This document shows positions 1 through 64,000 of a DNA stretch of 64,000 nt, piece after piece. The translations under genes and the position numbers were made by a program. Positions within the stretch are counted from its first letter, which is position 1, and every line of letters begins with the position of its first letter. The stretch comes from Microbacter margulisiae (GTDB lineage Bacteria > Bacteroidota > Bacteroidia > Bacteroidales > Paludibacteraceae). The notes below the pieces were generated by a model that searched no databases, was not told the origin of the DNA, and was given only the letters and a program-made list of their open reading frames with translations. The stretch lies in assembly GCF_014192515.1 (NCBI RefSeq), contig NZ_JACHYB010000001.1, positions 248,001 through 312,000 of the forward strand, written 5' to 3'.

Positions 1-192
1 TACATCGACTTTACCTCTTTCCAGATGTTGGGTAATCAGTTTTCTCAAATCAAGCTCTTTTTCCCTGAATATGGAAGACATACGGAGAGATATGTCAATT
101 TGTTTGCTATTCAATGTTTTGATTTCAACAGTAATTTGTTCGTTTGCAATTTCACGGGTTGCTTTACCGAACCCCGTCATAGATTGAAGCAT
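1..192 (-). CDS. YicC/YloC family endoribonuclease, N-terminal part (cut by window edge)
   Basis: Reading the minus strand from an ATG at 192 gives 64 codons that run off the window start. The protein begins MLQSMTGFGKATRE and continues through VEIKTLNSKQIDIS and FREKELDLRKLI to LERGKVDV. This is the hallmark N-terminus of the YicC/YloC family (SMTGYG opening, IKSLNSK, LERGKVD), which are stress-associated RNases. Only the N-terminal domain is visible, so the C-terminal DUF1732 half cannot be checked. It is divergent from tsaB and shares a 126-bp intergenic region with it. Translation could also start at the fifth codon, also ATG. The family call is confident; the exact function is known only by family. 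Confidence 0.85.
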   Translation of the reverse strand, partial: MLQSMTGFGKATREIANEQITVEIKTLNSKQIDISLRMSSIFREKELDLRKLITQHLERGKVDV

Positions 193-217
193 GATTGAGC
201 TGATTAAAATTAGAATG

Positions 218-254
218 CAAATGTACGGGTTTTGGGTTAAAAAGTGTACATTTG
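218..254. promoter_or_regulatory. Pair of divergent TACATTTG -7 boxes between yicC-like gene and tsaB
   Basis: TACATTTG occurs on the plus strand at 247-254, facing tsaB, and on the minus strand at 225-218, facing the YicC gene. Both match the Bacteroidota -7 consensus TAnnTTTG. No convincing TTTG -33 box lies at the usual 19-21 bp on either side, so each is a half-supported promoter. Confidence 0.4.
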
Positions 255-318
255 CAAATTAATTTTGTCCAATCGATTGGCTTACACGAGTAAGTTAATG
301 TAAGTACGCAAATATTTT

Positions 319-1011
319 ATGCCTGTTATTCTTCATCTTGAGACTTCAACCTCTGTTTGTTCTGTTGCTTTGTCCGTAAATGGGAAACTCGTAGCTAACC
401 GTATCTCTTTTGAAGGTCCTTCCCATGCAGTGCTTTTAGCCAGATTTGTTGATGAAATTTTGAACGAAATGCGTTTACAATCAGTGCGTCCAGATGCAGT
501 AGCTGTTAGTTGTGGACCGGGTTCTTATACTGGTTTACGTATTGGTGTTTCAATGGCTAAAGGATTATGCTTTGGTTGGCATGTGCCTTTGATTTCGATT
601 GATACGCTTCAACTACTTGCTTTTAGTGCTACACAATCTAATTCGTCGAATGAAGCCATGTTGCTATGTCCCATGCTGGATGCCCGCCGGATGGAAGTCT
701 TTTCTGCTATTTTTGATTATCAATTAAATGTTGTTCGGCCTACTACGGCTGATATTGTGGATGAGAATATTTACCTTCAATGGTTAGAACAATATCCGGT
801 GTTGTTTTTCGGAAATGGCGCAGAAAAATGTAAACCGCATCTAACGCACCCTCATGCACATTTTGCAGACTATATTGTTCCCCAAGCAAGTGATATGGTT
901 GCCTTAGCCGAGAATGCTTTTCAAATTGGTAATTTTGTTGATACGGCCTACTTTGAACCTTTCTATTTGAAGGATTTTATCGCTACTGTACCGAAAAATA
1001 AGGTGCTTTGA
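319..1011 (+). CDS. tsaB: tRNA N6-threonylcarbamoyladenosine biosynthesis protein TsaB
   Basis: This 230-aa protein opens with HLETSTSVCSVAL and has SCGPGSYTGLRIGVSMAKGL near residues 65-84. These are the ASKHA-fold phosphate and nucleotide motifs of TsaB (YeaZ). TsaB is the non-catalytic partner of TsaD in making t6A37 of ANN-decoding tRNAs in the cytoplasm. Length is normal for the family. The ATG follows a TACATTTG box by about 65 bp. mtaB, about 5 kb downstream, further modifies t6A to ms2t6A, so the two products act on the same nucleotide. Identification is secure. Confidence 0.93.
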   Translation: MPVILHLETSTSVCSVALSVNGKLVANRISFEGPSHAVLLARFVDEILNEMRLQSVRPDAVAVSCGPGSYTGLRIGVSMAKGLCFGWHVPLISIDTLQLLAFSATQSNSSNEAMLLCPMLDARRMEVFSAIFDYQLNVVRPTTADIVDENIYLQWLEQYPVLFFGNGAEKCKPHLTHPHAHFADYIVPQASDMVALAENAFQIGNFVDTAYFEPFYLKDFIATVPKNKVL

Positions 1012-1048
1012 TGTAGTTCAATCTTTTGTGTCTGTCCAAACTATCCTA

Positions 1049-3184
1049 ATGCTGAAAAAATCAATGTCAATGGAAACCTTTACATTTGCTGAAAATGAAA
1101 AAGCCAATTTAGCGTTGGGTTATATTCGGAATACGAATCGTAATCTTTTTTTGACAGGAAAGGCTGGGACAGGGAAAACAACTTTACTAAAACAAATCAA
1201 GGAGCTTATTCCAAAACGGATGGTTGTGGTTGCTCCAACGGGTGTGGCAGCCTTAAATGCAGGAGGAGTAACTATTCATTCTTTTTTTTCATTACCTCTC
1301 TCTCCGTTTATTCCTGTTGAACATAGTGCTACAAACGAGAAATCTTTATCAAAGATCAAAATTGAAATTATTCGCAATCTCGATTTGTTGATCATTGACG
1401 AAATCAGCATGGTGCGTGCTGATTTATTGGATGCAATAGATGCGGCTTTGCGTCGTTTTCGCAAAAATGCTACTCCCTTTGGCGGCGTACAGCTTTTAAT
1501 GATAGGCGATTTGCAACAATTACCGCCTGTAGTGACGGATACCGATCGGATTTTATTAAATGATTACTATCATACATATTATTTTTTTGGGAGTTATGCA
1601 CTGCAGAAAACGAATTTTATTACCATTGAATTGGAGCATATATATCGCCAGCGTGACGAGCAATTTCTTCATTTGTTGAATTCTGTGCGTGAAAATCGAC
1701 TGGAGAAAGCCGTCTATAATCTTTTAAAAAGCCGTTATGTCTCTAATTTTCATTCGGAAGATCATATTATTTTAACGACGCACAATAATCAGGCACAGCG
1801 TGTTAATGCTGATTATTTGGAAAGGTTGCCTGCAAAGTCTCATCGTTTTGAAGCAGTTGTTACCGGGGAATTCTCGATATCTATGTTTCCTACAGACAGT
1901 TCCTTAGAGTTGAAAAAGGGGGCTCGCGTTATGTTTTTGCGAAATGACTCCTCAGAGGCTAAAGCATTTTATAATGGGAAAATCGGCGTAATCACCGCTC
2001 TTAATGATGATTCTGTGTCTGTGTTGTGTGATGGAGAGTCAGATTCGCTGACCATTACTCCGATGGAATGGCAAAATATGCAATATATTTTTAATGAAGA
2101 AACTAAAGAGATCGAAGAAACACCCATCGGATCATTTACTCAAATTCCTCTGAAGCTTGCCTGGGCAATTACCATTCATAAGAGTCAGGGATTAACGTTT
2201 GATCGCGTGGCTATTGATGCGAAAGCTGCTTTTGCTCATGGTCAGGTTTATGTGGCATTAAGCCGTTGTCGGTCGTTGGATGGACTAGTTTTATCTTCTT
2301 TGTTTGCTGAAGATGCAATGCCTATTGACTGGGAAATAACAACATTTACTGCAAAATGCGAACAGGAGCGCCCAACTGCAAAAATGTTAGAAATGGCAAG
2401 CAAAGAATATATTGTTCAATTATTGACCGAATTGTTTGACTTTAAAATTATAGCTCAAAATATCAATAAGTTATATTCTTTGCTTGAGAAATATAAAACG
2501 GTTATCACAGGCTTAAATGTAGAAGAGCTTGTGGTTATGAAGACCAATTTTGATCGGGATGTAATGGATGTAAATATGCGCTTTAGCGATCGATTGACAT
2601 TGCTTTTGCAATCTAACGAACCGCTTGCAGCTAATTCTCCGTTGCAAGCCCGCATTCAAAAAGCCATCTCTTATTATGTCGATAAAATAGAATCCATAGT
2701 GTTATCAGTTTTGCAAAAAATTCATATTGAAACTGATAATCAGACTGTTCAAAAAACATGGGATGAACAAATCTTGCAACTGTTTGAAGAAGCATGGGAG
2801 AAAAAATATTGTTTAGAAAGTTGTATTGAAGGATTTGATATTCAGGACTATTTGAAAAGCAGGTCAAATGCAGCTTATGCTTTTGAAAAAGAACAACGGA
2901 AGGAACATCTGAAAAATCAAAAATATTCTATTGCTGTTCCGCATCAAGAACTTTATTTGCAATTAAGAGCTTGGCGGAATGCAAAAGCAATTGATCTTGG
3001 TATAGAACCTCATGCGGTTTTACGGCAAGTTTCAATGGAAGAAATCACTACAATGCTCCCTTCTTCTAAAAAAGAATTAAGTACCATTAAAGGTATCGGA
3101 GCAAAACGAATCCGCCAATTTGGAGACGAATTACTGGAAATTATTACAGAATATATGATTGTAAACGGATTGACAAAGCATTGA
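1049..3184 (+). CDS. Pif1/RecD2-like superfamily 1 helicase with C-terminal HRDC domain
   Basis: Visible helicase motifs in order: Walker A GKAGTGKTTLLK, Walker B region LLIIDEISMVRADL, motif III GDLQQLPPV, and C-terminal WAITIHKSQGLTF and QVYVALSRCRSLDGL. This is the layout of Pif1-like SF1B DNA helicases. The last ~75 residues (LQLRAWRNAKA..., then STIKGIGAKRIRQFGDE) match an HRDC nucleic-acid-binding domain. The linker between helicase and HRDC is long and helical. An in-frame GTG exists at 1028, and ATGs at 1049, 1064 and 1070; conservation begins around METFTFAENEKAN, so the true start may be 1070. It starts about 40 bp after tsaB and is probably cotranscribed. The cellular role (genome maintenance) is inferred from the family. 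Confidence 0.85.
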   Translation: MLKKSMSMETFTFAENEKANLALGYIRNTNRNLFLTGKAGTGKTTLLKQIKELIPKRMVVVAPTGVAALNAGGVTIHSFFSLPLSPFIPVEHSATNEKSLSKIKIEIIRNLDLLIIDEISMVRADLLDAIDAALRRFRKNATPFGGVQLLMIGDLQQLPPVVTDTDRILLNDYYHTYYFFGSYALQKTNFITIELEHIYRQRDEQFLHLLNSVRENRLEKAVYNLLKSRYVSNFHSEDHIILTTHNNQAQRVNADYLERLPAKSHRFEAVVTGEFSISMFPTDSSLELKKGARVMFLRNDSSEAKAFYNGKIGVITALNDDSVSVLCDGESDSLTITPMEWQNMQYIFNEETKEIEETPIGSFTQIPLKLAWAITIHKSQGLTFDRVAIDAKAAFAHGQVYVALSRCRSLDGLVLSSLFAEDAMPIDWEITTFTAKCEQERPTAKMLEMASKEYIVQLLTELFDFKIIAQNINKLYSLLEKYKTVITGLNVEELVVMKTNFDRDVMDVNMRFSDRLTLLLQSNEPLAANSPLQARIQKAISYYVDKIESIVLSVLQKIHIETDNQTVQKTWDEQILQLFEEAWEKKYCLESCIEGFDIQDYLKSRSNAAYAFEKEQRKEHLKNQKYSIAVPHQELYLQLRAWRNAKAIDLGIEPHAVLRQVSMEEITTMLPSSKKELSTIKGIGAKRIRQFGDELLEIITEYMIVNGLTKH

Positions 3185-3265
3185 CAGGTGTCGGATTGTT
3201 AATATCTTTGTTCTTGTGTATAACAAGTTGAAAATTAGATAGTATTGAATGAAAATAATATAGAT

Positions 3266-4174
3266 ATGAAACGAATTATTGGTTTTGTAGTTGCATTGTG
3301 GTTGTTTGTAACGCCATGGGTTAATGCTCAACCTTACCAAGTCGGAGTGTGTTTGAGCGGAGGTGGAGCTCTTGGTTTTGCGCATATTGGTGTTTTGGAA
3401 GCTTTGCGTGAGAGTGGCATTTATCCGCAGGTTATTTCAGGAACGAGTATGGGGGCTGTGGTTGGTGTTTTTTATGCAGCAGGATATTCTCCTCAAAATA
3501 TTTTAGAAATAGTCCAGCATGAAAAAATGTACAGGACAAGTAACATTATTCGTTTTCATATTGGCAAAAATGCAACTGGCTTTTCTGACCACGTCCCGTT
3601 GCTCAATGTGTTGAAGAAATATATTCCTTACGATAATTACGATAGTTTATCAATGCCGTTTTATTCCTGTGCCACCAATTTAACTACAGGTAATATTGAA
3701 TATACCTCGCATGGAGACAATTTGCGCGAACGTGTTGCTGCTTCTTCATCTATTCCTGGTATTTTTGAGGCTGTAAAGATTGATTCTTGCTATTATGTTG
3801 ATGGTGGTGTGTTGAATAACTTACCGGCACAACCGATTCGCCCTTTGTGTAAAGTTTTGATTTCTGTTGTAGTGAGCCCATTTACTCCCAATTCTAAGAT
3901 TAAAAATATTTCTGATGTTTTACATGATGTACTGAAAGTAATGTCCAAAAATAATTCCGCACCAGGTATAAAAATGTCTGATTATGTGATATATGTGAAT
4001 ATTGATCCACGCTTGGATATGTTTAGTTTCAAGAACTATAAGAATATTTATTTTGCTGGGTATAACATTGGAAAACGGTTTATTGCCGATCATCCTGACC
4101 TATTAAAATACGCCACTCAGAAACCAAAAGTTACAACTCCTGTTTTGAAAGATACAATTGGGGATGAACAATAG
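3266..4174 (+). CDS. Secreted patatin-like phospholipase
   Basis: An ATG at 3266 gives a clean signal peptide (MKRIIGFVVALWLFVTPWVNAQ), preferable to the upstream TTG at 3245. The mature part begins with the oxyanion-hole motif LSGGGALGFAHIGVLEAL, followed by the nucleophile elbow GTSMG and the aspartate motif DGGVLNNLPAQP. These form the Ser-Asp dyad of patatin/RssA-type lipid acyl hydrolases. At ~302 aa it lacks the large C-terminal outer-membrane domain of the longer Bacteroidota patatins, so it is probably periplasmic. It precedes an acyl-CoA synthetase by 33 bp, which suggests that released fatty acids could be reactivated by the neighbour; that link is inference. Confidence 0.85.
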   Translation: MKRIIGFVVALWLFVTPWVNAQPYQVGVCLSGGGALGFAHIGVLEALRESGIYPQVISGTSMGAVVGVFYAAGYSPQNILEIVQHEKMYRTSNIIRFHIGKNATGFSDHVPLLNVLKKYIPYDNYDSLSMPFYSCATNLTTGNIEYTSHGDNLRERVAASSSIPGIFEAVKIDSCYYVDGGVLNNLPAQPIRPLCKVLISVVVSPFTPNSKIKNISDVLHDVLKVMSKNNSAPGIKMSDYVIYVNIDPRLDMFSFKNYKNIYFAGYNIGKRFIADHPDLLKYATQKPKVTTPVLKDTIGDEQ

Positions 4175-4207
4175 TGGGTAAATCAAATAGCTTTTAATGA
4201 ATTGTTT

Positions 4208-6112
4208 ATGAAAAAAACTATTATAGATCTTTTCGAAGAAGCCGTCGAGAAATATCCCTTGAATTCCTTTTTGTTTGAAAAAAAAGATACTGTTTTTCAG
4301 GAAACCACCTATCTTGAAACCCGTGATTTGGTGTATCAGCTTGGAGCCGGGTTGGTTGCTTTTGGCGTAACCAAAGGCGATCATGCTGCATTATTGTCTG
4401 AAGGCCGTAATTTATGGATTATCACTGAATTGGCTATGTTTTATGCTGGAGCTGCTAACATTCCATTATCAGTCAAACTTGAAGAAAGTAATGATTTGAT
4501 TTTCAGAATACAGCATGCTGAGGTTCGTTATTTGTTTGTTTCCGGGAATCAGTTGCCAAAAATCCGCGCTATAAAGAATCAATTGCCTTTGCTAAAACAC
4601 ATTGTTGTGCTGGATGAACTTCCAACCTATGAAGACAAAGAACTTTCTGTTAAACAATTGTTTGAAATGGGTACCCATCATTTGAAGAATACCGATATAA
4701 ATAATTTTCTGGCTATTGGTCAGTCAATAACCAATGATGATATTGCTACGATAACCTACACATCTGGAACAACGGCTGAACCGAAGGGCGTGATGTTGAC
4801 CCACAGAAATTATACGGCAAATGTTGAGCAATCGTTGACGTTATTGGATATTCCTGAGACTTGGAGAACATTCATTATTTTACCGCTGGATCATTGTTTT
4901 GCTCATGTCGTTGGTTTTTATATATTTATGACTTCTGGCGCTGGTGTAGCGACTGTTCAGGTTGGCAAAACACCTCTGGAAACATTGAAAAACATCCCGA
5001 TTAACATTAAAGAGATAAGACCGCATCTGATTTTAAGTGTTCCCGCTTTGGCAAAGAATTTTCGCAAAAACATAGAGAATGGGGTCCGGGCTCAGGGAAG
5101 AACTATTGATACTTTATTTCATTGTGCACTCAAGGTTGCCTACCTTTATCATCAACGTGGAGCCTCCACAAAAAAGTTGTGGCATAAGATGTTATATCCT
5201 TTCGTGAAGCTATTTGACAAACTACTTTTTTCCAAACTTCGTGAAGCTTTTGGTGGTAATTTGCAGTTTTTTATCGGTGGTGGAGCTTTGTTGGATATTG
5301 AATTACAGCAGTTCTACTATGCTCTTGGAATTCCTATGTTTCAAGGGTATGGACTTTCGGAAGCCACTCCTGTCATCTCATCGAATGGTCCTGACAGTCA
5401 TCTTTTGGGCTCATCAGGGAAAGTAGTGAAACCTTTGGATTTGAAAATTATTGATACTCAAAACAAAGAATTACATGATGGCGAAGTTGGCGAAATTGTT
5501 ATCCGTGGAGAGAATGTGATGGCCGGCTATTGGAAAAATATTGAATCAACACGGGAGGTGTTGCAAGACGGATGGTTGAAGACAGGTGATATGGGATATA
5601 TGAGCTCTGAGGGTTTTTTGTACGTTTTAGGACGATTTAAAAGCCTTTTAATTGGTAATGACGGAGAAAAATATAGTCCCGAAGGCATAGAGGAGGCTCT
5701 GGTTTCTAATTCACATCTAATTGATCAGGTGTTTTTGTATAACAATCAATATGCGTACACTGTTGCATTGATTGTGGCGAACCGGGAGGCGCTTAAGCGA
5801 CAGGTGAGACACAATGCAGCAAGCATTGAGGGAAAGCAGGAAGCAATTCAACTGATTTTGCAGGATATAAATAAGTTCAGGGCGGGGGGCGTGCATGCCG
5901 GAATGTTTCCTGAGCGATGGCTTCCTGCTACGTTTGCTATTCTTGCTGAACCGTTCACAGAACAGAACCGGATGATTAACAGTACCATGAAAGTGGCGCG
6001 TGGCGAAGTGGAATCGGTTTATAAGGAAACATTCGATTTTTTGTATACGCCTGAAGGGAAAATTGCTACGAATGACCGCAATATGGAGGCTGTGTTCGGG
6101 TCGGCTTCTTAA
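4208..6112 (+). CDS. Long-chain fatty acid-CoA ligase (AMP-binding, FadD15/ACSL-like)
   Basis: The ~634-aa protein has the AMP-binding core: P-loop ITYTSGTTAEPKGVMLTH, the GYGLSEATPVIS motif, and the hinge region GWLKTGDMGYMSSEGFLYVLGR. These identify an adenylate-forming acyl-CoA synthetase of the long-chain type, which activates fatty acids with ATP and CoA. The ATG at 4208 is chosen over the TTG at 4202. No transmembrane segment is obvious. The position directly behind a patatin lipase fits a fatty-acid salvage pair. Chain-length preference cannot be read from the sequence. Confidence 0.88.
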   Translation: MKKTIIDLFEEAVEKYPLNSFLFEKKDTVFQETTYLETRDLVYQLGAGLVAFGVTKGDHAALLSEGRNLWIITELAMFYAGAANIPLSVKLEESNDLIFRIQHAEVRYLFVSGNQLPKIRAIKNQLPLLKHIVVLDELPTYEDKELSVKQLFEMGTHHLKNTDINNFLAIGQSITNDDIATITYTSGTTAEPKGVMLTHRNYTANVEQSLTLLDIPETWRTFIILPLDHCFAHVVGFYIFMTSGAGVATVQVGKTPLETLKNIPINIKEIRPHLILSVPALAKNFRKNIENGVRAQGRTIDTLFHCALKVAYLYHQRGASTKKLWHKMLYPFVKLFDKLLFSKLREAFGGNLQFFIGGGALLDIELQQFYYALGIPMFQGYGLSEATPVISSNGPDSHLLGSSGKVVKPLDLKIIDTQNKELHDGEVGEIVIRGENVMAGYWKNIESTREVLQDGWLKTGDMGYMSSEGFLYVLGRFKSLLIGNDGEKYSPEGIEEALVSNSHLIDQVFLYNNQYAYTVALIVANREALKRQVRHNAASIEGKQEAIQLILQDINKFRAGGVHAGMFPERWLPATFAILAEPFTEQNRMINSTMKVARGEVESVYKETFDFLYTPEGKIATNDRNMEAVFGSAS

Positions 6113-6189
6113 TGATTATTTTTGTTGATGTTTGTATTGATGATGCGTTATAAACAGGTGTTTTATAACAATTCCGAGTTTTATTGTAT

Positions 6190-7518
6190 ATGATTGACCA
6201 ATCACAGTTTTATGATAAGAAGATGGCATTCTTCACGTTAGGATGCCGGTTGAATTTTGCAGAAACGTCGACTATCGGCAGGCAACTGGCCGAAGCGGGT
6301 TTTCGAAAGGTGAAAGCAGGAGAGAAGGCTGACATTTGTGTGATTAACACATGTACGGTGACGGACCTGGCAGATAAAAAGTCGAGGCAGGCAATTCATC
6401 GCCTTATCCGACAACATCCGTCAGCTTTTATTGTGGTGACAGGATGTTATGCACAGCTTAAACCCGAAGAGGTCAGCTCGCTGGAAGGGGTTGACCTGGT
6501 GCTGGGGGCAAATGAGAAATTTGATATTTTACATTATGTTGATTCGCTTGAAAAAAGATCAACAGCTGAAATACAGCATATCGACAGTGATCAACTGCAA
6601 TCTTTTTTCCCTTCTCTTTCTCACGATGACCGTACGCGTTTTTTCCTGAAGGTGCAGGATGGATGCGATTATCAATGCAGTTATTGTACGATTCCGAAGG
6701 CACGAGGCCATAGTCGTAACGGGACGATTGCCGACACGGTGGCTCTTGCCCGGAAGGCTGCGGAGGAAGGGGCGCAGGAAATTGTACTTACAGGCGTGAA
6801 TATTGGAGATTTCGGCAGATCGACATCCGAATCGTTTTTTGATTTGATTCGTGCGCTGGATGAAGTGGAAGGGATTGTCAGGTACCGGATTGGCAGTGTA
6901 GAACCGAATCTTTTGACGCATGAAATCATTGCGTTTGTGGCAACATCCAAACGATTTGCTCCGCATTTTCATATTCCGCTGCAATCGGGGAGCAACCATG
7001 TGTTGGGGTTGATGCGACGAAGGTATCAGCGGGAACTTTTTGAAGAGAAAGTTCAAGAGATCAAGCGATTGCTACCCAATGCCTTTATAGGCGTGGATGT
7101 GATAGTGGGTATGAATGGAGAGACCGAAGCCGATTTTGAGGATGCTATGGAATTTATCCGGCGATTACCTGTTTCGCAGCTCCATGTTTTTACTTATTCA
7201 GAACGATTGAATACGAAGGCTTTGGAAATAGCAGATACTCTTCCACAGGCTGTCCGCAAACAACGTAGCGACCGAATGCATGCCCTTTCTGACGAGAAAC
7301 TGAACATATTTTACAAGGAGAATATAGGATCCCAAGCAGTTGTGTTATGGGAAGCCAATCACAAAGGGGAGATGATGACCGGGTTCACTGAGAATTATTT
7401 GCATATTGCCGCTCCTTATGACCGGTCTAGAATAAATACATTAGAGCAGGTGATTCTGTCTGATTTCACCGAATCATTAACGGCGAATGGGTGGATTGGA
7501 TTTCAGGTTACCCGTTAA
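6190..7518 (+). CDS. mtaB: tRNA (N6-threonylcarbamoyladenosine(37)) methylthiotransferase MtaB
   Basis: This radical-SAM methylthiotransferase shows the three N-terminal UPF0004 cysteines (TLGCRLNFAE, INTCTVT, VTGCYAQ) that hold the auxiliary 4Fe-4S cluster. The CxxxCxxC radical-SAM site follows in GCDYQCSYCTIP. The NFAE opening (rather than NxxDS) and TCTVT are typical of MtaB rather than MiaB or RimO. MtaB converts t6A37 to ms2t6A37. The C-terminal ~70 residues would be the TRAM region but are weakly conserved. ATG 6190 is preferred to TTG 6184. It is followed 73 bp later by tgt. Confidence 0.9.
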   Translation: MIDQSQFYDKKMAFFTLGCRLNFAETSTIGRQLAEAGFRKVKAGEKADICVINTCTVTDLADKKSRQAIHRLIRQHPSAFIVVTGCYAQLKPEEVSSLEGVDLVLGANEKFDILHYVDSLEKRSTAEIQHIDSDQLQSFFPSLSHDDRTRFFLKVQDGCDYQCSYCTIPKARGHSRNGTIADTVALARKAAEEGAQEIVLTGVNIGDFGRSTSESFFDLIRALDEVEGIVRYRIGSVEPNLLTHEIIAFVATSKRFAPHFHIPLQSGSNHVLGLMRRRYQRELFEEKVQEIKRLLPNAFIGVDVIVGMNGETEADFEDAMEFIRRLPVSQLHVFTYSERLNTKALEIADTLPQAVRKQRSDRMHALSDEKLNIFYKENIGSQAVVLWEANHKGEMMTGFTENYLHIAAPYDRSRINTLEQVILSDFTESLTANGWIGFQVTR

Positions 7519-7591
7519 TAATCCGATTGCCAGATTTATGACAGAAATTATGGCATCCAATAAGCCAATACAATTATAAAAGACGAGACTA

Positions 7592-8722
7592 ATGAAATTT
7601 GAGCTACAGCATATTGACACTAAGACGAATGCCCGTGCCGGTGTTATCACTACCGATCATGGGACGATAGAAACTCCTATTTTTATGCCTGTAGGAACGG
7701 CAGGATCGGTGAAAGCGGTGCATCAACGAGAACTGGCAGAGGATATTAAAGCCCAAATCATTCTGGGGAATACCTACCATTTGTATCTTCGTCCCGGCTT
7801 GAATATTTTGGAACAGGCAGGAGGTTTGCATCGTTTCAATGGCTGGACGAGGCCTATTTTGACCGATAGCGGTGGATTTCAGGTCTTTTCATTGTCGGAG
7901 AACCGGAAACTAAAAGAGGAAGGAGCCCATTTCCGATCACATATTGATGGGTCTAAACATCTGTTTACTCCCGAAAATGTGGTTGATATACAGCGCATTA
8001 TAGGAGCAGATATTATGATGGCATTTGACGAATGTACGCCCGGAACAGCTGACTATGATTATGCCAAGAAGTCGATGGAGTTGACTCATCGCTGGCTGGA
8101 AAGAGGCCTCCGCCGGTTTTCGGATTCTGATCCTAAATATGGCTATTTGCAAGCTTTCTTCCCTATAGTACAAGGATGTGTTTATCCGGATTTGAGGAGA
8201 CAGTCGGCTGAATTTATTGCTAAACAAAATCAGGCAGGGAATGCCATCGGGGGATTGGCAGTGGGTGAGCCAACTGAAAAAATGTATGAGATGATTGAGG
8301 TGGTGAATGAGATTTTGCCTAAAGACCGTCCGCGTTACCTGATGGGGGTAGGGACTCCGGCCAATATTCTGGAAGCCATAGAGCGGGGGGTTGACATGTT
8401 CGATTGTGTCATGCCTACCCGGAATGGACGTAATGGCATGATTTTTACTTCAAACGGTATTATGAACATGAAAAATGAGAAGTGGAAGTCAGATTTTTCC
8501 CCGTTGGATGCAGCAGGAACATCTTATGTAGATTCTTTTTATAGCAAAGCGTATGTGCGGCATCTGTTTGTGAGTCAGGAATTTTTGGCAATGCAGATTG
8601 CTTCGATCCACAACCTGGCTTTTTATCTGAATTTGGTGAAGGAAGCTCGACAACATATTATGGAAGGGGATTTTGCAAACTGGAAAGCCAGGATGGTGAA
8701 ACAAACCATGCAACGGTTATGA
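7592..8722 (+). CDS. tgt: Queuine tRNA-ribosyltransferase (Tgt) lacking the usual zinc cysteines
   Basis: At 376 aa this is a full-length TGT: TDSGGFQVFSL, MAFDECTPG, VQGCVYPDLR, GGLAVGEP and DCVMPTRNGRNG are the substrate and catalytic motifs of the base-exchange enzyme that inserts preQ1 at G34 of GUN tRNAs. In classic bacterial TGT a CxCxxC plus His binds zinc after the PLD motif. Here that stretch reads PLDAAGTSYVDSFYSKAY, with no cysteine; only the later IHNL histidine remains. The rest of the C-terminal helix (RHLF, IHNLAFYLNLV) is intact, so this is not a truncation. The same change may be common in this phylum; I could not check. Confidence 0.92.
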   Translation: MKFELQHIDTKTNARAGVITTDHGTIETPIFMPVGTAGSVKAVHQRELAEDIKAQIILGNTYHLYLRPGLNILEQAGGLHRFNGWTRPILTDSGGFQVFSLSENRKLKEEGAHFRSHIDGSKHLFTPENVVDIQRIIGADIMMAFDECTPGTADYDYAKKSMELTHRWLERGLRRFSDSDPKYGYLQAFFPIVQGCVYPDLRRQSAEFIAKQNQAGNAIGGLAVGEPTEKMYEMIEVVNEILPKDRPRYLMGVGTPANILEAIERGVDMFDCVMPTRNGRNGMIFTSNGIMNMKNEKWKSDFSPLDAAGTSYVDSFYSKAYVRHLFVSQEFLAMQIASIHNLAFYLNLVKEARQHIMEGDFANWKARMVKQTMQRL

Positions 8723-8815
8723 TAGTAATGATTAAAATGTTGCGATGAAAAGCTGATTTCTGTCTTTTTATCTTCTTTTTTATGAGATAGCGAACAAAAA
8801 GACATTAAAATGTTG

Positions 8816-8823
8816 TATCTTTG
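8816..8823 (+). promoter_or_regulatory. TATCTTTG -7 box ahead of small lipoprotein
   Basis: TATCTTTG fits the Bacteroidota -7 consensus and lies 52 bp before the ATG at 8876. The -33 region is weak. Confidence 0.45.
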
Positions 8824-8875
8824 CGACAAATTATTCTCTGTGTTTAACATTTGAACATTTAAAAAATGCACTGCT

Positions 8876-9373
8876 ATGAAAAATCTGATGTATTTCGTTA
8901 TGGCTGCTTTTTTGGTCACGGCATGTGGCAGCAATGAACACTCAGCCCAAAAGCTGATCAAGGAACAAATGAAAAATATAGTATCGAATTATACGAATTA
9001 TAAATCAATTAGTTTCGGAGGGTTGGATTCCCTGTATACCACCTATCAAAAGGATTCTACCTATGTTCAATTGATGCGTAAAGCAGATACTTACACCGCC
9101 TTAGAGAACCAGCAAACTCAAAATGCCATCATGGCTAAGACCGTGAAGGCAACCAAGGCTATTAAGACGTTGGTTGATGCTTATGCTGATTCCGCAAAAA
9201 TGGCTACTACTCAGGCTAATCAGTATGCTCAAGGATTCAGAAAGTCGTTTGCCGGTTGGCAAATGAGTCACACCTTTTCAGTACAAGATGCTCAGGGAGC
9301 CGAGCAAATCCTGACGTATAAATTTTATTTTGATAAGCCCCTGAACAATCTGGTGGGGTGGGAGAAAGAGTAA
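8876..9373 (+). CDS. Small lipoprotein of unknown function
   Basis: The 165-aa product starts MKNLMYFVMAAFLVTACGSNE. The hydrophobic segment ends in a lipobox (LVTAC), so it should be lipid-anchored at about Cys17. The mature part is hydrophilic and probably mixed alpha/beta, with a YTNYKSISFGGLDSLYTTY segment and an FYFDKPLNNLVG end. I do not recognise a named family. It stands alone after tgt with its own -7 box, and is followed by the convergent copper operon. Confidence 0.7.
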   Translation: MKNLMYFVMAAFLVTACGSNEHSAQKLIKEQMKNIVSNYTNYKSISFGGLDSLYTTYQKDSTYVQLMRKADTYTALENQQTQNAIMAKTVKATKAIKTLVDAYADSAKMATTQANQYAQGFRKSFAGWQMSHTFSVQDAQGAEQILTYKFYFDKPLNNLVGWEKE

Positions 9374-9573
9374 TCTGAGTTTACCTGGCTGTTTGTGGGT
9401 TACTCTGTCATAGTGTCCGATCTAAAAAGCGCTGTTTCGTCTTGCTTGCATTTCCTTCATCAATTCTTTTCTTTTCAGCATACTTTACAGCGCTTTTATT
9501 CTAAATCAGGACTATTTTCTTCCTTCCCCGAATATTTAATTTTATCTACACCTGTTTTATATTTTGTGTTGCA
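9374..9573. other. Intergenic spacer between lipoprotein gene and cusB
   Basis: About 200 bp between two convergent genes. A 65-codon open frame at 9395-9592 has no recognisable content, and I do not call it. Apart from the hairpin at its end I see no signal. Confidence 0.5.
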
Positions 9574-9602
9574 GTATGTAATGCCTTTATAGCATTACAT
9601 AC
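9574..9602 (-). terminator. Hairpin over the cusB stop codon, probable end of copper operon
   Basis: A perfect 11-bp inverted repeat (GTATGTAATGC at 9574-9584, GCATTACATAC at 9592-9602) with a 7-nt loop overlaps the last codons and stop of cusB. There is no clear T tract on either strand, so it may act as an mRNA 3-prime stabiliser or as a weak or bidirectional terminator. Confidence 0.45.
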
Positions 9603-10881
9603 CGGGCATTGCTGCCATCCCAGGGGATTTCTTCGTTGATTTTATGTCTGAACTCATCATGTTGGGCTTGCCTGCCAGTTGGGCGGCGGCATCAACACTG
9701 AACGTTCCGTTGGTGACAATTGTATCTCCTTCGTTTAGACCGGCTAACACCACGTATCCATTATTGACAGAAGGGCCAAGTGTTATTTCGCGCATCACGA
9801 ATGCCGGGTCAGCGGCGTCAGGAGTTTTGATGTAGACCAGAGAGCGTGTCCCCGTCCAAAGGACTGCCGACTGAGGAATAATCAGCTCATTGTTTCCTGA
9901 CAAGACAGAGCGTGAATCTCCGGTAACAAACATTCCCGGTTTAAGATTATCCCCTGGATTTTCTACTTCGACCCTGACGCTGGCAGTGCGGGTGTCGGGA
10001 TTGACCACCGGATCGATAAATGAGATTCTTCCCCGGAATGTTTCTCCCGGCATGGACTCTGTGGTAAACGAGATGATATCCCCAACCTTTAACCATGGCA
10101 GATCATTTTCGTAGGCATCAAACAAGACCCAGACTCTGGATAGATTTGCTATTTCGTAAAGTGGTTCTCCTGTAGATACATAATCCCCCACATTGACTTT
10201 TTTATCGAGCACGACTCCTGAGATGGGAGATATAACTTCAATATTGTTTTTGATTTGCCCGGAGGATTCGATGCGGGCAATTTGATTATCCGTCAGCTTC
10301 CACTCTTTCAGTTTTTCTTTTGCTGCCGGTAAAAGATTGGGGTAATTTTTTTGCATTTTAGCGGCTTCCAGTAGTTCTTTCTGGGCGGTAACCAGATCAG
10401 GGGAATAAATGGATGCTATGGGTTCGCCTTTCGCCACTGATTCGCCTGTGAAATTGAGGTTTAACCTTTCGATTCTCCCCGATACAAAAGCCGGTAATGT
10501 TTGTACCAATTGTTCGTCGGGGACGATTTTCCCATACAAGTGTAATTCTTTAACTGCATTTCCGCGCATCACTACCGATGTCTGGATGTTTGCCAACTGA
10601 ACAGCATCCGGTGTCATAACGACGGCATTTGAATCCACCACATTTGTTACCTGACTGAGCGGTATTAGTGTCATCCCGCAAATAGGACATTTACCCGGAT
10701 GATCCATCCTTATCTGGGGGTGCATGGCACATGTCCAGATTGTTTTTTGGGGATGACTTTGTGTTTGTTCCGTTTTGACCGGAGAAGGTGCCGAATGGTG
10801 AAACAGCAACCATCCCAGCACTATGCCTGCTATGACAAAAAGCGAGGTCCTAATATATGATTTTGCCAGTAGTTTTTTCAT
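9595..10881 (-). CDS. cusB: CusB-type periplasmic adaptor of copper/silver RND efflux
   Basis: The 428-aa protein has an N-terminal membrane anchor (SLFVIAGIVLGWLLF), then a metal-ribbon domain WTCAMHPQIRMDHPGKCPICGM at about residues 49-70. Next comes the membrane-fusion core: barrel-sandwich halves around VSGRIERLNLNFTGESV and VISPISGVVLDKKVNVGDYVSTGEPLYEI, and the beta-barrel part. The C-terminus is Met-rich (SPGMAAMPGM). This fits a CusB/CzcB-like adaptor linking the CusA pump to the TolC-like channel. It is last in the minus-strand copper block, 52 bp after the channel gene. Confidence 0.88.
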   Translation of the reverse strand: MKKLLAKSYIRTSLFVIAGIVLGWLLFHHSAPSPVKTEQTQSHPQKTIWTCAMHPQIRMDHPGKCPICGMTLIPLSQVTNVVDSNAVVMTPDAVQLANIQTSVVMRGNAVKELHLYGKIVPDEQLVQTLPAFVSGRIERLNLNFTGESVAKGEPIASIYSPDLVTAQKELLEAAKMQKNYPNLLPAAKEKLKEWKLTDNQIARIESSGQIKNNIEVISPISGVVLDKKVNVGDYVSTGEPLYEIANLSRVWVLFDAYENDLPWLKVGDIISFTTESMPGETFRGRISFIDPVVNPDTRTASVRVEVENPGDNLKPGMFVTGDSRSVLSGNNELIIPQSAVLWTGTRSLVYIKTPDAADPAFVMREITLGPSVNNGYVVLAGLNEGDTIVTNGTFSVDAAAQLAGKPNMMSSDIKSTKKSPGMAAMPGM

Positions 10882-10933
10882 TATGCGTTTCTGTTTAGGA
10901 TGTTATTTAATTCATGTATTTACTTTATTCCCG

Positions 10934-12268
10934 TTATTGCCCGATTGCCATCAGGTTGTCGAGCATGGCTACTGCTGTGTTTTGATCGGTTACTGCTTCT
11001 ACGAGTTTCAGCCTGTAGTCGAGTAATTGCTGTTCCACCCGGAGCAACTCGTCGTAATCGGCTGTAGCATTTGAAGAGGCAAAGCTTGTTGTCAACAGGT
11101 CTGCTGTTCGTTGTGCCAGATCGATTTGCCCCTGATTGAGAGTGATACGTCTTTCCGCGTCATTTAATGCAGTTGTAGCCTGCGCATATTGCACCTGAAG
11201 TTGATTCCGGGCATTTGTTTCTGCTTCCTGTGCTGATAACTGATTGAATTTAGCTTCTTTGACCATGTGTTTGTATTTGCTTCTGTAGATTGGCAAAGTG
11301 ATGCTGAACATAGGCATAACCATGTCCTGTCCGTTCATCATGGATGTGTTTCCTGCCCTTTTATCGATAATCATATAATCGAGTCCTAATCCAAGTATTG
11401 GATAGCCCATTTTTGTCACTTTGCGCTGTTGGGCGGCATATGCATTTTGTTCAGCTGTCAACATTTTCAACGTTGGATTGTTCTGATAGATATTGTCCAA
11501 TCCATTGGCAAATTGCAGTGGAATCGATGCGCGGGTCAATGTGTCGGGGAGATAAACGAAAGATTTAGCGTTTCTGTTCAGGAGACTATTAAACTGAATT
11601 CTTTCTGTAGTCTGTTCGTCCTGCAACAGCGCAAGTTTGGTTGTCAGATCGCGAATGACCATTTTTACGCGAAGAACATCCACCAGATCATTCGTATTGG
11701 TATTGCCCATACCCGATGTGTTCATCTGTGAACCGTTTCCTTTTTGGGATGACATGGATGTTGCCGTTTTACCATCCGGTGCCTGGAATCCGGTTAAAGC
11801 CAGTTGCTCCAAGGAGTTCATTAGTTTGATATTATCTTCTGTTAGTGTTATTTCCTCATTGATTTTGTATAAATTGTACCACGATTTTTTGACCTGATAA
11901 ACCTTTTGCAGTCCTATCTGCCTGAATGCTTCATAACGAGCCACAGCCATTTTCGATGCTTCATCTTTAGCAGCTTTTAGTGTCCCGAACCATGGGAACA
12001 TTTGCATTAGCCTGACGTCTGCGCGTTCATTTCCACCGAGCAGCTGCATGGGTGAGAAAAAGTAACCAATTGTCATTTGCGGATCAGGCAAAGCGTCCAT
12101 TTGGGGAACTTTTGCCAGCGCCGCCCTGTAGCTATCGTAAGCCGACTGCACCTGTGGATTCAGGATGGCTGCCTTATGAATGTAACTGGACAATGAGTCT
12201 TCGTTTGCCTGTGCATTTACGGCCCAAACAGCAAATATCCCGGAGAGTATTAAAAGAATCTTCTTCAT
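10934..12268 (-). CDS. TolC-family outer-membrane channel (CusC-like)
   Basis: This 444-aa protein starts with a signal peptide (MKKILLILSGIFAVWAVNAQA). It has the two-fold repeated, long helical layout of outer-membrane efflux proteins (NPQVQSAYDSYRAALAKVPQ; NPTLKMLTAEQNAYAAQQRK; DYDELLRVEQQLLDYRLKLVEA). A Met/Ser/Gly-rich insertion (SMSSQKGNGSQMNTSGMGN) in the middle is unusual and could contact copper. It sits between cusA (26 bp upstream) and cusB, so it should be the channel of this tripartite pump. Confidence 0.85.
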   Translation of the reverse strand: MKKILLILSGIFAVWAVNAQANEDSLSSYIHKAAILNPQVQSAYDSYRAALAKVPQMDALPDPQMTIGYFFSPMQLLGGNERADVRLMQMFPWFGTLKAAKDEASKMAVARYEAFRQIGLQKVYQVKKSWYNLYKINEEITLTEDNIKLMNSLEQLALTGFQAPDGKTATSMSSQKGNGSQMNTSGMGNTNTNDLVDVLRVKMVIRDLTTKLALLQDEQTTERIQFNSLLNRNAKSFVYLPDTLTRASIPLQFANGLDNIYQNNPTLKMLTAEQNAYAAQQRKVTKMGYPILGLGLDYMIIDKRAGNTSMMNGQDMVMPMFSITLPIYRSKYKHMVKEAKFNQLSAQEAETNARNQLQVQYAQATTALNDAERRITLNQGQIDLAQRTADLLTTSFASSNATADYDELLRVEQQLLDYRLKLVEAVTDQNTAVAMLDNLMAIGQ

Positions 12269-12294
12269 TATCTATCTGTTTATGTCAAATCAAA

Positions 12295-15200
12295 TTATTG
12301 TATTTCTACCTCTTCATTTGCAGAAGCATGCTTCAGGGCTTTCCTGACTTCGCCTTCCCGCCAGACACATTGCAGGATGGGGACGACAAACATGGTCATA
12401 ATCTGAATCACCATGCCTCCAAACATTGGGATTGCCATTGGCACCATGATATCCGCCCCTTTTCCGGTAGAGGTGAGCACAGGAAGCAAGGCTATAATAG
12501 CGACTGCAGCAGTCATCATTGCCGGGCGTACACGTTGCTTGCCGGCAATTACCACGGCTTCGCGTACCGACTGGATGGTGTCCGGTTTTTCTCTTTCGAA
12601 TACCTGATGAATGTATGTTCCCATGATAACGCCATCATTGGTAGCGATGCCAAATAAGGCAATAAACCCAACCCAGACCGCCACACTCAGGTTTATGGTG
12701 TGCATCTGAAACATGTCCCGTATGTTGATGCCTGCAACCGAGAAATCCATGAACCACGGTTGTGCGTACAACCAAAGCATGATGAATCCTCCGGCAAAGG
12801 CCACAAACACTCCTGAAAAATGGATCGAAGAGGCCGTGAATGTCTTGAACTGGAAATAGAGCAGGAGGAAGATGAGGATCAAACTGATTGGAATCACCAA
12901 TGCCAACCGTTTTGTTGCCCGGATATCCTGTTCATAATTTCCTGCAAATTTGTAGGTAACATTTGGTGGTAATACAAGTTCTCCCGATTTTATTTTTGCT
13001 GCAATAAACTTCTGTGCATCTTCCACAACATTCACTTCTGCTTTGCCTTCTTTCTTGTCAAAGATGACATATCCTGTCAGGAAGGTATTTTCACTACGGA
13101 TCATTTGAGGGCCTTTGGTATAAACGATATCGGCGATTTGTCCAAGAGGAATCTGGGTCCCGTTAGAGGCCGGAATAAGGATGTGCTTCAGTTGCTCCGG
13201 TGTAGACCGCAACTCACGGGCATACCTGACCCTGACAGGGAACCGTTCCCTCCCTTCAACCGTGGTTGTTAACGTCATTCCTCCCAATGCAACCTGCAAA
13301 ACATTTTGGACATCGCTCACTTTCATACCGTAACGTGCCATTGCTTCCCTGTTCAGTTTAATCTCAATGTACGGAGCAGCTACTGAACGGTCGTAAAAGA
13401 CAGATGAAGCTTGAATGGAAGGTACTTCTTTTAATATTTTTTCAAACTGTAATCCTGCTTTTTCTATTGATTGCAAATCCGGGCCATAGATTTTCAATCC
13501 CATCGGTGCCCGCATCCCTGTCGAAAGCATAATCAGCCGGGTTTGAATCGGTTGTAATTTTGGAGCAGAGGTAAGCCCGGGTAAATTGGCTGCTTTTACA
13601 ATTTCATTCCATATGTCATTTGGGTTTTTAATTTGAGGACGCCATTGTCTGAAATATTGTCCATGACTGTCAGGAACCAGCATCCTGGTGTTGATTGGCA
13701 GATATCCAATATCTTTGGGATTATAGTGAGTTCCGTCTTTCAAAATGAAATTGCCTTTGTTGTCGGTTTTGAACCGGAGCCGGGTGCCGTCCTTTCCTAA
13801 AACATACTCTGATTTGTAGTTAATCGTATTTTCAAACATCTGAATCGGAGCCGGATCGAGTGCAGAATTGACGCGTCCCCATTTCCCAACCGCCACACTT
13901 ACTTCGGGGATGGCCGAAATCCGCCTGTCCAGTTGCCTGTCATAGGCGATGCTTTGCTCAACGCCGGCATTAGGCATACTGGTCGGCATGAGCAGGAAAG
14001 AACCTTCGTCCAGTGATGGCATAAATTCCTGCCCGATTCCAGGGAAGGTTTTTACAATGGCCTTCCAGCCGGAAGTTTGTTCAAGTTTCCAGCCTATTTT
14101 GTCTACTCCTTTGGCTATAAATCCGAAAATAGAATTAAATCCCAACCAAATGAGGATTCCAAACAGCAGGGTGGAGAATGGAATGATCATGAATTTCCAT
14201 TTGTGCTGCAGGCACCATCTCAAAATGAATTCGTAATTTTTCACCATTAAGGTAAATAGTGTGAGAATCAAAGCAATGGTTCCACCGACGAAAAGGAAAT
14301 TGACGAATGTGGAGTTGGCTGCTCCCAATGGAAGCCATTCTATCGTTAGGTAATAGAGAATAACAAATAAGACAATACCAATGTTGATGTATCCCGGAAA
14401 TTTCTTCCGGTCGGCAGGCCAACGGTTTTCAAGCAGGTTATTTAATCCAATGAGCGAGAGGGCCAGCGCAAGCCATGTTCCCCAGACAATAACAAAAAAG
14501 ATGCCCGCTCCGATTAAGATCATGTTCCAGATACGTTTGACCTTTTGTTTGTTAAAACGGATGGAAAATAGCATCTGAGCCAACGTAGGCAGCACCACGA
14601 TGCCAAGTACGAAAGAAGCAATCAGCGCAAAAGTTTTGGTGAATGCCAACGGATGGAATAGTTTTCCTTCGGCAGCCTGCATGGAGAATACCGGCAGGAA
14701 GCTGATCACGGTTGTGGCCAGTGCAGTGACGATAGCCGGTGAGACTTCATCCATAGCCACCAGGATAACATCGTTGATCTGGTTCTTGGAAATGTTGCTA
14801 TTAGCAGGCATCTCCAAGTGCCGGATGATGTTTTCTACAAAGACAATTCCTACATCAACCATGACTCCAATGGCAATGGCAATCCCAGATAACGCCACAA
14901 TGTTGGCTTCGATATTGAGCCATTTCATGACAATAAATGTCATTAATACGCCAATCGGGAGTAGTCCGGAGACAAGGATAGAAGCTCTGAGGTTCACCAA
15001 CAGTACAATGATAACCAGTATACTGATGAGGATTTCATGCGTTAGCGCCGATTGAAGGGTTCCGATAGTTTCGCGAATCAATCCCGAACGGTCATAAAAC
15101 GGGACAATCGTTACCCTGGAGACTGTTCCGTTTGCCAGTTTTTTAGAAGGTAATCCCGGTGATATCTCTTTAATTTTCTCTTTTACATTATTGATTACCT

Positions 15201-16146
15201 GCATTGGATTTGAGCCATAGCGTGCTACTACGACACCACCCGTGGCTTCGACTCCGTCTTTATCTAATCCTCCGCGGCGAGTTGCAGGCCCATATGATAT
15301 ATGAGCCACGTCTCCGACTCTGACAGGAATATTGTTTTTGGTTGTAATGACCGCATCTTTCAGGTCCTGAAGGTTTTTGATGTAGCCTAAACCCCGGATA
15401 ATGTATTCAACCCTGTTCAGTTCAATGGTTTCCGCGCCGATATCCAGATTCGATTTGCGGACGGCGTTCATCACGTCAGTCACCGTAACCCCGTAGGCTT
15501 TCATGGCCTCCGGATCGAGATCGACCTGATATTCTTTTACGTATCCTCCGACGGATGCAACCTCGGATACGCCGTCGGCAGAAGAAAGGGCATATTTTAC
15601 ATAGAAATCCTGGATCGTTCTCAGTTCCTGCGGATCCCATCCTCCGGTAGGTTTTCCTGTTTTGACGTCCCTCCCTTCGAGCGTGTACCAAAATACCTGT
15701 CCCAGTGCCGTAGCATCGGGTCCCAGTTTGGGTTGCACTCCTGCCGGTAATGTTCCTGCCGGTAACGAATTAAGTTTTTCCAGAATGCGGGAACGACTCC
15801 AGTAGAAATCGATGTTGTCTTTGAAGATGATGTAAATAAAAGACATGCCAAACATGGATGTACTGCGGATGGTTTTTACCCCCGGTATTCCTAATAAAGC
15901 CGTGGTAAGCGGATAGGTAATCTGGTCATCAATATCTTTTGGAGACCTTCCAGGCCATTCGGTAGAGACGATTTGCTGGTTTTCCCCAATATCCGGTATG
16001 GCATCGACAGGAATCGGATCGTGCGGCAATACTCCTGTATTCCAGTCGAAAGGAGCGTAGACGATGCCCAATAAGATGAATGTGATAAGCAGTATTATGG
16101 TTACCACTCTGTTTTCGAGAAAAAACTTAATTATTTTGCGTAACAT
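12295..16146 (-). CDS. cusA: CusA/CzcA heavy-metal RND efflux pump, long form
   Basis: The 1283-aa inner-membrane transporter shows HME-RND landmarks: N-terminal TM1, VSTEWPGRSPKDIDDQITYPL, the TM4 motif GVMVDVGIVFVENIIRHLE with its proton-relay Asp, and GQEFMPSLDEGSFLLMPTSMPNAGVEQ. It is ~240 residues longer than E. coli CusA. The extra length comes from an additional hydrophobic block around residues 540-690 and an insert in the second porter region (about residues 765-850). It drives Cu(I)/Ag(I) export with CusB and the TolC-like channel. A non-copper HME substrate is possible, but the neighbours favour copper. Confidence 0.92.
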   Translation of the reverse strand: MLRKIIKFFLENRVVTIILLITFILLGIVYAPFDWNTGVLPHDPIPVDAIPDIGENQQIVSTEWPGRSPKDIDDQITYPLTTALLGIPGVKTIRSTSMFGMSFIYIIFKDNIDFYWSRSRILEKLNSLPAGTLPAGVQPKLGPDATALGQVFWYTLEGRDVKTGKPTGGWDPQELRTIQDFYVKYALSSADGVSEVASVGGYVKEYQVDLDPEAMKAYGVTVTDVMNAVRKSNLDIGAETIELNRVEYIIRGLGYIKNLQDLKDAVITTKNNIPVRVGDVAHISYGPATRRGGLDKDGVEATGGVVVARYGSNPMQVINNVKEKIKEISPGLPSKKLANGTVSRVTIVPFYDRSGLIRETIGTLQSALTHEILISILVIIVLLVNLRASILVSGLLPIGVLMTFIVMKWLNIEANIVALSGIAIAIGVMVDVGIVFVENIIRHLEMPANSNISKNQINDVILVAMDEVSPAIVTALATTVISFLPVFSMQAAEGKLFHPLAFTKTFALIASFVLGIVVLPTLAQMLFSIRFNKQKVKRIWNMILIGAGIFFVIVWGTWLALALSLIGLNNLLENRWPADRKKFPGYINIGIVLFVILYYLTIEWLPLGAANSTFVNFLFVGGTIALILTLFTLMVKNYEFILRWCLQHKWKFMIIPFSTLLFGILIWLGFNSIFGFIAKGVDKIGWKLEQTSGWKAIVKTFPGIGQEFMPSLDEGSFLLMPTSMPNAGVEQSIAYDRQLDRRISAIPEVSVAVGKWGRVNSALDPAPIQMFENTINYKSEYVLGKDGTRLRFKTDNKGNFILKDGTHYNPKDIGYLPINTRMLVPDSHGQYFRQWRPQIKNPNDIWNEIVKAANLPGLTSAPKLQPIQTRLIMLSTGMRAPMGLKIYGPDLQSIEKAGLQFEKILKEVPSIQASSVFYDRSVAAPYIEIKLNREAMARYGMKVSDVQNVLQVALGGMTLTTTVEGRERFPVRVRYARELRSTPEQLKHILIPASNGTQIPLGQIADIVYTKGPQMIRSENTFLTGYVIFDKKEGKAEVNVVEDAQKFIAAKIKSGELVLPPNVTYKFAGNYEQDIRATKRLALVIPISLILIFLLLYFQFKTFTASSIHFSGVFVAFAGGFIMLWLYAQPWFMDFSVAGINIRDMFQMHTINLSVAVWVGFIALFGIATNDGVIMGTYIHQVFEREKPDTIQSVREAVVIAGKQRVRPAMMTAAVAIIALLPVLTSTGKGADIMVPMAIPMFGGMVIQIMTMFVVPILQCVWREGEVRKALKHASANEEVEIQ

Positions 16147-16264
16147 ATATGCCGAGTAACTATTCCGGGGACCAATGATGCCGGAAGGATGTATATTATT
16201 GAGAGACGATTGCTATGCAACTGTCTTTATTGTAATTCCATTAGAAGTTCAGGGAGATTATTAT

Positions 16265-16323
16265 CCACGCTCACAACTACTTTCAGAGACTTCTGTGGGA
16301 AGAATGAGAGTTGTGAGCCGTGG
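16265..16323. repeat. Imperfect inverted repeat in cusA 5-prime region
   Basis: CCACGCTCACAACT (16265-16278) and AGTTGTGAGCCGTGG (16309-16323) are complementary except for one bulged base, with a ~30-nt loop. It lies in the 204-bp gap between the small metal-ribbon gene and cusA. It could be an mRNA structure that tunes cusA expression or a protein-binding site. Confidence 0.45.
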
Positions 16324-16350
16324 TTGCGAGTGCAAAACGAATTTGTTGGA

Positions 16351-16599
16351 TCAGTGCTTTACCGTTTTCTTAGCCGAGACTGGAACGATTTTCTTTACCA
16401 GTGTCATTCCACATATCGGACAGCTTCCCGGTTTATCACTGACCACTTTAGGATGCATGGGACATGTGTAAATGACTTTTTCGTGTTTAACGGTTTTGGT
16501 TGTTTGTTGGTGATTTTGAACACTTCTATTGGAGGCCGTTAATGATAGTAATCCTCCGGTAGCCAATACCAATGCGGCAATTAAAAGTTTCTTTTTCAT
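16351..16599 (-). CDS. Small exported metal-ribbon (HMBD) protein
   Basis: Starting at the ATG at 16599 gives 82 aa: an N-terminal hydrophobic segment ([19 protein letters not shown]), a polar linker, and one heavy-metal-binding ribbon [23 protein letters not shown] near the C-terminus. A longer frame from 16647 would put 16 polar residues before the signal and is less likely. The domain is the same as in CusB and the CopA repeats. It is probably a periplasmic copper chaperone or buffer for the efflux system, inferred from domain and position (84 bp after copA). Confidence 0.78.
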
Positions 16600-16683
16600 A
16601 TCAAATTGTTTTAGTATGTGATGAATGAACAGGCATGTCTTATTCATTCCATATCATTTTTCTAACGAACATGCTCGTGATTG

Positions 16684-19476
16684 CTATTTCCTTCTCACGC
16701 GCAATGCGTTTGAAATTACGGATACCGAACTAAAACTCATGGCTGTGGCAGCCAGTATGGGACTTAGCAAGATGCCGAAGAAAGGGAAGAGAATGCCTGC
16801 GGCGACCGGTATTCCCAGCGCGTTGTAAACGAATGCAAAGAAGAGATTTTGTTTAATATTTTTCATCACCTTGTTGCTTAGATCGCGTGCCCTTACAATG
16901 CCATTCAGGTCACCTTTTACCAGCGTAATTTCAGCGCTTTGCATGGCAATGTCCGTACCCGTCCCCATTGCAATTCCAATATTTGCCTGAGCCAGGGCAG
17001 GGGCATCATTGATGCCATCGCCAGCCATTGCCACGATATGTCCTTGTCCCTGCAATTCTTTTATCTTATTGTATTTGTCATCAGGTAAGCAGTCCGCTTT
17101 GTAACCATCCAGATGAAGTTCCTGCGCAACAGCCCGGGCAGTGGCTTCATTGTCGCCAGTCAGCATATGGACCTTTATTCCCATTTTTTGCAATGACCGG
17201 ATGGCTTTGGCGGAAGTCTCTTTTATTCTGTCGGAGACGCTAACAATGCCTTCTACTTGCTGGTCAATGATAAGATACATAACAGTATGTCCGGATGCCT
17301 GCAATTTATCTACTTCTTCTTTTTGTGCGTCAGTGATTGCAGCTCCGAAATTCATCATTAACCGGTGATTGCCGAGTCCGATTTTTTTATGCTTATAGTG
17401 CGCCTGTACTCCCTGTCCGGTTACGGATTCAAATTTATCGAGTTTAAGCAGTTTGATATTGTTGGTTTTTGCCCCCCTGACAATGGCTTCCGCTAGCGGA
17501 TGTTCACTGTCTGCGTCAATGGAAGCGGCCAGTTGTAGGATGGCGTCATTGCTTAATTCGCCAAATGAGAGGTATTTTTGCAAGCTTGGCTTTCCTTCGG
17601 TTAAGGTGCCGGTTTTGTCCACAAGCAAGGTATCCACTTTACTCATTTCCTCCATGGCACGGGCGTCTTTTACCAATACACCTGATTGAGCTCCCCGTCC
17701 GGTACCAACCATGATGGACATGGGAGTTGCCAATCCCAATGCACAGGGGCAGGCTATAATCAGGACAGCTACTGCATTGACAAAGGCATACACAAGAGCC
17801 GGTTCAGGGCCCCATAATGTCCATGCAATGAATGTCAGGACAGAAATACTAATGACAATCTGGACGAAATATTTTGCCGCCACATCCGCCAGCCGTTGGA
17901 TAGGCGCGCGTGTCAGACTTGCTTCGTTGACCATATCCACAATATGAGCCAGCAATGTATCACGTCCCACTTTTTCGGCTCTCATCTCAAAGGCAGTCTT
18001 GCCATTGATGGTGCCTCCTGTGACCTTATCCTTTACTGATTTTTCCGCAGGAATCGGTTCCCCCGTAATCATACTTTCGTCAATGATAGCTGTGCCTTCG
18101 GTGATGGCACCGTCTACAGGGATTTTTTCTCCCGGCCTTACTTTCAAAAGATCGCCGACCTGAACATTTTCAAGAGGAATCTCTTCTTCGGCTCCATTAT
18201 GAATGATTCTGGCCACCGGTGGTACCAGATTCAGCAATGATCTGATAGCAGAACTGGTCTTGCTGTGTGCCCGTAATTCGAGCATTTGTCCCAATAAGAC
18301 CAGCGTTAATATAAACGATGAAGCTTCGAAATAGAGATGGACATCGCCGTTCTGATCTCTGAACTGAGCCGGGAAGATGCCAGGAAACAATAACCCTGCA
18401 ATGCTGAATAAATAGGCTGCACCTACACCGATTGAAATAAGCGTCCACATATTTGGTGATTTTCTTCTGACGGAGCTCCAACCCCTTTTGAAGAATTCCC
18501 GTCCGGCATAGAATACCACCGGCGTTGTCAGCAGGAAGGATATCCAGTTCCATACTTTTTCTGATGCTAATTGATGCAGATGCAGGGCGGGGATTGAGCC
18601 GGACATGGAGATTACCATTACCGGAACACTAAAGGCAAGCGCTATCCAGAATTTGGCTGCCATGCGCCGATAGGCTTTTTCTTCTTCACTTACCGGGGCT
18701 TTTTTTCCGGCTACTAACTGCATTCCACAAGTGGGGCAGGTGCCGGGATGATCCTGTTTGATATCAGGGTGCATGGGACAACTGTATATAAGCCCGGAAG
18801 ATGTCATGCTTTCTTCCTTTAGCAGGTGCATTCCACAAACGGGACAGTCGCCCGAATGATCATACGTCTTATCTCCTTCACAGTGCATTGGACAATAGTA
18901 TTTATCGCTGTATGCATTTCCCTGTGATGTAGCAGCAATGTGTTGATGCTGGTGTCCCATTGATTCCTTCTGCATTTGATGATGCATTGAAGTCGCTGGT
19001 TCACAGGTCACTAAATGCATTCCGCAAACGGGGCAGTTTCCGGGCTGATCATATGTTTTATCCCCTTCGCAATACATCGGACAATAGTATTTGCCTGTCT
19101 GGAGTGGATGATGCATTGCTGCAGCAGTATGCCGGTGTTGATGTACTGCCTGTGTCGGTTGTATCATATGTTTTGCGGACGCACCTTTTTCTTCCGATAC
19201 CAAATGCATTCCACAAACGGGACAATTTCCGGGTTGGTCATATGTTTTGTCTCCTTCGCAATGCATCGGGCAATAATATTTTCCTAAAATCATTTTTACC
19301 TGAAAGGCTTTATGCGATGATTTATGTTCCACAGAAGGGTTTATACCTGTTTTCGTCTGGTTTTGATTTGCAGATGACACTAAATGCATTCCGCATACCG
19401 GACAATTTCCGGGCTGGTCATATGTTTTATCTCCTTCGCAATACATTGGACAATAAAACTGTTCTACCGTATTCAT
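16684..19476 (-). CDS. copA: Copper-exporting P1B-type ATPase with five N-terminal metal-ribbon domains
   Basis: The 930-aa protein begins with five Cys-rich ribbons at about residues 8-33, 68-93, 131-156, 194-219 and 231-255 (pattern [23 protein letters not shown] in the first four, [21 protein letters not shown] in the fifth), joined by His/Met-rich linkers. The ATPase core follows: TGEPIPAEK, the CPC motif [43 protein letters not shown] and [13 protein letters not shown]. The last two helices carry YNALGIP and [14 protein letters not shown], the Cu(I) signature of subgroup P1B-1. No classical GMTCxxC HMA domain is present. It exports Cu(I) from the cytoplasm to the periplasm, where the Cus pump takes over. 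Confidence 0.93.
18824..19457 (-). repeat. Four near-identical ~78-bp segments encoding metal-ribbon domains
   Basis: Within copA, segments near 19380-19457, 19200-19277, 19014-19089 and 18824-18900 are almost identical at DNA level, spaced about 180 bp apart with divergent linkers. This indicates recent intragenic duplication or gene conversion, and a potential for copy-number change by recombination. Confidence 0.8.
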
Positions 19477-19614
19477 TCGTAAATAAATTTGAGTTTAATG
19501 GACAAATGGAATTTTTTCTCCCTTTTGGATATGTTCCCCTACGATGGGAACATGGGGATTGTGTGCATAACTGAGGGAGATATTCAGTATGGAAGTTCGT
19601 GAGCAGGTAAGCGA

Positions 19615-19836
19615 TTACGAAATAACACGCTTCATTTCTTCGTATTCTTCTTTACTGATTTCGCCGTTTGCATAACGCTGTTTTAATATGTCAAGGCCTG
19701 ATCTGTCGTCATCCTTTCGGGGCTGGTGACAATTATTCACTACTTTCATAATAGCCCACACTATTAATACCAAAACGGCAATCCCGATGATCCAACCGAA
19801 GCCAAATCCCATTCCCATTCCATGCAATCCGTACAT
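19615..19836 (-). CDS. Small membrane protein with C-terminal SHOCT domain
   Basis: The 73-aa protein has a Gly/Met-rich start (MYGLHGMGMGFGFG), one transmembrane helix (WIIGIAVLVLIVWAIMKVV), and a C-terminal SHOCT motif (LDILKQRYANGEISKEEYEEMKRVI). Such proteins are common in copper and heavy-metal resistance clusters, where the role is unknown. It is first in the minus-strand copper block, 138 bp before copA, and directly downstream of a TATCTTTG box. Confidence 0.8.
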   Translation of the reverse strand: MYGLHGMGMGFGFGWIIGIAVLVLIVWAIMKVVNNCHQPRKDDDRSGLDILKQRYANGEISKEEYEEMKRVIS

Positions 19837-19870
19837 AATATACCTCCTTTTTTATCTTACAGTAAACATT

Positions 19871-19966
19871 TAACATTGAATGTTAGCGATGTTCTGTCAT
19901 CTGTTGTTTGATGATACAAAGATATACGGCTGTAGAAGCGAAAGCATTACACAATTTCTGAATTGT
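19871..19966 (-). promoter_or_regulatory. Putative copper-operon promoter with two palindromes
   Basis: On the minus strand TATCTTTG (19924-19917) matches the -7 consensus. Palindrome ACAATT-tctg-AATTGT (19951-19966) lies about 27-42 bp upstream of it, where an activator would bind. TAACAT-tga-ATGTTA (19871-19885) lies downstream, in the leader. The neighbouring AraC-family regulator is the obvious candidate ligand. Binding is inference. Confidence 0.45.
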
Positions 19967-19978
19967 TTTACATAATCA

Positions 19979-20539
19979 TCATATTTCATCGAGGGGTTTG
20001 CGTCTGTGTTCACCAAGCTGCTTAAAGTAGGAAGGAGTAAAGCCGGTGACTTTTTTAAACTGCCCCGAAAGGTGAGCTACGCTACTGTAACCCATTTCGA
20101 AAGCAATCTCGCTCAATGATTTTTCATCATAGACCAGGAGTTCTTTGACGCGTTCGATTTTGAGATTGATCAGATGTTTTTCAATCGTTGTTCCTTCGAC
20201 GGAAGAATAGAGGGAGCTAAGATAGTTGTAGCTATGGTTGAGGTGATTGGATAAATAGTCGGAAAAACTTTCTTTTTGCTCTTCATGTGCGTTGTAAACA
20301 TAATCGATGGAGCGCTTTTTTATCTGTTCGATGAGGCGGCTTTTAGCATCATTTATGATTTCAAACCCGACTTCGTTGAGTTGTTTTTGAATGTGATCCA
20401 AAGCGTTGTCATCCAGAGGTGTTTCTACCTGCACTATTCCCATTTTTACTACTGCATCGGCAATCCCGGCATCTTTAAATATTTGTGAGACGACGATTTT
20501 ACATCTGTGACACACCATGTTTTTTATATAGACATCCAT
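19979..20539 (-). CDS. AraC-family regulator with N-terminal HMA-like copper-sensor domain
   Basis: The 186-aa protein starts like a small HMA fold: YIKNMVCHRCKIVV (M8-x-C10-x-x-C13), then VQVETPLDDNALDHIQKQLNEVGFEI. The second half is an AraC/XylS HTH pair (LINLKIERVKELLVYDEKSLSEIAFEMGYSSVAHLSGQFKK, then GFTPSYFKQL). It looks like a one-component regulator that binds Cu(I) through the MxCxxC loop and controls the adjoining operon on the same strand. The gap to the SHOCT gene is 142 bp and holds a promoter. Its copper ligand is inferred, not shown. Confidence 0.85.
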   Translation of the reverse strand: MDVYIKNMVCHRCKIVVSQIFKDAGIADAVVKMGIVQVETPLDDNALDHIQKQLNEVGFEIINDAKSRLIEQIKKRSIDYVYNAHEEQKESFSDYLSNHLNHSYNYLSSLYSSVEGTTIEKHLINLKIERVKELLVYDEKSLSEIAFEMGYSSVAHLSGQFKKVTGFTPSYFKQLGEHRRKPLDEI

Positions 20540-20761
20540 ATAATGAGCTGCTATTACTTGCGTATTACGGTTTTATGAAAGAGTCAATTATGATTTCCGT
20601 ATAAAGATAGGTTTATTGTGCAGCAGATTCCAAATTTTGCAATGATTATTGCGCTTTTTCATGATGTATTTGCAGGTTGTGAAATGGGAGAAAGGATCGT
20701 GGAAAGGAAAGGAACATAAAAAAGCGCCATGAACCAATTACTTTGTGCATGGCGCTTAATG

Positions 20762-20836
20762 TGAGGCATACTGGATTCGAACCAGTGACCTCTTGCCTGT
20801 CAAGCAAACGCTCTAAACCAGCTGAGCTAATACCTC
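20762..20836 (-). tRNA. tRNA-Val (anticodon GAC)
   Basis: The minus strand folds as a complete cloverleaf: acceptor GAGGTAT/ATGCCTC, D stem GCTC/GAGC, anticodon stem TTTGC/GCAAG with loop TTGACAG, and T arm ACTGG-TTCGAAT-CCAGT. The anticodon GAC decodes GUC valine. Discriminator is A, and CCA is not encoded. Confidence 0.93.
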
Positions 20837-20885
20837 TTACAGAAGACAAAATACCGCCTCATGTAAGAGACGGTTATTTAATCAG

Positions 20886-20961
20886 TCGGGGTGACTGGAT
20901 TCGAACCAGCGACCACACGCCCCCCAGACGCGTACTCTAAACCGGACTGAGCTACACCCCG
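20886..20961 (-). tRNA. tRNA-Pro (anticodon GGG)
   Basis: The minus strand gives acceptor CGGGGTG/CACCCCG with the C1-G72 pair typical of tRNA-Pro, anticodon stem CGCGT/GCGTG with loop CTGGGGG, and T arm GCTGG-TTCGAAT-CCAGT. The anticodon GGG decodes CCC. It lies 49 bp upstream of tRNA-Val on the same strand, so the two are probably one transcript. CCA is not encoded. Confidence 0.93.
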
Positions 20962-21075
20962 TTTTTTTGCAGCGCAAAAGTAATACTTTTTTTGGGTTCT
21001 CCCAATAGGTGAGCCAGAAACTCTTCCTCCGAGAACTATTTTTCCACAGCTATTGTTTTTGCCTTCGCGATTTTG

Positions 21076-21083
21076 TATATTTG
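21076..21083 (+). promoter_or_regulatory. TATATTTG -7 box of tpx
   Basis: TATATTTG lies 41 bp before the tpx ATG, with a TTG about 20 bp further upstream. It fits the Bacteroidota promoter pattern. Confidence 0.5.
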
Positions 21084-21124
21084 TATGCGACACAAGAAAT
21101 AATTAATGATTTTAATAACAACGT

Positions 21125-21625
21125 ATGGCAACAGTATTATTCGGAGGTAATCCCACCCCACTTGCCGGGAAAGAAGTAAAAGTAGGTGACAAAGCGCCTG
21201 ATTTTTCAGTAGTGGCAAAAGATTTAAGTGAGAAACATTTGAGCGATTTTGATGGTAAAATAAAAATACTTTCTATTTATCCCAGTATCGATACTTCAGT
21301 ATGCGCTACCCAAAACAGAAAGTTTAATGAAGCAGCTTCATCCTTGAAAGATGATGTTGTGATTTTGTCCATTTCGATGGATTTACCTTTTGCACAAGGT
21401 CGTTTTTGTGCAGCAGAAGGTCTTGAGAAAGTGATTACGCTATCTGATCATCGTTTGGCTGATTTTGGTTTGAAATATGGTTTTTTGATTGAACCCTTAC
21501 GTCTTTTGGCGCGTGGTACGGTAGTAGTCGATAAAGATAATGTGGTTCGTTATGTTGAGTACGTTCATGAAGTGACAACCGAACCCAATTACGAAGCTGC
21601 TTTATCCGTAGCTAAATCATTGTAG
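21125..21625 (+). CDS. tpx: Thiol peroxidase (Tpx, atypical 2-Cys peroxiredoxin)
   Basis: The 166-aa protein opens VLFGGNPTPLAGKEVKVGDKAPDF. The peroxidatic cysteine is in PSIDTSVCATQ (Cys60) and the resolving cysteine in GRFCAAEGLEKV (Cys95). Length and both cysteines match Tpx, which reduces H2O2 and alkyl hydroperoxides using thioredoxin. It is monocistronic with its own -7 box. It is a standard oxidative-stress gene. Confidence 0.95.
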   Translation: MATVLFGGNPTPLAGKEVKVGDKAPDFSVVAKDLSEKHLSDFDGKIKILSIYPSIDTSVCATQNRKFNEAASSLKDDVVILSISMDLPFAQGRFCAAEGLEKVITLSDHRLADFGLKYGFLIEPLRLLARGTVVVDKDNVVRYVEYVHEVTTEPNYEAALSVAKSL

Positions 21626-21799
21626 GTAATTCTTTTTGTTTTTCTCATAAAGGAGCGTTTTTGTGCGTGGTGCATGAAAACGCTTTTTTGTTTTTTGCCT
21701 GAAAGCTGACATTTTATGAATCAATATGCAGGAATTGATTTTTTCTTCTTATATTCGCATCCTTATTGTTTAACATTACTCACTTAAAAATTTATCATT

Positions 21800-22543
21800 G
21801 TGTCTGATAGCGTTGTCATTATACCGACTTATAACGAGAAAGAAAACATAGAGGCCATTATCCGAGCTGTTTATGCGTTGTCACGGCCTTTTGATATTCT
21901 GATTATCGACGATGGTTCACCTGATGGAACGGCCAACATTGTCAAGTCGTTACAGAAATCTTTTGCTAATTCGTTATTCATGCTGGAAAGGAAAGGTAAG
22001 CAGGGGCTTGGCACTGCTTATATTGCCGGTTTCCGTTGGGCTATTGAACATAAGTACGATTATATTTTCGAAATGGATGCCGACTTTTCGCACAATCCCA
22101 ATGACCTGTTACGCTTGTATGAAGCGTGCACTGAAGACGGGGCGGATGTGGCAATCGGTTCCCGTTATGTGAACAATGTGGTCAATGTTATCAACTGGCC
22201 TATCGGGCGGGTGATTATGTCTTATTTTGCTTCCAGCTATGTCCGCATTGTCACGGGGCTAAAGATTTTTGACACGACAGCCGGTTTTAAATGCTATCGG
22301 CGCAAAGTGCTGGAAACTATTGAGCTGGATAAGATTCACTTTAAGGGATATGCTTTCCAGATTGAAATGAAATTCACAGCATACAAATGCGGATTCACCA
22401 TTAAAGAAGTGCCTATTGTGTTTGCCAATCGTGTGCTGGGTGTCTCCAAAATGAATGGAAGCATTTTCGGTGAGGCTTTCTTTGGCGTTGTTAAGCTGAA
22501 ATTAATGAGCTTCTTCCGCAAATATCCGCAAATACCCCGTTAG
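21800..22543 (+). CDS. Polyprenol-phosphate mannose synthase-like GT2 glycosyltransferase
   Basis: The 247-aa protein shows the GT-A fold of DPM1-type enzymes: VVIIPTYNEKENIEAII, LIIDDGSPDGTA, GLGTAYIAGF, FEMDADFSHNP and DVAIGSRYV. It should transfer a hexose, usually mannose from GDP-mannose, to polyprenyl phosphate at the membrane face. There is no C-terminal membrane domain, as in soluble bacterial homologues. Translation appears to start at GTG 21800; no ATG precedes the conserved start. The donor sugar is not provable here. Confidence 0.85.
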   Translation: MSDSVVIIPTYNEKENIEAIIRAVYALSRPFDILIIDDGSPDGTANIVKSLQKSFANSLFMLERKGKQGLGTAYIAGFRWAIEHKYDYIFEMDADFSHNPNDLLRLYEACTEDGADVAIGSRYVNNVVNVINWPIGRVIMSYFASSYVRIVTGLKIFDTTAGFKCYRRKVLETIELDKIHFKGYAFQIEMKFTAYKCGFTIKEVPIVFANRVLGVSKMNGSIFGEAFFGVVKLKLMSFFRKYPQIPR

Positions 22544-22557
22544 ATTGGCACTTTGCT

Positions 22558-23820
22558 TCAAATCGAGGTAATCAGTAACCAAACATTCAATCCTATCACA
22601 ATAGCAGCGATGATTCCGATAAGAATCATCGTTTGTTTTTTATTGGCATATTTCCCCATCACTTTCGAAGAAGATGTGAGGTAGAATTGGGCCAGTATAG
22701 TAATGGGGAGCTGGATGCTCAGAATCATTTGCGATAAGATGAGCGCATTCAACGGATTAGTTACTAATGTCAGCAGCAGTACGGCCCCCACAATGGAAAT
22801 CAATACGCCTAACCTTGAATGGTTATCTTTAATATCAAACGGTTCTGCAAAAAGTCCTGTAAAGATTGATCCTCCCGCCATACCTGAGGTAACAGAGGAG
22901 GCAATGCCTGAGAAGAGCAGGGCTATGGCAAAGATATTAGAGGCGCTTTTTCCCAGAAGGGGTGAGAGCAACTGGTGTGCCTGTTGCAGTTCGCTGATTT
23001 GTTCATGATGGGTGAAGAAGATAGCGGCTGCCATGATGAACATGGCAAGATTGATGCCCCATCCTGCAACCATCGAAAACAAAGTATCGAAAAACTCATA
23101 TTTGAGTAGTTTCCGAATGGAAGAATCCGTTTGTTTATGTAATTGGCGGCTCTGGATGATTTCGGAGTGGAGAAACAGATTGTGAGGCATGACTACGGCT
23201 CCCAACACACTCATGATCATCACCAGCGAACCAGTGGGAACCTGAGGAACAAAAGTATTGACGGCCACTTTGACCCATTCGATATGTACTAACGATAATT
23301 CATACACAAAAGATATACCGATGATGGATACAAAAGCAATGATCCATCTTTCGATTTTTCGGTATGAGTTAGTAAAAATAAAAAAGATGACGATGGCTGC
23401 CGACAGGATTGCACCCAGCATGATTGGAATGCCAAATAACATCTGCAACGCAATGGCGGCTCCTAACAGTTCGGCTAAAGAGGTCGACACAGAAGCTATG
23501 ACAGCAGAAATGATGACCGGTTTTGAAACTTTTGCCGGCAGGTAATAATTTACCGCTTCAGAAAGGCAAAGCCCTGTGACAATGCCCAGGTGGGCTACGT
23601 TGTGTTGTAACACAATCAACATAAAGGTACTTAACGTGATGACCCATAAAAGGGTGTATCCATATTCTGCCCCACCTGCAAAGTTTGTTGCCCAGTTGCC
23701 GGGATCAATAAAGCCAACTGTAACCAGTAGCCCCGGCCCGATATATTTGAAAATCTCGAAAGCTTTTTTTGAAGGATGATGTGACTGTTTTCTCCAGTCG
23801 TTTATTTTGAAAAAATTCAT
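22558..23820 (-). CDS. mntH: Nramp-family divalent metal (Mn/Fe) transporter MntH
   Basis: The 420-aa integral membrane protein carries the TM1 metal site VGFIDPGNWATN and the TM6 site AVVMPHNLFLHSEI. Asp, Asn, Ala and Met of these motifs coordinate Mn2+ in Nramp proteins. About 11 hydrophobic segments follow. It imports Mn2+ or Fe2+ with protons. It is divergent from the photolyase gene, across 125 bp. No recognisable MntR or Fur box was found in that gap. Confidence 0.92.
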   Translation of the reverse strand: MNFFKINDWRKQSHHPSKKAFEIFKYIGPGLLVTVGFIDPGNWATNFAGGAEYGYTLLWVITLSTFMLIVLQHNVAHLGIVTGLCLSEAVNYYLPAKVSKPVIISAVIASVSTSLAELLGAAIALQMLFGIPIMLGAILSAAIVIFFIFTNSYRKIERWIIAFVSIIGISFVYELSLVHIEWVKVAVNTFVPQVPTGSLVMIMSVLGAVVMPHNLFLHSEIIQSRQLHKQTDSSIRKLLKYEFFDTLFSMVAGWGINLAMFIMAAAIFFTHHEQISELQQAHQLLSPLLGKSASNIFAIALLFSGIASSVTSGMAGGSIFTGLFAEPFDIKDNHSRLGVLISIVGAVLLLTLVTNPLNALILSQMILSIQLPITILAQFYLTSSSKVMGKYANKKQTMILIGIIAAIVIGLNVWLLITSI

Positions 23821-23891
23821 GGAAGTATCGTTTTGTTTTTTGCAATATTACAATTTATAAGGTAAAAAGTCAAGAGATGCTTTGAATTTCT

Positions 23892-23899
23892 TATCTTTG
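23892..23899 (+). promoter_or_regulatory. TATCTTTG -7 box of photolyase gene
   Basis: The match lies 47 bp before the ATG at 23946, in the gap shared with divergent mntH. No clear -33 element. Confidence 0.42.
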
Positions 23900-23945
23900 T
23901 ATTCAATTGTATTCAGCATGAACTGAAAATCACCTGTTTAACGAT

Positions 23946-25289
23946 ATGGAAGTTGATGTCAGACGTGTCATAGTGCGAAAGGATTATCCCGGGAGAAAAG
24001 GGCTGGTTGTTTATCGAATGAGCCGTGATCAGCGCGTCGATGACAACTGGGCATTGTTGTTTGCACAACAGCTTGCTGACGTGAAGAATGAAGGCCTTGC
24101 TGTGGTTTTTACCCTCGTACCCCATTATCCAAACGCCAACAGACGCCATTTTGACTTTATGATCAGAGGCTTGAAGCAGGTGGAAAAGCATCTTGCGGCG
24201 AAAAATATTCCTTTTTTCCTGTTGATGGATGAACAGCCGATGAGCGCTTTTGCTGATTTTATCAGGGAATATGATGTTTCTGCTGTGGTTTCCGACTTTG
24301 ATCCGTTGCGGCATAAACAGGCCTGGAATAAAATGATTGACACTATTGATGCCATTGCCCATTATGAAGTGGATGCGCATAATATCGTGCCCTGTCATTT
24401 TGTTTCCCGGAAGGTTGAGTTTGGCGCTTATACGTTGCGCCCGAAAATTAAACGTCTTTTGCCTGATTTCCTGACTGAGTTCCCCGAACTTCATCCCCAG
24501 ACAGTTCAAATGAAGGCTCATCCGATAGATTGGGTGGGGATTAAAACAATGCTATCCCATTCCGAAAACGTGGAGCCGGTTAATTGGTTGCAATCAGGCG
24601 AAGAAGCAGCCAAAACGGTCTTGGATCAGTTTATTGCAACAAAGTTATCCCATTATGATGAACAACGGAATCATCCTGAAGCTGATGGGCAGTCTCATCT
24701 TTCTCCATATCTTCATTTTGGACAGATCGCTGCGCAAAGGGTAGCATTGGAGATTATCAGGAATGCACCGCCCGGTGGACAGGAAGCTTTTTTAGAAGAG
24801 TTGATTGTTCGACGCGAACTGGCAGATAACTTCTGTTATTATAATCCTTTATATGATCAGACTGGTGGATTTCCGGAATGGGCCAAAAAAGATATGGAGC
24901 TTCACCGGAATGATGTGCGGCTTTATTTGTATACCCGCGAAGAGCTTGAAAACGGAGAGACACATGACCCGCTATGGAATGCAGCTCAGCGGGAACTTAC
25001 GGTAAGAGGCAAGATGCATGGTTACCTGCGCATGTATTGGGCAAAAAAGCTGTTAGAATGGACGGCTTCGCCGGAAGAGGCATTGCAACATGCCATTTAT
25101 CTGAATGATAAGTATTCCCTTGATGGACGCGATCCGAATGGTTATGCTGGTATCGCATGGAGTATTGGCGGTGTGCATGACAGAGCCTGGTTTCCAAGGC
25201 CTGTTTTTGGTAAGATTCGATATATGAGTCTGTCGGGATGCTTTGCGAAATTCGATGTAGATCAATATATCAGAGAGCATTCCAAATAA
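23946..25289 (+). CDS. phr: Class II CPD photolyase (deoxyribodipyrimidine photo-lyase)
   Basis: This 447-aa protein has the class II photolyase order: RDQRVDDNWALLFAQQLA at the N-terminal Rossmann part, LSPYLHFGQIAAQRVAL, then the FAD-binding helical part with LIVRRELADNFCYYNP, RGKMHGYLRMYWAKKLLEW and YSLDGRDPNGYAGIAWSIGGVHDRAW. It repairs cyclobutane pyrimidine dimers using blue light. Length matches the class. Photolyase in an otherwise anaerobe-like gene set suggests some exposure to light, which is inference. Confidence 0.92.
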   Translation: MEVDVRRVIVRKDYPGRKGLVVYRMSRDQRVDDNWALLFAQQLADVKNEGLAVVFTLVPHYPNANRRHFDFMIRGLKQVEKHLAAKNIPFFLLMDEQPMSAFADFIREYDVSAVVSDFDPLRHKQAWNKMIDTIDAIAHYEVDAHNIVPCHFVSRKVEFGAYTLRPKIKRLLPDFLTEFPELHPQTVQMKAHPIDWVGIKTMLSHSENVEPVNWLQSGEEAAKTVLDQFIATKLSHYDEQRNHPEADGQSHLSPYLHFGQIAAQRVALEIIRNAPPGGQEAFLEELIVRRELADNFCYYNPLYDQTGGFPEWAKKDMELHRNDVRLYLYTREELENGETHDPLWNAAQRELTVRGKMHGYLRMYWAKKLLEWTASPEEALQHAIYLNDKYSLDGRDPNGYAGIAWSIGGVHDRAWFPRPVFGKIRYMSLSGCFAKFDVDQYIREHSK

Positions 25290-25394
25290 TCTTTTTGTAT
25301 TTGCCGATTTTTTTTGCGTGTTTGTCATCCAAAGCAGATGCCGGATACGTCTAATAAGAAACCTTTATCCATTCACTTTCTAAAACAGATGCTT

Positions 25395-26201
25395 ATGAAA
25401 TCTTTAATTCGTGCAAGCCAGTTGGTTCGCCTTTTTTTCATCATGTCCATAGGACTGATGCTGCTTTCGTGTAGTTTTATCAATGGACATACTATTGCCG
25501 GTTCGGGGAATGTTGTGAAGCAAGATCGTCAGGTAGCTTCCTTTCATCAGTTGAAAACATCTATTCCCCTCAATATTGTTCTGATTCCTTCTAATCAGTA
25601 TCGCGTTGTGGTAGAGATTGATGATAATCTGCAGCCGTATATCGCAGTGGCTAACGAAGGTTCATTGCTGGATATTTCAATGACGAAACACGTTAACTTT
25701 TCCTGGAGAGTCAAAGGTCAGGTGTTTGTCTATGTGGATTCGTTGACCGCATTGTACAATCATTCCGTTGGTAACATAACCATGTTGGACACTCTGCATG
25801 TTCCTTCGTTTAAGCTTGAGAATCACGCTGTAGGCAAGACTACGCTGAATATCGATGCCAAGTCGGTTATTATAAAAAACCATTCTGTCGGGAACACGCA
25901 ACTTGCTATAATGGCTGATTCATTGTTGTTGGAAGATCATGCTGTTGGTGAGACGGAGTTAACAGGAATATGCAATGATGCTGTTCTTCAAAATCATAGT
26001 GTGGGAAATTTTGATGCGCGGCAGTTTATCTGTCAGACGATGCATCTTACCAATAGTGCTGTTGGAAACACCAAAGTTACTGCAGAAAAAGCGTTTTATA
26101 TCTCAAATTCCGGCGTGGGTGGTCTTACGCTGTATGGCAAGGGGAATATTGTGTCTTTGCATGATAGTGGCCTTTCAAAAACGCGCCGTGCAGACAACTA
26201 A
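25395..26201 (+). CDS. DUF2807 (head GIN domain) lipoprotein
   Basis: From the ATG at 25395 the protein has a hydrophobic export segment ending LMLLSC, a lipobox. It then shows GSGNVVKQDRQVASFHQLKTSIPLNIVLIP, the entry of the head GIN domain (PF10988). The rest is a beta-helix of repeated ~19-residue turns with NHSVGN, NHAVGK, DHAVGE, NSAVGN and NSGVGG at each turn. Upstream starts at 25314 (TTG), 25338 and 25389 are possible but would lengthen the n-region. Such proteins sit on the cell surface or periplasm; their function is unknown. Confidence 0.82.
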   Translation: MKSLIRASQLVRLFFIMSIGLMLLSCSFINGHTIAGSGNVVKQDRQVASFHQLKTSIPLNIVLIPSNQYRVVVEIDDNLQPYIAVANEGSLLDISMTKHVNFSWRVKGQVFVYVDSLTALYNHSVGNITMLDTLHVPSFKLENHAVGKTTLNIDAKSVIIKNHSVGNTQLAIMADSLLLEDHAVGETELTGICNDAVLQNHSVGNFDARQFICQTMHLTNSAVGNTKVTAEKAFYISNSGVGGLTLYGKGNIVSLHDSGLSKTRRADN

Positions 26202-26533
26202 ATAATTGAATAACCAATTCAATTGACAATTGACAGTTGACAATTGTCAATTGTCAATGAAAATCTGAAGATGTGAAGATGTGAAGTTAAAGAAGATACA
26301 GGAAGTTATAAACCTCAAGCTTTCAAGCCTTCAATCTCTTTAAAGTATGCCTACTCTTCATGTAGCAGATTTAAAGTCCCCTTTAGGGGATTTAGGGGTA
26401 AATATATGAAGTTACGGGAAGAACCAACAGATTTCTTCTTGATTCTTGGCTCTTGATTCTTGGTTCTCGTCTTTACACCTTCAACTTTCAACCGTAGTTC
26501 TCTTTTGGCCTTAGCCTTTAGATTCCTGGTTCT
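26202..26533. other. Gene-free convergent gap with palindrome and degenerate repeats
   Basis: No gene is seen. The gap holds the palindrome listed separately, a GAAGATGTGAAGATGTGAAG direct repeat, a CCCCTTTAGGGG hairpin near 26380-26391, and CTTGATTCTTGG-type repeats near 26440-26465. Pieces of it recur near 33040 and 46880-46970 (AATGAAAATTTGAAG; GTTGAAAGT.GAAGGTGTAAA), so this is a patchwork of interspersed intergenic repeats. Confidence 0.55.
26222..26258. repeat. 37-bp palindrome built from TTGACAATTG units
   Basis: Outer arms ATTGACAATTGAC and GTCAATTGTCAAT pair perfectly around a short centre that is itself partly palindromic. It is placed between two convergent genes, so it may serve as a bidirectional terminator. 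Confidence 0.65.
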
Positions 26534-26989
26534 TTAAAGGCATCCTTCTTGAAACAGCAAACCGTGTTTTATCTCGAAGCCTCCACTATAGCCCCCAAAG
26601 AATCCCGATGTTTCGATCACCCGATGACACGGAACGACAATAGGGAAGGGGTTATGGCGGTTGGCATTGCCCACTGCACGGAAGGCTTTCGGATGCCCGA
26701 TTTGTTCTGCAATCTTTTTATAAGTGGACGTTTCCCCGTAAGGTATGGTTTGCAATGCCTCCCACACTTTTTGTTGAAAAGCGGTTCCTGTTTTGCGCAA
26801 AGGCAGTGAGAAGGTTTTACGTTTGCCGAGAAAATAGGCTATAAGTTGTTTAATGGCTTCATTGACGGCTGCATCTTTGGCGCCTCTGGCCGGTACTTTT
26901 TCTTCAGAAAAAGAGATTGATACAATTTCGTTGGCTTCTCCCCGGACTACAATCCATCCGACTGGAGAACAAAAACATCTGGTTGTCAT
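26534..26989 (-). CDS. ogt: Methylated-DNA-[protein]-cysteine S-methyltransferase
   Basis: The 151-aa protein has the helix-turn-helix and acceptor-site motifs of MGMT: TAFQQKVWEALQTIPYGETSTY, AVGNANRHNP and the active site IVVPCHRVI (Cys121). It removes O6-alkyl groups from guanine by self-alkylation. There is no Ada N-terminal zinc domain, so this is the Ogt type. Its ATG abuts the stop of the dihydroorotase gene, suggesting translational coupling. Confidence 0.93.
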   Translation of the reverse strand: MTTRCFCSPVGWIVVRGEANEIVSISFSEEKVPARGAKDAAVNEAIKQLIAYFLGKRKTFSLPLRKTGTAFQQKVWEALQTIPYGETSTYKKIAEQIGHPKAFRAVGNANRHNPFPIVVPCHRVIETSGFFGGYSGGFEIKHGLLFQEGCL

Positions 26990-28342
26990 TTATTTTACGT
27001 TAAATAACAACGCCTGTCCGTTTCGTTGGTCATGGACGGCGCCGTTTTCAAATTTTATTTTTCCATTGACAAAGGTATGGGTTATCCGTGCATGAAGCTG
27101 TGTGCCGGCAAAAGGCGACCATCTGCATTTCGAGAGGGTGGTTTCGTCACTGATGGTCCAGGGATTATTTGGATCAACCAGCACCATATCGGCATAGAAA
27201 CCTTTGCGGATATATCCGCGGCGATGAATCCGGAACAAAGTTGCCGGCGCATAGCACATCTTTTCAAGTACTTTTTCAATGCTCACCTGGCCGTTGCGTA
27301 CCAGTTCCAGCATTACCGGAAGGGCATACTGCACAGAAGGGATGCCCGAAGGGACATTGAAATAGCTTCCTTGTTTTTCATCCAACAGATGCGGGGCATG
27401 ATCGGTGGCGATCGTGTCTATCTTGTTACTGGCTAACGCCTGAAGCAATGCTTTCCTGTCGTTTTCAGATTTAATGGCCGGATTCGATTTGAGTCGTGCT
27501 CCCAAACGATCGTAATCGCGTTGGTCAAACCATAAATAAGGGACACAGGTTTCGGCAGTGATCTGTTTTTCTGCCAATGGTTTCGATCCGTCGAAAAGCG
27601 CCAGTTCATTTGCTGTGCTGACATGCGCTATGTGCAGCCGCGACCGGTGGCGCATGGCCATTTCGACCAATGCAGATGTTGCTTTGTAGCATGCTTCGAC
27701 CGAACGAATCATCGGATGATAGCTAAAGGGCAGTTCTTCCCCGAATTGTTCCCGGTAAGAAGCCATGTTGCGTTGAATCACTGCATCATCTTCGGCGTGT
27801 ACTACGAGCAAATGGTTGGATGAGGTCATCAGTTTTTGCACTACTTCCTTATTAACCATCATATTGCCTGTCGTGGAACCGTAATAGATCTTGATTCCCG
27901 CAAAACGTTGATTGTCGGCTTGTATTAACTCATTCAGGTTGTCGGGGGTAGCTCCCAGAAAGAAGCCAAAGTTGGTCCATGCCTTTTCAGATGCTGTTTT
28001 CCGTTTTTCTTCCAGAGCGGCTATGCTTGTGGTAGGAGGAATCGTGTTTGGCATGTCGATAAACGAAGTAACTCCGCCTGCTAAAGCGGCTTTCGATTCA
28101 GACTCAATGTCTCCTTTATGGGTTAAACCGGGATCACGGAAGTGGACATGGGAATCGATAACTCCAGGCAAAAGCCATAGATCGGAAGCGTCGATTACCT
28201 GATTTTTTTCTAAAACTGTGGGGGGGACTTCTCCTTTGAAAATTTCTGCAATAAATTCTCCTTCAATGCGTAAGGAACCTCTAAATGTGCTTTTCTCAGT
28301 AAATATTTTTGCATTGTATATGATGATACCCTGCTTGTCCAT
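26990..28342 (-). CDS. pyrC: Dihydroorotase
   Basis: This 450-aa amidohydrolase shows the metal site GVIDSHVHFRDPG (His65, His67), GGVTSFIDMPNTIPPT, AHVST and the catalytic aspartate motif DTIATDHAPHLLDEK. The residues around DMPNT and the DHAPH motif match the type I dihydroorotase of pyrimidine biosynthesis (carbamoyl aspartate to dihydroorotate). An allantoinase or hydantoinase is less likely by these motifs. It is upstream of and probably coupled to ogt. Confidence 0.87.
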   Translation of the reverse strand: MDKQGIIIYNAKIFTEKSTFRGSLRIEGEFIAEIFKGEVPPTVLEKNQVIDASDLWLLPGVIDSHVHFRDPGLTHKGDIESESKAALAGGVTSFIDMPNTIPPTTSIAALEEKRKTASEKAWTNFGFFLGATPDNLNELIQADNQRFAGIKIYYGSTTGNMMVNKEVVQKLMTSSNHLLVVHAEDDAVIQRNMASYREQFGEELPFSYHPMIRSVEACYKATSALVEMAMRHRSRLHIAHVSTANELALFDGSKPLAEKQITAETCVPYLWFDQRDYDRLGARLKSNPAIKSENDRKALLQALASNKIDTIATDHAPHLLDEKQGSYFNVPSGIPSVQYALPVMLELVRNGQVSIEKVLEKMCYAPATLFRIHRRGYIRKGFYADMVLVDPNNPWTISDETTLSKCRWSPFAGTQLHARITHTFVNGKIKFENGAVHDQRNGQALLFNVK

Positions 28343-28549
28343 TGCTTAATTGTTTGTAGTCAGTTTTTATGGTTAAAAAAATAGTGTCAATAACAGATGC
28401 ATGCAAAGCTTATTATGTATTGTTTGCGATGGTAAACGCCACAAAAATACAAAAAACTTCCATGTTGGTATCGTCTTCCGGTAAAAAATGTTTTTGCTGA
28501 AACAGAAAAGAAATGAAAACTTTTTTGAAAAGTTACGGTAGCATATAAG

Positions 28550-29476
28550 TTAACGGCGAAACAGGTCCGGTAGTGCGGTGTCGAGTGTTTTAAACTGAAG
28601 GAAACAGTTTTCCGCCTCCAGTCGTTTGGGAATGGCATAGCAACCTGTCAGCAACACTTCCGGATTACGTTTCATACATGTACGCGCCACGCCTGAAGCG
28701 ATAAAAGAAGGTACAGGTGGTAGCCATGGCCGGTGGAACAGCTTGCGCAATGTTTTCATAAATAGTTTATTTGATGTGGGATTGGGTGAGGTTGCATTGT
28801 ATATTCCCTGCATTTGGGACTTATAGAGTGTACACCGGAGTATTTGCATCAGGTCATTGATATGTATCCAGCTAATTCCCTGTTTGCCCGAACCGACAGT
28901 GGTTCCTAAAAAAGATCTTGTCAGCTTTACCAGCAAGGGTAGGGCACCGCCATCTTTAGCAAGCACTACTCCCAGTCGTAAAATGATTTTCCGTGTTTGT
29001 GGCAGATCGGCCTGCATGAAAGTTTGTTCCCATTGATTGCATACATCGGCCATAAATCCTTTGCCAACGGGCGATTGTTCGGTACATGTATTCACTGTGT
29101 TACCATAAAATCCAACTGCACTCATCTGTACGAACAGCGGAGGAGGATTTGTACAACGAGACATGGCCTTTGTCAATGCTTTTACTGACGCTATCCGGCT
29201 TTGCATGATCTCTTTCCGGTTTGTTTCGGTAGGAGGCGCCTGTATATTGTGTCCTGTGAAGTTGAATATACCGACTGCACCGTCCAGCAGATGATGCCAT
29301 CCGTCAACATTCTTTGCATCCCAGTGGACATAGCGGACGGCATGTTCATAACGGCTTTCTCCGCGGGTGAGTACAATGATATGATAACCGATTTGTGCAA
29401 AATATTCAGTTGCATGCTTTCCAATGAATCCGGTTCCTCCTGCCAGTATCAGTGTTGGCTTTGGTTTTTCCTGCAT
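28550..29476 (-). CDS. TIGR01777-family NAD-dependent epimerase (YfcH-like)
   Basis: The 308-aa protein has a Rossmann start (TLILAGGTGFIGKHATEYF), then VLTRGESRYEHAVRYVHWDA, FNFTGHNIQAPPTETNRKEI, QMSAVGFYGN and ISWIHINDLMQI. This is the TIGR01777 subgroup of extended SDRs. Substrate is unknown for the family; a role next to cell-division inhibitor SulA is only a database legacy name. It starts two bases after the stop of the flavodoxin-DUF2007 gene, so the two are coupled. Confidence 0.82.
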   Translation of the reverse strand: MQEKPKPTLILAGGTGFIGKHATEYFAQIGYHIIVLTRGESRYEHAVRYVHWDAKNVDGWHHLLDGAVGIFNFTGHNIQAPPTETNRKEIMQSRIASVKALTKAMSRCTNPPPLFVQMSAVGFYGNTVNTCTEQSPVGKGFMADVCNQWEQTFMQADLPQTRKIILRLGVVLAKDGGALPLLVKLTRSFLGTTVGSGKQGISWIHINDLMQILRCTLYKSQMQGIYNATSPNPTSNKLFMKTLRKLFHRPWLPPVPSFIASGVARTCMKRNPEVLLTGCYAIPKRLEAENCFLQFKTLDTALPDLFRR

Positions 29477-29478
29477 AA

Positions 29479-30270
29479 TTAGGTGTCTTCAGTGCTCTGG
29501 TTAAATTCGTCCACTATTTTTGAGGCATCTTTTACATCATGTCTGGCCACAATGACGCCAATGGCTCCTGCTCCACCGGGAGCGGCAATCCAGGGTGCTA
29601 CTGTTCCCAGGTTCTCGTTATTCAGGAAGGCTTCTATTCCTGCATCATTTAAAAGGCTTTTGACCATTCCGCAATCCCACATCGAACCGCTGTACACTTC
29701 CACGGCCACATCATCATCTTCCGTTTCAACCGTTTGGGATTTCTTTGTTTCTGTAACTTCGTCATTGATATCGATATCGGGAAGGAAAAGATGGGAACGC
29801 AATTGGGAGACAAACCTTTTTACCGTATGGTCATTGATCATGGAGACCGAATTGCTGACTTTGGCAATGCGCTTCACAAGCCAGCGTTCCACAATGTTCA
29901 TTTTCTCAAAGATAAACTCTCCTCCCATAAAGCTTTTGGTTACACTGTCCTCCTGCAATTCAGTGGGAAAAGCATTTGCCAGTTCGGCTTTCTGTTTGAT
30001 TTCATCCGTTTCCATACCACAGATGAAAAGACCTATCACTTTTTCTTTCAGTGCAGACGAGTTATTGCGACAGAAGGCATCCATCACGGGTTGAATCTTA
30101 CCGGCATAGATAGAACTCCCCAGGATGATGTAATCAAATGACTTAATATCGGGATGTTCTTTCTTGATATTAATAGCATTTCCATCTTGTGGCGACAGGC
30201 CTGCTACTATCTGTTTGGCTATTTTTTCTGTTGTTCCGTGTTTGGACGCATACAAGACTGCAATTCTCAT
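29479..30270 (-). CDS. HemG-like flavodoxin fused to a C-terminal DUF2007 domain
   Basis: Residues 1-~165 form a flavodoxin domain like menaquinone-dependent protoporphyrinogen IX dehydrogenase: MRIAVLYASKHGTTEKIA at the FMN-phosphate loop, YIILGSSIYAGKIQP and GLFICGMET. After an acidic linker (ETEDDD), the last ~75 residues (VEVYSGSMWDCGMVKSLLNDAGIEAFLNN ... GVIVARHDVKDA) match DUF2007, a putative signal-transducing domain. The fusion is unusual. The heme operon 17 kb away ends at hemE, so this could supply a PPO-like step, but ordinary flavodoxin roles are equally possible. Confidence 0.78.
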   Translation of the reverse strand: MRIAVLYASKHGTTEKIAKQIVAGLSPQDGNAINIKKEHPDIKSFDYIILGSSIYAGKIQPVMDAFCRNNSSALKEKVIGLFICGMETDEIKQKAELANAFPTELQEDSVTKSFMGGEFIFEKMNIVERWLVKRIAKVSNSVSMINDHTVKRFVSQLRSHLFLPDIDINDEVTETKKSQTVETEDDDVAVEVYSGSMWDCGMVKSLLNDAGIEAFLNNENLGTVAPWIAAPGGAGAIGVIVARHDVKDASKIVDEFNQSTEDT

Positions 30271-30555
30271 GTTTTATAGTTGTTTAAATGACAACGGGTT
30301 ATACCAACCGGTTGTTTTATACTTCTTTTCAATATTAGTTGCCTAACGTTAATACAATAATAAGCATAGTTTTTCGATTTTGTATCGGCAATGAATAATT
30401 TTTGATAATCCTCCTGAAATGGATCAAAAAAAGGGATGAAGAGAATAGTGCCAGCACTGTGATTCGTATGATTTCATTGTTTTTCATCACATCCTTACAA
30501 ATCATCATCTCCATCATGCAATCATCTCCATCACAATGCTGGCAGTTTCCCAGCC
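30271..30555. other. Intergenic spacer without recognised gene
   Basis: 285 bp rich in A/T with short CATC-type repeats (TCATCATCTCCATCATGCAATCATCTCCATCAC, in pieces, near 30490-30535). No frame with recognisable content is seen. Confidence 0.4.
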
Positions 30556-31179
30556 TTATCTCGGCATAAATGATACCGGTTCGCTGACCATTCCCCAGCC
30601 ATGCCTGTTACCTCCCGTTACCCGGATGTAGATTTCCTCTCCCCTGGTAAGATTCGCGATTTCTAAATTGTTCAACGAGACATAATCAAGGGTGGTTGTC
30701 CAACTCTTGGGATCATTAGAGGTCGTAGTGGTTTCCACCCTGTAACGGTCGGCATCGTTCAATGGCTCCATATATATCTTAGCGCTGCAAGCCACCTCGC
30801 CGTCTTCCACCCGTTTAATCAGGGCTTTGCCCGGAATACCATGCGCAACAGGCTCGTTACTGCAGTCGAAGCCCGAAAGCAGGATAATGGTTTTATCCCC
30901 ATTGGCTACTTTATTGGTATAATTGAGCAGCAACTTCAGCATGGCAAATACCACATTGGTCTGATCCAGTATGATCTGGTTTTTAATTTTACTCCCGTCT
31001 TTTTCGGCTATGTTTGTGTTAAGCTTTCCCCGTTCCGTGTTAAACTCTTCCAGTGTGGGGTCGGGAGTAGGAAATACGGTTTTGTTGGCAGCCATGCTGG
31101 CGGCTACTCTTTCACTCAATTCTGCTACTGCCATAGGTTTCTTGCTTGTAATGTGCAAAACGGCATTGTTTGTTTTCAT
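30556..31179 (-). CDS. Hypothetical protein with fibronectin type III-like C-terminal region
   Basis: The 207-aa protein has no signal peptide. The N-terminal half is helical (PMAVAELSERVAASMAAN; QTNVVFAMLKLLLNYTNKVANGDK). The last ~90 residues read like an FN3 sandwich: IPGKALIKRVEDGEVACSAKIYMEP, DRYRVETTTTSNDPKSW and YIRVTGGNRHGWGMVSEPV. I do not know its function. It is flanked by a 38-bp palindrome in its upstream region and by the minisatellite beyond that. Confidence 0.65.
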   Translation of the reverse strand: MKTNNAVLHITSKKPMAVAELSERVAASMAANKTVFPTPDPTLEEFNTERGKLNTNIAEKDGSKIKNQIILDQTNVVFAMLKLLLNYTNKVANGDKTIILLSGFDCSNEPVAHGIPGKALIKRVEDGEVACSAKIYMEPLNDADRYRVETTTTSNDPKSWTTTLDYVSLNNLEIANLTRGEEIYIRVTGGNRHGWGMVSEPVSFMPR

Positions 31180-31249
31180 GTGTTTTATTTTTAGAATTTT
31201 TGTCCGGCAAAACTATTTAATTCAATGGCCTAATGCAAGTTTTTTAGGG

Positions 31250-31287
31250 ACAACTTTGTTCGATATTATAATATCAAACAAAGTTGT
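31250..31287. repeat. 38-bp near-perfect palindrome
   Basis: Arms ACAACTTTGTT.GATATTAT and the reverse complement pair over all 19 positions except one C/A mismatch. It lies 71 bp upstream of the FN3-like gene. It could be an operator, a cruciform site or a miniature-element remnant. Confidence 0.75.
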
Positions 31288-31389
31288 ATCAAAAAAGGGG
31301 GTTTGAAGGTCAATTTTAACATTTAACCCTTTTCCGGACTCCTTTCTTTGTATCATTTTTTACAGTGATGTATCAAAATAATTTTTTCG

Positions 31390-31832
31390 ATGCATAGAAA
31401 TCTCACTGCAAAGCATTGCAATCCTTTTTCAATGCATAGAAATCTCACTGCAAAGCATTGCAATCCTTTTTCAATGCATAGAAATCTCACTGCGAAGCAT
31501 TGCAATCCTTTTTCAATGCATAGAAATCTCACTGCGAAGCATTGCAATCTTTTTTCGATGCATAGAAATCTTACTGCGAAGCATTGCAATCTTTTTTCAA
31601 TGCATAGAAATCTTACTGCGAAGCATTGCAATCTTTTTTCAATGCATAGAAATCTCACTGCAAAGCATTGCAATTTTTTTTCGATGCATAGAAATCTCAC
31701 TGCAAAGCATTGCAATCTTTTTTCGATGCATAGAAATCTCACTGCAAAGCATTGCAATCTTTTTTCGATGCATAGAAATCTCACTGCAAAGCATCGCAAT
31801 TCTTTTTCGATGCATAGAAATCTTACTGCGAA
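31390..31832. repeat. Minisatellite: 11 tandem copies of a 42-bp unit
   Basis: ATGCATAGAAATCT begins a unit at 31390 and every 42 bp to 31810; the last copy is partial. Each unit holds the palindrome ATGCAT and a hairpin TGCAA-agca-TTGCA. Copies differ at a few positions only (CAC/TAC, AAAG/GAAG, ATCC/ATCT, TCAATG/TCGATG). Because 42 is a multiple of three and the unit has no stop, both strands are open across the array, but neither reading looks like a protein. Confidence 0.95.
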
Positions 31833-31852
31833 GGGTCTATTCAATAAAGTGT
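31833..31852 (+). repeat. 20-bp sequence shared with 53867-53886, possible IS-end remnant
   Basis: GGGTCTATTCAATAAAGTGT directly abuts the minisatellite and occurs identically, same orientation, upstream of kdpA. It resembles the ends of IS256-type elements, but no transposase is near either copy. Confidence 0.5.
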
Positions 31853-31903
31853 GTCAGGGAAGGGAAGTTCGGGAATGTCTCTTTTGAGATAAATGTCCGG
31901 CTT

Positions 31904-33043
31904 TCATTGCTGCCGCAAACTTGCTTTGTATTCGAAAGGCGTTTGGCCGTAACTTTTCTTAAAGGCGCTGTAAAAAACCGATTTGCTACGGAATCCGCTT
32001 TGCAATCCGATGGCTTCGATGGTCATCCTGTCGGCTTGGTCGCTCTCAAGCAGCTGGCAGGCATGCAGGCAGCGGTATTCGTTGATGAAATCGGAAAAGT
32101 TTTTGCCACAGTGCACATTGACCACGTGGGAGAGATGATGTTGCGGGATGTTCGTTTGAATGGCGGCGGCTTCCAGCGTGCATTCGGGGTTCAGGTATAT
32201 CCTGGTGTCAGACAGGATTTCATGCAGCCGCTGTATGTAGTCGTCCACCAGTTGCTCTTCCAGTTTTATTTGCCGTTCGGGTTCGGACAGGATCTCTACC
32301 GCGGCCTGCATTGAAAGTCCGGTGCTAAAGATGGATTGCAGGAAGATGTATCCTGCCAGCAGGCCAATGACAGAGGTACCCACCACAAGCTCCATCCCGT
32401 TGCAGTCGTCTGCCATGCAAAGCGGCAGGTGGAGCAGGACACCTGCCATCGCGATGAGGAGGGCATAGCAGAGCCAGCGGATATTCGCCCGGCACCCCTT
32501 GGACTCAAGCAGGTAACCGGACTCCCGCTGCTGGTACACTTTCAGGAAAGAGACCATCAGGTAGGGCATCAACTGGAGGTAGAAAAGATAGTCGAGCAGG
32601 TTTTCCATCCAGCGCCGCGGGTCGGAAGCATCGAGCAACACGCCCGTGCGTTGCTTCAACGGCAGCGAGATGAAATAGCCCACATAGGCCAGCGCAGGCA
32701 GAGCCGGGAGGGCATGCCTGGCAAACTGCCGGGCCGTGATGCGGCGTGAAGGATCGAACAACAGCAACACATAAAAATAGAGCAACGGCCCGATGAACAT
32801 CACCAGCACCTGGTCGAGGGGAAGATACCACGGCAGCAGGAAGTCCATCTTCCGGCCGTATATATAATAAAGGAGTAGCATCCACAGGCTGAGTGCCGCC
32901 AACAGCAGGAAGATCCCTGCCAGCATCCGGTTTGCCCTCCGGATAGATGATGGCCTCGCCCACAGCAGCAGGGCAAAGAGAACCAGCAGGAATCCGGACA
33001 AAAGGGAGAAGGCGGTGAACATGAATAAATGAGTAATGGACAA
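31904..33043 (-). CDS. Membrane-embedded AraC-family transcriptional regulator
   Basis: The 379-aa protein has about seven transmembrane segments in its first ~240 residues (e.g. FSLLSGFLLVLFALLLW, MLAGIFLLLAALSLWMLLLYY). A cytoplasmic AraC HTH domain follows at about residues 275-375 (DFINEYRCLHACQLLESD, MTIEAIGLQSGFRSKSVFYSAFKKSYGQTPFEYK). This architecture is common in Bacteroidota, where a membrane sensor is fused to the DNA-binding domain. The gene is visibly richer in GC than its neighbours. Its targets are unknown. Confidence 0.85.
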   Translation of the reverse strand: MSITHLFMFTAFSLLSGFLLVLFALLLWARPSSIRRANRMLAGIFLLLAALSLWMLLLYYIYGRKMDFLLPWYLPLDQVLVMFIGPLLYFYVLLLFDPSRRITARQFARHALPALPALAYVGYFISLPLKQRTGVLLDASDPRRWMENLLDYLFYLQLMPYLMVSFLKVYQQRESGYLLESKGCRANIRWLCYALLIAMAGVLLHLPLCMADDCNGMELVVGTSVIGLLAGYIFLQSIFSTGLSMQAAVEILSEPERQIKLEEQLVDDYIQRLHEILSDTRIYLNPECTLEAAAIQTNIPQHHLSHVVNVHCGKNFSDFINEYRCLHACQLLESDQADRMTIEAIGLQSGFRSKSVFYSAFKKSYGQTPFEYKASLRQQ

Positions 33044-33166
33044 TGAAAATTTGAAGAGAACCCAGGTAGTTTTGTAGCTGGCAGACAGAAATCAAATAAC
33101 AGAACGACGGAATAGCAGATTGACATTCGACCTGTTGCTGCTTCTTTCCTTCAATCCTTTTCATGC

Positions 33167-33312
33167 CTAACCCTACCACCCAGGGGTACTTCCCTTCATC
33201 AGAAGGGCAAAACAATATGACGATCAGGAAAAAGCTGCCATAGTTGCCAAAACATCATGCTCACGTGTTGTCCCTTTTGGTGAAAGGGGACGAGCGAAGC
33301 GGGCGGGGTTGA
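33167..33312 (+). repeat. ~145-bp interspersed repeat, left copy
   Basis: From CTAACCCTACC through GGGTACTTCCCTTCATCAG, CCAAAACATCATGCTCA and a CCCTTTTGGTGAAAGGGG hairpin to GCGGGGTTGAG, this matches the minus strand of 47122-46981, with scattered mismatches. Together the two form a widely spaced inverted pair around the accessory region. Confidence 0.8.
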
Positions 33313-34003
33313 GAATGCAAATTCTTCATCATAAATTAAGCCTGTTAAATATTTCGACACAAAACTAAGTAAAGAAATTGGTGTTGCCAACATTTTGTAT
33401 CAAATATTTCACAGAATAATCATTTAGTGTAAAGATTGACGAAGATTATATATGCAAATAAGAACAATATGAAGCTATTTTGTATTTTACTTTTTGTTGC
33501 CTGCGTGCAGGCAGCGGACACCTGCACAGGGCAAACATCCCTCTTTTCATGCTCTTTACAGCACAACACCCCGGCTCCTCTTATTGTACTCCCTTATACC
33601 CATCTGCTCCCATTATATCAAATGTTGATAACTGATTGATATTTTTTGCTGTTAGATTAAAAATAATTGTTTACATTTGAAGCGGACATTGGAAAAAGAG
33701 GAAAATAAGTTATCATTACGATTTATATGCCTAATGTTGGGCAAACGGAGAGGGGAAAGAAGATTAATTTGAGCGTTGTTTGTATTCAAATTACAAATAA
33801 GGCGGATATATACACAACTCAGGCGCATAGAGGAATGTTTGATTCACTATTTTCTTTTGCACATTAAATAATGGTCGTAAAAATTTGAAACTTAATTTCT
33901 TTTCCATAACTATGGTGCACGAAAATGATGAATAAAACACTAAGATGTTAGGTTGAGAGTACATCGTAACTAGAATAATAGTAGATTTGATAAAAAAATA
34001 ATT
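33313..34003. other. AT-rich gap at left edge of the accessory region
   Basis: About 690 bp with no confident gene; a small signal-peptide frame is listed separately. GTTAGGT at 33947-33953 fits the integron core-site consensus GTTRRRY, and TAGATTTG at 33982-33989 fits a -7 box just before the ATG at 34004. I found no complementary left arm for an attC here. Confidence 0.4.
33469..33639 (+). CDS. Possible small secreted peptide or gene remnant
   Basis: From the ATG at 33469 there are 56 codons: MKLFCILLFVACVQAADTC looks like a signal peptide, followed by a short Cys/Pro/Leu-rich tail. No family is recognised. It may be the decayed start of a larger exported protein. Low confidence. Confidence 0.25.
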   Translation: MKLFCILLFVACVQAADTCTGQTSLFSCSLQHNTPAPLIVLPYTHLLPLYQMLITD

Positions 34004-34681
34004 ATGGAAGTATTCCAAGATTTAAAACTCAAACCCAAAAATCCAGAGAGTATTGATTTACTAATTTCTCGGATAAGGGAGAAAGCAAATAACAGTGATT
34101 GGACTGTTAAGAATGATTTTGTTGAAAACTACAGGAAGAATTTAGGAGAAAATGAAAAGAAAGTAATTTGTTTGATGTCTCCTAAAATAAAGATATCAGA
34201 TAAAGAAATTCAAGCATATGTATGGCTTGGTCAATGGAAAAGTACTCTGGATGTATTTAATATTGTACCTATAAAAACAGGTAGCTTATCCTTTTCAGAG
34301 TATAATTATATCTTACAGCAGTTTTACAAACTTTTCATTGAACAAGAAATTGAAAAATTAGAATTTGAGATTGTTTATACAGAATCAGAGAAATCAATTG
34401 AAAAACTTGCAGGAGAAGAAGTTGCTAGAGCTTTAAAAAAGTTTTCATTAGCTGCAAATAAATCAACAGGACATTCTCGCCAAATGGACTCTGAGAAATG
34501 GAAAGAATTCATTTGTTTAGCACACAAGCTTAAATCAGAATTAGGTGTTGAGGAGTTAGTTAGATGGCTAAAAGATGATGAAGGTTGGAGCGATGACAAA
34601 GCATGGGATTTGGGTCTCGATTATGAATATTCAATGGATTTACTTAACTATTATGACTCAAATTTTAGCATCAACGATTGA
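34004..34681 (+). CDS. Hypothetical protein, first gene of a two-gene PIN module
   Basis: The 225-aa protein has no signal peptide or membrane segment. The N-terminal half alternates strands and helices (NYRKNLGENEKKVICLMSPKIKISDKEIQAYVWLGQW). The C-terminal ~80 residues are helical and acidic (SEKWKEFICLAHKLKSELGVEELVRWLKDDEGWSDDKAWDLGLDYEYSMDLLNYY). I do not recognise a family. Its last 29 bp overlap the start of the PIN-domain gene, so the two are translationally coupled. An acidic partner of a PIN RNase would fit an antitoxin, but 225 aa is large for that role. It may instead be a second component of a defence module. Confidence 0.6.
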   Translation: MEVFQDLKLKPKNPESIDLLISRIREKANNSDWTVKNDFVENYRKNLGENEKKVICLMSPKIKISDKEIQAYVWLGQWKSTLDVFNIVPIKTGSLSFSEYNYILQQFYKLFIEQEIEKLEFEIVYTESEKSIEKLAGEEVARALKKFSLAANKSTGHSRQMDSEKWKEFICLAHKLKSELGVEELVRWLKDDEGWSDDKAWDLGLDYEYSMDLLNYYDSNFSIND

Positions 34682-35369
34682 ATTAATAGATGACTTCAGT
34701 CTAACCGTAATTGGAGACAGAAAAAAGATAATCTTTTGGGATACATGTGCTTTATTGGATATTATTAGATTTCCACGTGATAATAATTCTGCATCATTAG
34801 CCAGTCTGATAAAAATACATAAAGAAATTGTAAATGATAGAGTCTATTCTGTTGCATCTGAAATAACTATTAAAGAGTTTAATGACCATGAATCTTCAAC
34901 AATAACGGAATCAAAAGAGATTATTAAAAAAAACTCCGAACAATATGAATCTATAATGGAAATAGTAAACTTCTTTACTAGCTCACAAACTGGTTATAGT
35001 CATATTAATACTGTCTCATATAACATTGAAAGGTATCTGATAAACATAGTTGATGAAATCATTCAAAAAACAGTTTTTATACAGAAAGATGAGATTGCAA
35101 CTGTATGGCTTGATAGGATTGTACAGAAGAAAACGCCATTGCGTAGAAAAGGAGAATATAAAGATGCGGCAATATGGTCAACCTGTATATCTTTAGCAGA
35201 TAAAATTGATGCAGCATCTGAACTTGAAAATGTGATTTTCTTTTCAAGTAATGTTAATGATTATTACCAAGCAGGGACGACAAATTTTAGCCATGACATA
35301 TTAACTGAATGTACTTCATATAATATTGCATTTGCGATAAACTTTGATGTAGTATTTTTAAATCTATAA
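34653..35369 (+). CDS. PIN-like (DUF4935-type) ribonuclease domain protein
   Basis: With the ATG at 34653 the protein is 238 aa. PIN-fold acidic positions are visible: first strand KIIFWDTCALLDII (Asp30, Asp36), SEITIKEF (Glu70/Glu75), and RKGEYKDAAIWSTCISLA, with the DAxIW motif of this PIN subgroup. A late strand reads VIFFSSNVNDY. PIN domains are Mg-dependent RNases found in toxins and defence proteins. The frame is open from 34575, but that start would overlap the upstream gene by more than 100 bp. It is followed within 10 bp by an attC-like palindrome. Confidence 0.68.
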   Translation: MTQILASTIELIDDFSLTVIGDRKKIIFWDTCALLDIIRFPRDNNSASLASLIKIHKEIVNDRVYSVASEITIKEFNDHESSTITESKEIIKKNSEQYESIMEIVNFFTSSQTGYSHINTVSYNIERYLINIVDEIIQKTVFIQKDEIATVWLDRIVQKKTPLRRKGEYKDAAIWSTCISLADKIDAASELENVIFFSSNVNDYYQAGTTNFSHDILTECTSYNIAFAINFDVVFLNL

Positions 35370-35378
35370 AACCCAGCC

Positions 35379-35508
35379 GCTAACATTTTGTATAAGGAAT
35401 GGCAGGTAAAGTGCTAAATATCATGGTTTGTAATCCACTCAAACTGTATAACGGCTTGACAGGGAATTACCACGCAATCTGCCACTACTCATACAATTTA
35501 CCGTTAGC
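35379..35508 (+). repeat. attC-like 130-bp imperfect palindrome, copy 1
   Basis: The left arm GCTAAC-ATTTTGTATAAG...TGGCAGGTAAAGTG pairs with the right arm, which reads on the opposite strand GCTAACGGTAAATTGTATGAG...TGGCAGATTGCGTG. Outer AAC...GTT core, long imperfect stems and a variable centre are the attC layout, and the next gene starts 33 bp after the GTTAGC end. The 7-bp core boxes match RYYYAAC/GTTRRRY only partly. The copy at 37619-37746 is about 80% similar by eye. Confidence 0.6.
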
Positions 35509-35540
35509 ATCAATGCAAAAAAAGACATAACTCAAAATAT

Positions 35541-36272
35541 ATGAGCGAGATAAACTATAGACACATTGCGACTCAGATTGGTGATTCTTTGAAATATTCC
35601 ACCTCTGTAAATGAAATTGATAGAATTGGTCAATCTATATTGAGAGTTAACAAAGAAAACTTCCCTAATTCTTCTATTACATCTGTAAGAGCTCAGTCTT
35701 TGTACAACTGGATTATGACATTAGCCAAGACTCCTTTAGAAAATTCTGAGAGAACAAAAAGGCTAATAAACTTTTGTCTCGAACTCACTCCTGATGAATT
35801 TAAAAGAAGCACCATTGATTTCTTAGAGAAAAATAATTGTCCATATAGTCTATTGCACAAAGATAACTTAGACGAATTCTTGAAAAGGAATTTTCACTCA
35901 AATGTAATAAAACATTCACAGAAACTTTTTATTCAAGGAAATTACTTTCATGCTGTGTTTGAAGCTGCAAAGGCATTTAACAAAGATGTTAAAGAAAAAT
36001 CACGTTGTGATAAGGATGGTCAGCCTTTGATGTTAAATGTTTGGGGCTGTGAAAATGGAGTTTTGAAAATTACCAAATGCGAATCCCAAACAGACAAGGA
36101 TTATCAAGATGGAATAAAATTTCTTTCAGGGGGTTTAATGAGCGCAATAAGAAATCCAACTGCACATGAGCCAGCAATTTCATGGCCTATAGATAAGCAG
36201 GATTGTTTGGACATACTAAGTCTTATTTCATTTTTGTATCGACAGTTGGATAAGTCTGTTTATTTCAAATGA
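35541..36272 (+). CDS. TIGR02391 (Ymh) family protein with HEPN-like motif
   Basis: The 243-aa protein ends in the TIGR02391/Ymh domain: KLFIQGNYFHAVFEAAKAFNKDVKEKS, DGQPLMLNVWG, then DGIKFLSGGLMSAIRNPTAHE. R204-N-P-T-A-H209 fits the HEPN Rx4-6H catalytic motif. HEPN proteins are RNases or nucleotidyl-transfer partners in toxin-antitoxin and abortive-infection systems. The N-terminal ~110 residues are helical and unassigned. It is first in a three-gene plus-strand operon, 41 bp before an Abi_C gene, and lies directly after an attC-like site. A defence role is inferred. Confidence 0.75.
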   Translation: MSEINYRHIATQIGDSLKYSTSVNEIDRIGQSILRVNKENFPNSSITSVRAQSLYNWIMTLAKTPLENSERTKRLINFCLELTPDEFKRSTIDFLEKNNCPYSLLHKDNLDEFLKRNFHSNVIKHSQKLFIQGNYFHAVFEAAKAFNKDVKEKSRCDKDGQPLMLNVWGCENGVLKITKCESQTDKDYQDGIKFLSGGLMSAIRNPTAHEPAISWPIDKQDCLDILSLISFLYRQLDKSVYFK

Positions 36273-36313
36273 AAATAATTTAGTCTTAAATATCAGTACA
36301 TTATATATCATTC

Positions 36314-37228
36314 ATGAACCTAATTACTAATATTACTCGCAGAAACATTGCTGATGAGCTTATAGCAGCAAAAATTTGGTATAACGGCAGATTAGGTGAA
36401 CCTGATTTCTTAAGTCGCATTTATGATTTAAAGAAGATGCCATCAAGAGATTACCGATATACCAATGCTTACGATGATATTTATCAACATATGGTAATGA
36501 ATAATGATTGGGAATCTGATTGGGTATTTACTGATACAAGATTTAATCTAATGCACTCATCTGATGAGGAATATTTAAAGTTTTTGGTAGAAACTATACA
36601 TCCTGCTGTAAGGGGAGATGACAATCAAGTTCTTCAAATACAAGAAATATATAATAAGCATCTTGAAAATGATGGTTTTGAAATAATTCAAGTCAGCGAG
36701 ATTTCTGGTAAACCTGTATTTGAGGGGCGGCAAAAGATTATAGGCAAATCACATTTGGTGGCAAAGAAAGCGGAGATTAAAAAATATTTGAATACAGAAT
36801 ATGTAAACAATAAAATTAATCTAATGAATGAAGCTGTGTCAAGTGATACTGATTTAGCAATTGGGACAGCTAAAGAATTAATTGAAACTGCATGCAAATC
36901 GATTCTTAAAAAACATGGAAAAGAAAGTGACCCTAACTGGAATTTAGGTAAACTTTTTAAAGAGACTTCTGACATATTAGACTTTAAACCCAAGAAAGCA
37001 ACAAATCCAGATAAGGCTGACACATCTGTAAAACAGATTTTAAAAGGAATAACTACTTTAATAAATGGAGTAGCAGAATTAAGAAATGCTTATGGTTCAG
37101 GACATGGTAAAGAATCTGATTTTCAAATGTTGGAATCAAAATATGCTAAATTGATTGTGGGTACAGTTTCTGAAATTGTAATATTCATTTTGGCGACAGA
37201 TGGAGAAGACACAGAAATAATAAATTAA
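36314..37228 (+). CDS. AbiJ-like abortive infection protein (AbiJ_NTD3 plus Abi_C)
   Basis: The 304-aa protein has an N-terminal region (LGEPDFLSRIYDLKKMPS, ANAYDDIYQH-like segment, NNDWESDWVF, FLVETIHPAVRGD; residues ~25-105) resembling the AbiJ N-terminal domain 3. A C-terminal Abi_C domain spans ~165-280 (AKELIETACKSILKKHG, VKQILKGITTLINGVAELRNAYGSGHG). R257 and H264 form an Rx6H HEPN motif. Such proteins act as phage-triggered RNases in abortive infection. It is the second HEPN-type gene of this operon and is followed 12 bp later by a small acidic protein. Confidence 0.8.
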   Translation: MNLITNITRRNIADELIAAKIWYNGRLGEPDFLSRIYDLKKMPSRDYRYTNAYDDIYQHMVMNNDWESDWVFTDTRFNLMHSSDEEYLKFLVETIHPAVRGDDNQVLQIQEIYNKHLENDGFEIIQVSEISGKPVFEGRQKIIGKSHLVAKKAEIKKYLNTEYVNNKINLMNEAVSSDTDLAIGTAKELIETACKSILKKHGKESDPNWNLGKLFKETSDILDFKPKKATNPDKADTSVKQILKGITTLINGVAELRNAYGSGHGKESDFQMLESKYAKLIVGTVSEIVIFILATDGEDTEIIN

Positions 37229-37240
37229 ACTATAAAACCT

Positions 37241-37606
37241 ATGGACATCAACGAACTTGAAAAAAAGATTAAACAAATTGCTACAGAAAAAAACATCAGA
37301 GAACAAGAAGTAATTAATGGCATTCTTGCAAATCTTGAGTTAGTTTATTCACCAAAAGACCATTCTGAGCAAGACAGAGAGATAATAGATGGGATTAAGC
37401 AAAAGATTTTATCGACATTGCTTAACTGTGATAATCAAAAGAAAATTATTAACCAAGCAACCAAGTATGATGAATTATTCGACCTTGACCGTGTTGAAAT
37501 GAGCTTAATGCAAGATGCTTGGAATGAGTTAGAAGCAGACCGAGATGTGTTTTCATTAGCATTTGAGATAGGATTAACCGATGAAGGAATTAGAAAATAT
37601 AGATAA
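37241..37606 (+). CDS. Small helical acidic protein, third gene of the HEPN operon
   Basis: This 121-aa protein is predicted mostly helical and charged (ELEKKIKQIATEKNIREQEVINGILANLEL; YDELFDLDRVEMSLMQDAWNELEADRDVFSLAFEIGL). No family is recognised. Size, acidity and tight spacing after an Abi_C gene would suit an antitoxin or accessory subunit; this is inference. Its stop is 13 bp before the second attC-like palindrome, so it closes the cassette. Confidence 0.62.
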   Translation: MDINELEKKIKQIATEKNIREQEVINGILANLELVYSPKDHSEQDREIIDGIKQKILSTLLNCDNQKKIINQATKYDELFDLDRVEMSLMQDAWNELEADRDVFSLAFEIGLTDEGIRKYR

Positions 37607-37618
37607 AGTACTACTGGC

Positions 37619-37746
37619 AACATTTTGTATAAGTAAAGGCAGGCGATGTGGTAAATATCAAGGTTTGTAGCCCGTTCAAACTGCGTAGCGGTTTGACAGG
37701 AAAGCGCCACGCAATCAGTCACTACTCATACAATTTTCCGTTATGT
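37619..37746 (+). repeat. attC-like imperfect palindrome, copy 2
   Basis: Left arm AAC-ATTTTGTATAAGTA...GATGTGG pairs with a right arm that reads on the other strand AACGGAAAATTGTATGAGTA...ATTGCGTGG. The right end is GTTATGT, like the GTTATGC of Vibrio repeats. Internal blocks (GTAAATATCAAGGTTTGTAG, TTTGACAGG, CCACGCAATC, CACTACTCATACAATTT) are shared with copy 1. The next gene starts 22 bp later. Confidence 0.6.
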
Positions 37747-37767
37747 GCAAAATAAAAAAAACGCTTC

Positions 37768-38505
37768 GTGGATAAATTATTTTCCATATTGATTAAAAAT
37801 GAAGACAGTTCATATAGTCATAAAGGAACTGGTTTTTTGATTAGTTCTGATGGATTATTTATCAGTGCATGTCATGTATTTAATGGGATTGAAAACCCGT
37901 GTGAAAGATTCTTCTGTGCATTTCCCTCTGATAATGCTAATTTGATTTCAATTATATCTTTGAACTTTGAATATAAAAATACCGAACAACAAAAAGGGTC
38001 AGTTTATAAGGATTTGGCAATAGGGAAAATGGATTACAATTCTGATAATTACTATATTTTAAAACGAAAAAGGCCTTTGATAAATACTATTCAAAAAATA
38101 ACCGGATATGTTTTTGTTGGAACTGAAAATAGATTTCAAATGAATGCCAACGGGACATTAAATTTAATACAAATTCAACCAGATACACTTGAGACCGTGA
38201 TTGTCAATCGTTTTGCGGTGATTTCTAATGATTTAAACGATTATCAGAAAGAAGAATTATCGATTGAAAATAAAAAGAAATACAACAATGTTTTAACTTT
38301 AAGAAATACTGCGCATCATGGTTCAAGCGGTTGTCCAGTGATAAACTCAAATAGCCAAATAATAGGAATGTATTTTGGGGGACCATCAAATCACAGGATT
38401 TGCCATATATTAACGTCTAAATATATCGGAAAGAGAATTAAAAAGTTGACTAATTATAAATTTGACAGGTATCAAGATATAAAAATTTCTGCGCACAATA
38501 CTTAG
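37768..38505 (+). CDS. Trypsin-like serine protease
   Basis: The 245-aa protein has no signal peptide, so it should be cytoplasmic. The catalytic triad is visible: GTGFLISSDGLFISACHVF (His36), VYKDLAIGKMD (Asp82) and HHGSSGCPVINSNSQIIGMYFGG (Ser187 in GSSGCP). It begins at GTG 37768. Intracellular trypsin-like proteases in bacteria often serve as effectors activated by partner proteins in defence systems. Here it stands as a single-gene cassette after an attC-like site. Physiological target unknown. Confidence 0.8.
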   Translation: MDKLFSILIKNEDSSYSHKGTGFLISSDGLFISACHVFNGIENPCERFFCAFPSDNANLISIISLNFEYKNTEQQKGSVYKDLAIGKMDYNSDNYYILKRKRPLINTIQKITGYVFVGTENRFQMNANGTLNLIQIQPDTLETVIVNRFAVISNDLNDYQKEELSIENKKKYNNVLTLRNTAHHGSSGCPVINSNSQIIGMYFGGPSNHRICHILTSKYIGKRIKKLTNYKFDRYQDIKISAHNT

Positions 38506-38539
38506 GCTTCCTGCGGTCGGGACGACCCAGCAAGGAAGC
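38506..38539 (+). terminator. Strong hairpin directly after the protease stop codon
   Basis: GCTTCCT pairs with AGGAAGC and an inner GGTCG with CGACC around loop GGA, beginning one base after the TAG. No T run follows. It may terminate transcription or be part of a degenerate cassette boundary. Confidence 0.45.
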
Positions 38540-38708
38540 GTAGGGTTGAACCGTATTCCCGATAAGGAAAGTTTGTTCAACGAGGGTGGAGAAGAAAAGC
38601 ATTTATAGAGAAAGCGACCCGTTTTAGTGGGGTATCACAAAGCAGATAGGATAAACAGGCGGATGAAGACAGATGATTTAAGCAAGAATATTACCTGAGC
38701 TCCTGCTG
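38540..38708. other. Unassigned spacer after protease cassette
   Basis: No coding content is seen. The segment GCGTAGGGTTGAACCGT (38537-38553) resembles the centre of the partial attC-like site near 42558 (GCGTAGGTTTGTAACCCGT). This suggests another degenerate boundary element. Nothing else is recognised. Confidence 0.35.
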
Positions 38709-38729
38709 CCGCAGATTTATAATCTGTGG
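38709..38729 (+). repeat. REP-like hairpin a
   Basis: CCGCAGATT-tat-AATCTGTGG forms a 9-bp stem with one G-T pair. It is one of four degenerate copies of a motif of the type gtTGaCrCrAATTTrTAaTCyrwG in this region, and precedes the RAYT relic. Confidence 0.55.
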
Positions 38730-38763
38730 TTTGGTCTGCAAGAGCAATAGAAACATATATAAT

Positions 38764-38868
38764 ATGAGTAGAAATTATAAGTTTCTCAATCCGGAAGGAG
38801 TATATTTTGTAAGTTGAGCTGTTCTTGCATGGGTAGATGTTTTTACAAGAAATGAATATAAAGACATC
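38764..38868 (+). pseudogene. Relic of a REP-associated tyrosine transposase (RAYT)
   Basis: The ATG at 38764 reads MSRNYKFLNPEGVYFVS, a stop, then AVLAWVDVFTRNEYKDI. This is the conserved N-terminus of Y1-type RAYT transposases (normally ~180 aa, with YKFLNPEG, then WIDVFTRNEY). Only ~35 codons remain, with an internal TGA. The sequence runs directly into a REP-like motif, as if the rest was deleted between the start and the REP end. HUH catalytic residues are absent. Confidence 0.78.
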
Positions 38869-38871
38869 CCC

Positions 38872-38898
38872 CGCTGGCGCAAATTTGTAATTTGAGTC
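38872..38898 (+). repeat. REP-like motif b, fused to the RAYT relic
   Basis: CGCTGGCGCAAATTTGTAAT followed by TTGAG; CAAATT-tgt-AATTTG forms a short stem. Same family as motifs a, c and d. Confidence 0.5.
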
Positions 38899-39323
38899 AA
38901 AAGAGGATGCTAAAGGATGATTTTATCAGCGGAATAAAGATGTTGGGGGCAAGTTTACAAAAACACTTATGCGACATATAATCGTCATATTAGGAATATT
39001 TTATTGCAATTTGGCTTTTGGACAAGTTGATGAACCCTTAATTAGGAAAAAAGTATTAGAAAGTAACATTGTTGATAGTGTTTTTGTATTTGGAAAATGG
39101 ACTGAAAAAAAAGGAGATGAAGCTCATATTAAATATCTGGGACAAGTTCTTGCAGACAATGGTGAAAAGTATAAGGTTATGACTTGTCCATGCCTGAATA
39201 TCGTTGACCGTTTTGTTACCTATTTTTTTCATCTATACTTTCAGAACAAAATGATGATAATGCAACTATTGTTGATAATGGGCAATAACTTTTAGCGAAG
39301 CGTCAAGAAAGTTATTCTCGTTA

Positions 39324-40193
39324 TCAACAATTTGACTCCTTAGAGTCAGTGTTTACATGTTCAGTATAATTAGCCATACAAAAATATTCATTTTCGAACT
39401 GCTTTGGACTTTTTCGTTGTAACTTACTATGCGGTTTTTGGGTATTGTAAAGAAACACACTTCGGTCAACCTCTATCTGTAATTGTTCGAAAGAATTGAT
39501 AACTCTATGAATTAGATAGTTGTTTTTAATAATGCCGTTAATGCGTTCAGCTTTTCCATTCTCCCAGGGATATTGACACATACTGTTTCTGATTTTGTAT
39601 TTTTCAGTCAGTTTCAGGAAATCTTTATCATAATACTGCCCACCTCCGTCAGAATGAAAAATAAGCGCATGAATACATATATTCAAATCCATGCGGGATT
39701 TGATTGCTTTTTGTAAAGCAGGCAAAGTAGTTTGTTCGGTCTTTAATCGTTGTGAAATGGCATGACCCACAATTACTCTGGAGAAAGCGTCCATGATAAA
39801 GGTTATGTAATAAAACTTTCCGTTGAGATCAAAGTAAGTAATATCACTTTGCCAAACCTGATTGGGTTTATTAATAACCAATCCGATCAGCAGATTATCA
39901 AACCGGATTACACCCGAACTATCGGTGGTTTTTCGCAAGTTATGTGTGCGCTCCACCATTAAGCCGGATTCCTTACAAAGTATTTCAAAACGATCCCTGC
40001 CCATATCAATGGGAGCTATTTTGAAATACATATCGCGTAATCCCATCGTAGGATGATCCTCACGGACACGATATACTAACATTAGAATTTGTTCTTCAAT
40101 AGAGCGTTCTTGCAGGTATCTGTCCATGCGCTGATGAAAAGCCTGTTTGCTTACTCCGATACTTTGATAGAGTTTGTTTAAGCTGTAAGCCAT
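39324..40193 (-). CDS. IS3-family transposase OrfB (DDE catalytic subunit)
   Basis: The ~289-aa protein has an HTH_21-like N-terminal region (DRYLQERSIEEQILMLVYRVREDHPTMGLRDMYFKI). The rve integrase core follows: WQSDITYFDLNGKFYYI (first Asp), IFHSDGGGQY (second Asp) and YPWENGKAERINGIIKN (Glu). These are the DDE residues of IS3 OrfB. The ATG at 40193 overlaps the OrfA stop by one base (GTGATGG), so OrfB may be made by reinitiation in addition to frameshifting. Confidence 0.92.
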   Translation of the reverse strand: MAYSLNKLYQSIGVSKQAFHQRMDRYLQERSIEEQILMLVYRVREDHPTMGLRDMYFKIAPIDMGRDRFEILCKESGLMVERTHNLRKTTDSSGVIRFDNLLIGLVINKPNQVWQSDITYFDLNGKFYYITFIMDAFSRVIVGHAISQRLKTEQTTLPALQKAIKSRMDLNICIHALIFHSDGGGQYYDKDFLKLTEKYKIRNSMCQYPWENGKAERINGIIKNNYLIHRVINSFEQLQIEVDRSVFLYNTQKPHSKLQRKSPKQFENEYFCMANYTEHVNTDSKESNC

Positions 40194-40606
40194 CACTTTC
40201 CGGTTTGCCCAGAAGTACTGGATGGTGTGGAAAAGAATTTTTTTTTAATATCCACTCCATAGGTTTCTTCTGCTAACTCTATCATCTTATCCTGAAAATC
40301 AATGAGTATTTGCTTTTGACCAATGATGCGTTCAAGTTCAGATATCCGTTTCTTGAGTTCAATAAGTTGACGGGTGTCACTCTGGGTTTCGACAATCATA
40401 CGTTCTCCTTTGTCCTTTTTCATGCTGCCAAATTTATCTATCCAAAGATAGACATTTTTATAAGCAACCTGATACTGAGAACAAATCTCTGATACTTTGG
40501 TTTGTCCCGTTTCAATTTCCCGAACTTTTTGAATCTTGAAATTGTCACTGAATTTACGCCGACGACGTTCGGCTGTACTCATTTTTAATTGATCTGGTCG
40601 TGCCAT
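40193..40606 (-). CDS. IS3-family OrfA (helix-turn-helix protein)
   Basis: The 137-aa protein has an HTH region (KFSDNFKIQKVREIETGQTKVSEICSQYQVAYKNVYLWIDKFG) and a leucine-zipper-like helix (RQLIELKKRISELERIIGQKQILIDFQ). This is the usual layout of IS3 OrfA, which binds the inverted repeats and multimerises. It begins 63 bp inside the right end of the element. Confidence 0.9.
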   Translation of the reverse strand: MARPDQLKMSTAERRRRKFSDNFKIQKVREIETGQTKVSEICSQYQVAYKNVYLWIDKFGSMKKDKGERMIVETQSDTRQLIELKKRISELERIIGQKQILIDFQDKMIELAEETYGVDIKKKFFSTPSSTSGQTGK

Positions 40607-40946
40607 GTTGTTTCACTTTTTAGTTGTTTTTGTTACTCTAAAGTGGTCAACTTATTTCAGGCATGGACAACTTCTGTATTGCTTTGGGGACCCGCAAAGC
40701 ATGCCACAAATAGAATTCTAATTTATAATGCTAAAAATCAATATTTAGGAAACTACTATGTATATGATATTGATGAATTACCTACTAGACTTGAAAATGG
40801 AATTTTGATATTTAAGAACAAGGCAGAGTGTGATAAGTCGATTAAAACAAGAATTGATTTGAAACATGGAATTCCTAAACAGATTTTTATCAGATGCAAT
40901 GGTAAAAGCGGAGATTTGTATAATTTCGAAAATGAATAACAATTAC

Positions 40947-40972
40947 GTTGACGCAAATTTGTAATCCGAGCC
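40947..40972 (+). repeat. REP-like motif c
   Basis: GTTGACGCAAATTTGTAATC followed by CGAGCC, 8 bp after the stop of the split gene. Same family as motifs a, b and d. Confidence 0.5.
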
Positions 40973-41014
40973 AATAACATTACAGAAAAAGAATGGCCTC
41001 TGCTCCCGCGCGAT

Positions 41015-42465
41015 CAATGTCATTAAGTTAGCGATATAATTATCTGATTATCAACAATAAACGCTTGTGTATATGAGTTATTTTTCGTATATTTGTTTCA
41101 TAATCAAATAGTTATTATCATGAAAAAAAACGCCGGAAAGTATATTGGAACTGATAAGGAAAAGAGTATTTTCGCAGGAAATAGTTTTAAAGTTCAGAAT
41201 GTTAGAGACAGATTTTACAAGAAACAGGAAGCAATCATTTCACAGCACCATTGTCTTTATGATAAATTTTCTCACGAAAAGTCTTTCGGTTGAGATAGCT
41301 AACTTTATTAGTTTCATAAAGTACAATATGCCTGGTGCTTCGATAAATGGTATTACAAAAAGTGCTTTTGTACAGTATCGTAAAAAGATAAAGCCCGAAG
41401 TATTTAAGTCACTTTCAGATAGTTTGATTGAGGAGTTTTATACAGACAATGATGCATCTATAAAGCTCTGGAATGGATTTAGGTTGTTGGCTATTGATGG
41501 GTCAAGATTGGTTTTGCCCGATACTCAGGAGTTGGAAAGCATTTATGGTAAGACCAGAAATCAATCTGAAACCGGGGTGGTACAGGCCAGAATATCGGTA
41601 TTGTACGATGTTTTGAATCGGTTTGTCCTGGATGGTGTTTTAGCTCCACTGTCAACTGGGGAGAGTGTTTTGGCGTTGAATCATTTGGTTTTTGCAAAAG
41701 CTAACGACTTGATTATTTACGATAGAGGTTATCCTTCTTTCAATTTGATTTATGAGCATTTTGAAAAAGGAGTAGATTTTCTCATTCGGGTTAAAGCTGA
41801 TTTCAGTAACCTTACTCGTGAATTTTACCAGAGTGGACTACCGTCAGCTATTGCTCGAATGCAACCTGGAAAGAACATAAAACTTTCAGATAAGCCGTAT
41901 TCGAAAAATACATTCAAAGATGTCCGGCTGGTTCGGGTTGAACTACCTGATGGAGAAGCAGAAATACTGATAACCTCTTTGTTTGACACACAAAAATATC
42001 CAAACTTTCTATTTAAAGAACTGTATTTTTTAAGATGGGGAATCGAAACGTTTTACGATGAATTGAAGAACAAAATAAAAATTGAGCATTTTTCAGGCTA
42101 TTCAGAGCATTGTATATTGCAGGATTTTTATGCAGCCTTATTTGTATCAAACGTTCAGAGTTTAATCGTTGGAGAAATAAACGATGAATTAGCCAAAGAA
42201 TCAACCAAATATCAATATCAATACAAAGTCAATAGCAATTTATCATACGGCTTTCTCAAAGACAGGATAATTTTATTGTTTTTCTCGGACAAAGACATGA
42301 CTGAAATAGTATCAGAACTCAAATCGTTGTTTAAAAAACACACGATACCAATACGACCAAATAGAAGATTTGAGAGAGATACTGACAAATACAGAAAAAG
42401 AGGTAAACCGAAGTTGCTGAAAAACAATAAAAATACTTTCTGATGGCCTTAACTTAATGACATTG
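41015..42465 (+). mobile_element. IS4-family insertion sequence (1451 bp) with 10-bp target duplication
   Basis: Ends CAATGTCATTAAGTTA (41015-41030) and its inverted copy (42450-42465) bracket one transposase gene. CCCGCGCGAT occurs directly outside both ends (41005-41014 and 42466-42475), a 10-bp duplication as expected for IS4. The rejoined target is itself a hairpin (CCCGCGCGAT-tccc-ATCGCGTGGG), so the element entered one arm of a palindrome. Confidence 0.92.
41145..42443 (+). CDS. IS4-family DDE transposase
   Basis: The ~430-aa protein has the IS4 N-terminal region (MLETDFTRNRKQSF...TKSLSVEIANF), the first catalytic Asp in LLAIDGSRLVLPD, the second in DLIIYDRGYPSFN, and the YREK signature YFLRWGIETFYDELK. 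The frame is open from TTG 41145; the first in-frame ATG is 41199. A natural-looking ATG at 41120 (MKKNAGKYIG) is in another frame, with an A-run of eight bases after it. The N-terminus may therefore be frameshifted or use slippage. Confidence 0.88.
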   Translation: MELIRKRVFSQEIVLKFRMLETDFTRNRKQSFHSTIVFMINFLTKSLSVEIANFISFIKYNMPGASINGITKSAFVQYRKKIKPEVFKSLSDSLIEEFYTDNDASIKLWNGFRLLAIDGSRLVLPDTQELESIYGKTRNQSETGVVQARISVLYDVLNRFVLDGVLAPLSTGESVLALNHLVFAKANDLIIYDRGYPSFNLIYEHFEKGVDFLIRVKADFSNLTREFYQSGLPSAIARMQPGKNIKLSDKPYSKNTFKDVRLVRVELPDGEAEILITSLFDTQKYPNFLFKELYFLRWGIETFYDELKNKIKIEHFSGYSEHCILQDFYAALFVSNVQSLIVGEINDELAKESTKYQYQYKVNSNLSYGFLKDRIILLFFSDKDMTEIVSELKSLFKKHTIPIRPNRRFERDTDKYRKRGKPKLLKNNKNTF

Positions 42466-42550
42466 CCCGCGCGATTCCCATCGCGTGGGAAGTAGAAAAA
42501 GGGATAAGATTATAAGTAGAATAGATTGGTTTGCCACACGAAAGGATTCG

Positions 42551-42647
42551 TGCGGCAGCGTAGGTTTGTAACCCGTTTCAGCTTTTCGTATACCTTGATA
42601 AGAAATCACCCGCAATTCCTTGCTTATTATACCATCAGACGTTAGCT
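42551..42647 (+). repeat. Partial attC-like element (right half)
   Basis: GCGTAGGTTTGTAACCCGTT, then ATACCTTGATAAG, ACCCGCAATTCC, TATTATACCA and the terminal GTTAGCT resemble the centre and right arm of the sites at 35379 and 37619. No complementary left arm is visible, probably lost when REP and IS sequences entered upstream. The next gene starts 10 bp after GTTAGCT. Confidence 0.42.
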
Positions 42648-42656
42648 ATCAATGTT

Positions 42657-43499
42657 ATGACAGTATTAAAAACATTCACAATATTATTTCTAATTATATT
42701 GGCAACCAATAATTTGGTAGCTGGGAAATCCCTTGTCTCTATACATACCAAAATAGTATCGAAAAGTCAAAGCAATAGTGGAAATAAGATTTATAGAAGT
42801 GAGCCTGATCAAAAACTATCAGAAAAAAGTCTTAAAGAACAACATCAATGCAATCAGGGCAGTATCAATTTTATTAAGACATTGCAATCAGCACTAAAAA
42901 TTGCTGATAATGAAAAAGATAAAGATAGCTTTGTTTTGCACTCAGATACATTAGATATTCGGTGTGGTCATATCTTCTCTCCGTCTTTTGAATATTTAAT
43001 TGTTAAAATCAAGTTGCCGTATATGGTCAGTGTCCAAATTTACAAATTACATGACAATAACTTTGTGAAAGTTTGTTCAAAAGACATGAATCCACTCGCA
43101 TACGTCAATGATACTATTGAAGATGTAAATGGAGATGGGAAGCTTGATTTTTTGTTTCACTGGTATCCCATTTCAGGATGCTGTTTGAGAGATATTTATG
43201 ATGTTTATCTACAAAAACCAAATGGGGACTTTACAAAACAAATAGAGTTTATCAATCCAAACTTTTCATCTAAAGAAAAAATCATAAGAGGACTTTGTTA
43301 TGGTTATGGAGCACCACTTTACAAATACCGCTGGGATGGCTACAAAGTGGACACTATTGAATATATTTATTTGCCTAATAATACCAATGATCATCATTTT
43401 ATCAGAAAGAAACATGAAGATGAAAAAGAAAAGGGAGTAATTATCATGCAACTACCCAAAGAATACAAAAAAATTGGATATGGGAATATCAATTATTAA
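42657..43499 (+). CDS. Exported hypothetical protein with EF-hand-like loop
   Basis: The 280-aa protein has an N-terminal signal (TFTILFLIILATNNLVAGK). A DVNGDGKLDFLFHW segment (around residue 158) looks like a calcium-binding dockerin/FG-GAP loop, and two adjacent cysteines follow (ISGCCLRDIYD). The C-terminal part contains GYGAPLYKYRWDGYKVDTIEY. I do not recognise a specific family; similar periplasmic proteins of unknown function are common. It begins just after a partial attC-like site, in line with a single-gene cassette. Confidence 0.65.
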   Translation: MTVLKTFTILFLIILATNNLVAGKSLVSIHTKIVSKSQSNSGNKIYRSEPDQKLSEKSLKEQHQCNQGSINFIKTLQSALKIADNEKDKDSFVLHSDTLDIRCGHIFSPSFEYLIVKIKLPYMVSVQIYKLHDNNFVKVCSKDMNPLAYVNDTIEDVNGDGKLDFLFHWYPISGCCLRDIYDVYLQKPNGDFTKQIEFINPNFSSKEKIIRGLCYGYGAPLYKYRWDGYKVDTIEYIYLPNNTNDHHFIRKKHEDEKEKGVIIMQLPKEYKKIGYGNINY

Positions 43500-43521
43500 G
43501 TTTCCCGTGATCGGTTCAACT

Positions 43522-43551
43522 CCACGTTGACACGAATTTATAGTCTATGCC
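43522..43551 (+). repeat. REP-like motif d
   Basis: CCACGTTGACACGAATTTAT followed by AGTCTATGCC, 22 bp after the stop of the preceding gene. Same family as motifs a-c. GTTATGC at 43581-43587 nearby could be a lone cassette core box. Confidence 0.45.
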
Positions 43552-43679
43552 AAAACATCATAATGTTATGAACCGGAATTGTTATGCCGTACATATTGTC
43601 TGAACCGAAATTCAGCAGATGAAGCAGAAAAACAGGGAACAGGGCAAGACTAACAACGAACGTAAAACAATAAGGCGAT

Positions 43680-44360
43680 ATGGGTAATAAAATCATCTAT
43701 TTGACTGAAAGAGATAACTGGCAAAAGGATAATGCCCTGAATAACATTCTTATCAATCATTTGAAAAAGACACCCTACGAGATTCAATGGGAAGATCCGG
43801 CCGGCGAACTATTGTATCGTCTCCGAAGCTTTGAAAACAAGTTCGATGGATTGCCCCGCTTTGTCAGGAATATCAACTTGCGCGTGACGCAGCTATTGTA
43901 TGGTCTTTTCCATTGGAACTATTTTGCGTATTTATCGACCAGAAGAAATTTATCCATTGAGCTTCGCGCCGGCAAACTGAAAGAAAGGCTTTTGAAAATC
44001 AGTGGCAACAACGAAATCGTCATTCTCTCCCGATCTGCCGGAGGACGATGTTCATCCCTGATTGCCGATGAACTGCATATTAAGCATATTATATGCCTGA
44101 GTTATCCGTTTAAACATCCTGACAAGGGCAATGAACCGGAACGTTATCTGCACCTGGCAAATTTACAAACACCCATGCTGATTGTTCAGGGAGACAAAGA
44201 TGAGTATGGCGGGCTTGAAGTAAGAGATAAATACAGGCTTAGTCCAAGTGTGGAATTGTTTTTTGTCGATACAAATCATGATTTTAATCTTCATGAAAAG
44301 GATTGGAACAAAGTATTGGCTAAGATCAATGCGATCATTGAATGGGAACCCAATGAATGA
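43680..44360 (+). CDS. Alpha/beta-hydrolase family protein
   Basis: The 226-aa cytoplasmic protein shows a nucleophile elbow in IVILSRSAGGRCSS (Ser in SRSAG), a following strand HIICLSYPFKHP, the acid in PMLIVQGDKDEYGG and the His in FVDTNHDFNLHEKDW. The order Ser-Asp-His with KHP and LIVQGxxD resembles KANL3/Tex30-like hydrolases. The N-terminal 90 residues are not conserved and may form a cap. Substrate unknown. Confidence 0.72.
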   Translation: MGNKIIYLTERDNWQKDNALNNILINHLKKTPYEIQWEDPAGELLYRLRSFENKFDGLPRFVRNINLRVTQLLYGLFHWNYFAYLSTRRNLSIELRAGKLKERLLKISGNNEIVILSRSAGGRCSSLIADELHIKHIICLSYPFKHPDKGNEPERYLHLANLQTPMLIVQGDKDEYGGLEVRDKYRLSPSVELFFVDTNHDFNLHEKDWNKVLAKINAIIEWEPNE

Positions 44361-44405
44361 TTGAACAGGAATGGAAATACCTATAAATTAATTTAATGGC
44401 AGAAA

Positions 44406-44825
44406 ATGAGTAAGGGATTTTTTATCAATAAGAATGCACAGCCAACCGATGCAGAAATTGAAGATACGGTTGGCAAAGCCCAGGAAGTATGGTTCCTGAT
44501 ACTTCAGTATCTGACTCATGAATTGCATCTGAAAAGGGATTGGAAATTCTATGGAGTGAATTATGGTTGGGCATTGCGGTTCAACAAATCAGGCAAATCG
44601 GTTGTTGCCATCTATCCCGACAAGAATGGCATAACTGTTCAGATAATCCTTAATAAACACCAGGTAGCGTTTGCTTTAGTGTCTGGCCTGGATACACGAA
44701 TTATCCAAATCATTGAGGATACTGAGTCAATATATGAAGGTAAATGGATCTATGTAAAGATTGATGATAATACCGGGATAAATGAGATTCTGAAACTAAT
44801 AGACATAAGGATAAAAATAAAATAA
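44406..44825 (+). CDS. DUF3788 family protein
   Basis: The 139-aa protein matches DUF3788 by its order: PTDAEIEDTVGKAQEVWFLILQYL, DWKFYGVNYGWALRFNKSGKSVVAIYPD and a C-terminal KWIYVKIDD. Members are small cytoplasmic proteins of unknown function, frequent in Bacteroidota and clostridia. It lies 45 bp after the hydrolase and may be cotranscribed. Confidence 0.78.
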   Translation: MSKGFFINKNAQPTDAEIEDTVGKAQEVWFLILQYLTHELHLKRDWKFYGVNYGWALRFNKSGKSVVAIYPDKNGITVQIILNKHQVAFALVSGLDTRIIQIIEDTESIYEGKWIYVKIDDNTGINEILKLIDIRIKIK

Positions 44826-44959
44826 CCTCATGTTGGAAATGCCGCCTCTTCCCGATATTTACACAAAGGATGAATTTGCACAGGTTATGCTTAATGCCTA
44901 CATTTGAACCTCCCAAAAATAAACGGGAACGCGGAGCAGAACTTCAAAGCATAAAGCCT

Positions 44960-45463
44960 ATGGCAGACTTACAATTCAGGGATGCAACGTATGCCGATTT
45001 GACAATCATTGTTGAGATTTACAACTCTACCATTGCTTCACGCATGGTCACTGCTGACACGGAACCGGTGACTGTGGAAAGCAGACAAAAATGGTTTGAT
45101 GAACATCAACCGGACAAAAGACCTCTTTGGATGGTGGAGGATGAACAGCGGCAAACGATCGGGTGGGTGAGTTTTCAATCCTTTTATGGACGGCCTGCCT
45201 ACGATGCAACCGTCGAAATCAGCATCTATCTGGACGCAGTTCACCGGGGAAAAGGACTGGGAAAGGAAATCCTCCGTTACTGCATTGAAAAAGCGCCGGA
45301 CTTTGGCGTCAGGACATTGCTCGCGTTTATATTCTCCCATAACGAACCCAGTTTGCAATTGTTCCGGCATTTCGGATTTGAAGAGTGGGCTCTCCTGCCC
45401 AACATTGCCAACCTTGACGGTCAGGAAAGAGGATTGATCATTCTGGGAAAACGGATTGACTGA
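44960..45463 (+). CDS. GNAT-family N-acetyltransferase (phosphinothricin acetyltransferase-like)
   Basis: From the ATG at 44960 the protein is 167 aa: LQFRDATYADLTIIVEIYNSTI, TVEISIYLDAVHRGKGLGKEIL with the acetyl-CoA loop RGKGLG, and HNEPSLQLFRHFGFEEWALLPN near the C-terminus. This is the Pat/YncA-like subgroup that N-acetylates small amines. The frame is open from 44870, but the extra residues are unlike the family. The exact substrate is not readable. Confidence 0.83.
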   Translation: MADLQFRDATYADLTIIVEIYNSTIASRMVTADTEPVTVESRQKWFDEHQPDKRPLWMVEDEQRQTIGWVSFQSFYGRPAYDATVEISIYLDAVHRGKGLGKEILRYCIEKAPDFGVRTLLAFIFSHNEPSLQLFRHFGFEEWALLPNIANLDGQERGLIILGKRID

Positions 45464-45523
45464 GGAGAATGGGCTGTTGCAAGTGTGGCGGATTAAAAAA
45501 TAAATGATGGACGAATAAAACGG

Positions 45524-46837
45524 ATGAAGCATTATAAAGCGGAAATATGGGATAAGATACAAAAAGGCTTTGAAGCATTTAATGATCATTGCTTGCACGG
45601 GGTTATTCGCTTTGAAGGATTCCTGGATATGGAGGCATTACGCAAAGCGATTTGGCAGACAAGCATTCTTGTCCCGATCATTCGTTGCCGGTTTGTAACC
45701 GATGAGAAGCATGCCCGGTGGGAAGAGATGGATCAATGTACGACAGATGATTTATTTTCCATTATAGAAGTTCATCTTTCCGGATTAGAAGCTGAGAAAC
45801 GTATCGAATCCATCATGACGCAAAAGATTGATGAGACTACCGGCCCCCAACTGTCTGTTACACTTTTGCGTAACAACGGTCATGGTGATGATACGCTTAG
45901 TGTTATGCTCAACCACATGGTTTGCGATGGCGCGGGGTTCAAACAATTCCTCTACTTATTATGCCATCAATACAATCTGGCAATGAGTGGAGAAAAAGAT
46001 ACAAAGGACTACGCTTACCTTCTTCAGAGATCAGATCGACAGGTTTATGCAGATTTGACCATTAAGGATTACCGGAAAGTTATTACAGCGCCTTTTTATT
46101 TGGAAAAACAATCTCCAATGATTCGCATCCCTTTCGGCAATGAATGCCAGCCAATGCATCCCCATATTCTTATTCGTACGGTTTCGGAAGAAGAGTTGAA
46201 GCATCTGGTAGCCTTTGCTAAAACAAACTGCTGTACCCTGAATGACTTGTTTATGGCAGCCGTATACAGGACTATCGATCATGAACTGGAAATTTCGGGT
46301 TCTCTTCCTGTCATTCTTTCCTGTCCGATAGATTTACGTCGATATATTAAGGATAAACAACATATTGGCCTTTGCAATCTCTCTTCTTCTGTATGGTGTA
46401 ATATTGGTTTGGATTTGGGGAATGACATGATCGAAACGACACAAAAGGTAAGGGATGCCATGGGACGGATAAAAAAGAATTATCCCGGATTGAAGAATTT
46501 TTATTTTTTGAATGCACTTATGCGGTGGTATCCTTATGCAGCTTTTGAGAAACGAATAAAAACCAGTTTTCCGAATCCTCTGATCGGAATTACAAACACT
46601 GGCATTCTGGATAGCAAGGAGTTATTGTTTAACGGTGTCCGTATAAGAAATGCTTTTATTAATGGGTCGATAAAATATCCGCCTTATTTTCAGATTGCAT
46701 TCAGTACATACGAAAGTGAGTTGACTATTTCGATTAACCAATATTGTGCCGATATGGATTTACCGAAAATAGAGTCATTTTTATCCTTCTTCAAAACCCA
46801 ATTGCTTAGTGCAACAGCCTCTTTGGACAGGGATTGA
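45524..46837 (+). CDS. Condensation-domain-like acyltransferase
   Basis: The 437-aa protein has the HxxxD acyltransferase motif in LNHMVCDGAGFKQFLYLLC, preceded by LDMEALRKAIWQTSILVPIIRCRFV. A later LNDLFMAAVYRTI and PVILSCPIDLRRYI fit the second half of the CoA-dependent acyltransferase fold (NRPS condensation, PapA, alcohol acetyltransferase). No carrier or adenylation domain is nearby, so it is a stand-alone acyltransferase. It ends the plus-strand block before the right-hand interspersed repeat. Confidence 0.75.
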   Translation: MKHYKAEIWDKIQKGFEAFNDHCLHGVIRFEGFLDMEALRKAIWQTSILVPIIRCRFVTDEKHARWEEMDQCTTDDLFSIIEVHLSGLEAEKRIESIMTQKIDETTGPQLSVTLLRNNGHGDDTLSVMLNHMVCDGAGFKQFLYLLCHQYNLAMSGEKDTKDYAYLLQRSDRQVYADLTIKDYRKVITAPFYLEKQSPMIRIPFGNECQPMHPHILIRTVSEEELKHLVAFAKTNCCTLNDLFMAAVYRTIDHELEISGSLPVILSCPIDLRRYIKDKQHIGLCNLSSSVWCNIGLDLGNDMIETTQKVRDAMGRIKKNYPGLKNFYFLNALMRWYPYAAFEKRIKTSFPNPLIGITNTGILDSKELLFNGVRIRNAFINGSIKYPPYFQIAFSTYESELTISINQYCADMDLPKIESFLSFFKTQLLSATASLDRD

Positions 46838-46980
46838 AGAAAAGAGTCAAGAGTTGAAAATCCGAAGCCAAAAAGCAGCGATTGAAAGTGAAGGTGTAAA
46901 ACCAGGAAATCTGTTGACAGCAATTTAACAGTGATTTCATAGTTTCCTGACTTCAAATTTTCATTGTCAATTGATTTTTC

Positions 46981-47122
46981 AACCCCTCCGCTTTGCTCGT
47001 CCCCTTTCACCAAAGGGGACAGCACTTGAGCATAATGTTTTGGTAACCACGGTAGCATTGCTTGCTTTGGCAGATTGTTCTGCCCTCCTGATGAAGGGAA
47101 GTACCCGAGGAGGTAGGGTTAG
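46981..47122 (-). repeat. ~145-bp interspersed repeat, right copy (inverted)
   Basis: Read on the minus strand it runs CTAACCCTACC, GGGTACTTCCCTTCATCAG, CCAAAACATTATGCTCAAG, the hairpin GTCCCCTTTGGTGAAAGGGG and AGCGGAGGGGTTG, matching 33167-33312. Confidence 0.8.
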
Positions 47123-47220
47123 ATATTCCATGAGGTGAATTTGTTTTTCGGCGCGGGATGCCAAAGCATATATTAAGGAAATATGGCTCGGGACTTTCCC
47201 ATGTTCTGGGAAATATTTGC

Positions 47221-47228
47221 TAACTTTG
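47221..47228 (+). promoter_or_regulatory. TAACTTTG -7 box of the heme operon
   Basis: It fits TAnnTTTG and lies 240 bp before hemA. The -33 spacing is not clean (TTTC about 22 bp upstream). Confidence 0.4.
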
Positions 47229-47468
47229 AACTTTCTTTTATTTTCTTCTATAGCGATGTAATTGGTTTATTACCTTGCATTTATTCGCTCATGCCATAAT
47301 TCCCCTCCAGGGAAGTTCAGGAGAAAGATGATGGTTTTGGCAATGCAATAACGATTCACCGTTGGGAAGAAAGGGAATAAAAGCAACAGGTAGTCCATTC
47401 ATCCTGCATACGAAGCTGTGATGGATAGCATCTTGAAACCATTCAAGATAACGAAAAAGAGATAATTT

Positions 47469-48776
47469 ATGCACTTGATTGTAGTTGGGTTAAACCATAA
47501 GACAGCAGATGTTGAGATTCGTGAGAGATGTTATTTCCCTAATGAAACGTTACCAAAATCCTTTGACTTACTGAAAGCTTATCCATCTCTTAGCGGGGCG
47601 GTGATCCTCTCCACCTGCAACCGTGTGGAGATTTATGCATCGGTGGTAAATGTAAAAGCCGGCTTTGACGATATCACCGACTTTATATCCTGCTACCATT
47701 CCATTCCCCGGGAAACGCTTACGCCTTTCCTTTACAAAAAGAACTGTCAAAATGCTGTCAACCACCTGTTCAAGGTGATATCCGGGATTGATTCGATGGT
47801 GATTGGCGAATACCAGATTCAGGGACAGGTGAGAGATTCCTATTATGCTGCACAAAGTAATAACGCGACAGACAGCTACCTGAACAAGGTTTTTCAAAGT
47901 GCCATAAACACCGGGAAACGCATCCGTAGCGAAACGGCTATTGGACAAGGAACAGTTTCTGTTGCCACGCTCGCCACGGAACTGATCAAAAAGGTTTTCA
48001 GCGAAAGAAAGCGTTTTCATGTGTTGCTGATCGGGGCGGGCAAGATGGCCGGACTCACTGCAGCTAACCTGCAGGAATTCAACGGATGCTCCATCATCAT
48101 TGCTAACCGGTCGTTAACGAAAGCGGAGGAGTTGGCTGTCCGGTTCAATGGGAAGGTAACGGCATACGACAAGCGCTACGAGGCTATTCAGGAGGCCGAT
48201 GTCATTATTGTCTCGACCGCTTCCGAAAATTACACCGTACAGTTTGAAGAGGTGGCAAAGCTGATGCAGCTCCATCCGACCCGCACCAAGATGTTTATCG
48301 ACCTTTCGTTGCCGCGTAACATCGATCCGGCTATTAACCGGATTGAAAATTGCATGGTGTATTCCATCGACGATATCAATCAGATGATTGACCTCAACGT
48401 TTCGAAGCGGCAGATGGAAATTGAACAGGCCGAGAAGATTATTTCCGAAGTATCCGAAGATTATTACAACTGGTATTATGCCCAGATCATCATGCCGACG
48501 ATGCATGAGATAAAAAGTAAACTGGATATATTGAAAACAAGTACTATTGCGAATTATAAAAGTACTTTCGGGGCAATGACCGACACTCAGCAGGGACTGA
48601 TACAGGAGATGATGGATGCCTATTCGGAGAAGCTCATCCGGGTAATCATGAAAAATATCAAGACGGTTACTTCAAAGGACGATATGGTTACCATCGTGGA
48701 AGCGCTGAAAAACACGTTGAGCGTAGATACGGCCATCAATGAAGAGATTCAAAGTTTCAAAAAGAGAGAACAATGA
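47469..48776 (+). CDS. hemA: Glutamyl-tRNA reductase
   Basis: The 435-aa enzyme reduces Glu-tRNA(Glu) to glutamate-1-semialdehyde, the first step of C5-pathway heme synthesis. The signature LNHKTADVEIRER and the catalytic cysteine in ILSTCNRVEIY (Cys50) are present. The SGIDSMVIGEYQIQGQVR motif, the NADPH-binding LLIGAGKMAGLTAANL and a helical dimerisation tail follow. Its TGA overlaps the hemC ATG by four bases (ATGA). It is the first gene of hemACDBLE. Confidence 0.95.
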   Translation: MHLIVVGLNHKTADVEIRERCYFPNETLPKSFDLLKAYPSLSGAVILSTCNRVEIYASVVNVKAGFDDITDFISCYHSIPRETLTPFLYKKNCQNAVNHLFKVISGIDSMVIGEYQIQGQVRDSYYAAQSNNATDSYLNKVFQSAINTGKRIRSETAIGQGTVSVATLATELIKKVFSERKRFHVLLIGAGKMAGLTAANLQEFNGCSIIIANRSLTKAEELAVRFNGKVTAYDKRYEAIQEADVIIVSTASENYTVQFEEVAKLMQLHPTRTKMFIDLSLPRNIDPAINRIENCMVYSIDDINQMIDLNVSKRQMEIEQAEKIISEVSEDYYNWYYAQIIMPTMHEIKSKLDILKTSTIANYKSTFGAMTDTQQGLIQEMMDAYSEKLIRVIMKNIKTVTSKDDMVTIVEALKNTLSVDTAINEEIQSFKKREQ

Positions 48777-49696
48777 AGAAATACAGGGTTGCCTCCCGTC
48801 CGAGTTTACTGGCATTTTCCCAAACGGAGCAAACAGTCCGTTTACTTCAGGAGCGGTTTCCCCAGTATGCTTTTGAAATTATCAAATTCACAACGCATGG
48901 CGATCGTCAAACGGATACTCCACTTACATCTTTCGGGGGCACCGGTGTATTTGTAAAAGAACTTGAGACGGCGCTGCTGGAAGGAAAAGCCGATTTTGCC
49001 ATTCACAGCCTGAAAGATGTCCCGAGTATTCAACCGGAGGGATTGACGCTGGCCTCTTTCCCGAAACGGGAGGATCCGAGGGATGTAATCCTGATGAGGG
49101 ACGACTCTATCAGCGATTTCAGGCAACTCGACGAACATTGCATCATTGGTACGGGAAGCCCCCGGCGGATATTGCAACTGAAACAACAGAAAAAAGAGGC
49201 GCTCTATGCCGACTTGCGCGGAAATATTGATACGCGGCTCAGGAAACTGAACGAAGGACAATATGATGCTATCGTGGTAGCTGCTGCCGGTTTGAAACGC
49301 ATTGGAAAAGTGATTCCCGAGAATGGCTATCTGCCGGTAGAGGTTTGCATTCCGGCTATAGGACAGGGAGCACTAGCCATCGAATGCCGGAAAGACGATC
49401 GGGAGACATATGACATATTGCGTGCCATCAATGATGCGGAAACGGAGACAAGCGTCATTGCCGAAAGGAGTTTCATGCTGACCGTCGGCGGAGGATGCAA
49501 GTTCCCACTGGCGGCTTATGCCACGATTGAGGGAAGCAACATCCGCCTGCGAACCATGACGGGAGATCATATTACCGGGAAAATTGTTTATTATACCGGC
49601 CTGGCGCCGGTGACAGAAGCAGAACATTTAGGCATTGCATCCGCACATGCCGTTATGAAGCTTGCAAAAGAGCAGGGAATTATATTGCAGAATTGA
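48773..49696 (+). CDS. hemC: Porphobilinogen deaminase (hydroxymethylbilane synthase)
   Basis: The 307-aa enzyme links four porphobilinogens into hydroxymethylbilane. Family motifs: RVASRPSLLAFSQTE, FVKELETALLEGKADFAIHSLKDVP, GTGSPRR, YADLRGNIDTRLRKL, and the dipyrromethane-cofactor cysteine in TVGGGCKFPLAAYA. The start overlaps hemA and its stop overlaps hemD by one base (TGATG), so the genes are translationally coupled. Confidence 0.95.
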   Translation: MKKYRVASRPSLLAFSQTEQTVRLLQERFPQYAFEIIKFTTHGDRQTDTPLTSFGGTGVFVKELETALLEGKADFAIHSLKDVPSIQPEGLTLASFPKREDPRDVILMRDDSISDFRQLDEHCIIGTGSPRRILQLKQQKKEALYADLRGNIDTRLRKLNEGQYDAIVVAAAGLKRIGKVIPENGYLPVEVCIPAIGQGALAIECRKDDRETYDILRAINDAETETSVIAERSFMLTVGGGCKFPLAAYATIEGSNIRLRTMTGDHITGKIVYYTGLAPVTEAEHLGIASAHAVMKLAKEQGIILQN

Positions 49697-50463
49697 TGCG
49701 GCCACTTTCAGGCAAAATAGTCATATTGACCCAGCCTCTTGCTGATGATGACTCCTTGTCATCGCATCTGGAGCAAGTGGGAGCGGAAATAATTCGTTAT
49801 CCGTTGATTGAGATTATGCCTACGCGTGAATCCCCGGAGAAACATTCGGTTTTTTCACAAATTGCTTCTTATACATATATTATTTTTACCAGTAAAAACG
49901 GGGTAAGCTATTTCTTCGAATATGCTGCCGGAAGCAATACCCGGAAAGATATCCGGGAGGAGGTCCGTTATGCTGCGATTGGGAATAAGACAGCCGCTGA
50001 ATTACAAAAATATGGCATTCAGGCTTCTTATGTAAGCCGGGGAAATACGTCGGAAGATTTTGTGCAGGAGCTGCTGCAACAAAACATTACCGGACAAGAG
50101 ATATTGCTTCCGTTGGGGACGCTGGCGCCTGACACGTTGGAACAGTCGCTTTCGTCCTATAACGTGGTGACCCGCCTGAATGTTTATGAGACAAGATATG
50201 TTTCAATCATTCCTCCTGAAATTATAGCCCGGATTGAGGGAAACCGGTATGATTTGATTATCTTTACGAGCCCTTCGGCTATAGAGAGCTTTATGCATTT
50301 CATGCAACAGGCAGGGATCAGGGGGGATTTTCGTATGGCATGCATTGGCAAGACCACTGCACGCAAAGCTACGGAAATGGGAATTCAACCGCTGCTTGTA
50401 TCGTCAAAACCCGACGGGGCTGTCTTTGCCAAAGAAATTTATTCTTATTTATCAACCCTATAA
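49696..50463 (+). CDS. hemD: Uroporphyrinogen-III synthase
   Basis: The 255-aa protein has the weakly conserved HemD fold: VILTQPLADDDSLSSHLEQVGAEIIRYPLIEI, YIIFTSKNGVSYFFEYA, LPLGTLAPDTLEQSL and DLIIFTSPSAIESFMHFM. It closes hydroxymethylbilane to uroporphyrinogen III. Sequence identity in this family is low, but position between hemC and hemB makes the call firm. ATG 49696 is preferred to TTG 49693. Confidence 0.88.
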   Translation: MRPLSGKIVILTQPLADDDSLSSHLEQVGAEIIRYPLIEIMPTRESPEKHSVFSQIASYTYIIFTSKNGVSYFFEYAAGSNTRKDIREEVRYAAIGNKTAAELQKYGIQASYVSRGNTSEDFVQELLQQNITGQEILLPLGTLAPDTLEQSLSSYNVVTRLNVYETRYVSIIPPEIIARIEGNRYDLIIFTSPSAIESFMHFMQQAGIRGDFRMACIGKTTARKATEMGIQPLLVSSKPDGAVFAKEIYSYLSTL

Positions 50464-50475
50464 AATATAGTTATT

Positions 50476-51456
50476 ATGTCATTTCCACAAACTCGTCTGA
50501 GAAGACTTCGTATGAATCCAATCATTCGTAACATGGTAACAGAAACCACTCTGAATGTTTCGGATCTGATTATGCCGTTATTCGTGTGTCCGGGAGAAAA
50601 CGTAAAAAATCCGATTAATTCCATGCCCGGAAACTATCAAATGTCGGTCGATCTGTTGGTGGAAGAATGCAAGGATCTCCTGGAAAATGGGGTCAAAGCA
50701 GTTCTTTTGTTTGGAATCCCCGATCATAAAGATGAAACAGGTTTGGTTGCCTGCGAACATAATGGTATCGTGCAGCAGGCCATCAGGGCGCTGAGAGCGC
50801 GTTTCGGCAAGGATATCCTGATTATTGTTGATGTTTGCAATTGCGAATATACCACGCACGGCCATTGCGGAACCGTTGTGAATGGAGAGGTCGATAACGA
50901 TCTGACGCTGGAAACGCTTGCCATGCAGTCCCTGTCGCTTGCCAAAGCCGGAGCGGATGTCATTGCTCCGAGTGATATGATGGACGGCAGGATACAACGT
51001 ATCCGCAAAGAACTGGATGATAACGGATTTTTCAATACTCCGATCATCTCTTATGCCGCTAAATTTGCTTCCGCGTTTTATGGCCCGTTCCGCGAAGCTG
51101 CTGAATCAGCCCCGAAGTTTGGCGACAGGAAAAGCTATCAGATGAATCCTGCCAACAGTAACGAAGCCATGCGCGAAATAGCGCTTGACATTGAAGAGGG
51201 AGCCGATATGATTATGGTGAAACCGGCAATGAGCTACATGGATATCATCTACCGTGCCAAAACGACGTTCAATATTCCGGTGGTTGCCTATAACGTTAGC
51301 GGGGAGTTTTCGATGGTGAAGGCTGCCGGAGCTAATGGATGGATTGACGAAGAGCGTATCATGCTGGAAGTTGTCACATCCATTAAGCGGGCAGGAGCGG
51401 ATCTCGTCATCACTTATTTTGCCAAGGATATTGCCAAAATATTGAACAGAAAATAA
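50476..51456 (+). CDS. hemB: Delta-aminolevulinic acid dehydratase (porphobilinogen synthase)
   Basis: The 326-aa enzyme condenses two ALA molecules. It carries three zinc-site cysteines in [14 protein letters not shown], the motif [10 protein letters not shown], and the Schiff-base lysine in [15 protein letters not shown]. With all three cysteines it belongs to the zinc-dependent type rather than the Mg-only DxD type. It lies 12 bp after hemD and 13 bp before hemL. Confidence 0.95.
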
Positions 51457-51469
51457 GATCTATCATAAG

Positions 51470-52768
51470 ATGAATAAAAAGAAAAGCCTCTCTGCCTACG
51501 AAAAAGCGTGTGAACTGATTCCAGGTGGAGTGAATTCTCCGGTAAGGGCGTTTAAAAGCGTCGGCGGCAAACCGGTCTTTATTGAAAAAGCCAAAGGTTC
51601 AAAGGTTTTTGACATTGACGGAAACGCCTATATTGATTACGTCGGTTCCTGGGGGCCCATGATTCTGGGACATGCTTACGAGCCAATTGTGGAAACAATA
51701 CGCAGGCAAGCCCTTGACGGCACCAGTTACGGAGCTCCGACCCTGTTGGAGACAAGGATGGCGGAACTGATTGTTTCTATGGTTCCTTCTGTCGAAATGG
51801 TGCGGATGGTAAACTCTGGAACAGAAGCTACCATGAGCGCTATTCGTCTGGCCAGAGGTTATACGGAAAGGAATAAAATCATCAAGTTTGCAGGCTGCTA
51901 CCATGGGCATGGCGATAGCTTTCTGATTAAAGCCGGCTCCGGAGCCGTCACATTAGGTTTGCCGGACAGTCCTGGAGTGACGGAAAGCATTGCAAAAGAT
52001 ACCCTGACCGCCGAGTATAACAATATTCAGTCGGTGGAGGCATTGTTTGACGCCTATCCAGGCGAGATTGCCGCTGTCATTGTTGAGCCTGTTGCGGGCA
52101 ACATGGGCGTTGTGTTGCCGGAACTTTCCTTCCTGAAGGGATTGCGCGAACTAACTACGAGATACCATGCCCTTTTGATTTTTGACGAGGTCATTACGGG
52201 ATTCCGTCTGGCCAAAGGAGGCGCTCAGGAATACTTTGGCATTGTGCCTGACCTGACTACGCTGGGGAAAATCATTGGCGGCGGTCTGCCGGTAGGCGCT
52301 TACGGAGGGAAAAAAGAGATCATGCAGCAACTGGCTCCGGTAGGGCCCGTTTATCAGGCGGGAACATTGTCGGGCAATCCTTTGGCGATGGCTGCCGGTA
52401 TCGTGATGCTGGAAACGTTGAACAACAATCCTTCCATCTATACGGAGCTTGACAGAAAAGCCGGCAAGCTGGCACAGGGCATCAGGAATAATTTGCAGAA
52501 AACAGGTATTCCCGGCGTTGTTAATCGTGCCGGTTCGCTGATGACCTTGTTTTTTACGAACCTGAGCGGGGTTAAATCCTTTGATGATGTGATGCAGTCG
52601 GACAAGCAACGCTATGCTGCTTATTTTCAATCCTCGCTGGAGGCAGGGATTTACCTGGCGCCTTCGCAATTTGAAGCTGCATTTGTTTCGCATGCGCATA
52701 CCGACGAAGAGATTGAACGGACGATTGATGCCAGTTACCGGGCATTGCAACATTTAGCCGATCATTAA
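51470..52768 (+). CDS. hemL: Glutamate-1-semialdehyde 2,1-aminomutase
   Basis: The 432-aa PLP enzyme converts glutamate-1-semialdehyde to 5-aminolevulinate. Motifs: [61 protein letters not shown] and the PLP lysine in [18 protein letters not shown]. The combination is specific to HemL among class III aminotransferases. hemE follows 3 bp later. Confidence 0.95.
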
Positions 52769-52771
52769 ATT

Positions 52772-53806
52772 ATGAGCAATTCTGTTTTCATAAGAACCAT
52801 CCGGGGAGAACGCTGCGAGCGTCCTCCCGTTTGGTTTATGCGCCAGGCCGGAAGGGTATTGCCCTCCTACCTCTCGTTGCGGGAGAAATATTCGTTTCGC
52901 GATTTGATGCATAATCCCGAACTTACGGCTAAGGTTACCTTGCTTCCGGTGCAGGATCTGGGCGTTGATGCCGCTATCCTGTTTTCCGATATTCTGGTGA
53001 TTCCCGAAGCGCTTGGGATGGAACTGAACTTTACCGATAAAGGGCCTGTCTTTGATGCTCCGATTAAGAATCAGAGCGCTTATATCAGTAGGTTGCAAGG
53101 AGATACTTCAAAATTGTCCCATATCTATAAGGCCATCGACCTCATTAAGGTGCAGAAGCCAGAAGATTGTGCCTTGATCGGTTTTTGCGGTTCTCCTTTT
53201 ACCACACTCTGTTATATGGTGCAGGGAAGCAGCGCCAACCATTTCTTCCCGGATGCCATCAAATTGATTTATAGCCACAGGCAACAAACGAGCCATTTGC
53301 TGGAACTGATCACCGAGCTTTCCATCGAATATGCCGTGAATCAGGTTAAACATGGTATTGATGCATTCCAGCTTTTTGAAACGCATGCCGGATTGCTTCC
53401 CTATGAGTTGTATGTCGAATTGGTTTTGCCCTATGTAAAACGTATCACGTCGGCAGTGCGGGATGCCGGTTGCCCTGTCATCTTTTTCCCAAAGGGACTT
53501 GGAGCAGGCTTGAAACAGATCCATTACGATGTTGCCGACTACATCAGCGTCGATTGGCAGGACTCTATGGAGGAAGCCCGCAGAACGGTTGACCCCAGGA
53601 TTGGACTACAGGGAAACTTCGATCCCCGAATCTTTTCCATCGACAATCCGAATATCTTAATCTCCGAACTGGAAAAATACAAGGCATTCGGACGGAACAA
53701 CTTCAACTGGATTTTCAATACCGGGCATGGCCTTTCTCCGGATAATCTTTTCCATAATGTCCGTAGGACGGTTGACTGGATTAAAACCACCGACTGGCAA
53801 CGATAG
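52772..53806 (+). CDS. hemE: Uroporphyrinogen decarboxylase
   Basis: The 344-aa enzyme decarboxylates uroporphyrinogen III to coproporphyrinogen III. Signatures RPPVWFMRQAGRVLPSYL, GFCGSPFTTLCYMVQG and FNTGHGLSPDN are clear. It is the last gene of the operon; no hemN, hemF, hemY/G or hemH follows. Confidence 0.95.
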   Translation: MSNSVFIRTIRGERCERPPVWFMRQAGRVLPSYLSLREKYSFRDLMHNPELTAKVTLLPVQDLGVDAAILFSDILVIPEALGMELNFTDKGPVFDAPIKNQSAYISRLQGDTSKLSHIYKAIDLIKVQKPEDCALIGFCGSPFTTLCYMVQGSSANHFFPDAIKLIYSHRQQTSHLLELITELSIEYAVNQVKHGIDAFQLFETHAGLLPYELYVELVLPYVKRITSAVRDAGCPVIFFPKGLGAGLKQIHYDVADYISVDWQDSMEEARRTVDPRIGLQGNFDPRIFSIDNPNILISELEKYKAFGRNNFNWIFNTGHGLSPDNLFHNVRRTVDWIKTTDWQR

Positions 53807-53866
53807 CCTCATGGCAGGGGAGATAGAGGCATTGTTTAATTTTTCTCCAATGTTTCGAATAAGGTC

Positions 53867-53886
53867 GGGTCTATTCAATAAAGTGT
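53867..53886 (+). repeat. 20-bp sequence identical to 31833-31852
   Basis: Second copy of the possible IS-end remnant, same orientation, located 61 bp after hemE. Confidence 0.5.
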
Positions 53887-54105
53887 CTTAAGAACGGACA
53901 AAAGCGGGGAAAGACACTCCATAGTGTCTCTCAGGCAGTCGTAAGTGAGGAAAAGGCACTTTACTCATGGGTAAACAAAAGTGGCAAAAGGATGCATTCA
54001 TATGGCTCCAAACCATAAAATTGATTTCTGCTTCTTCACCTTTCTTCCTGATAAAATCTTTATATATCCGCAGATATCTTTATATTTTCTTTATGGATAC
54101 CGGTC

Positions 54106-54113
54106 TATTTTTG
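54106..54113 (+). promoter_or_regulatory. TATTTTTG candidate -7 box of kdp operon
   Basis: Fits TAnnTTTG, 42 bp before the kdpA ATG. A -33 box is not apparent, as expected for a promoter that relies on an activator such as KdpE. Confidence 0.33.
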
Positions 54114-54154
54114 TAGCCGGGAAAAAGAAATAATTATCCATTAGAAATACAAAG

Positions 54155-55840
54155 ATGAGTGCATTTATTCAATTGATCCTGTTTTTTGGATTCATTGTTG
54201 TTTTCACTCCCATTCTGGGAAAATACATGAAAAAGGTGTTTAGTGGCGAACGCCACTTTCTAACGCCTGTTTTTGGTTGGCTTGAGAAAGCGGTTTATCG
54301 TGTTTGCGGCCTTGACCCGGAAGAGGAGATGAACTGGAAGCAATACCTTATCAGTTTGTTATGGTTTAATCTTTTTGGGTTTCTTGTAGTGTTTGCACTG
54401 CAAATGACCCAAAAATGGTTACCGTTTAATCCTGCTAAAGTTGGGAACACTTCATGGCATTTGGCATTGAATACCGCCATGAGTTTCACAACCAATACCA
54501 ACTGGCAGTCATACAGCGGTGAATCGACCATGAGTTATCTTACCCAGATGGCGGGGTTGGGCGTGCAAAACTTTCTCAGCGCTGCCACCGGATTTGCCGT
54601 GCTGATTGCTTTGATGAAAGGATTGACCCGTGGCGTAACGAAATATATCGGTAACTTTTGGGTCGACCTGACACGGGCTGTTGTTTACATCTTACTGCCG
54701 TTATCCATTGTTTTTGCTGTTGTGCTTGTCAGCCAGGGAGTGGTGCAAACTTTCTCGCGATATGTTGACGTAACCACGCTGGAAGGCGCCAAACAGGTGA
54801 TTCCGCTTGGTCCTGCAGCATCACAAATTGCCATCAAACAACTGGGTACCAATGGAGGTGGCTTCTTTGGAGCCAATAGTGCGCATCCGTTTGAAAACCC
54901 CACGCCATTGAGTAATTTTCTCGAAATGGTAGCGCTCTTGTTACTTCCTGCGGCTTTGACTTATACCTACGGACTATACATTGGTTCGAGAAGGCAGGGT
55001 TGGATCATTTTCGGGGTCATGCTTATCCTGTTGTGTGTCGGGCTGGGTTTTTCCCTCTATGCCGAGTATGCGAATAATCCGGCATTGCATGTGGCCGGCT
55101 CGATGGAAGGGAAGGAGGTGAGGTTTGGTGTTGTGAACAGTGTTATCTGGTCGACAACAACCTCGGCTACTTCCAATGGCTCGGTGAATGCCATGATGGA
55201 CAGTCTTTCTCCTGTTGCCGGAATGGTTGCCATGTTCAACATCATGCTGGGGGAGGTCGTTTTCGGAGGCGTCGGATCAGGTATGTATGGCATGATTGCT
55301 TTTATCATCCTCACCGTTTTTATTGCCGGATTGATGGTTGGTCGTACACCTGAATACCTGGGGAAGAAAATAGAATCCTTCGAAGTGCGGATGTCACTCA
55401 TCGCGGTGCTGGCGCCGGCAGTGTGCATCTTGATTTTTACCGCATTATCCGTTAGTACTCAAAGCGGGCTTGCTGCCCTGAATAATAAAGGCCCGCACGG
55501 CTTGTCCGAAATCATGTATGCATTTTCTTCCGCTTCGGGCAATAACGGCAGCGCCTTTGCGGGGCTAAATACCAATACTCCTTATTATAATGTGTTGATG
55601 GCGCTCTGCATGTTCATCGGACGGTTTAGCGTCATTATCCCCATGCTGACTATCGCAGGGAGTATGGCCGGGAAAAAAATAACACCCGTCTCATCCGGTA
55701 CGTTCCATACGGATAACTGGATGTTCCTGGTATTGTTGTTGGCTGTTATCCTGATTGTAGGCGGCCTGACCTTTTTCCCTGCGCTTTCGCTGGGGCCGAT
55801 ACTGGAACAATTACTAATGCATGGAGGAGTTACGTTTTAG
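54155..55840 (+). CDS. kdpA: Potassium-transporting ATPase subunit A
   Basis: The 561-aa membrane protein is the K+-selective channel-like subunit of KdpFABC. Pore-loop segments typical of the SKT superfamily are visible: TAMSFTTNTNWQSYSGE, KQLGTNGGGFFGANSAHPFENP, SVIWSTTTSATSNGS and SSASGNNGSAFAG. About ten transmembrane helices. It imports K+ at low external potassium. It is first in the operon; kdpB follows after 76 bp. Confidence 0.95.
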   Translation: MSAFIQLILFFGFIVVFTPILGKYMKKVFSGERHFLTPVFGWLEKAVYRVCGLDPEEEMNWKQYLISLLWFNLFGFLVVFALQMTQKWLPFNPAKVGNTSWHLALNTAMSFTTNTNWQSYSGESTMSYLTQMAGLGVQNFLSAATGFAVLIALMKGLTRGVTKYIGNFWVDLTRAVVYILLPLSIVFAVVLVSQGVVQTFSRYVDVTTLEGAKQVIPLGPAASQIAIKQLGTNGGGFFGANSAHPFENPTPLSNFLEMVALLLLPAALTYTYGLYIGSRRQGWIIFGVMLILLCVGLGFSLYAEYANNPALHVAGSMEGKEVRFGVVNSVIWSTTTSATSNGSVNAMMDSLSPVAGMVAMFNIMLGEVVFGGVGSGMYGMIAFIILTVFIAGLMVGRTPEYLGKKIESFEVRMSLIAVLAPAVCILIFTALSVSTQSGLAALNNKGPHGLSEIMYAFSSASGNNGSAFAGLNTNTPYYNVLMALCMFIGRFSVIIPMLTIAGSMAGKKITPVSSGTFHTDNWMFLVLLLAVILIVGGLTFFPALSLGPILEQLLMHGGVTF

Positions 55841-55916
55841 GGCTTGTTGCCTGCGCTTTCAAAAAACAGGTGACACTGCGATAATAATTATGTTTTGATT
55901 TTAATAGTAAATTTCT

Positions 55917-58007
55917 ATGAGTGTTCGAGATAAAAAGCAACAACAACTGTTTACGTTGAAACTGATGGCGCCGGCCTTGAAAGGAGCAATCCTCAAGTTG
56001 AATCCGGTTCAGTTGATTAAAAATCCGATCATTTTTATTGTGGCCCTCGGAGCTGTTTTGACTTCAGGGATTGTGATCAAAGAGTTGTTTGCGGGTCAGT
56101 TTTCTTCTTTCGATTTTCAAATTACCTTGTGGCTGTGGTTTACAGTATTGTTTGCCAACTTTTCGGAAGCTATAGCCGAAGGGCGTGGCAAAGCGCAGGC
56201 CGAAACGCTGAAAAAAAGCCGTACACAGACCAAAGCGCGCCGTCTGGTTAACGGAAGCGAGCAAATGGTCTGGGCTACCGAGTTGACGCGTGGCGATCTG
56301 GTGGTGTGCGAAACAGGGGATGTCATTCCTGCTGATGGCGATGTCATCGAAGGAATTTCGAGTGTTGACGAATCAGCTATCACTGGAGAGTCTGCCCCGG
56401 TAATCCGCGAAAGCGGCGGCGACCGTTGCGCTGTTACCGGTGGTACAAAAGTGTTGAGTGACCGCATTGTGATTAAAGTGACTTCCGAACCTGGTGACAC
56501 TTTTTTAGACCGAATGATTGCCTTGGTGGAAGGCGCCAAACGGAAAAAGACTCCTAATGAGATTGCACTAAATAATTTATTGTTGGGATTGACGGTTATT
56601 TTCCTGGTTGCCGTTGTGACTTTACCTCCTTTATTTCATTATTACGCGCTGACTGCAGGAATTCAGTCATCATTGAGTCTGACGGTGCTTATAGCCCTTT
56701 TGGTCTGTTTGATTCCAACCACCATCGGTGGCCTGTTAAGTGCGATCGGCATAAGCGGGATGGACAGGTTGTTGCAGAAAAATGTTATTGCCATGAGCGG
56801 TAAAGCCATTGAAGCAGCCGGTGATGTCGATGTATTAATGCTTGACAAAACGGGTACCATCACGCTGGGAAATCGTATGGCTACCGATTTTATTCCTGCC
56901 GACTCTGTTTCCAAGGAAGAACTGGCTAATGCCGCCCAACTCTCTTCTCTATCGGATGAGACGCCTGAAGGACGCTCTATTGTGATTCTGGCCAAGGAAC
57001 GTTTTCAATTGAGGGAGCGCAAGATACATGAAAACGATATAACGTTTATCCCTTTTACCGCCCAGTCGAGAATGAGCGGCGTCGATATTAAAATGCCGGA
57101 CGGGAAAATCCATTCTATCCGTAAAGGCGCATCGGAAGCAATACGGAAGTTTGTTCAAACCAACAACGGATTTTTCCCGCACAATGTCAATGAAAAAGTT
57201 CATGAACTGGCCAGCCAGGGAGCTACACCCCTGGTGGTGGCTGAAAACGACCGTGTTTTGGGAATCATTCATCTCAAAGATATTGTCAAAGGAGGCATTC
57301 AGCAACGCTTTGCCCAATTGCGCACAATGGGGATAAAAACGGTGATGATCACAGGCGATAACCCGTTGACGGCTGCCGCAATTGCTGCTGAAGCAGGGGT
57401 TGATGATTTTATGGCAGAAGCAAAGCCGGAAGACAAACTAGCCCGCATTCGTTCCGAGCAAGCGCAGGGACATCTGGTCGGCATGATTGGCGACGGCACA
57501 AACGATGCTCCCGCTTTGGCTCAGGCAGATATAGGCATAGCAATGAACAGCGGGACGCAAGCTGCACGTGAAGCTGGCAACATGGTTGATCTGGATAGCA
57601 ACCCGACCAAACTGATTGAAGTGGTGGAAACAGGTAAACAGCTCCTGATGACTCGCGGGGCGCTTACTACATTCAGCATAGCCAACGACGTGTCAAAATA
57701 TTTTGCCATTATTCCGGCTATTGCAACCGGTCTCTATGCCGGCTCGAACGGGCGCGGGGTGTTATCGGTACTCAATATCATGCATCTTGCCACGCCTCAA
57801 AGCGCAATCCTGAGCGCGGTTATCTTCAACGCTATCATCATTATCCTGTTGATTCCATTAGCCTTAAAAGGAGTAAAATACCGTCCTTTGTCATCTAATA
57901 AAATATTGACCAAAAACTTATTGGTCTATGGATTAGGAGGCCTTATTGTTCCTTTTATAGGTATTAAATTGATTGATATATTATTGCAGGCATTGCATCT
58001 GGCATAG
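55917..58007 (+). CDS. kdpB: Potassium-transporting ATPase subunit B
   Basis: The 696-aa P-type ATPase hydrolyses ATP for K+ uptake. Motifs: [10 protein letters not shown] (the regulatory Ser is kept), [14 protein letters not shown], the phosphorylation site [11 protein letters not shown] (Asp310), [12 protein letters not shown] and [14 protein letters not shown]. Length and motifs match KdpB and not a metal ATPase. Confidence 0.96.
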
Positions 58008-58152
58008 TATAGATAAGAAATAGAAATCTTCGAATGGCAGCTATTAGTAAAGAGAGAACAGAATGGAGATTCTGTTATGTGATTGCATAAAGAAAAAGAA
58101 TGGCGTTGATGTTGTCGTTGCTATTATTGGTTACCTGATAAAATCTTAGCAG

Positions 58153-58572
58153 ATGAAGACGAAATTTTTAATTAGCTGTTTCACGTTACTGACGCTTGTC
58201 TGTTGTACCTCGCCCAAGCAAAATCTTACCGCTTCGGAATGGAGCCTTGTGTCGGTAAGAGCAAACAACGGAGACAAGATGTTAACTCCGAATTCATACA
58301 ATGTTCCTATGCTTAGAGTTTTTGCTAACGGGACAATCAGTGGAACGACAGGCTGCAATAAATTCATTGGTGATGTAGCAGTGACGGGGACTGCTTTAAA
58401 GTTTGGCGATATTGTTGTAACCAGAATGTCTTGTCCCGATACAACAGGTTTGGAAAATGCATTACTCAACATGCTGAATGTAGTTGACAGTTACACAATC
58501 GAGAAAGGACTTCTTATCCTCAAAAAGAATAATGAAGCATATGCCACTTACAGATCGTCGTGGGGAAAATAA
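58153..58572 (+). CDS. META-domain (HslJ-like) lipoprotein inside the kdp operon
   Basis: The 139-aa protein has a lipoprotein signal (KTKFLISCFTLLTLVCC, lipobox at the CC). A META domain follows: SEWSLVSVRANNG, VFANGTISGTTGCNKFIGDV, VTRMSCPDTTGLENALLNML and LLILKKNNEAYATYR. META/HslJ proteins are outer-membrane or periplasmic, of uncertain function. The gene sits between kdpB (145 bp before) and kdpC (56 bp after) on the same strand, which is not a usual kdp arrangement. Confidence 0.82.
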   Translation: MKTKFLISCFTLLTLVCCTSPKQNLTASEWSLVSVRANNGDKMLTPNSYNVPMLRVFANGTISGTTGCNKFIGDVAVTGTALKFGDIVVTRMSCPDTTGLENALLNMLNVVDSYTIEKGLLILKKNNEAYATYRSSWGK

Positions 58573-58628
58573 AACAGATAATTTAGTTTGATCACAACTC
58601 GTTTTTTAGAGTCATAAAAATAGACACA

Positions 58629-59204
58629 ATGAAGAAACCATTATTTACAGCTATTAAGATGTTGCTGGCCTTTATGTTCCTTTTGGGAGTGATCTATCCG
58701 CTGGCCATCACGGGTATTTCTCAGGTGGTTTTTCCATATCAGGCAAATGGAAGTATTATTACGACAAACGGCATGCCGGGAGGTTCTGAGCGGATAGGTC
58801 AACTTTTTAATAATCCGCGTTATTTCTGGTCTCGTCCTTCAGCTTGCAATTATGATGCGGTGCCTTCGGGGGCATCCAATCTTGGCCCGACCAGCGATTC
58901 GTTGAAAATATTGATTCAAAAACGCCGGCAGACGTTTATTGCGGGTAATCACTTGCCTGCAAATGCCTTTGTTCCTGTTGAAATGTTGACAGCATCAGGG
59001 AGCGGGCTCGATCCTGATATTTCTCCTGAAAGCGCCTATTTACAGATGGATCGTGTTTGCGATGCCCGTAATTATTCCCCGGCACAGCGACAGCAGGTTC
59101 AAAAGCTTATTGCAAACCATATTGAACGCCCTACCTTTGATATGTTGGGAGAAGCTCGGGTTAATGTGCTGGAACTTAATCGTGACCTTGATTTATTGAA
59201 ATAA
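58629..59204 (+). CDS. kdpC: Potassium-transporting ATPase subunit C
   Basis: The 191-aa protein has one N-terminal membrane helix (MLLAFMFLLGVIYPLAITGISQVVF) and the periplasmic motifs RIGQLFNNPRYFWSRPSA, SGASNLGPTSDSL, VPVEMLTASGSGLDPDISPESA and NHIERPTFDMLGEARVNVLELNRDLD. It stabilises the KdpAB complex. Normal length. Confidence 0.95.
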   Translation: MKKPLFTAIKMLLAFMFLLGVIYPLAITGISQVVFPYQANGSIITTNGMPGGSERIGQLFNNPRYFWSRPSACNYDAVPSGASNLGPTSDSLKILIQKRRQTFIAGNHLPANAFVPVEMLTASGSGLDPDISPESAYLQMDRVCDARNYSPAQRQQVQKLIANHIERPTFDMLGEARVNVLELNRDLDLLK

Positions 59205-59263
59205 GAGATAGTATATTTGTGCTGGCGTTTGATGTTTTATTTTGTTGGAATAAATAATCTACA

Positions 59264-61936
59264 ATGAATACGTACGACGAAAAACGTCCTGATCCTGACG
59301 AACTGCTGGCTTCCATCAAACAGCAGGAAGAGAAAAATAACCAGGGAAAGCTGAAAATCTTTTTTGGCATGTGTGCCGGCGTAGGGAAAACTTATACCAT
59401 GTTGCAGTCTGCTCATTTGGAGAAGAAAAAGCAGGTTGATATTGTCGTTGGATATGTGGAAACCCATAAGCGCGCCGAAACCGAGAAACTGGTAGAAGGC
59501 TTGGAAGTAATACCTCCTTATATTATTGAATATAAGGAGACGGAATTTAAAGAAGTCGATATAGACGCTATCATTGCCAGAAAACCGGAGGTGGTTTTAA
59601 TCGATGAACTGGCGCATACCAATGCTCCCGGAAGCCGCCATGCAAAACGCTATCAGGATGTGCAGGAGTTATTGCATAATGGAATCAACGTTTATACCAC
59701 GCTGAATGTACAACATATCGAAAGCCGTACAGATACGGTCACTCAAATAACCGGAGTACCTGTCCGGGAGACTGTGCCGGATGAAGTTTTGGAAGCTACG
59801 GATGAGATCGAATTGGTCGATATTACTGCTGACGAACTTCTGCAACGTTTTGCCGAAGGAAAAGTATACACGCCGGATCGATCACAGGAAGCTGTTCGCA
59901 ATTTTTTCAGGAAAGGGAACATAACGGCCTTGCGTGAAATGTCATTGCGTCTTGTCGCTGACAGGGTGGATAAGCAATTACGGCAATATATGCAGAACCG
60001 GCGTATTCCGGGACCTTGGAAGTCAGGGATCAGACTGATGGTTGCTATTGGTCCAAGTCCTAATTCTGCATGGCTGATCCGATGGGCTAAAAGCCTTTCG
60101 TACACGATGGATGCTACGATAACCGCAGTGTATGTTCAAAAGGCCAAGCCATTATCGGAATCAGATCAGGAACAACTCAATAAAAATATAGCTCTTGCCA
60201 AACAAATGGGCGCGCATTATTTCTCAACGTCGGGAGAAGATCTGCCGAAGGCTATCTTGGAGGTCGCCCAGCGCGAGAATATTACGCATATTATTGTGGG
60301 AAAATCACAACACGAGGATTTTGTTTCTTATTTCAAAAGGAGCCTTGTCAGTAAATTAATCCACGACAGCGGAGATATCGATATTTATGTAGTGGGCGCC
60401 CAAAATGCATCGAATCCGGTGAAAAAGAGATGGATAAATCCGGGCGCTTTTCGTTCCGGTCCCAAAAACTATCTGATCAGTTCCTTGTTTATTCTGTTCG
60501 TGGTCATGATTTGCTACTTTTTCAAAGGGCTTCTTGAATATCATGTTGTTTCTTACATCTTGTTGTTTGCCGTTTCATTGGTTGCTCTTTTTTACAGTAT
60601 GGGGCCTATCCTTCTGGCCGCGACTTTAAGTGCATTGCTATGGGATTACTTTTTTATCAATCCTCCTCTTACGTTTTATATTGCTAAACCTGAGGATGTG
60701 ATGATGATGGGCACATTCTTTTCTGTATCTATCATTAATGGAGTGTTAACAGCGCGTCTTAAAAGCCAGCAACGTTTAGCGAAAGACCGGGAACAACGTG
60801 CAGGAGCATTGTATGAATTATCAAAAGTGCTTTCGTCGGCTTCCGGGATATGGGAGGTGATCGAACAGGGAACTTCTTTTATTCGTAAGTATTTTCAGAT
60901 CGATAGCGCAGTGTTGTTACGCGAGGATGATAATACGTTACAATCTACCAGTTATCCTGTTTCTCAAAATTTGATCTTGAGGCCATCGGAAAAAAGCATT
61001 GCTGCCTGGGTTTATAAACATGCACAACGTGCCGGTAAGTTTACCACCACGCTTCCGGCAACTGATTTTACATTTTATCCTTTAAATGGAAGGAGACTCA
61101 ATACGGGAGTGTTATTGATAAAATCCCGGACAAAATTCAGCGGTGAGATGGATTTATTCTGGGATACCTTATGCGTTCAGTTTACCAATGCTTTGGAACG
61201 TGAATTATTGAATGAAGTAACACATCGCGCTTCTGTGATTCATGAATCGGAGAAATTGTATAAAACGTTGTTTAATTCCATTTCACACGAATTGCGCACT
61301 CCGGTCTCTACCTTAATGGGTTCGTCGGAAACTTTGCTGCGTAGTGACGTAGAGCCTTCGTTGCAGCACCAGCTTGCAAAAAATATTTTTGATGCCGCCG
61401 AAAGATTAGACAGGCTGATTGAAAATCTTCTTAACATGTCCCGTTTGGAATCAGATACCATTAAACCCTTTATGGATTGGCATGATGTGCATGATTTGGT
61501 AAATAAAGTACTTGCAAATTTACATGACGATTTGGCTCCGTTTAATGTTGAAGTAGTGATTCCTGCAGATATGCCTCTGGTAAGATTTGATTTCGGACTG
61601 ATGGAACAGGTGTTGCACAATCTGGTGTATAATGCTACGCAACATGCCAATCCTCATACGACAATACGTGTCAAGATGTATTATGATCAGCCCAATTTGG
61701 TGTTGCAGGTTATGGATAGAGGAACAGGATTTCCACCTGAATCTATTCCTTATCTTTGTAATAAATTTTATCGTGCGGATAGCCGTATTTCAGGCGGTGT
61801 CGGACTGGGACTATCTATTGTAAAAGGTTTTGTGGATGCTCATCAGGGAACCGTTCTTTTTGAGAACAGAGCGCGGGGAGGAGCATTAATCACCATCAAG
61901 ATTCCGACGGAAAAATATAACCTGACAGAAGAATAA
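59264..61936 (+). CDS. kdpD: Sensor histidine kinase KdpD
   Basis: The 890-aa kinase starts with the KdpD domain: Walker A GMCAGVGKTYTML, Walker B VVLIDELAHTNAPGSRHAKRYQDV and NVYTTLNVQHIESR. A USP-like domain (~250-375), four clustered transmembrane helices (~400-490) and a GAF-like region follow. The kinase core has SISHELRTPVSTLMGSSE (His675), an N box, DRGTGFPPES and GGVGLGLSIVKGFV. It senses low K+ or ionic stress and phosphorylates KdpE. It is complete, unlike the short KdpD forms of some bacteria. Confidence 0.95.
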   Translation: MNTYDEKRPDPDELLASIKQQEEKNNQGKLKIFFGMCAGVGKTYTMLQSAHLEKKKQVDIVVGYVETHKRAETEKLVEGLEVIPPYIIEYKETEFKEVDIDAIIARKPEVVLIDELAHTNAPGSRHAKRYQDVQELLHNGINVYTTLNVQHIESRTDTVTQITGVPVRETVPDEVLEATDEIELVDITADELLQRFAEGKVYTPDRSQEAVRNFFRKGNITALREMSLRLVADRVDKQLRQYMQNRRIPGPWKSGIRLMVAIGPSPNSAWLIRWAKSLSYTMDATITAVYVQKAKPLSESDQEQLNKNIALAKQMGAHYFSTSGEDLPKAILEVAQRENITHIIVGKSQHEDFVSYFKRSLVSKLIHDSGDIDIYVVGAQNASNPVKKRWINPGAFRSGPKNYLISSLFILFVVMICYFFKGLLEYHVVSYILLFAVSLVALFYSMGPILLAATLSALLWDYFFINPPLTFYIAKPEDVMMMGTFFSVSIINGVLTARLKSQQRLAKDREQRAGALYELSKVLSSASGIWEVIEQGTSFIRKYFQIDSAVLLREDDNTLQSTSYPVSQNLILRPSEKSIAAWVYKHAQRAGKFTTTLPATDFTFYPLNGRRLNTGVLLIKSRTKFSGEMDLFWDTLCVQFTNALERELLNEVTHRASVIHESEKLYKTLFNSISHELRTPVSTLMGSSETLLRSDVEPSLQHQLAKNIFDAAERLDRLIENLLNMSRLESDTIKPFMDWHDVHDLVNKVLANLHDDLAPFNVEVVIPADMPLVRFDFGLMEQVLHNLVYNATQHANPHTTIRVKMYYDQPNLVLQVMDRGTGFPPESIPYLCNKFYRADSRISGGVGLGLSIVKGFVDAHQGTVLFENRARGGALITIKIPTEKYNLTEE

Positions 61937-61966
61937 AATTACTTGTTTTCTTTTTTATGTATTCAG

Positions 61967-62647
61967 ATGGAAGATACCATACTTGTCATTGATGATGAAA
62001 TTGCGATAAGACGATTGCTTGAAATTACATTGAAAGCCAATGGTTATAACACAATAGAGGCGGCAACAGGGAAAGATGGATTGTATTTTGCCGCCAGCCA
62101 TAACCCTAAATTGATTCTTTTGGATCTGGGTCTTCCTGACGAAGATGGCCAGATCGTTTTACAGAAATTGAGGGAATGGTATACGTCTCCTGTTATCATT
62201 CTTTCCGTGCGTAGTTCGGAAGAAGAAATTATCCGCGCGCTGGATAACGGGGCAAACGATTATCTTACAAAGCCTTTTCGCACGGGAGAACTTTCTGCAC
62301 GAGTCAGATCTTCACTCAGGCTTTCTTCTCAAAATAATGCTAACCAACAGGTTATTGTTGTTGGTAAAATCGAGGTTGATTTGATTCATCATACCGTAAG
62401 GAAAAACGGTGAGTTTTTACACCTTACTTCTACAGAATTTTCCCTTTTGTCGCTTATGGCGAAAAATGCAGGTAAAGTGCTTACCCATAGTTTTATATTA
62501 AAAGAAATATGGGGCTACAGTTACTTGGAGCAAACGCAATATTTACGTGTATTTGTCGCTCAATTGCGTAAAAAAATCGAAGATGACCCATCTTCTCCTT
62601 CCTACGTCATCACCGAATCGGGAATCGGCTATCGTTTCTCAGAATAA
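61967..62647 (+). CDS. kdpE: Response regulator KdpE
   Basis: From the ATG at 61967 the protein is 226 aa: receiver domain TILVIDDEIAIRRLLEI with the phospho-acceptor Asp53 in LILLDLGLPDEDG, and KPF near residue 104. An OmpR/PhoB winged helix follows (VRKNGEFLHLTSTEFSLLSLMAKNAGKVLTHSFILKEIWG). It is cognate to KdpD, and presumably activates kdpABC. The frame extends to 61943 but those residues are not family-like. Confidence 0.95.
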   Translation: MEDTILVIDDEIAIRRLLEITLKANGYNTIEAATGKDGLYFAASHNPKLILLDLGLPDEDGQIVLQKLREWYTSPVIILSVRSSEEEIIRALDNGANDYLTKPFRTGELSARVRSSLRLSSQNNANQQVIVVGKIEVDLIHHTVRKNGEFLHLTSTEFSLLSLMAKNAGKVLTHSFILKEIWGYSYLEQTQYLRVFVAQLRKKIEDDPSSPSYVITESGIGYRFSE

Positions 62648-62656
62648 TCCGGTTTT

Positions 62657-62689
62657 TTTGCCCGATTTATGGCAAATACTGTACCTTTG
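62657..62689 (+). promoter_or_regulatory. Bacteroidota-type promoter of cinA
   Basis: TTTG (62657-62660), 21 bp, then TACCTTTG (62682-62689) matches the sigma-ABfr consensus TTTG-N19-21-TAnnTTTG. The cinA ATG lies 27 bp downstream. Confidence 0.7.
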
Positions 62690-62715
62690 CAGATATAATA
62701 AACAAAGGAGATAGC

Positions 62716-63954
62716 ATGAACGTAGAGATAATGACAATAGGCGATGAGTTGCTCATTGGGCAGGTCGTCGATACCAATTCGGCATGGATGGGAGCTATGC
62801 TTACCAAAGAAGGATTTCACATCCAGGGTATTACTTCCATAGGTGACGAAGCCATTGTAATAAAAGAGACGCTGGCGCGCCTTATGGCTAAAAGCAATAT
62901 TGTATTGATTACCGGTGGTCTTGGCCCAACCAACGATGATATAACACTGAAAACTCTGGCAGAGTTTTTTAATACATCCTTGGTTTTTGATGCTTCGGTT
63001 TATGCCGATATTGAGAGATTCTTTGAAGGCAGGAAGGATATGATGAATACTTTGAATCGCGACCAGGCGCTTGTGCCGGCTGACGCTACCGTTATTCATA
63101 ACAAAGTGGGAACTGCTCCTATCACCTGGTTCGAAAAAGAAGGCAAGGTAGTGGTATCGATGCCCGGCGTACCTGTTGAGATGAAGCAGGTGATGAGTGA
63201 TGAAATCTTACCCAGACTCAAGCAACGTTTTAATGTGCCTTCTATTCAGCATCGGCATATCTTGGTGCATGGCATTGGTGAATCTTCGTTAGCTATTCAA
63301 TTGGAAGAGTGGGAGAGTGCATTGCCTTCTTTTGTCAAGCTGGCTTATCTGCCTCAGGTTGGATTGGTGCGATTGCGATTGACGGCAAGCCTGCCTGATG
63401 AGGCTTTATTGACTCGTACACTGGACGAAGCGGTAGAAAAGGTTGTGCCTTTATTAGGTAATACTCTGTTGGCTTTGGAAGATACAACCCCTGCCGAGGT
63501 TATTGACCGCCTGCTGAAACAAAAGAAAATTTCTCTTTCCGTGGCCGAAAGTTGTACCGGTGGTAATATTGCTCATTTAATTACTTCACAGCCGGGTTGT
63601 TCTGAGTATTTCAAGGGAGGTGTTGTGGCTTATGATAATGATGTAAAATGCAAGGTGTTAAACGTAAGCTCAAAGGATATTAATGAATATGGAGCTGTAA
63701 GCCGGCAAGTCGTTGAACGAATGGCATCCGGTGTCAGACAGTTACTGCAAACGGATGTTGCAGTAGCTACTTCCGGCATTGCAGGCCCTACAGGAGGAAC
63801 TCCTGAAAAACTGGTAGGCACGGTGTGGATTGCTGTAGCGACAGCAAATCAGGTTATGAGCCGCGTGTTTCAGTTTGGTAATATTCGAGATCGAAATATA
63901 ACGAGGGCGTCTATAGAAGCGTTAGCTATGGTTAAAGAAATGGTGGAACAATGA
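62716..63954 (+). CDS. cinA: CinA family protein (competence/damage-inducible; NMN amidohydrolase)
   Basis: The 412-aa protein has the N-terminal MoaB/MogA-like domain (EIMTIGDELLIGQVVDTNSAWM, ITGGLGPTNDDITLKTLAEFF). The C-terminal CinA/PncC domain reads LSVAESCTGGNIAHLITSQPGCSEYFKGGVVAYDN and VAVATSGIAGPTGGTPEKLVGTVWIAVA. The C-terminal domain deamidates NMN, and the N-terminal one may act as ADP-ribose pyrophosphatase. Full length. The window ends 46 bp later with an ATG at 63993 that may open the next gene. Confidence 0.94.
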   Translation: MNVEIMTIGDELLIGQVVDTNSAWMGAMLTKEGFHIQGITSIGDEAIVIKETLARLMAKSNIVLITGGLGPTNDDITLKTLAEFFNTSLVFDASVYADIERFFEGRKDMMNTLNRDQALVPADATVIHNKVGTAPITWFEKEGKVVVSMPGVPVEMKQVMSDEILPRLKQRFNVPSIQHRHILVHGIGESSLAIQLEEWESALPSFVKLAYLPQVGLVRLRLTASLPDEALLTRTLDEAVEKVVPLLGNTLLALEDTTPAEVIDRLLKQKKISLSVAESCTGGNIAHLITSQPGCSEYFKGGVVAYDNDVKCKVLNVSSKDINEYGAVSRQVVERMASGVRQLLQTDVAVATSGIAGPTGGTPEKLVGTVWIAVATANQVMSRVFQFGNIRDRNITRASIEALAMVKEMVEQ

Positions 63955-64000
63955 TTTGTCAGGGTTGCTTGCAAGTATAAAACAAAAGCCTTATGAGAAA

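Follow-up and report, generated by a model that had tools for sequence, protein, structure and literature searches.

A cassette-like unit of Microbacter margulisiae with a recurring pair of Ymh and AbiJ-like HEPN genes, a putative phage defense module

HEPN ribonucleases occur widely among the effectors of prokaryotic immunity, where they are mostly viewed as single proteins or self-dimers. PD-lambda-3, for which Vassallo et al. 2022 is said to be the source, and the AbiJ family are among the described systems closest to the locus presented here. PD-lambda-3 is called an abortive-infection system and used as a control in the accessible part of a 2026 paper (PMC13190303), and a PD-(D/E)XK nuclease is given for it in the accessible part of a 2023 review (PMC10952713). 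In the sections of PMC3710099 that were available, Ymh and AbiJ are both HEPN families with conserved sites; Ymh is listed with R-M operons, and AbiJ is fused to various N-terminal domains, with forms devoid of such a domain occurring in R-M operons. The same sections propose roles for HEPN proteins and the N-terminal domains as sensors, list one HEPN family (the PDB 3jrt family) in integron cassettes for Gammaproteobacteria, with the HEPN domains of cassettes proposed as dormancy-inducing RNases, and contain a table entry in which the Bxe_C0808 HEPN family is "in operon with AbiU2", itself a HEPN family. No mention of Ymh and AbiJ in one operon occurs in these sections (PMC3710099). A literature search that covered a minority of the subscription papers returned neither the spellings TIGR02391 and AbiJ_NTD3 nor a title or the start of an abstract on the pair.

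The window analyzed here, i.e., the whole stretch of 64,000 nucleotides, contains three genes that lie on the same strand with gaps of 41 bp (genes 1/2) and 12 bp (genes 2/3), as read in the original prediction and confirmed by the ORF coordinates (Table 1). The G+C content of the trio is 0.32, compared with 0.42 for the whole window. Gene 1 matched PF09509 (9.3e-32) and TIGR02391 (88.1 bits; cut-off, 39.45), and HEPN structures are among the best matches of residues 119–242 in its predicted structure. Gene 2 matched AbiJ_NTD3 (1e-53) and Abi_C (4e-19), with bit scores of 181.7 for PF18860 (cut-off, 32.5), 68.9 for PF14355 (cut-off, 24), and 55.6 for the PADLOC AbiJ profile; its product is thus an AbiJ N-terminal domain fused to an Abi_C HEPN domain. 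The HEPN-type active-site motif R-x(4-6)-H is present in both proteins, as RNPTAH (R204/H209) in gene 1 and RNAYGSGH (R257/H264) in gene 2. These family assignments and motifs had been predicted and are upheld by the matches, and so is the conservation of the HEPN histidines: arginine and histidine do not vary among the aligned sequences (30 of Ymh and 28 of AbiJ), which were hand-picked from the best 120 matches listed for each family.

Table 1. Features of the cassette-like unit in the window, and other loci in which Ymh and AbiJ genes adjoin
Feature or locus	Position or source	Strand or arrangement	Description or gap
Gene 1, Ymh/TIGR02391 protein	35541..36272	+	243 aa; N-terminal helical domain (about 1-115) and C-terminal HEPN domain, R204-N205-H209
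Gene 2, AbiJ_NTD3 (4-166) and Abi_C HEPN (213-293)	36314..37228	+	304 aa; R257-N258-H264
Gene 3, acidic, predicted helical protein without known family	37241..37606	+	121 aa
attC-like site 5' of cassette	35379..35508	+	R''-like GCTAAC 35379-35384; R'-like GTTAGC 35503-35508
attC-like site closing cassette	37616..37745	+	R''-like GGCAAC 37616-37621; R'-like GTTATG 37740-37745
L016	Prevotellaceae	Ymh upstream of AbiJ, same strand	1 bp
L034	Labilibaculum	Ymh upstream of AbiJ, same strand	28 bp
L042	Desulfobacterales	Ymh upstream of AbiJ, same strand	4-bp overlap
L067	Deltaproteobacteria	Ymh upstream of AbiJ, same strand	86 bp
L073	Cloacimonetes	Ymh upstream of AbiJ, same strand	9 bp
L012	Dyadobacter	Ymh downstream of AbiJ (order reversed)	162 bp
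L028	Acidimicrobiia	Ymh divergent from AbiJ	338 bp
L117	IMG/VR contig	AbiJ, then Ymh (order reversed), then RES-domain gene	15 bp
L143	IMG/VR contig	Window-type Ymh, then AbiJ, then HamA-domain gene	6 bp
Plasmid pTT14-3	Roseomonas mucosa	Ymh-AbiJ pair	1-bp overlap

The repeats on the two sides of the trio (35382–35523 and 37619–37760) are 80% identical over 142 nt, which supports the predicted carriage as one unit between two attC-like sites. The R''-like and R'-like boxes were named by eye after the anatomy of attC sites. A DNA search with the upstream repeat found four copies in the own genome, namely the two flanks and two distant copies (C1:453876 and C1:547400), one of which is shorter; in their alignment, the core is conserved and the outer boxes are variable. 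An 18-nt motif from the repeat end (at most 3 mismatches) has three matches in the window, with the third at 33386, compared with 0.08 expected from shuffles. On the bottom strand, the ends of the upstream repeat pair in the fold; 20 of 200 shuffles folded equally well or better (z −1.4), as did 123 of 200 for the downstream repeat (z +0.4), so that an exceptional bottom-strand folding energy was found for neither flank. No integron integrase exceeded the TIGR02249 cut-off in the genome, the nine match rows being weaker recombinases, and weak matches of this kind were also given by all 14 control genomes. Integron arrays without an integrase are known. A 3' attC site matching the one in front, as expected for an integron cassette, is present here at the level of sequence only. 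Given the sequence evidence for the repeats, their unexceptional folding, and no integrase over the cut-off, "attC-like" is the right term, and the three genes are, as judged by these repeats, a cassette-like unit between attC-like sites, whose low G+C content and flanks fit a presumed mobile carriage.

The neighbors of this unit are a PIN_12 gene upstream and a trypsin-like protease gene (37768–38505) downstream. The upstream cassette (34004–35369) also encodes a 225-aa protein without a family, the gene of which overlaps the PIN_12 gene; the two may be a toxin–antitoxin-like pair. A similar-looking trypsin-like protease was seen, by reading of the translation only, in a further cassette-like array of this genome (L121, 2296–2952). 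Near the cassettes are a DDE_Tnp_1 transposase (41145–42443) and, by reading, an integrase-type transposase (39324–40606). The window further has a tandem array at 31298–31927 with a period of 42 bases and 17 copies in register, which are also alike, less closely, at a 21-base shift.

Searching the species-genome collection with an AbiJ alignment gave 105 relatives, the best 80 of which were kept as loci, amounting to 1.23 Mb with 1297 mechanically called ORFs of at least 60 aa (in L062 and L066 the AbiJ gene was not called at E 1e-20, and both were still scanned for Ymh). A Ymh gene was found in seven of the 80 loci, always as the immediate neighbor of the AbiJ gene, and no further Ymh gene, not adjoining AbiJ, was found in the 1.23 Mb. 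In five of the seven, Ymh is directly upstream of AbiJ on the same strand, with gaps from −4 to +86 bp. In IMG/VR, both families occur in one of the two AbiJ loci (L117) and in one of the two Ymh loci (L143). With the joined pair of L034 as a query against plasmids, one of 230 matching records, that of the Roseomonas mucosa plasmid, had a coverage of at least 80%; with the window pair as a query, none of 173 plasmid records exceeded 80% (the best, the same Roseomonas record, reached 78%), nor did any of four phage records. Random placement of the seven Ymh genes over the non-AbiJ ORFs would put every one of them in the 148 immediate slots with a probability of 3e-7, and the Bacteroidota density, with an assumed mean genome of 3.7 Mb, predicts about 0.017 Ymh genes in the 80 loci; both figures are rough, owing to the Bacteroidota-only density, the assumed genome size, the mechanical ORF calls, and the clustering of defense genes. 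On the 7/7 adjacency and these figures, chance neighborhood was rejected as the main reading of the pair. Ymh also forms the largest cluster of neighbors within 300 bp of AbiJ (six members, the divergent L028 lying further off), followed by a cluster of four members that are type I specificity subunits by reading. The HEPN arginine and histidine are kept in Ymh of all ten other pairs and in AbiJ of all nine in which the motif is covered, L067 being cut by the contig end; in L073 and L145, the asparagine beside the arginine is changed. Because Ymh and AbiJ adjoin each other both in unrelated bacteria and in viral contigs, the pair suggests joint work of the two HEPN proteins, probably in phage defense.

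The surroundings of the pairs include RES, HamA, GIY-YIG, FRG, and VapC families and a DUF1837–helicase pair, and the pair is followed by different genes: L117 has a RES gene there, L143 has a HamA gene, and L016 has, after 315 bp, a gene that looks metabolic. As read from translations only, the L016 pair (7460–9990) stands behind a DNA methyltransferase fusion that overlaps Ymh by 4 bp, and the L073 pair (3–2036) stands behind type I specificity subunits with one 153-aa ORF between. For a Ymh protein (P0013) and an AbiJ protein (P0146), the longest contig has the same length, 55,723 bases, and the two are perhaps one more pair. L159 and L160 share sequence with L004 and L015 and were counted once.

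The Ymh–AbiJ pairing is a minority arrangement. No Ymh was seen in 73 of the 80 AbiJ loci, some of them on short contigs, and no AbiJ was found at the 18 other Ymh loci of Bacteroidota (the Ymh profile re-found the gene in 17, L141 being the exception) or at five further Ymh loci of the order, several of these AbiJ-less loci being shortened by contig ends or flanked by no more than about 1.5 kb. Among 395 Bacteroidota genomes, the own one included each time, AbiJ_NTD3 was detected in four (two over the cut-off) and Ymh in 19, and the genome of the window is alone on more than one of the lists for AbiJ_NTD3, Ymh, and gene 3. In the order sample of 198 genomes, AbiJ was found in eight and Ymh in six; besides the genome of the window, only G866 has both, on separate contigs. 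The order and orientation of the pair vary as well, with L117 and L012 reversed and L028 divergent. One might accordingly suppose that two or three unrelated defense genes were captured in one cassette as passengers devoid of a joint function, as each family is common and mobile (801 database matches for Ymh and 1449 for AbiJ), the trio was not found elsewhere, and most sampled members of each family are without the other. Against this, the families are repeatedly immediate neighbors, often with tight or overlapping junctions, both are rare in the genomes counted above, and the 80 loci hold no Ymh away from AbiJ; we regard such a passenger origin as improbable and prefer the reading in which the two HEPN genes are functionally connected.

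The paired Ymh proteins are of two N-terminal kinds, which by profile comparison have only the HEPN half in common. Those of L034 (437 bits over 1–266), L042 (432 bits), and L016 (260 bits) are of the PD-lambda-3_B type, with those of L034 and L042 being full-length, and those of L073 and L143 are of the window type, the latter being 55% identical to the window Ymh. AbiJ_NTD3 showed no likeness to the Ymh proteins in profile comparison. A tree of AbiJ was built by a quick method from 73 proteins, i.e., the window protein and 72 of the 78 called AbiJ genes; L052, L055, L067 (a pair), L069, L071, and L080, of at most 250 aa, were left out, and L117, L143, and L145, identified afterwards, are not included. 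On this tree, the Ymh-first label is carried by five tips, including the window, and takes at least four changes, each of them forced by starred branches; with every label counted, six changes are needed. From the separate changes on the tree and the two kinds of Ymh, we infer that this combination was assembled repeatedly, on several separate occasions.

The presence of full-length PD-lambda-3_B, one half of a known abortive-infection system, in some pairs means that "undescribed", the term of the original prediction, needs a qualifier: the matches of the two window proteins in PADLOC-DB 2.0.0 name no common system, and to that extent the term stands, but a part of the other pairs is built with a described protein. 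It could also be proposed that the locus is a PD-lambda-3 system with AbiJ in place of PD-lambda-3_A, considering that the PADLOC PD-Lambda-3_B profile scores 90.5 bits against the window Ymh over its HEPN half (residues 115–239 to profile positions 139–263 of 270) and that AbiJ is the partner of the full-length form in L034 and L042. However, the window Ymh is without the N-terminal half of the PD-Lambda-3_B model, no PD-Lambda-3_A match was found in the cassette or elsewhere among the 10 window proteins scanned, and E. coli PD-Lambda-3_A showed no likeness to AbiJ or to gene 3 in profile comparison. Having neither a full-length B nor an A gene, the window unit was rejected as a member of PD-lambda-3, and we consider such a replacement very unlikely.

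Gene 3 encodes the small, acidic, helical protein that had been predicted, with a pI of 4.64 (8.43 for Ymh) and an all-helical structure model of moderate confidence (pLDDT 70.5). It has no Pfam or NCBIfam family over the cut-off, no PADLOC match, and no convincing fold match in structure comparison. In 5.8 billion sequences, the protein has seven matches including itself (65–100% identity, one partial), and homologues were found in two of 395 genomes of the phylum (Bacteroidota) and one of 395 genomes of the class, the own genome being counted in both. The sole distant relative with a readable context is that of G375, a genome of the same class absent from the class-sample matches: it is 40% identical and lies 3 bp behind a gene for a PLD-nuclease domain, the two forming a two-gene cassette (L119, 6718–7902) flanked by another family of attC-like repeats. 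By eye, no Ymh is among the genes listed beside it. An assignment of the N-terminus of the G375 PLD protein to AbiJ_NTD3 is unproven (18.1 bits against a cut-off of 32.5; 1.5% probability in profile comparison).

No copy of gene 3 was found at the ten other Ymh–AbiJ pairs, eight of which are informative (L067 extends 2 bases and L073 196 bases past the pair), by HMM in the 80 AbiJ loci, L120, and L124–L142, or in viral contigs and plasmids. The co-occurrence of the three families, put up for checking in the original prediction, therefore holds for the two HEPN families, which adjoin in ten other loci, and fails for gene 3, and the trio as a conserved unit was rejected on the data searched. Since the trio was not found elsewhere and the G375 relative follows a PLD-nuclease gene, the Ymh–AbiJ pair is the recurring unit and gene 3 appears as an add-on; as gene 3 accompanies a nuclease gene inside cassettes, in the window it most likely goes with the AbiJ-like gene and not with Ymh.

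This context bears on a further explanation, namely that the locus is a toxin–antitoxin cassette stabilizing the cassette array, with one or both HEPN proteins as the toxin and gene 3 as the antitoxin. The acidity of gene 3 relative to Ymh, its position 12 bp behind AbiJ, and the placement of its relative directly behind a nuclease gene, as a nuclease inhibitor might be, would agree with such a cassette, as would the proposal, in the sections seen of PMC3710099, that HEPN proteins in integron cassettes are dormancy-inducing RNases. Yet gene 3 is last, and the same sections describe several type II pairs with the antitoxin gene in front (PMC3710099); its relative in G375 has a different partner; and the HEPN pair is kept without gene 3, as no copy turned up at any of the other ten pairs, eight of them informative. 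The 80 AbiJ loci likewise yielded no copy. A toxin–antitoxin cassette is thus rather unlikely as an account of the whole. For gene 3 itself, a role as a regulator or inhibitor of the AbiJ-like nuclease, or as an antitoxin, is possible, with the balance somewhat against it; an inhibitory or antitoxin role cannot apply where the pair lacks gene 3.

Altogether, we moderately favor the view that the cassette is a mobile defense module of the abortive-infection type, the core of which is formed by two different HEPN ribonucleases. AbiJ_NTD3 and the N-terminal helical domain of Ymh would sense the infection and keep the HEPN domains inactive; upon phage infection, the HEPN domains would cut cellular or phage RNA, and growth would stop before the phage spreads. 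The recurrence of the pair makes the two HEPN proteins most likely partners in one response, whether as a complex or in successive steps. More tentatively, and with the odds against it, Ymh-HEPN and AbiJ_NTD3-HEPN could be a two-RNase effector pair in which each depends on the other, either by acting in relay or by forming a mixed oligomer whose active site is composite or cross-activated; the pair would be plugged into cassettes, plasmids, and viral contigs together with changeable third genes (small acidic, RES, or HamA). The pair would bring together as partners two large groups of defense genes whose only names, in the records examined, are of the kind "TIGR02391 family" and "abortive infection family".

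Compared with the AbiJ family, gene 2 has the same AbiJ_NTD3 and Abi_C domains with an intact HEPN motif, and differs from the AbiJ contexts in the sections seen of PMC3710099 in being paired with a Ymh-HEPN gene. For this kind of pairing, the operon of Bxe_C0808 and AbiU2 listed there is a precedent with two HEPN families, although other ones than in the window, and the PDB 3jrt family is cassette-borne like the HEPN genes of the window, with a single HEPN family in place of two and a third gene (PMC3710099, available sections). PD-lambda-3 is, like the window pair, a two-gene defense unit with a Ymh-HEPN protein. In E. coli, where its genes were recovered with 594 bits for B (L094) and 337 and 331 bits for A (L094 and L095), the partner of Ymh is a 159-aa protein, whereas the partner in the window is AbiJ; in its N-terminal domain, the window Ymh differs from PD-lambda-3_B, with which it shares only the HEPN domain. 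A recurring operon of two HEPN genes, drawn in part from the known PD-lambda-3_B, would allow the joint action of two suicide RNases to be tested.
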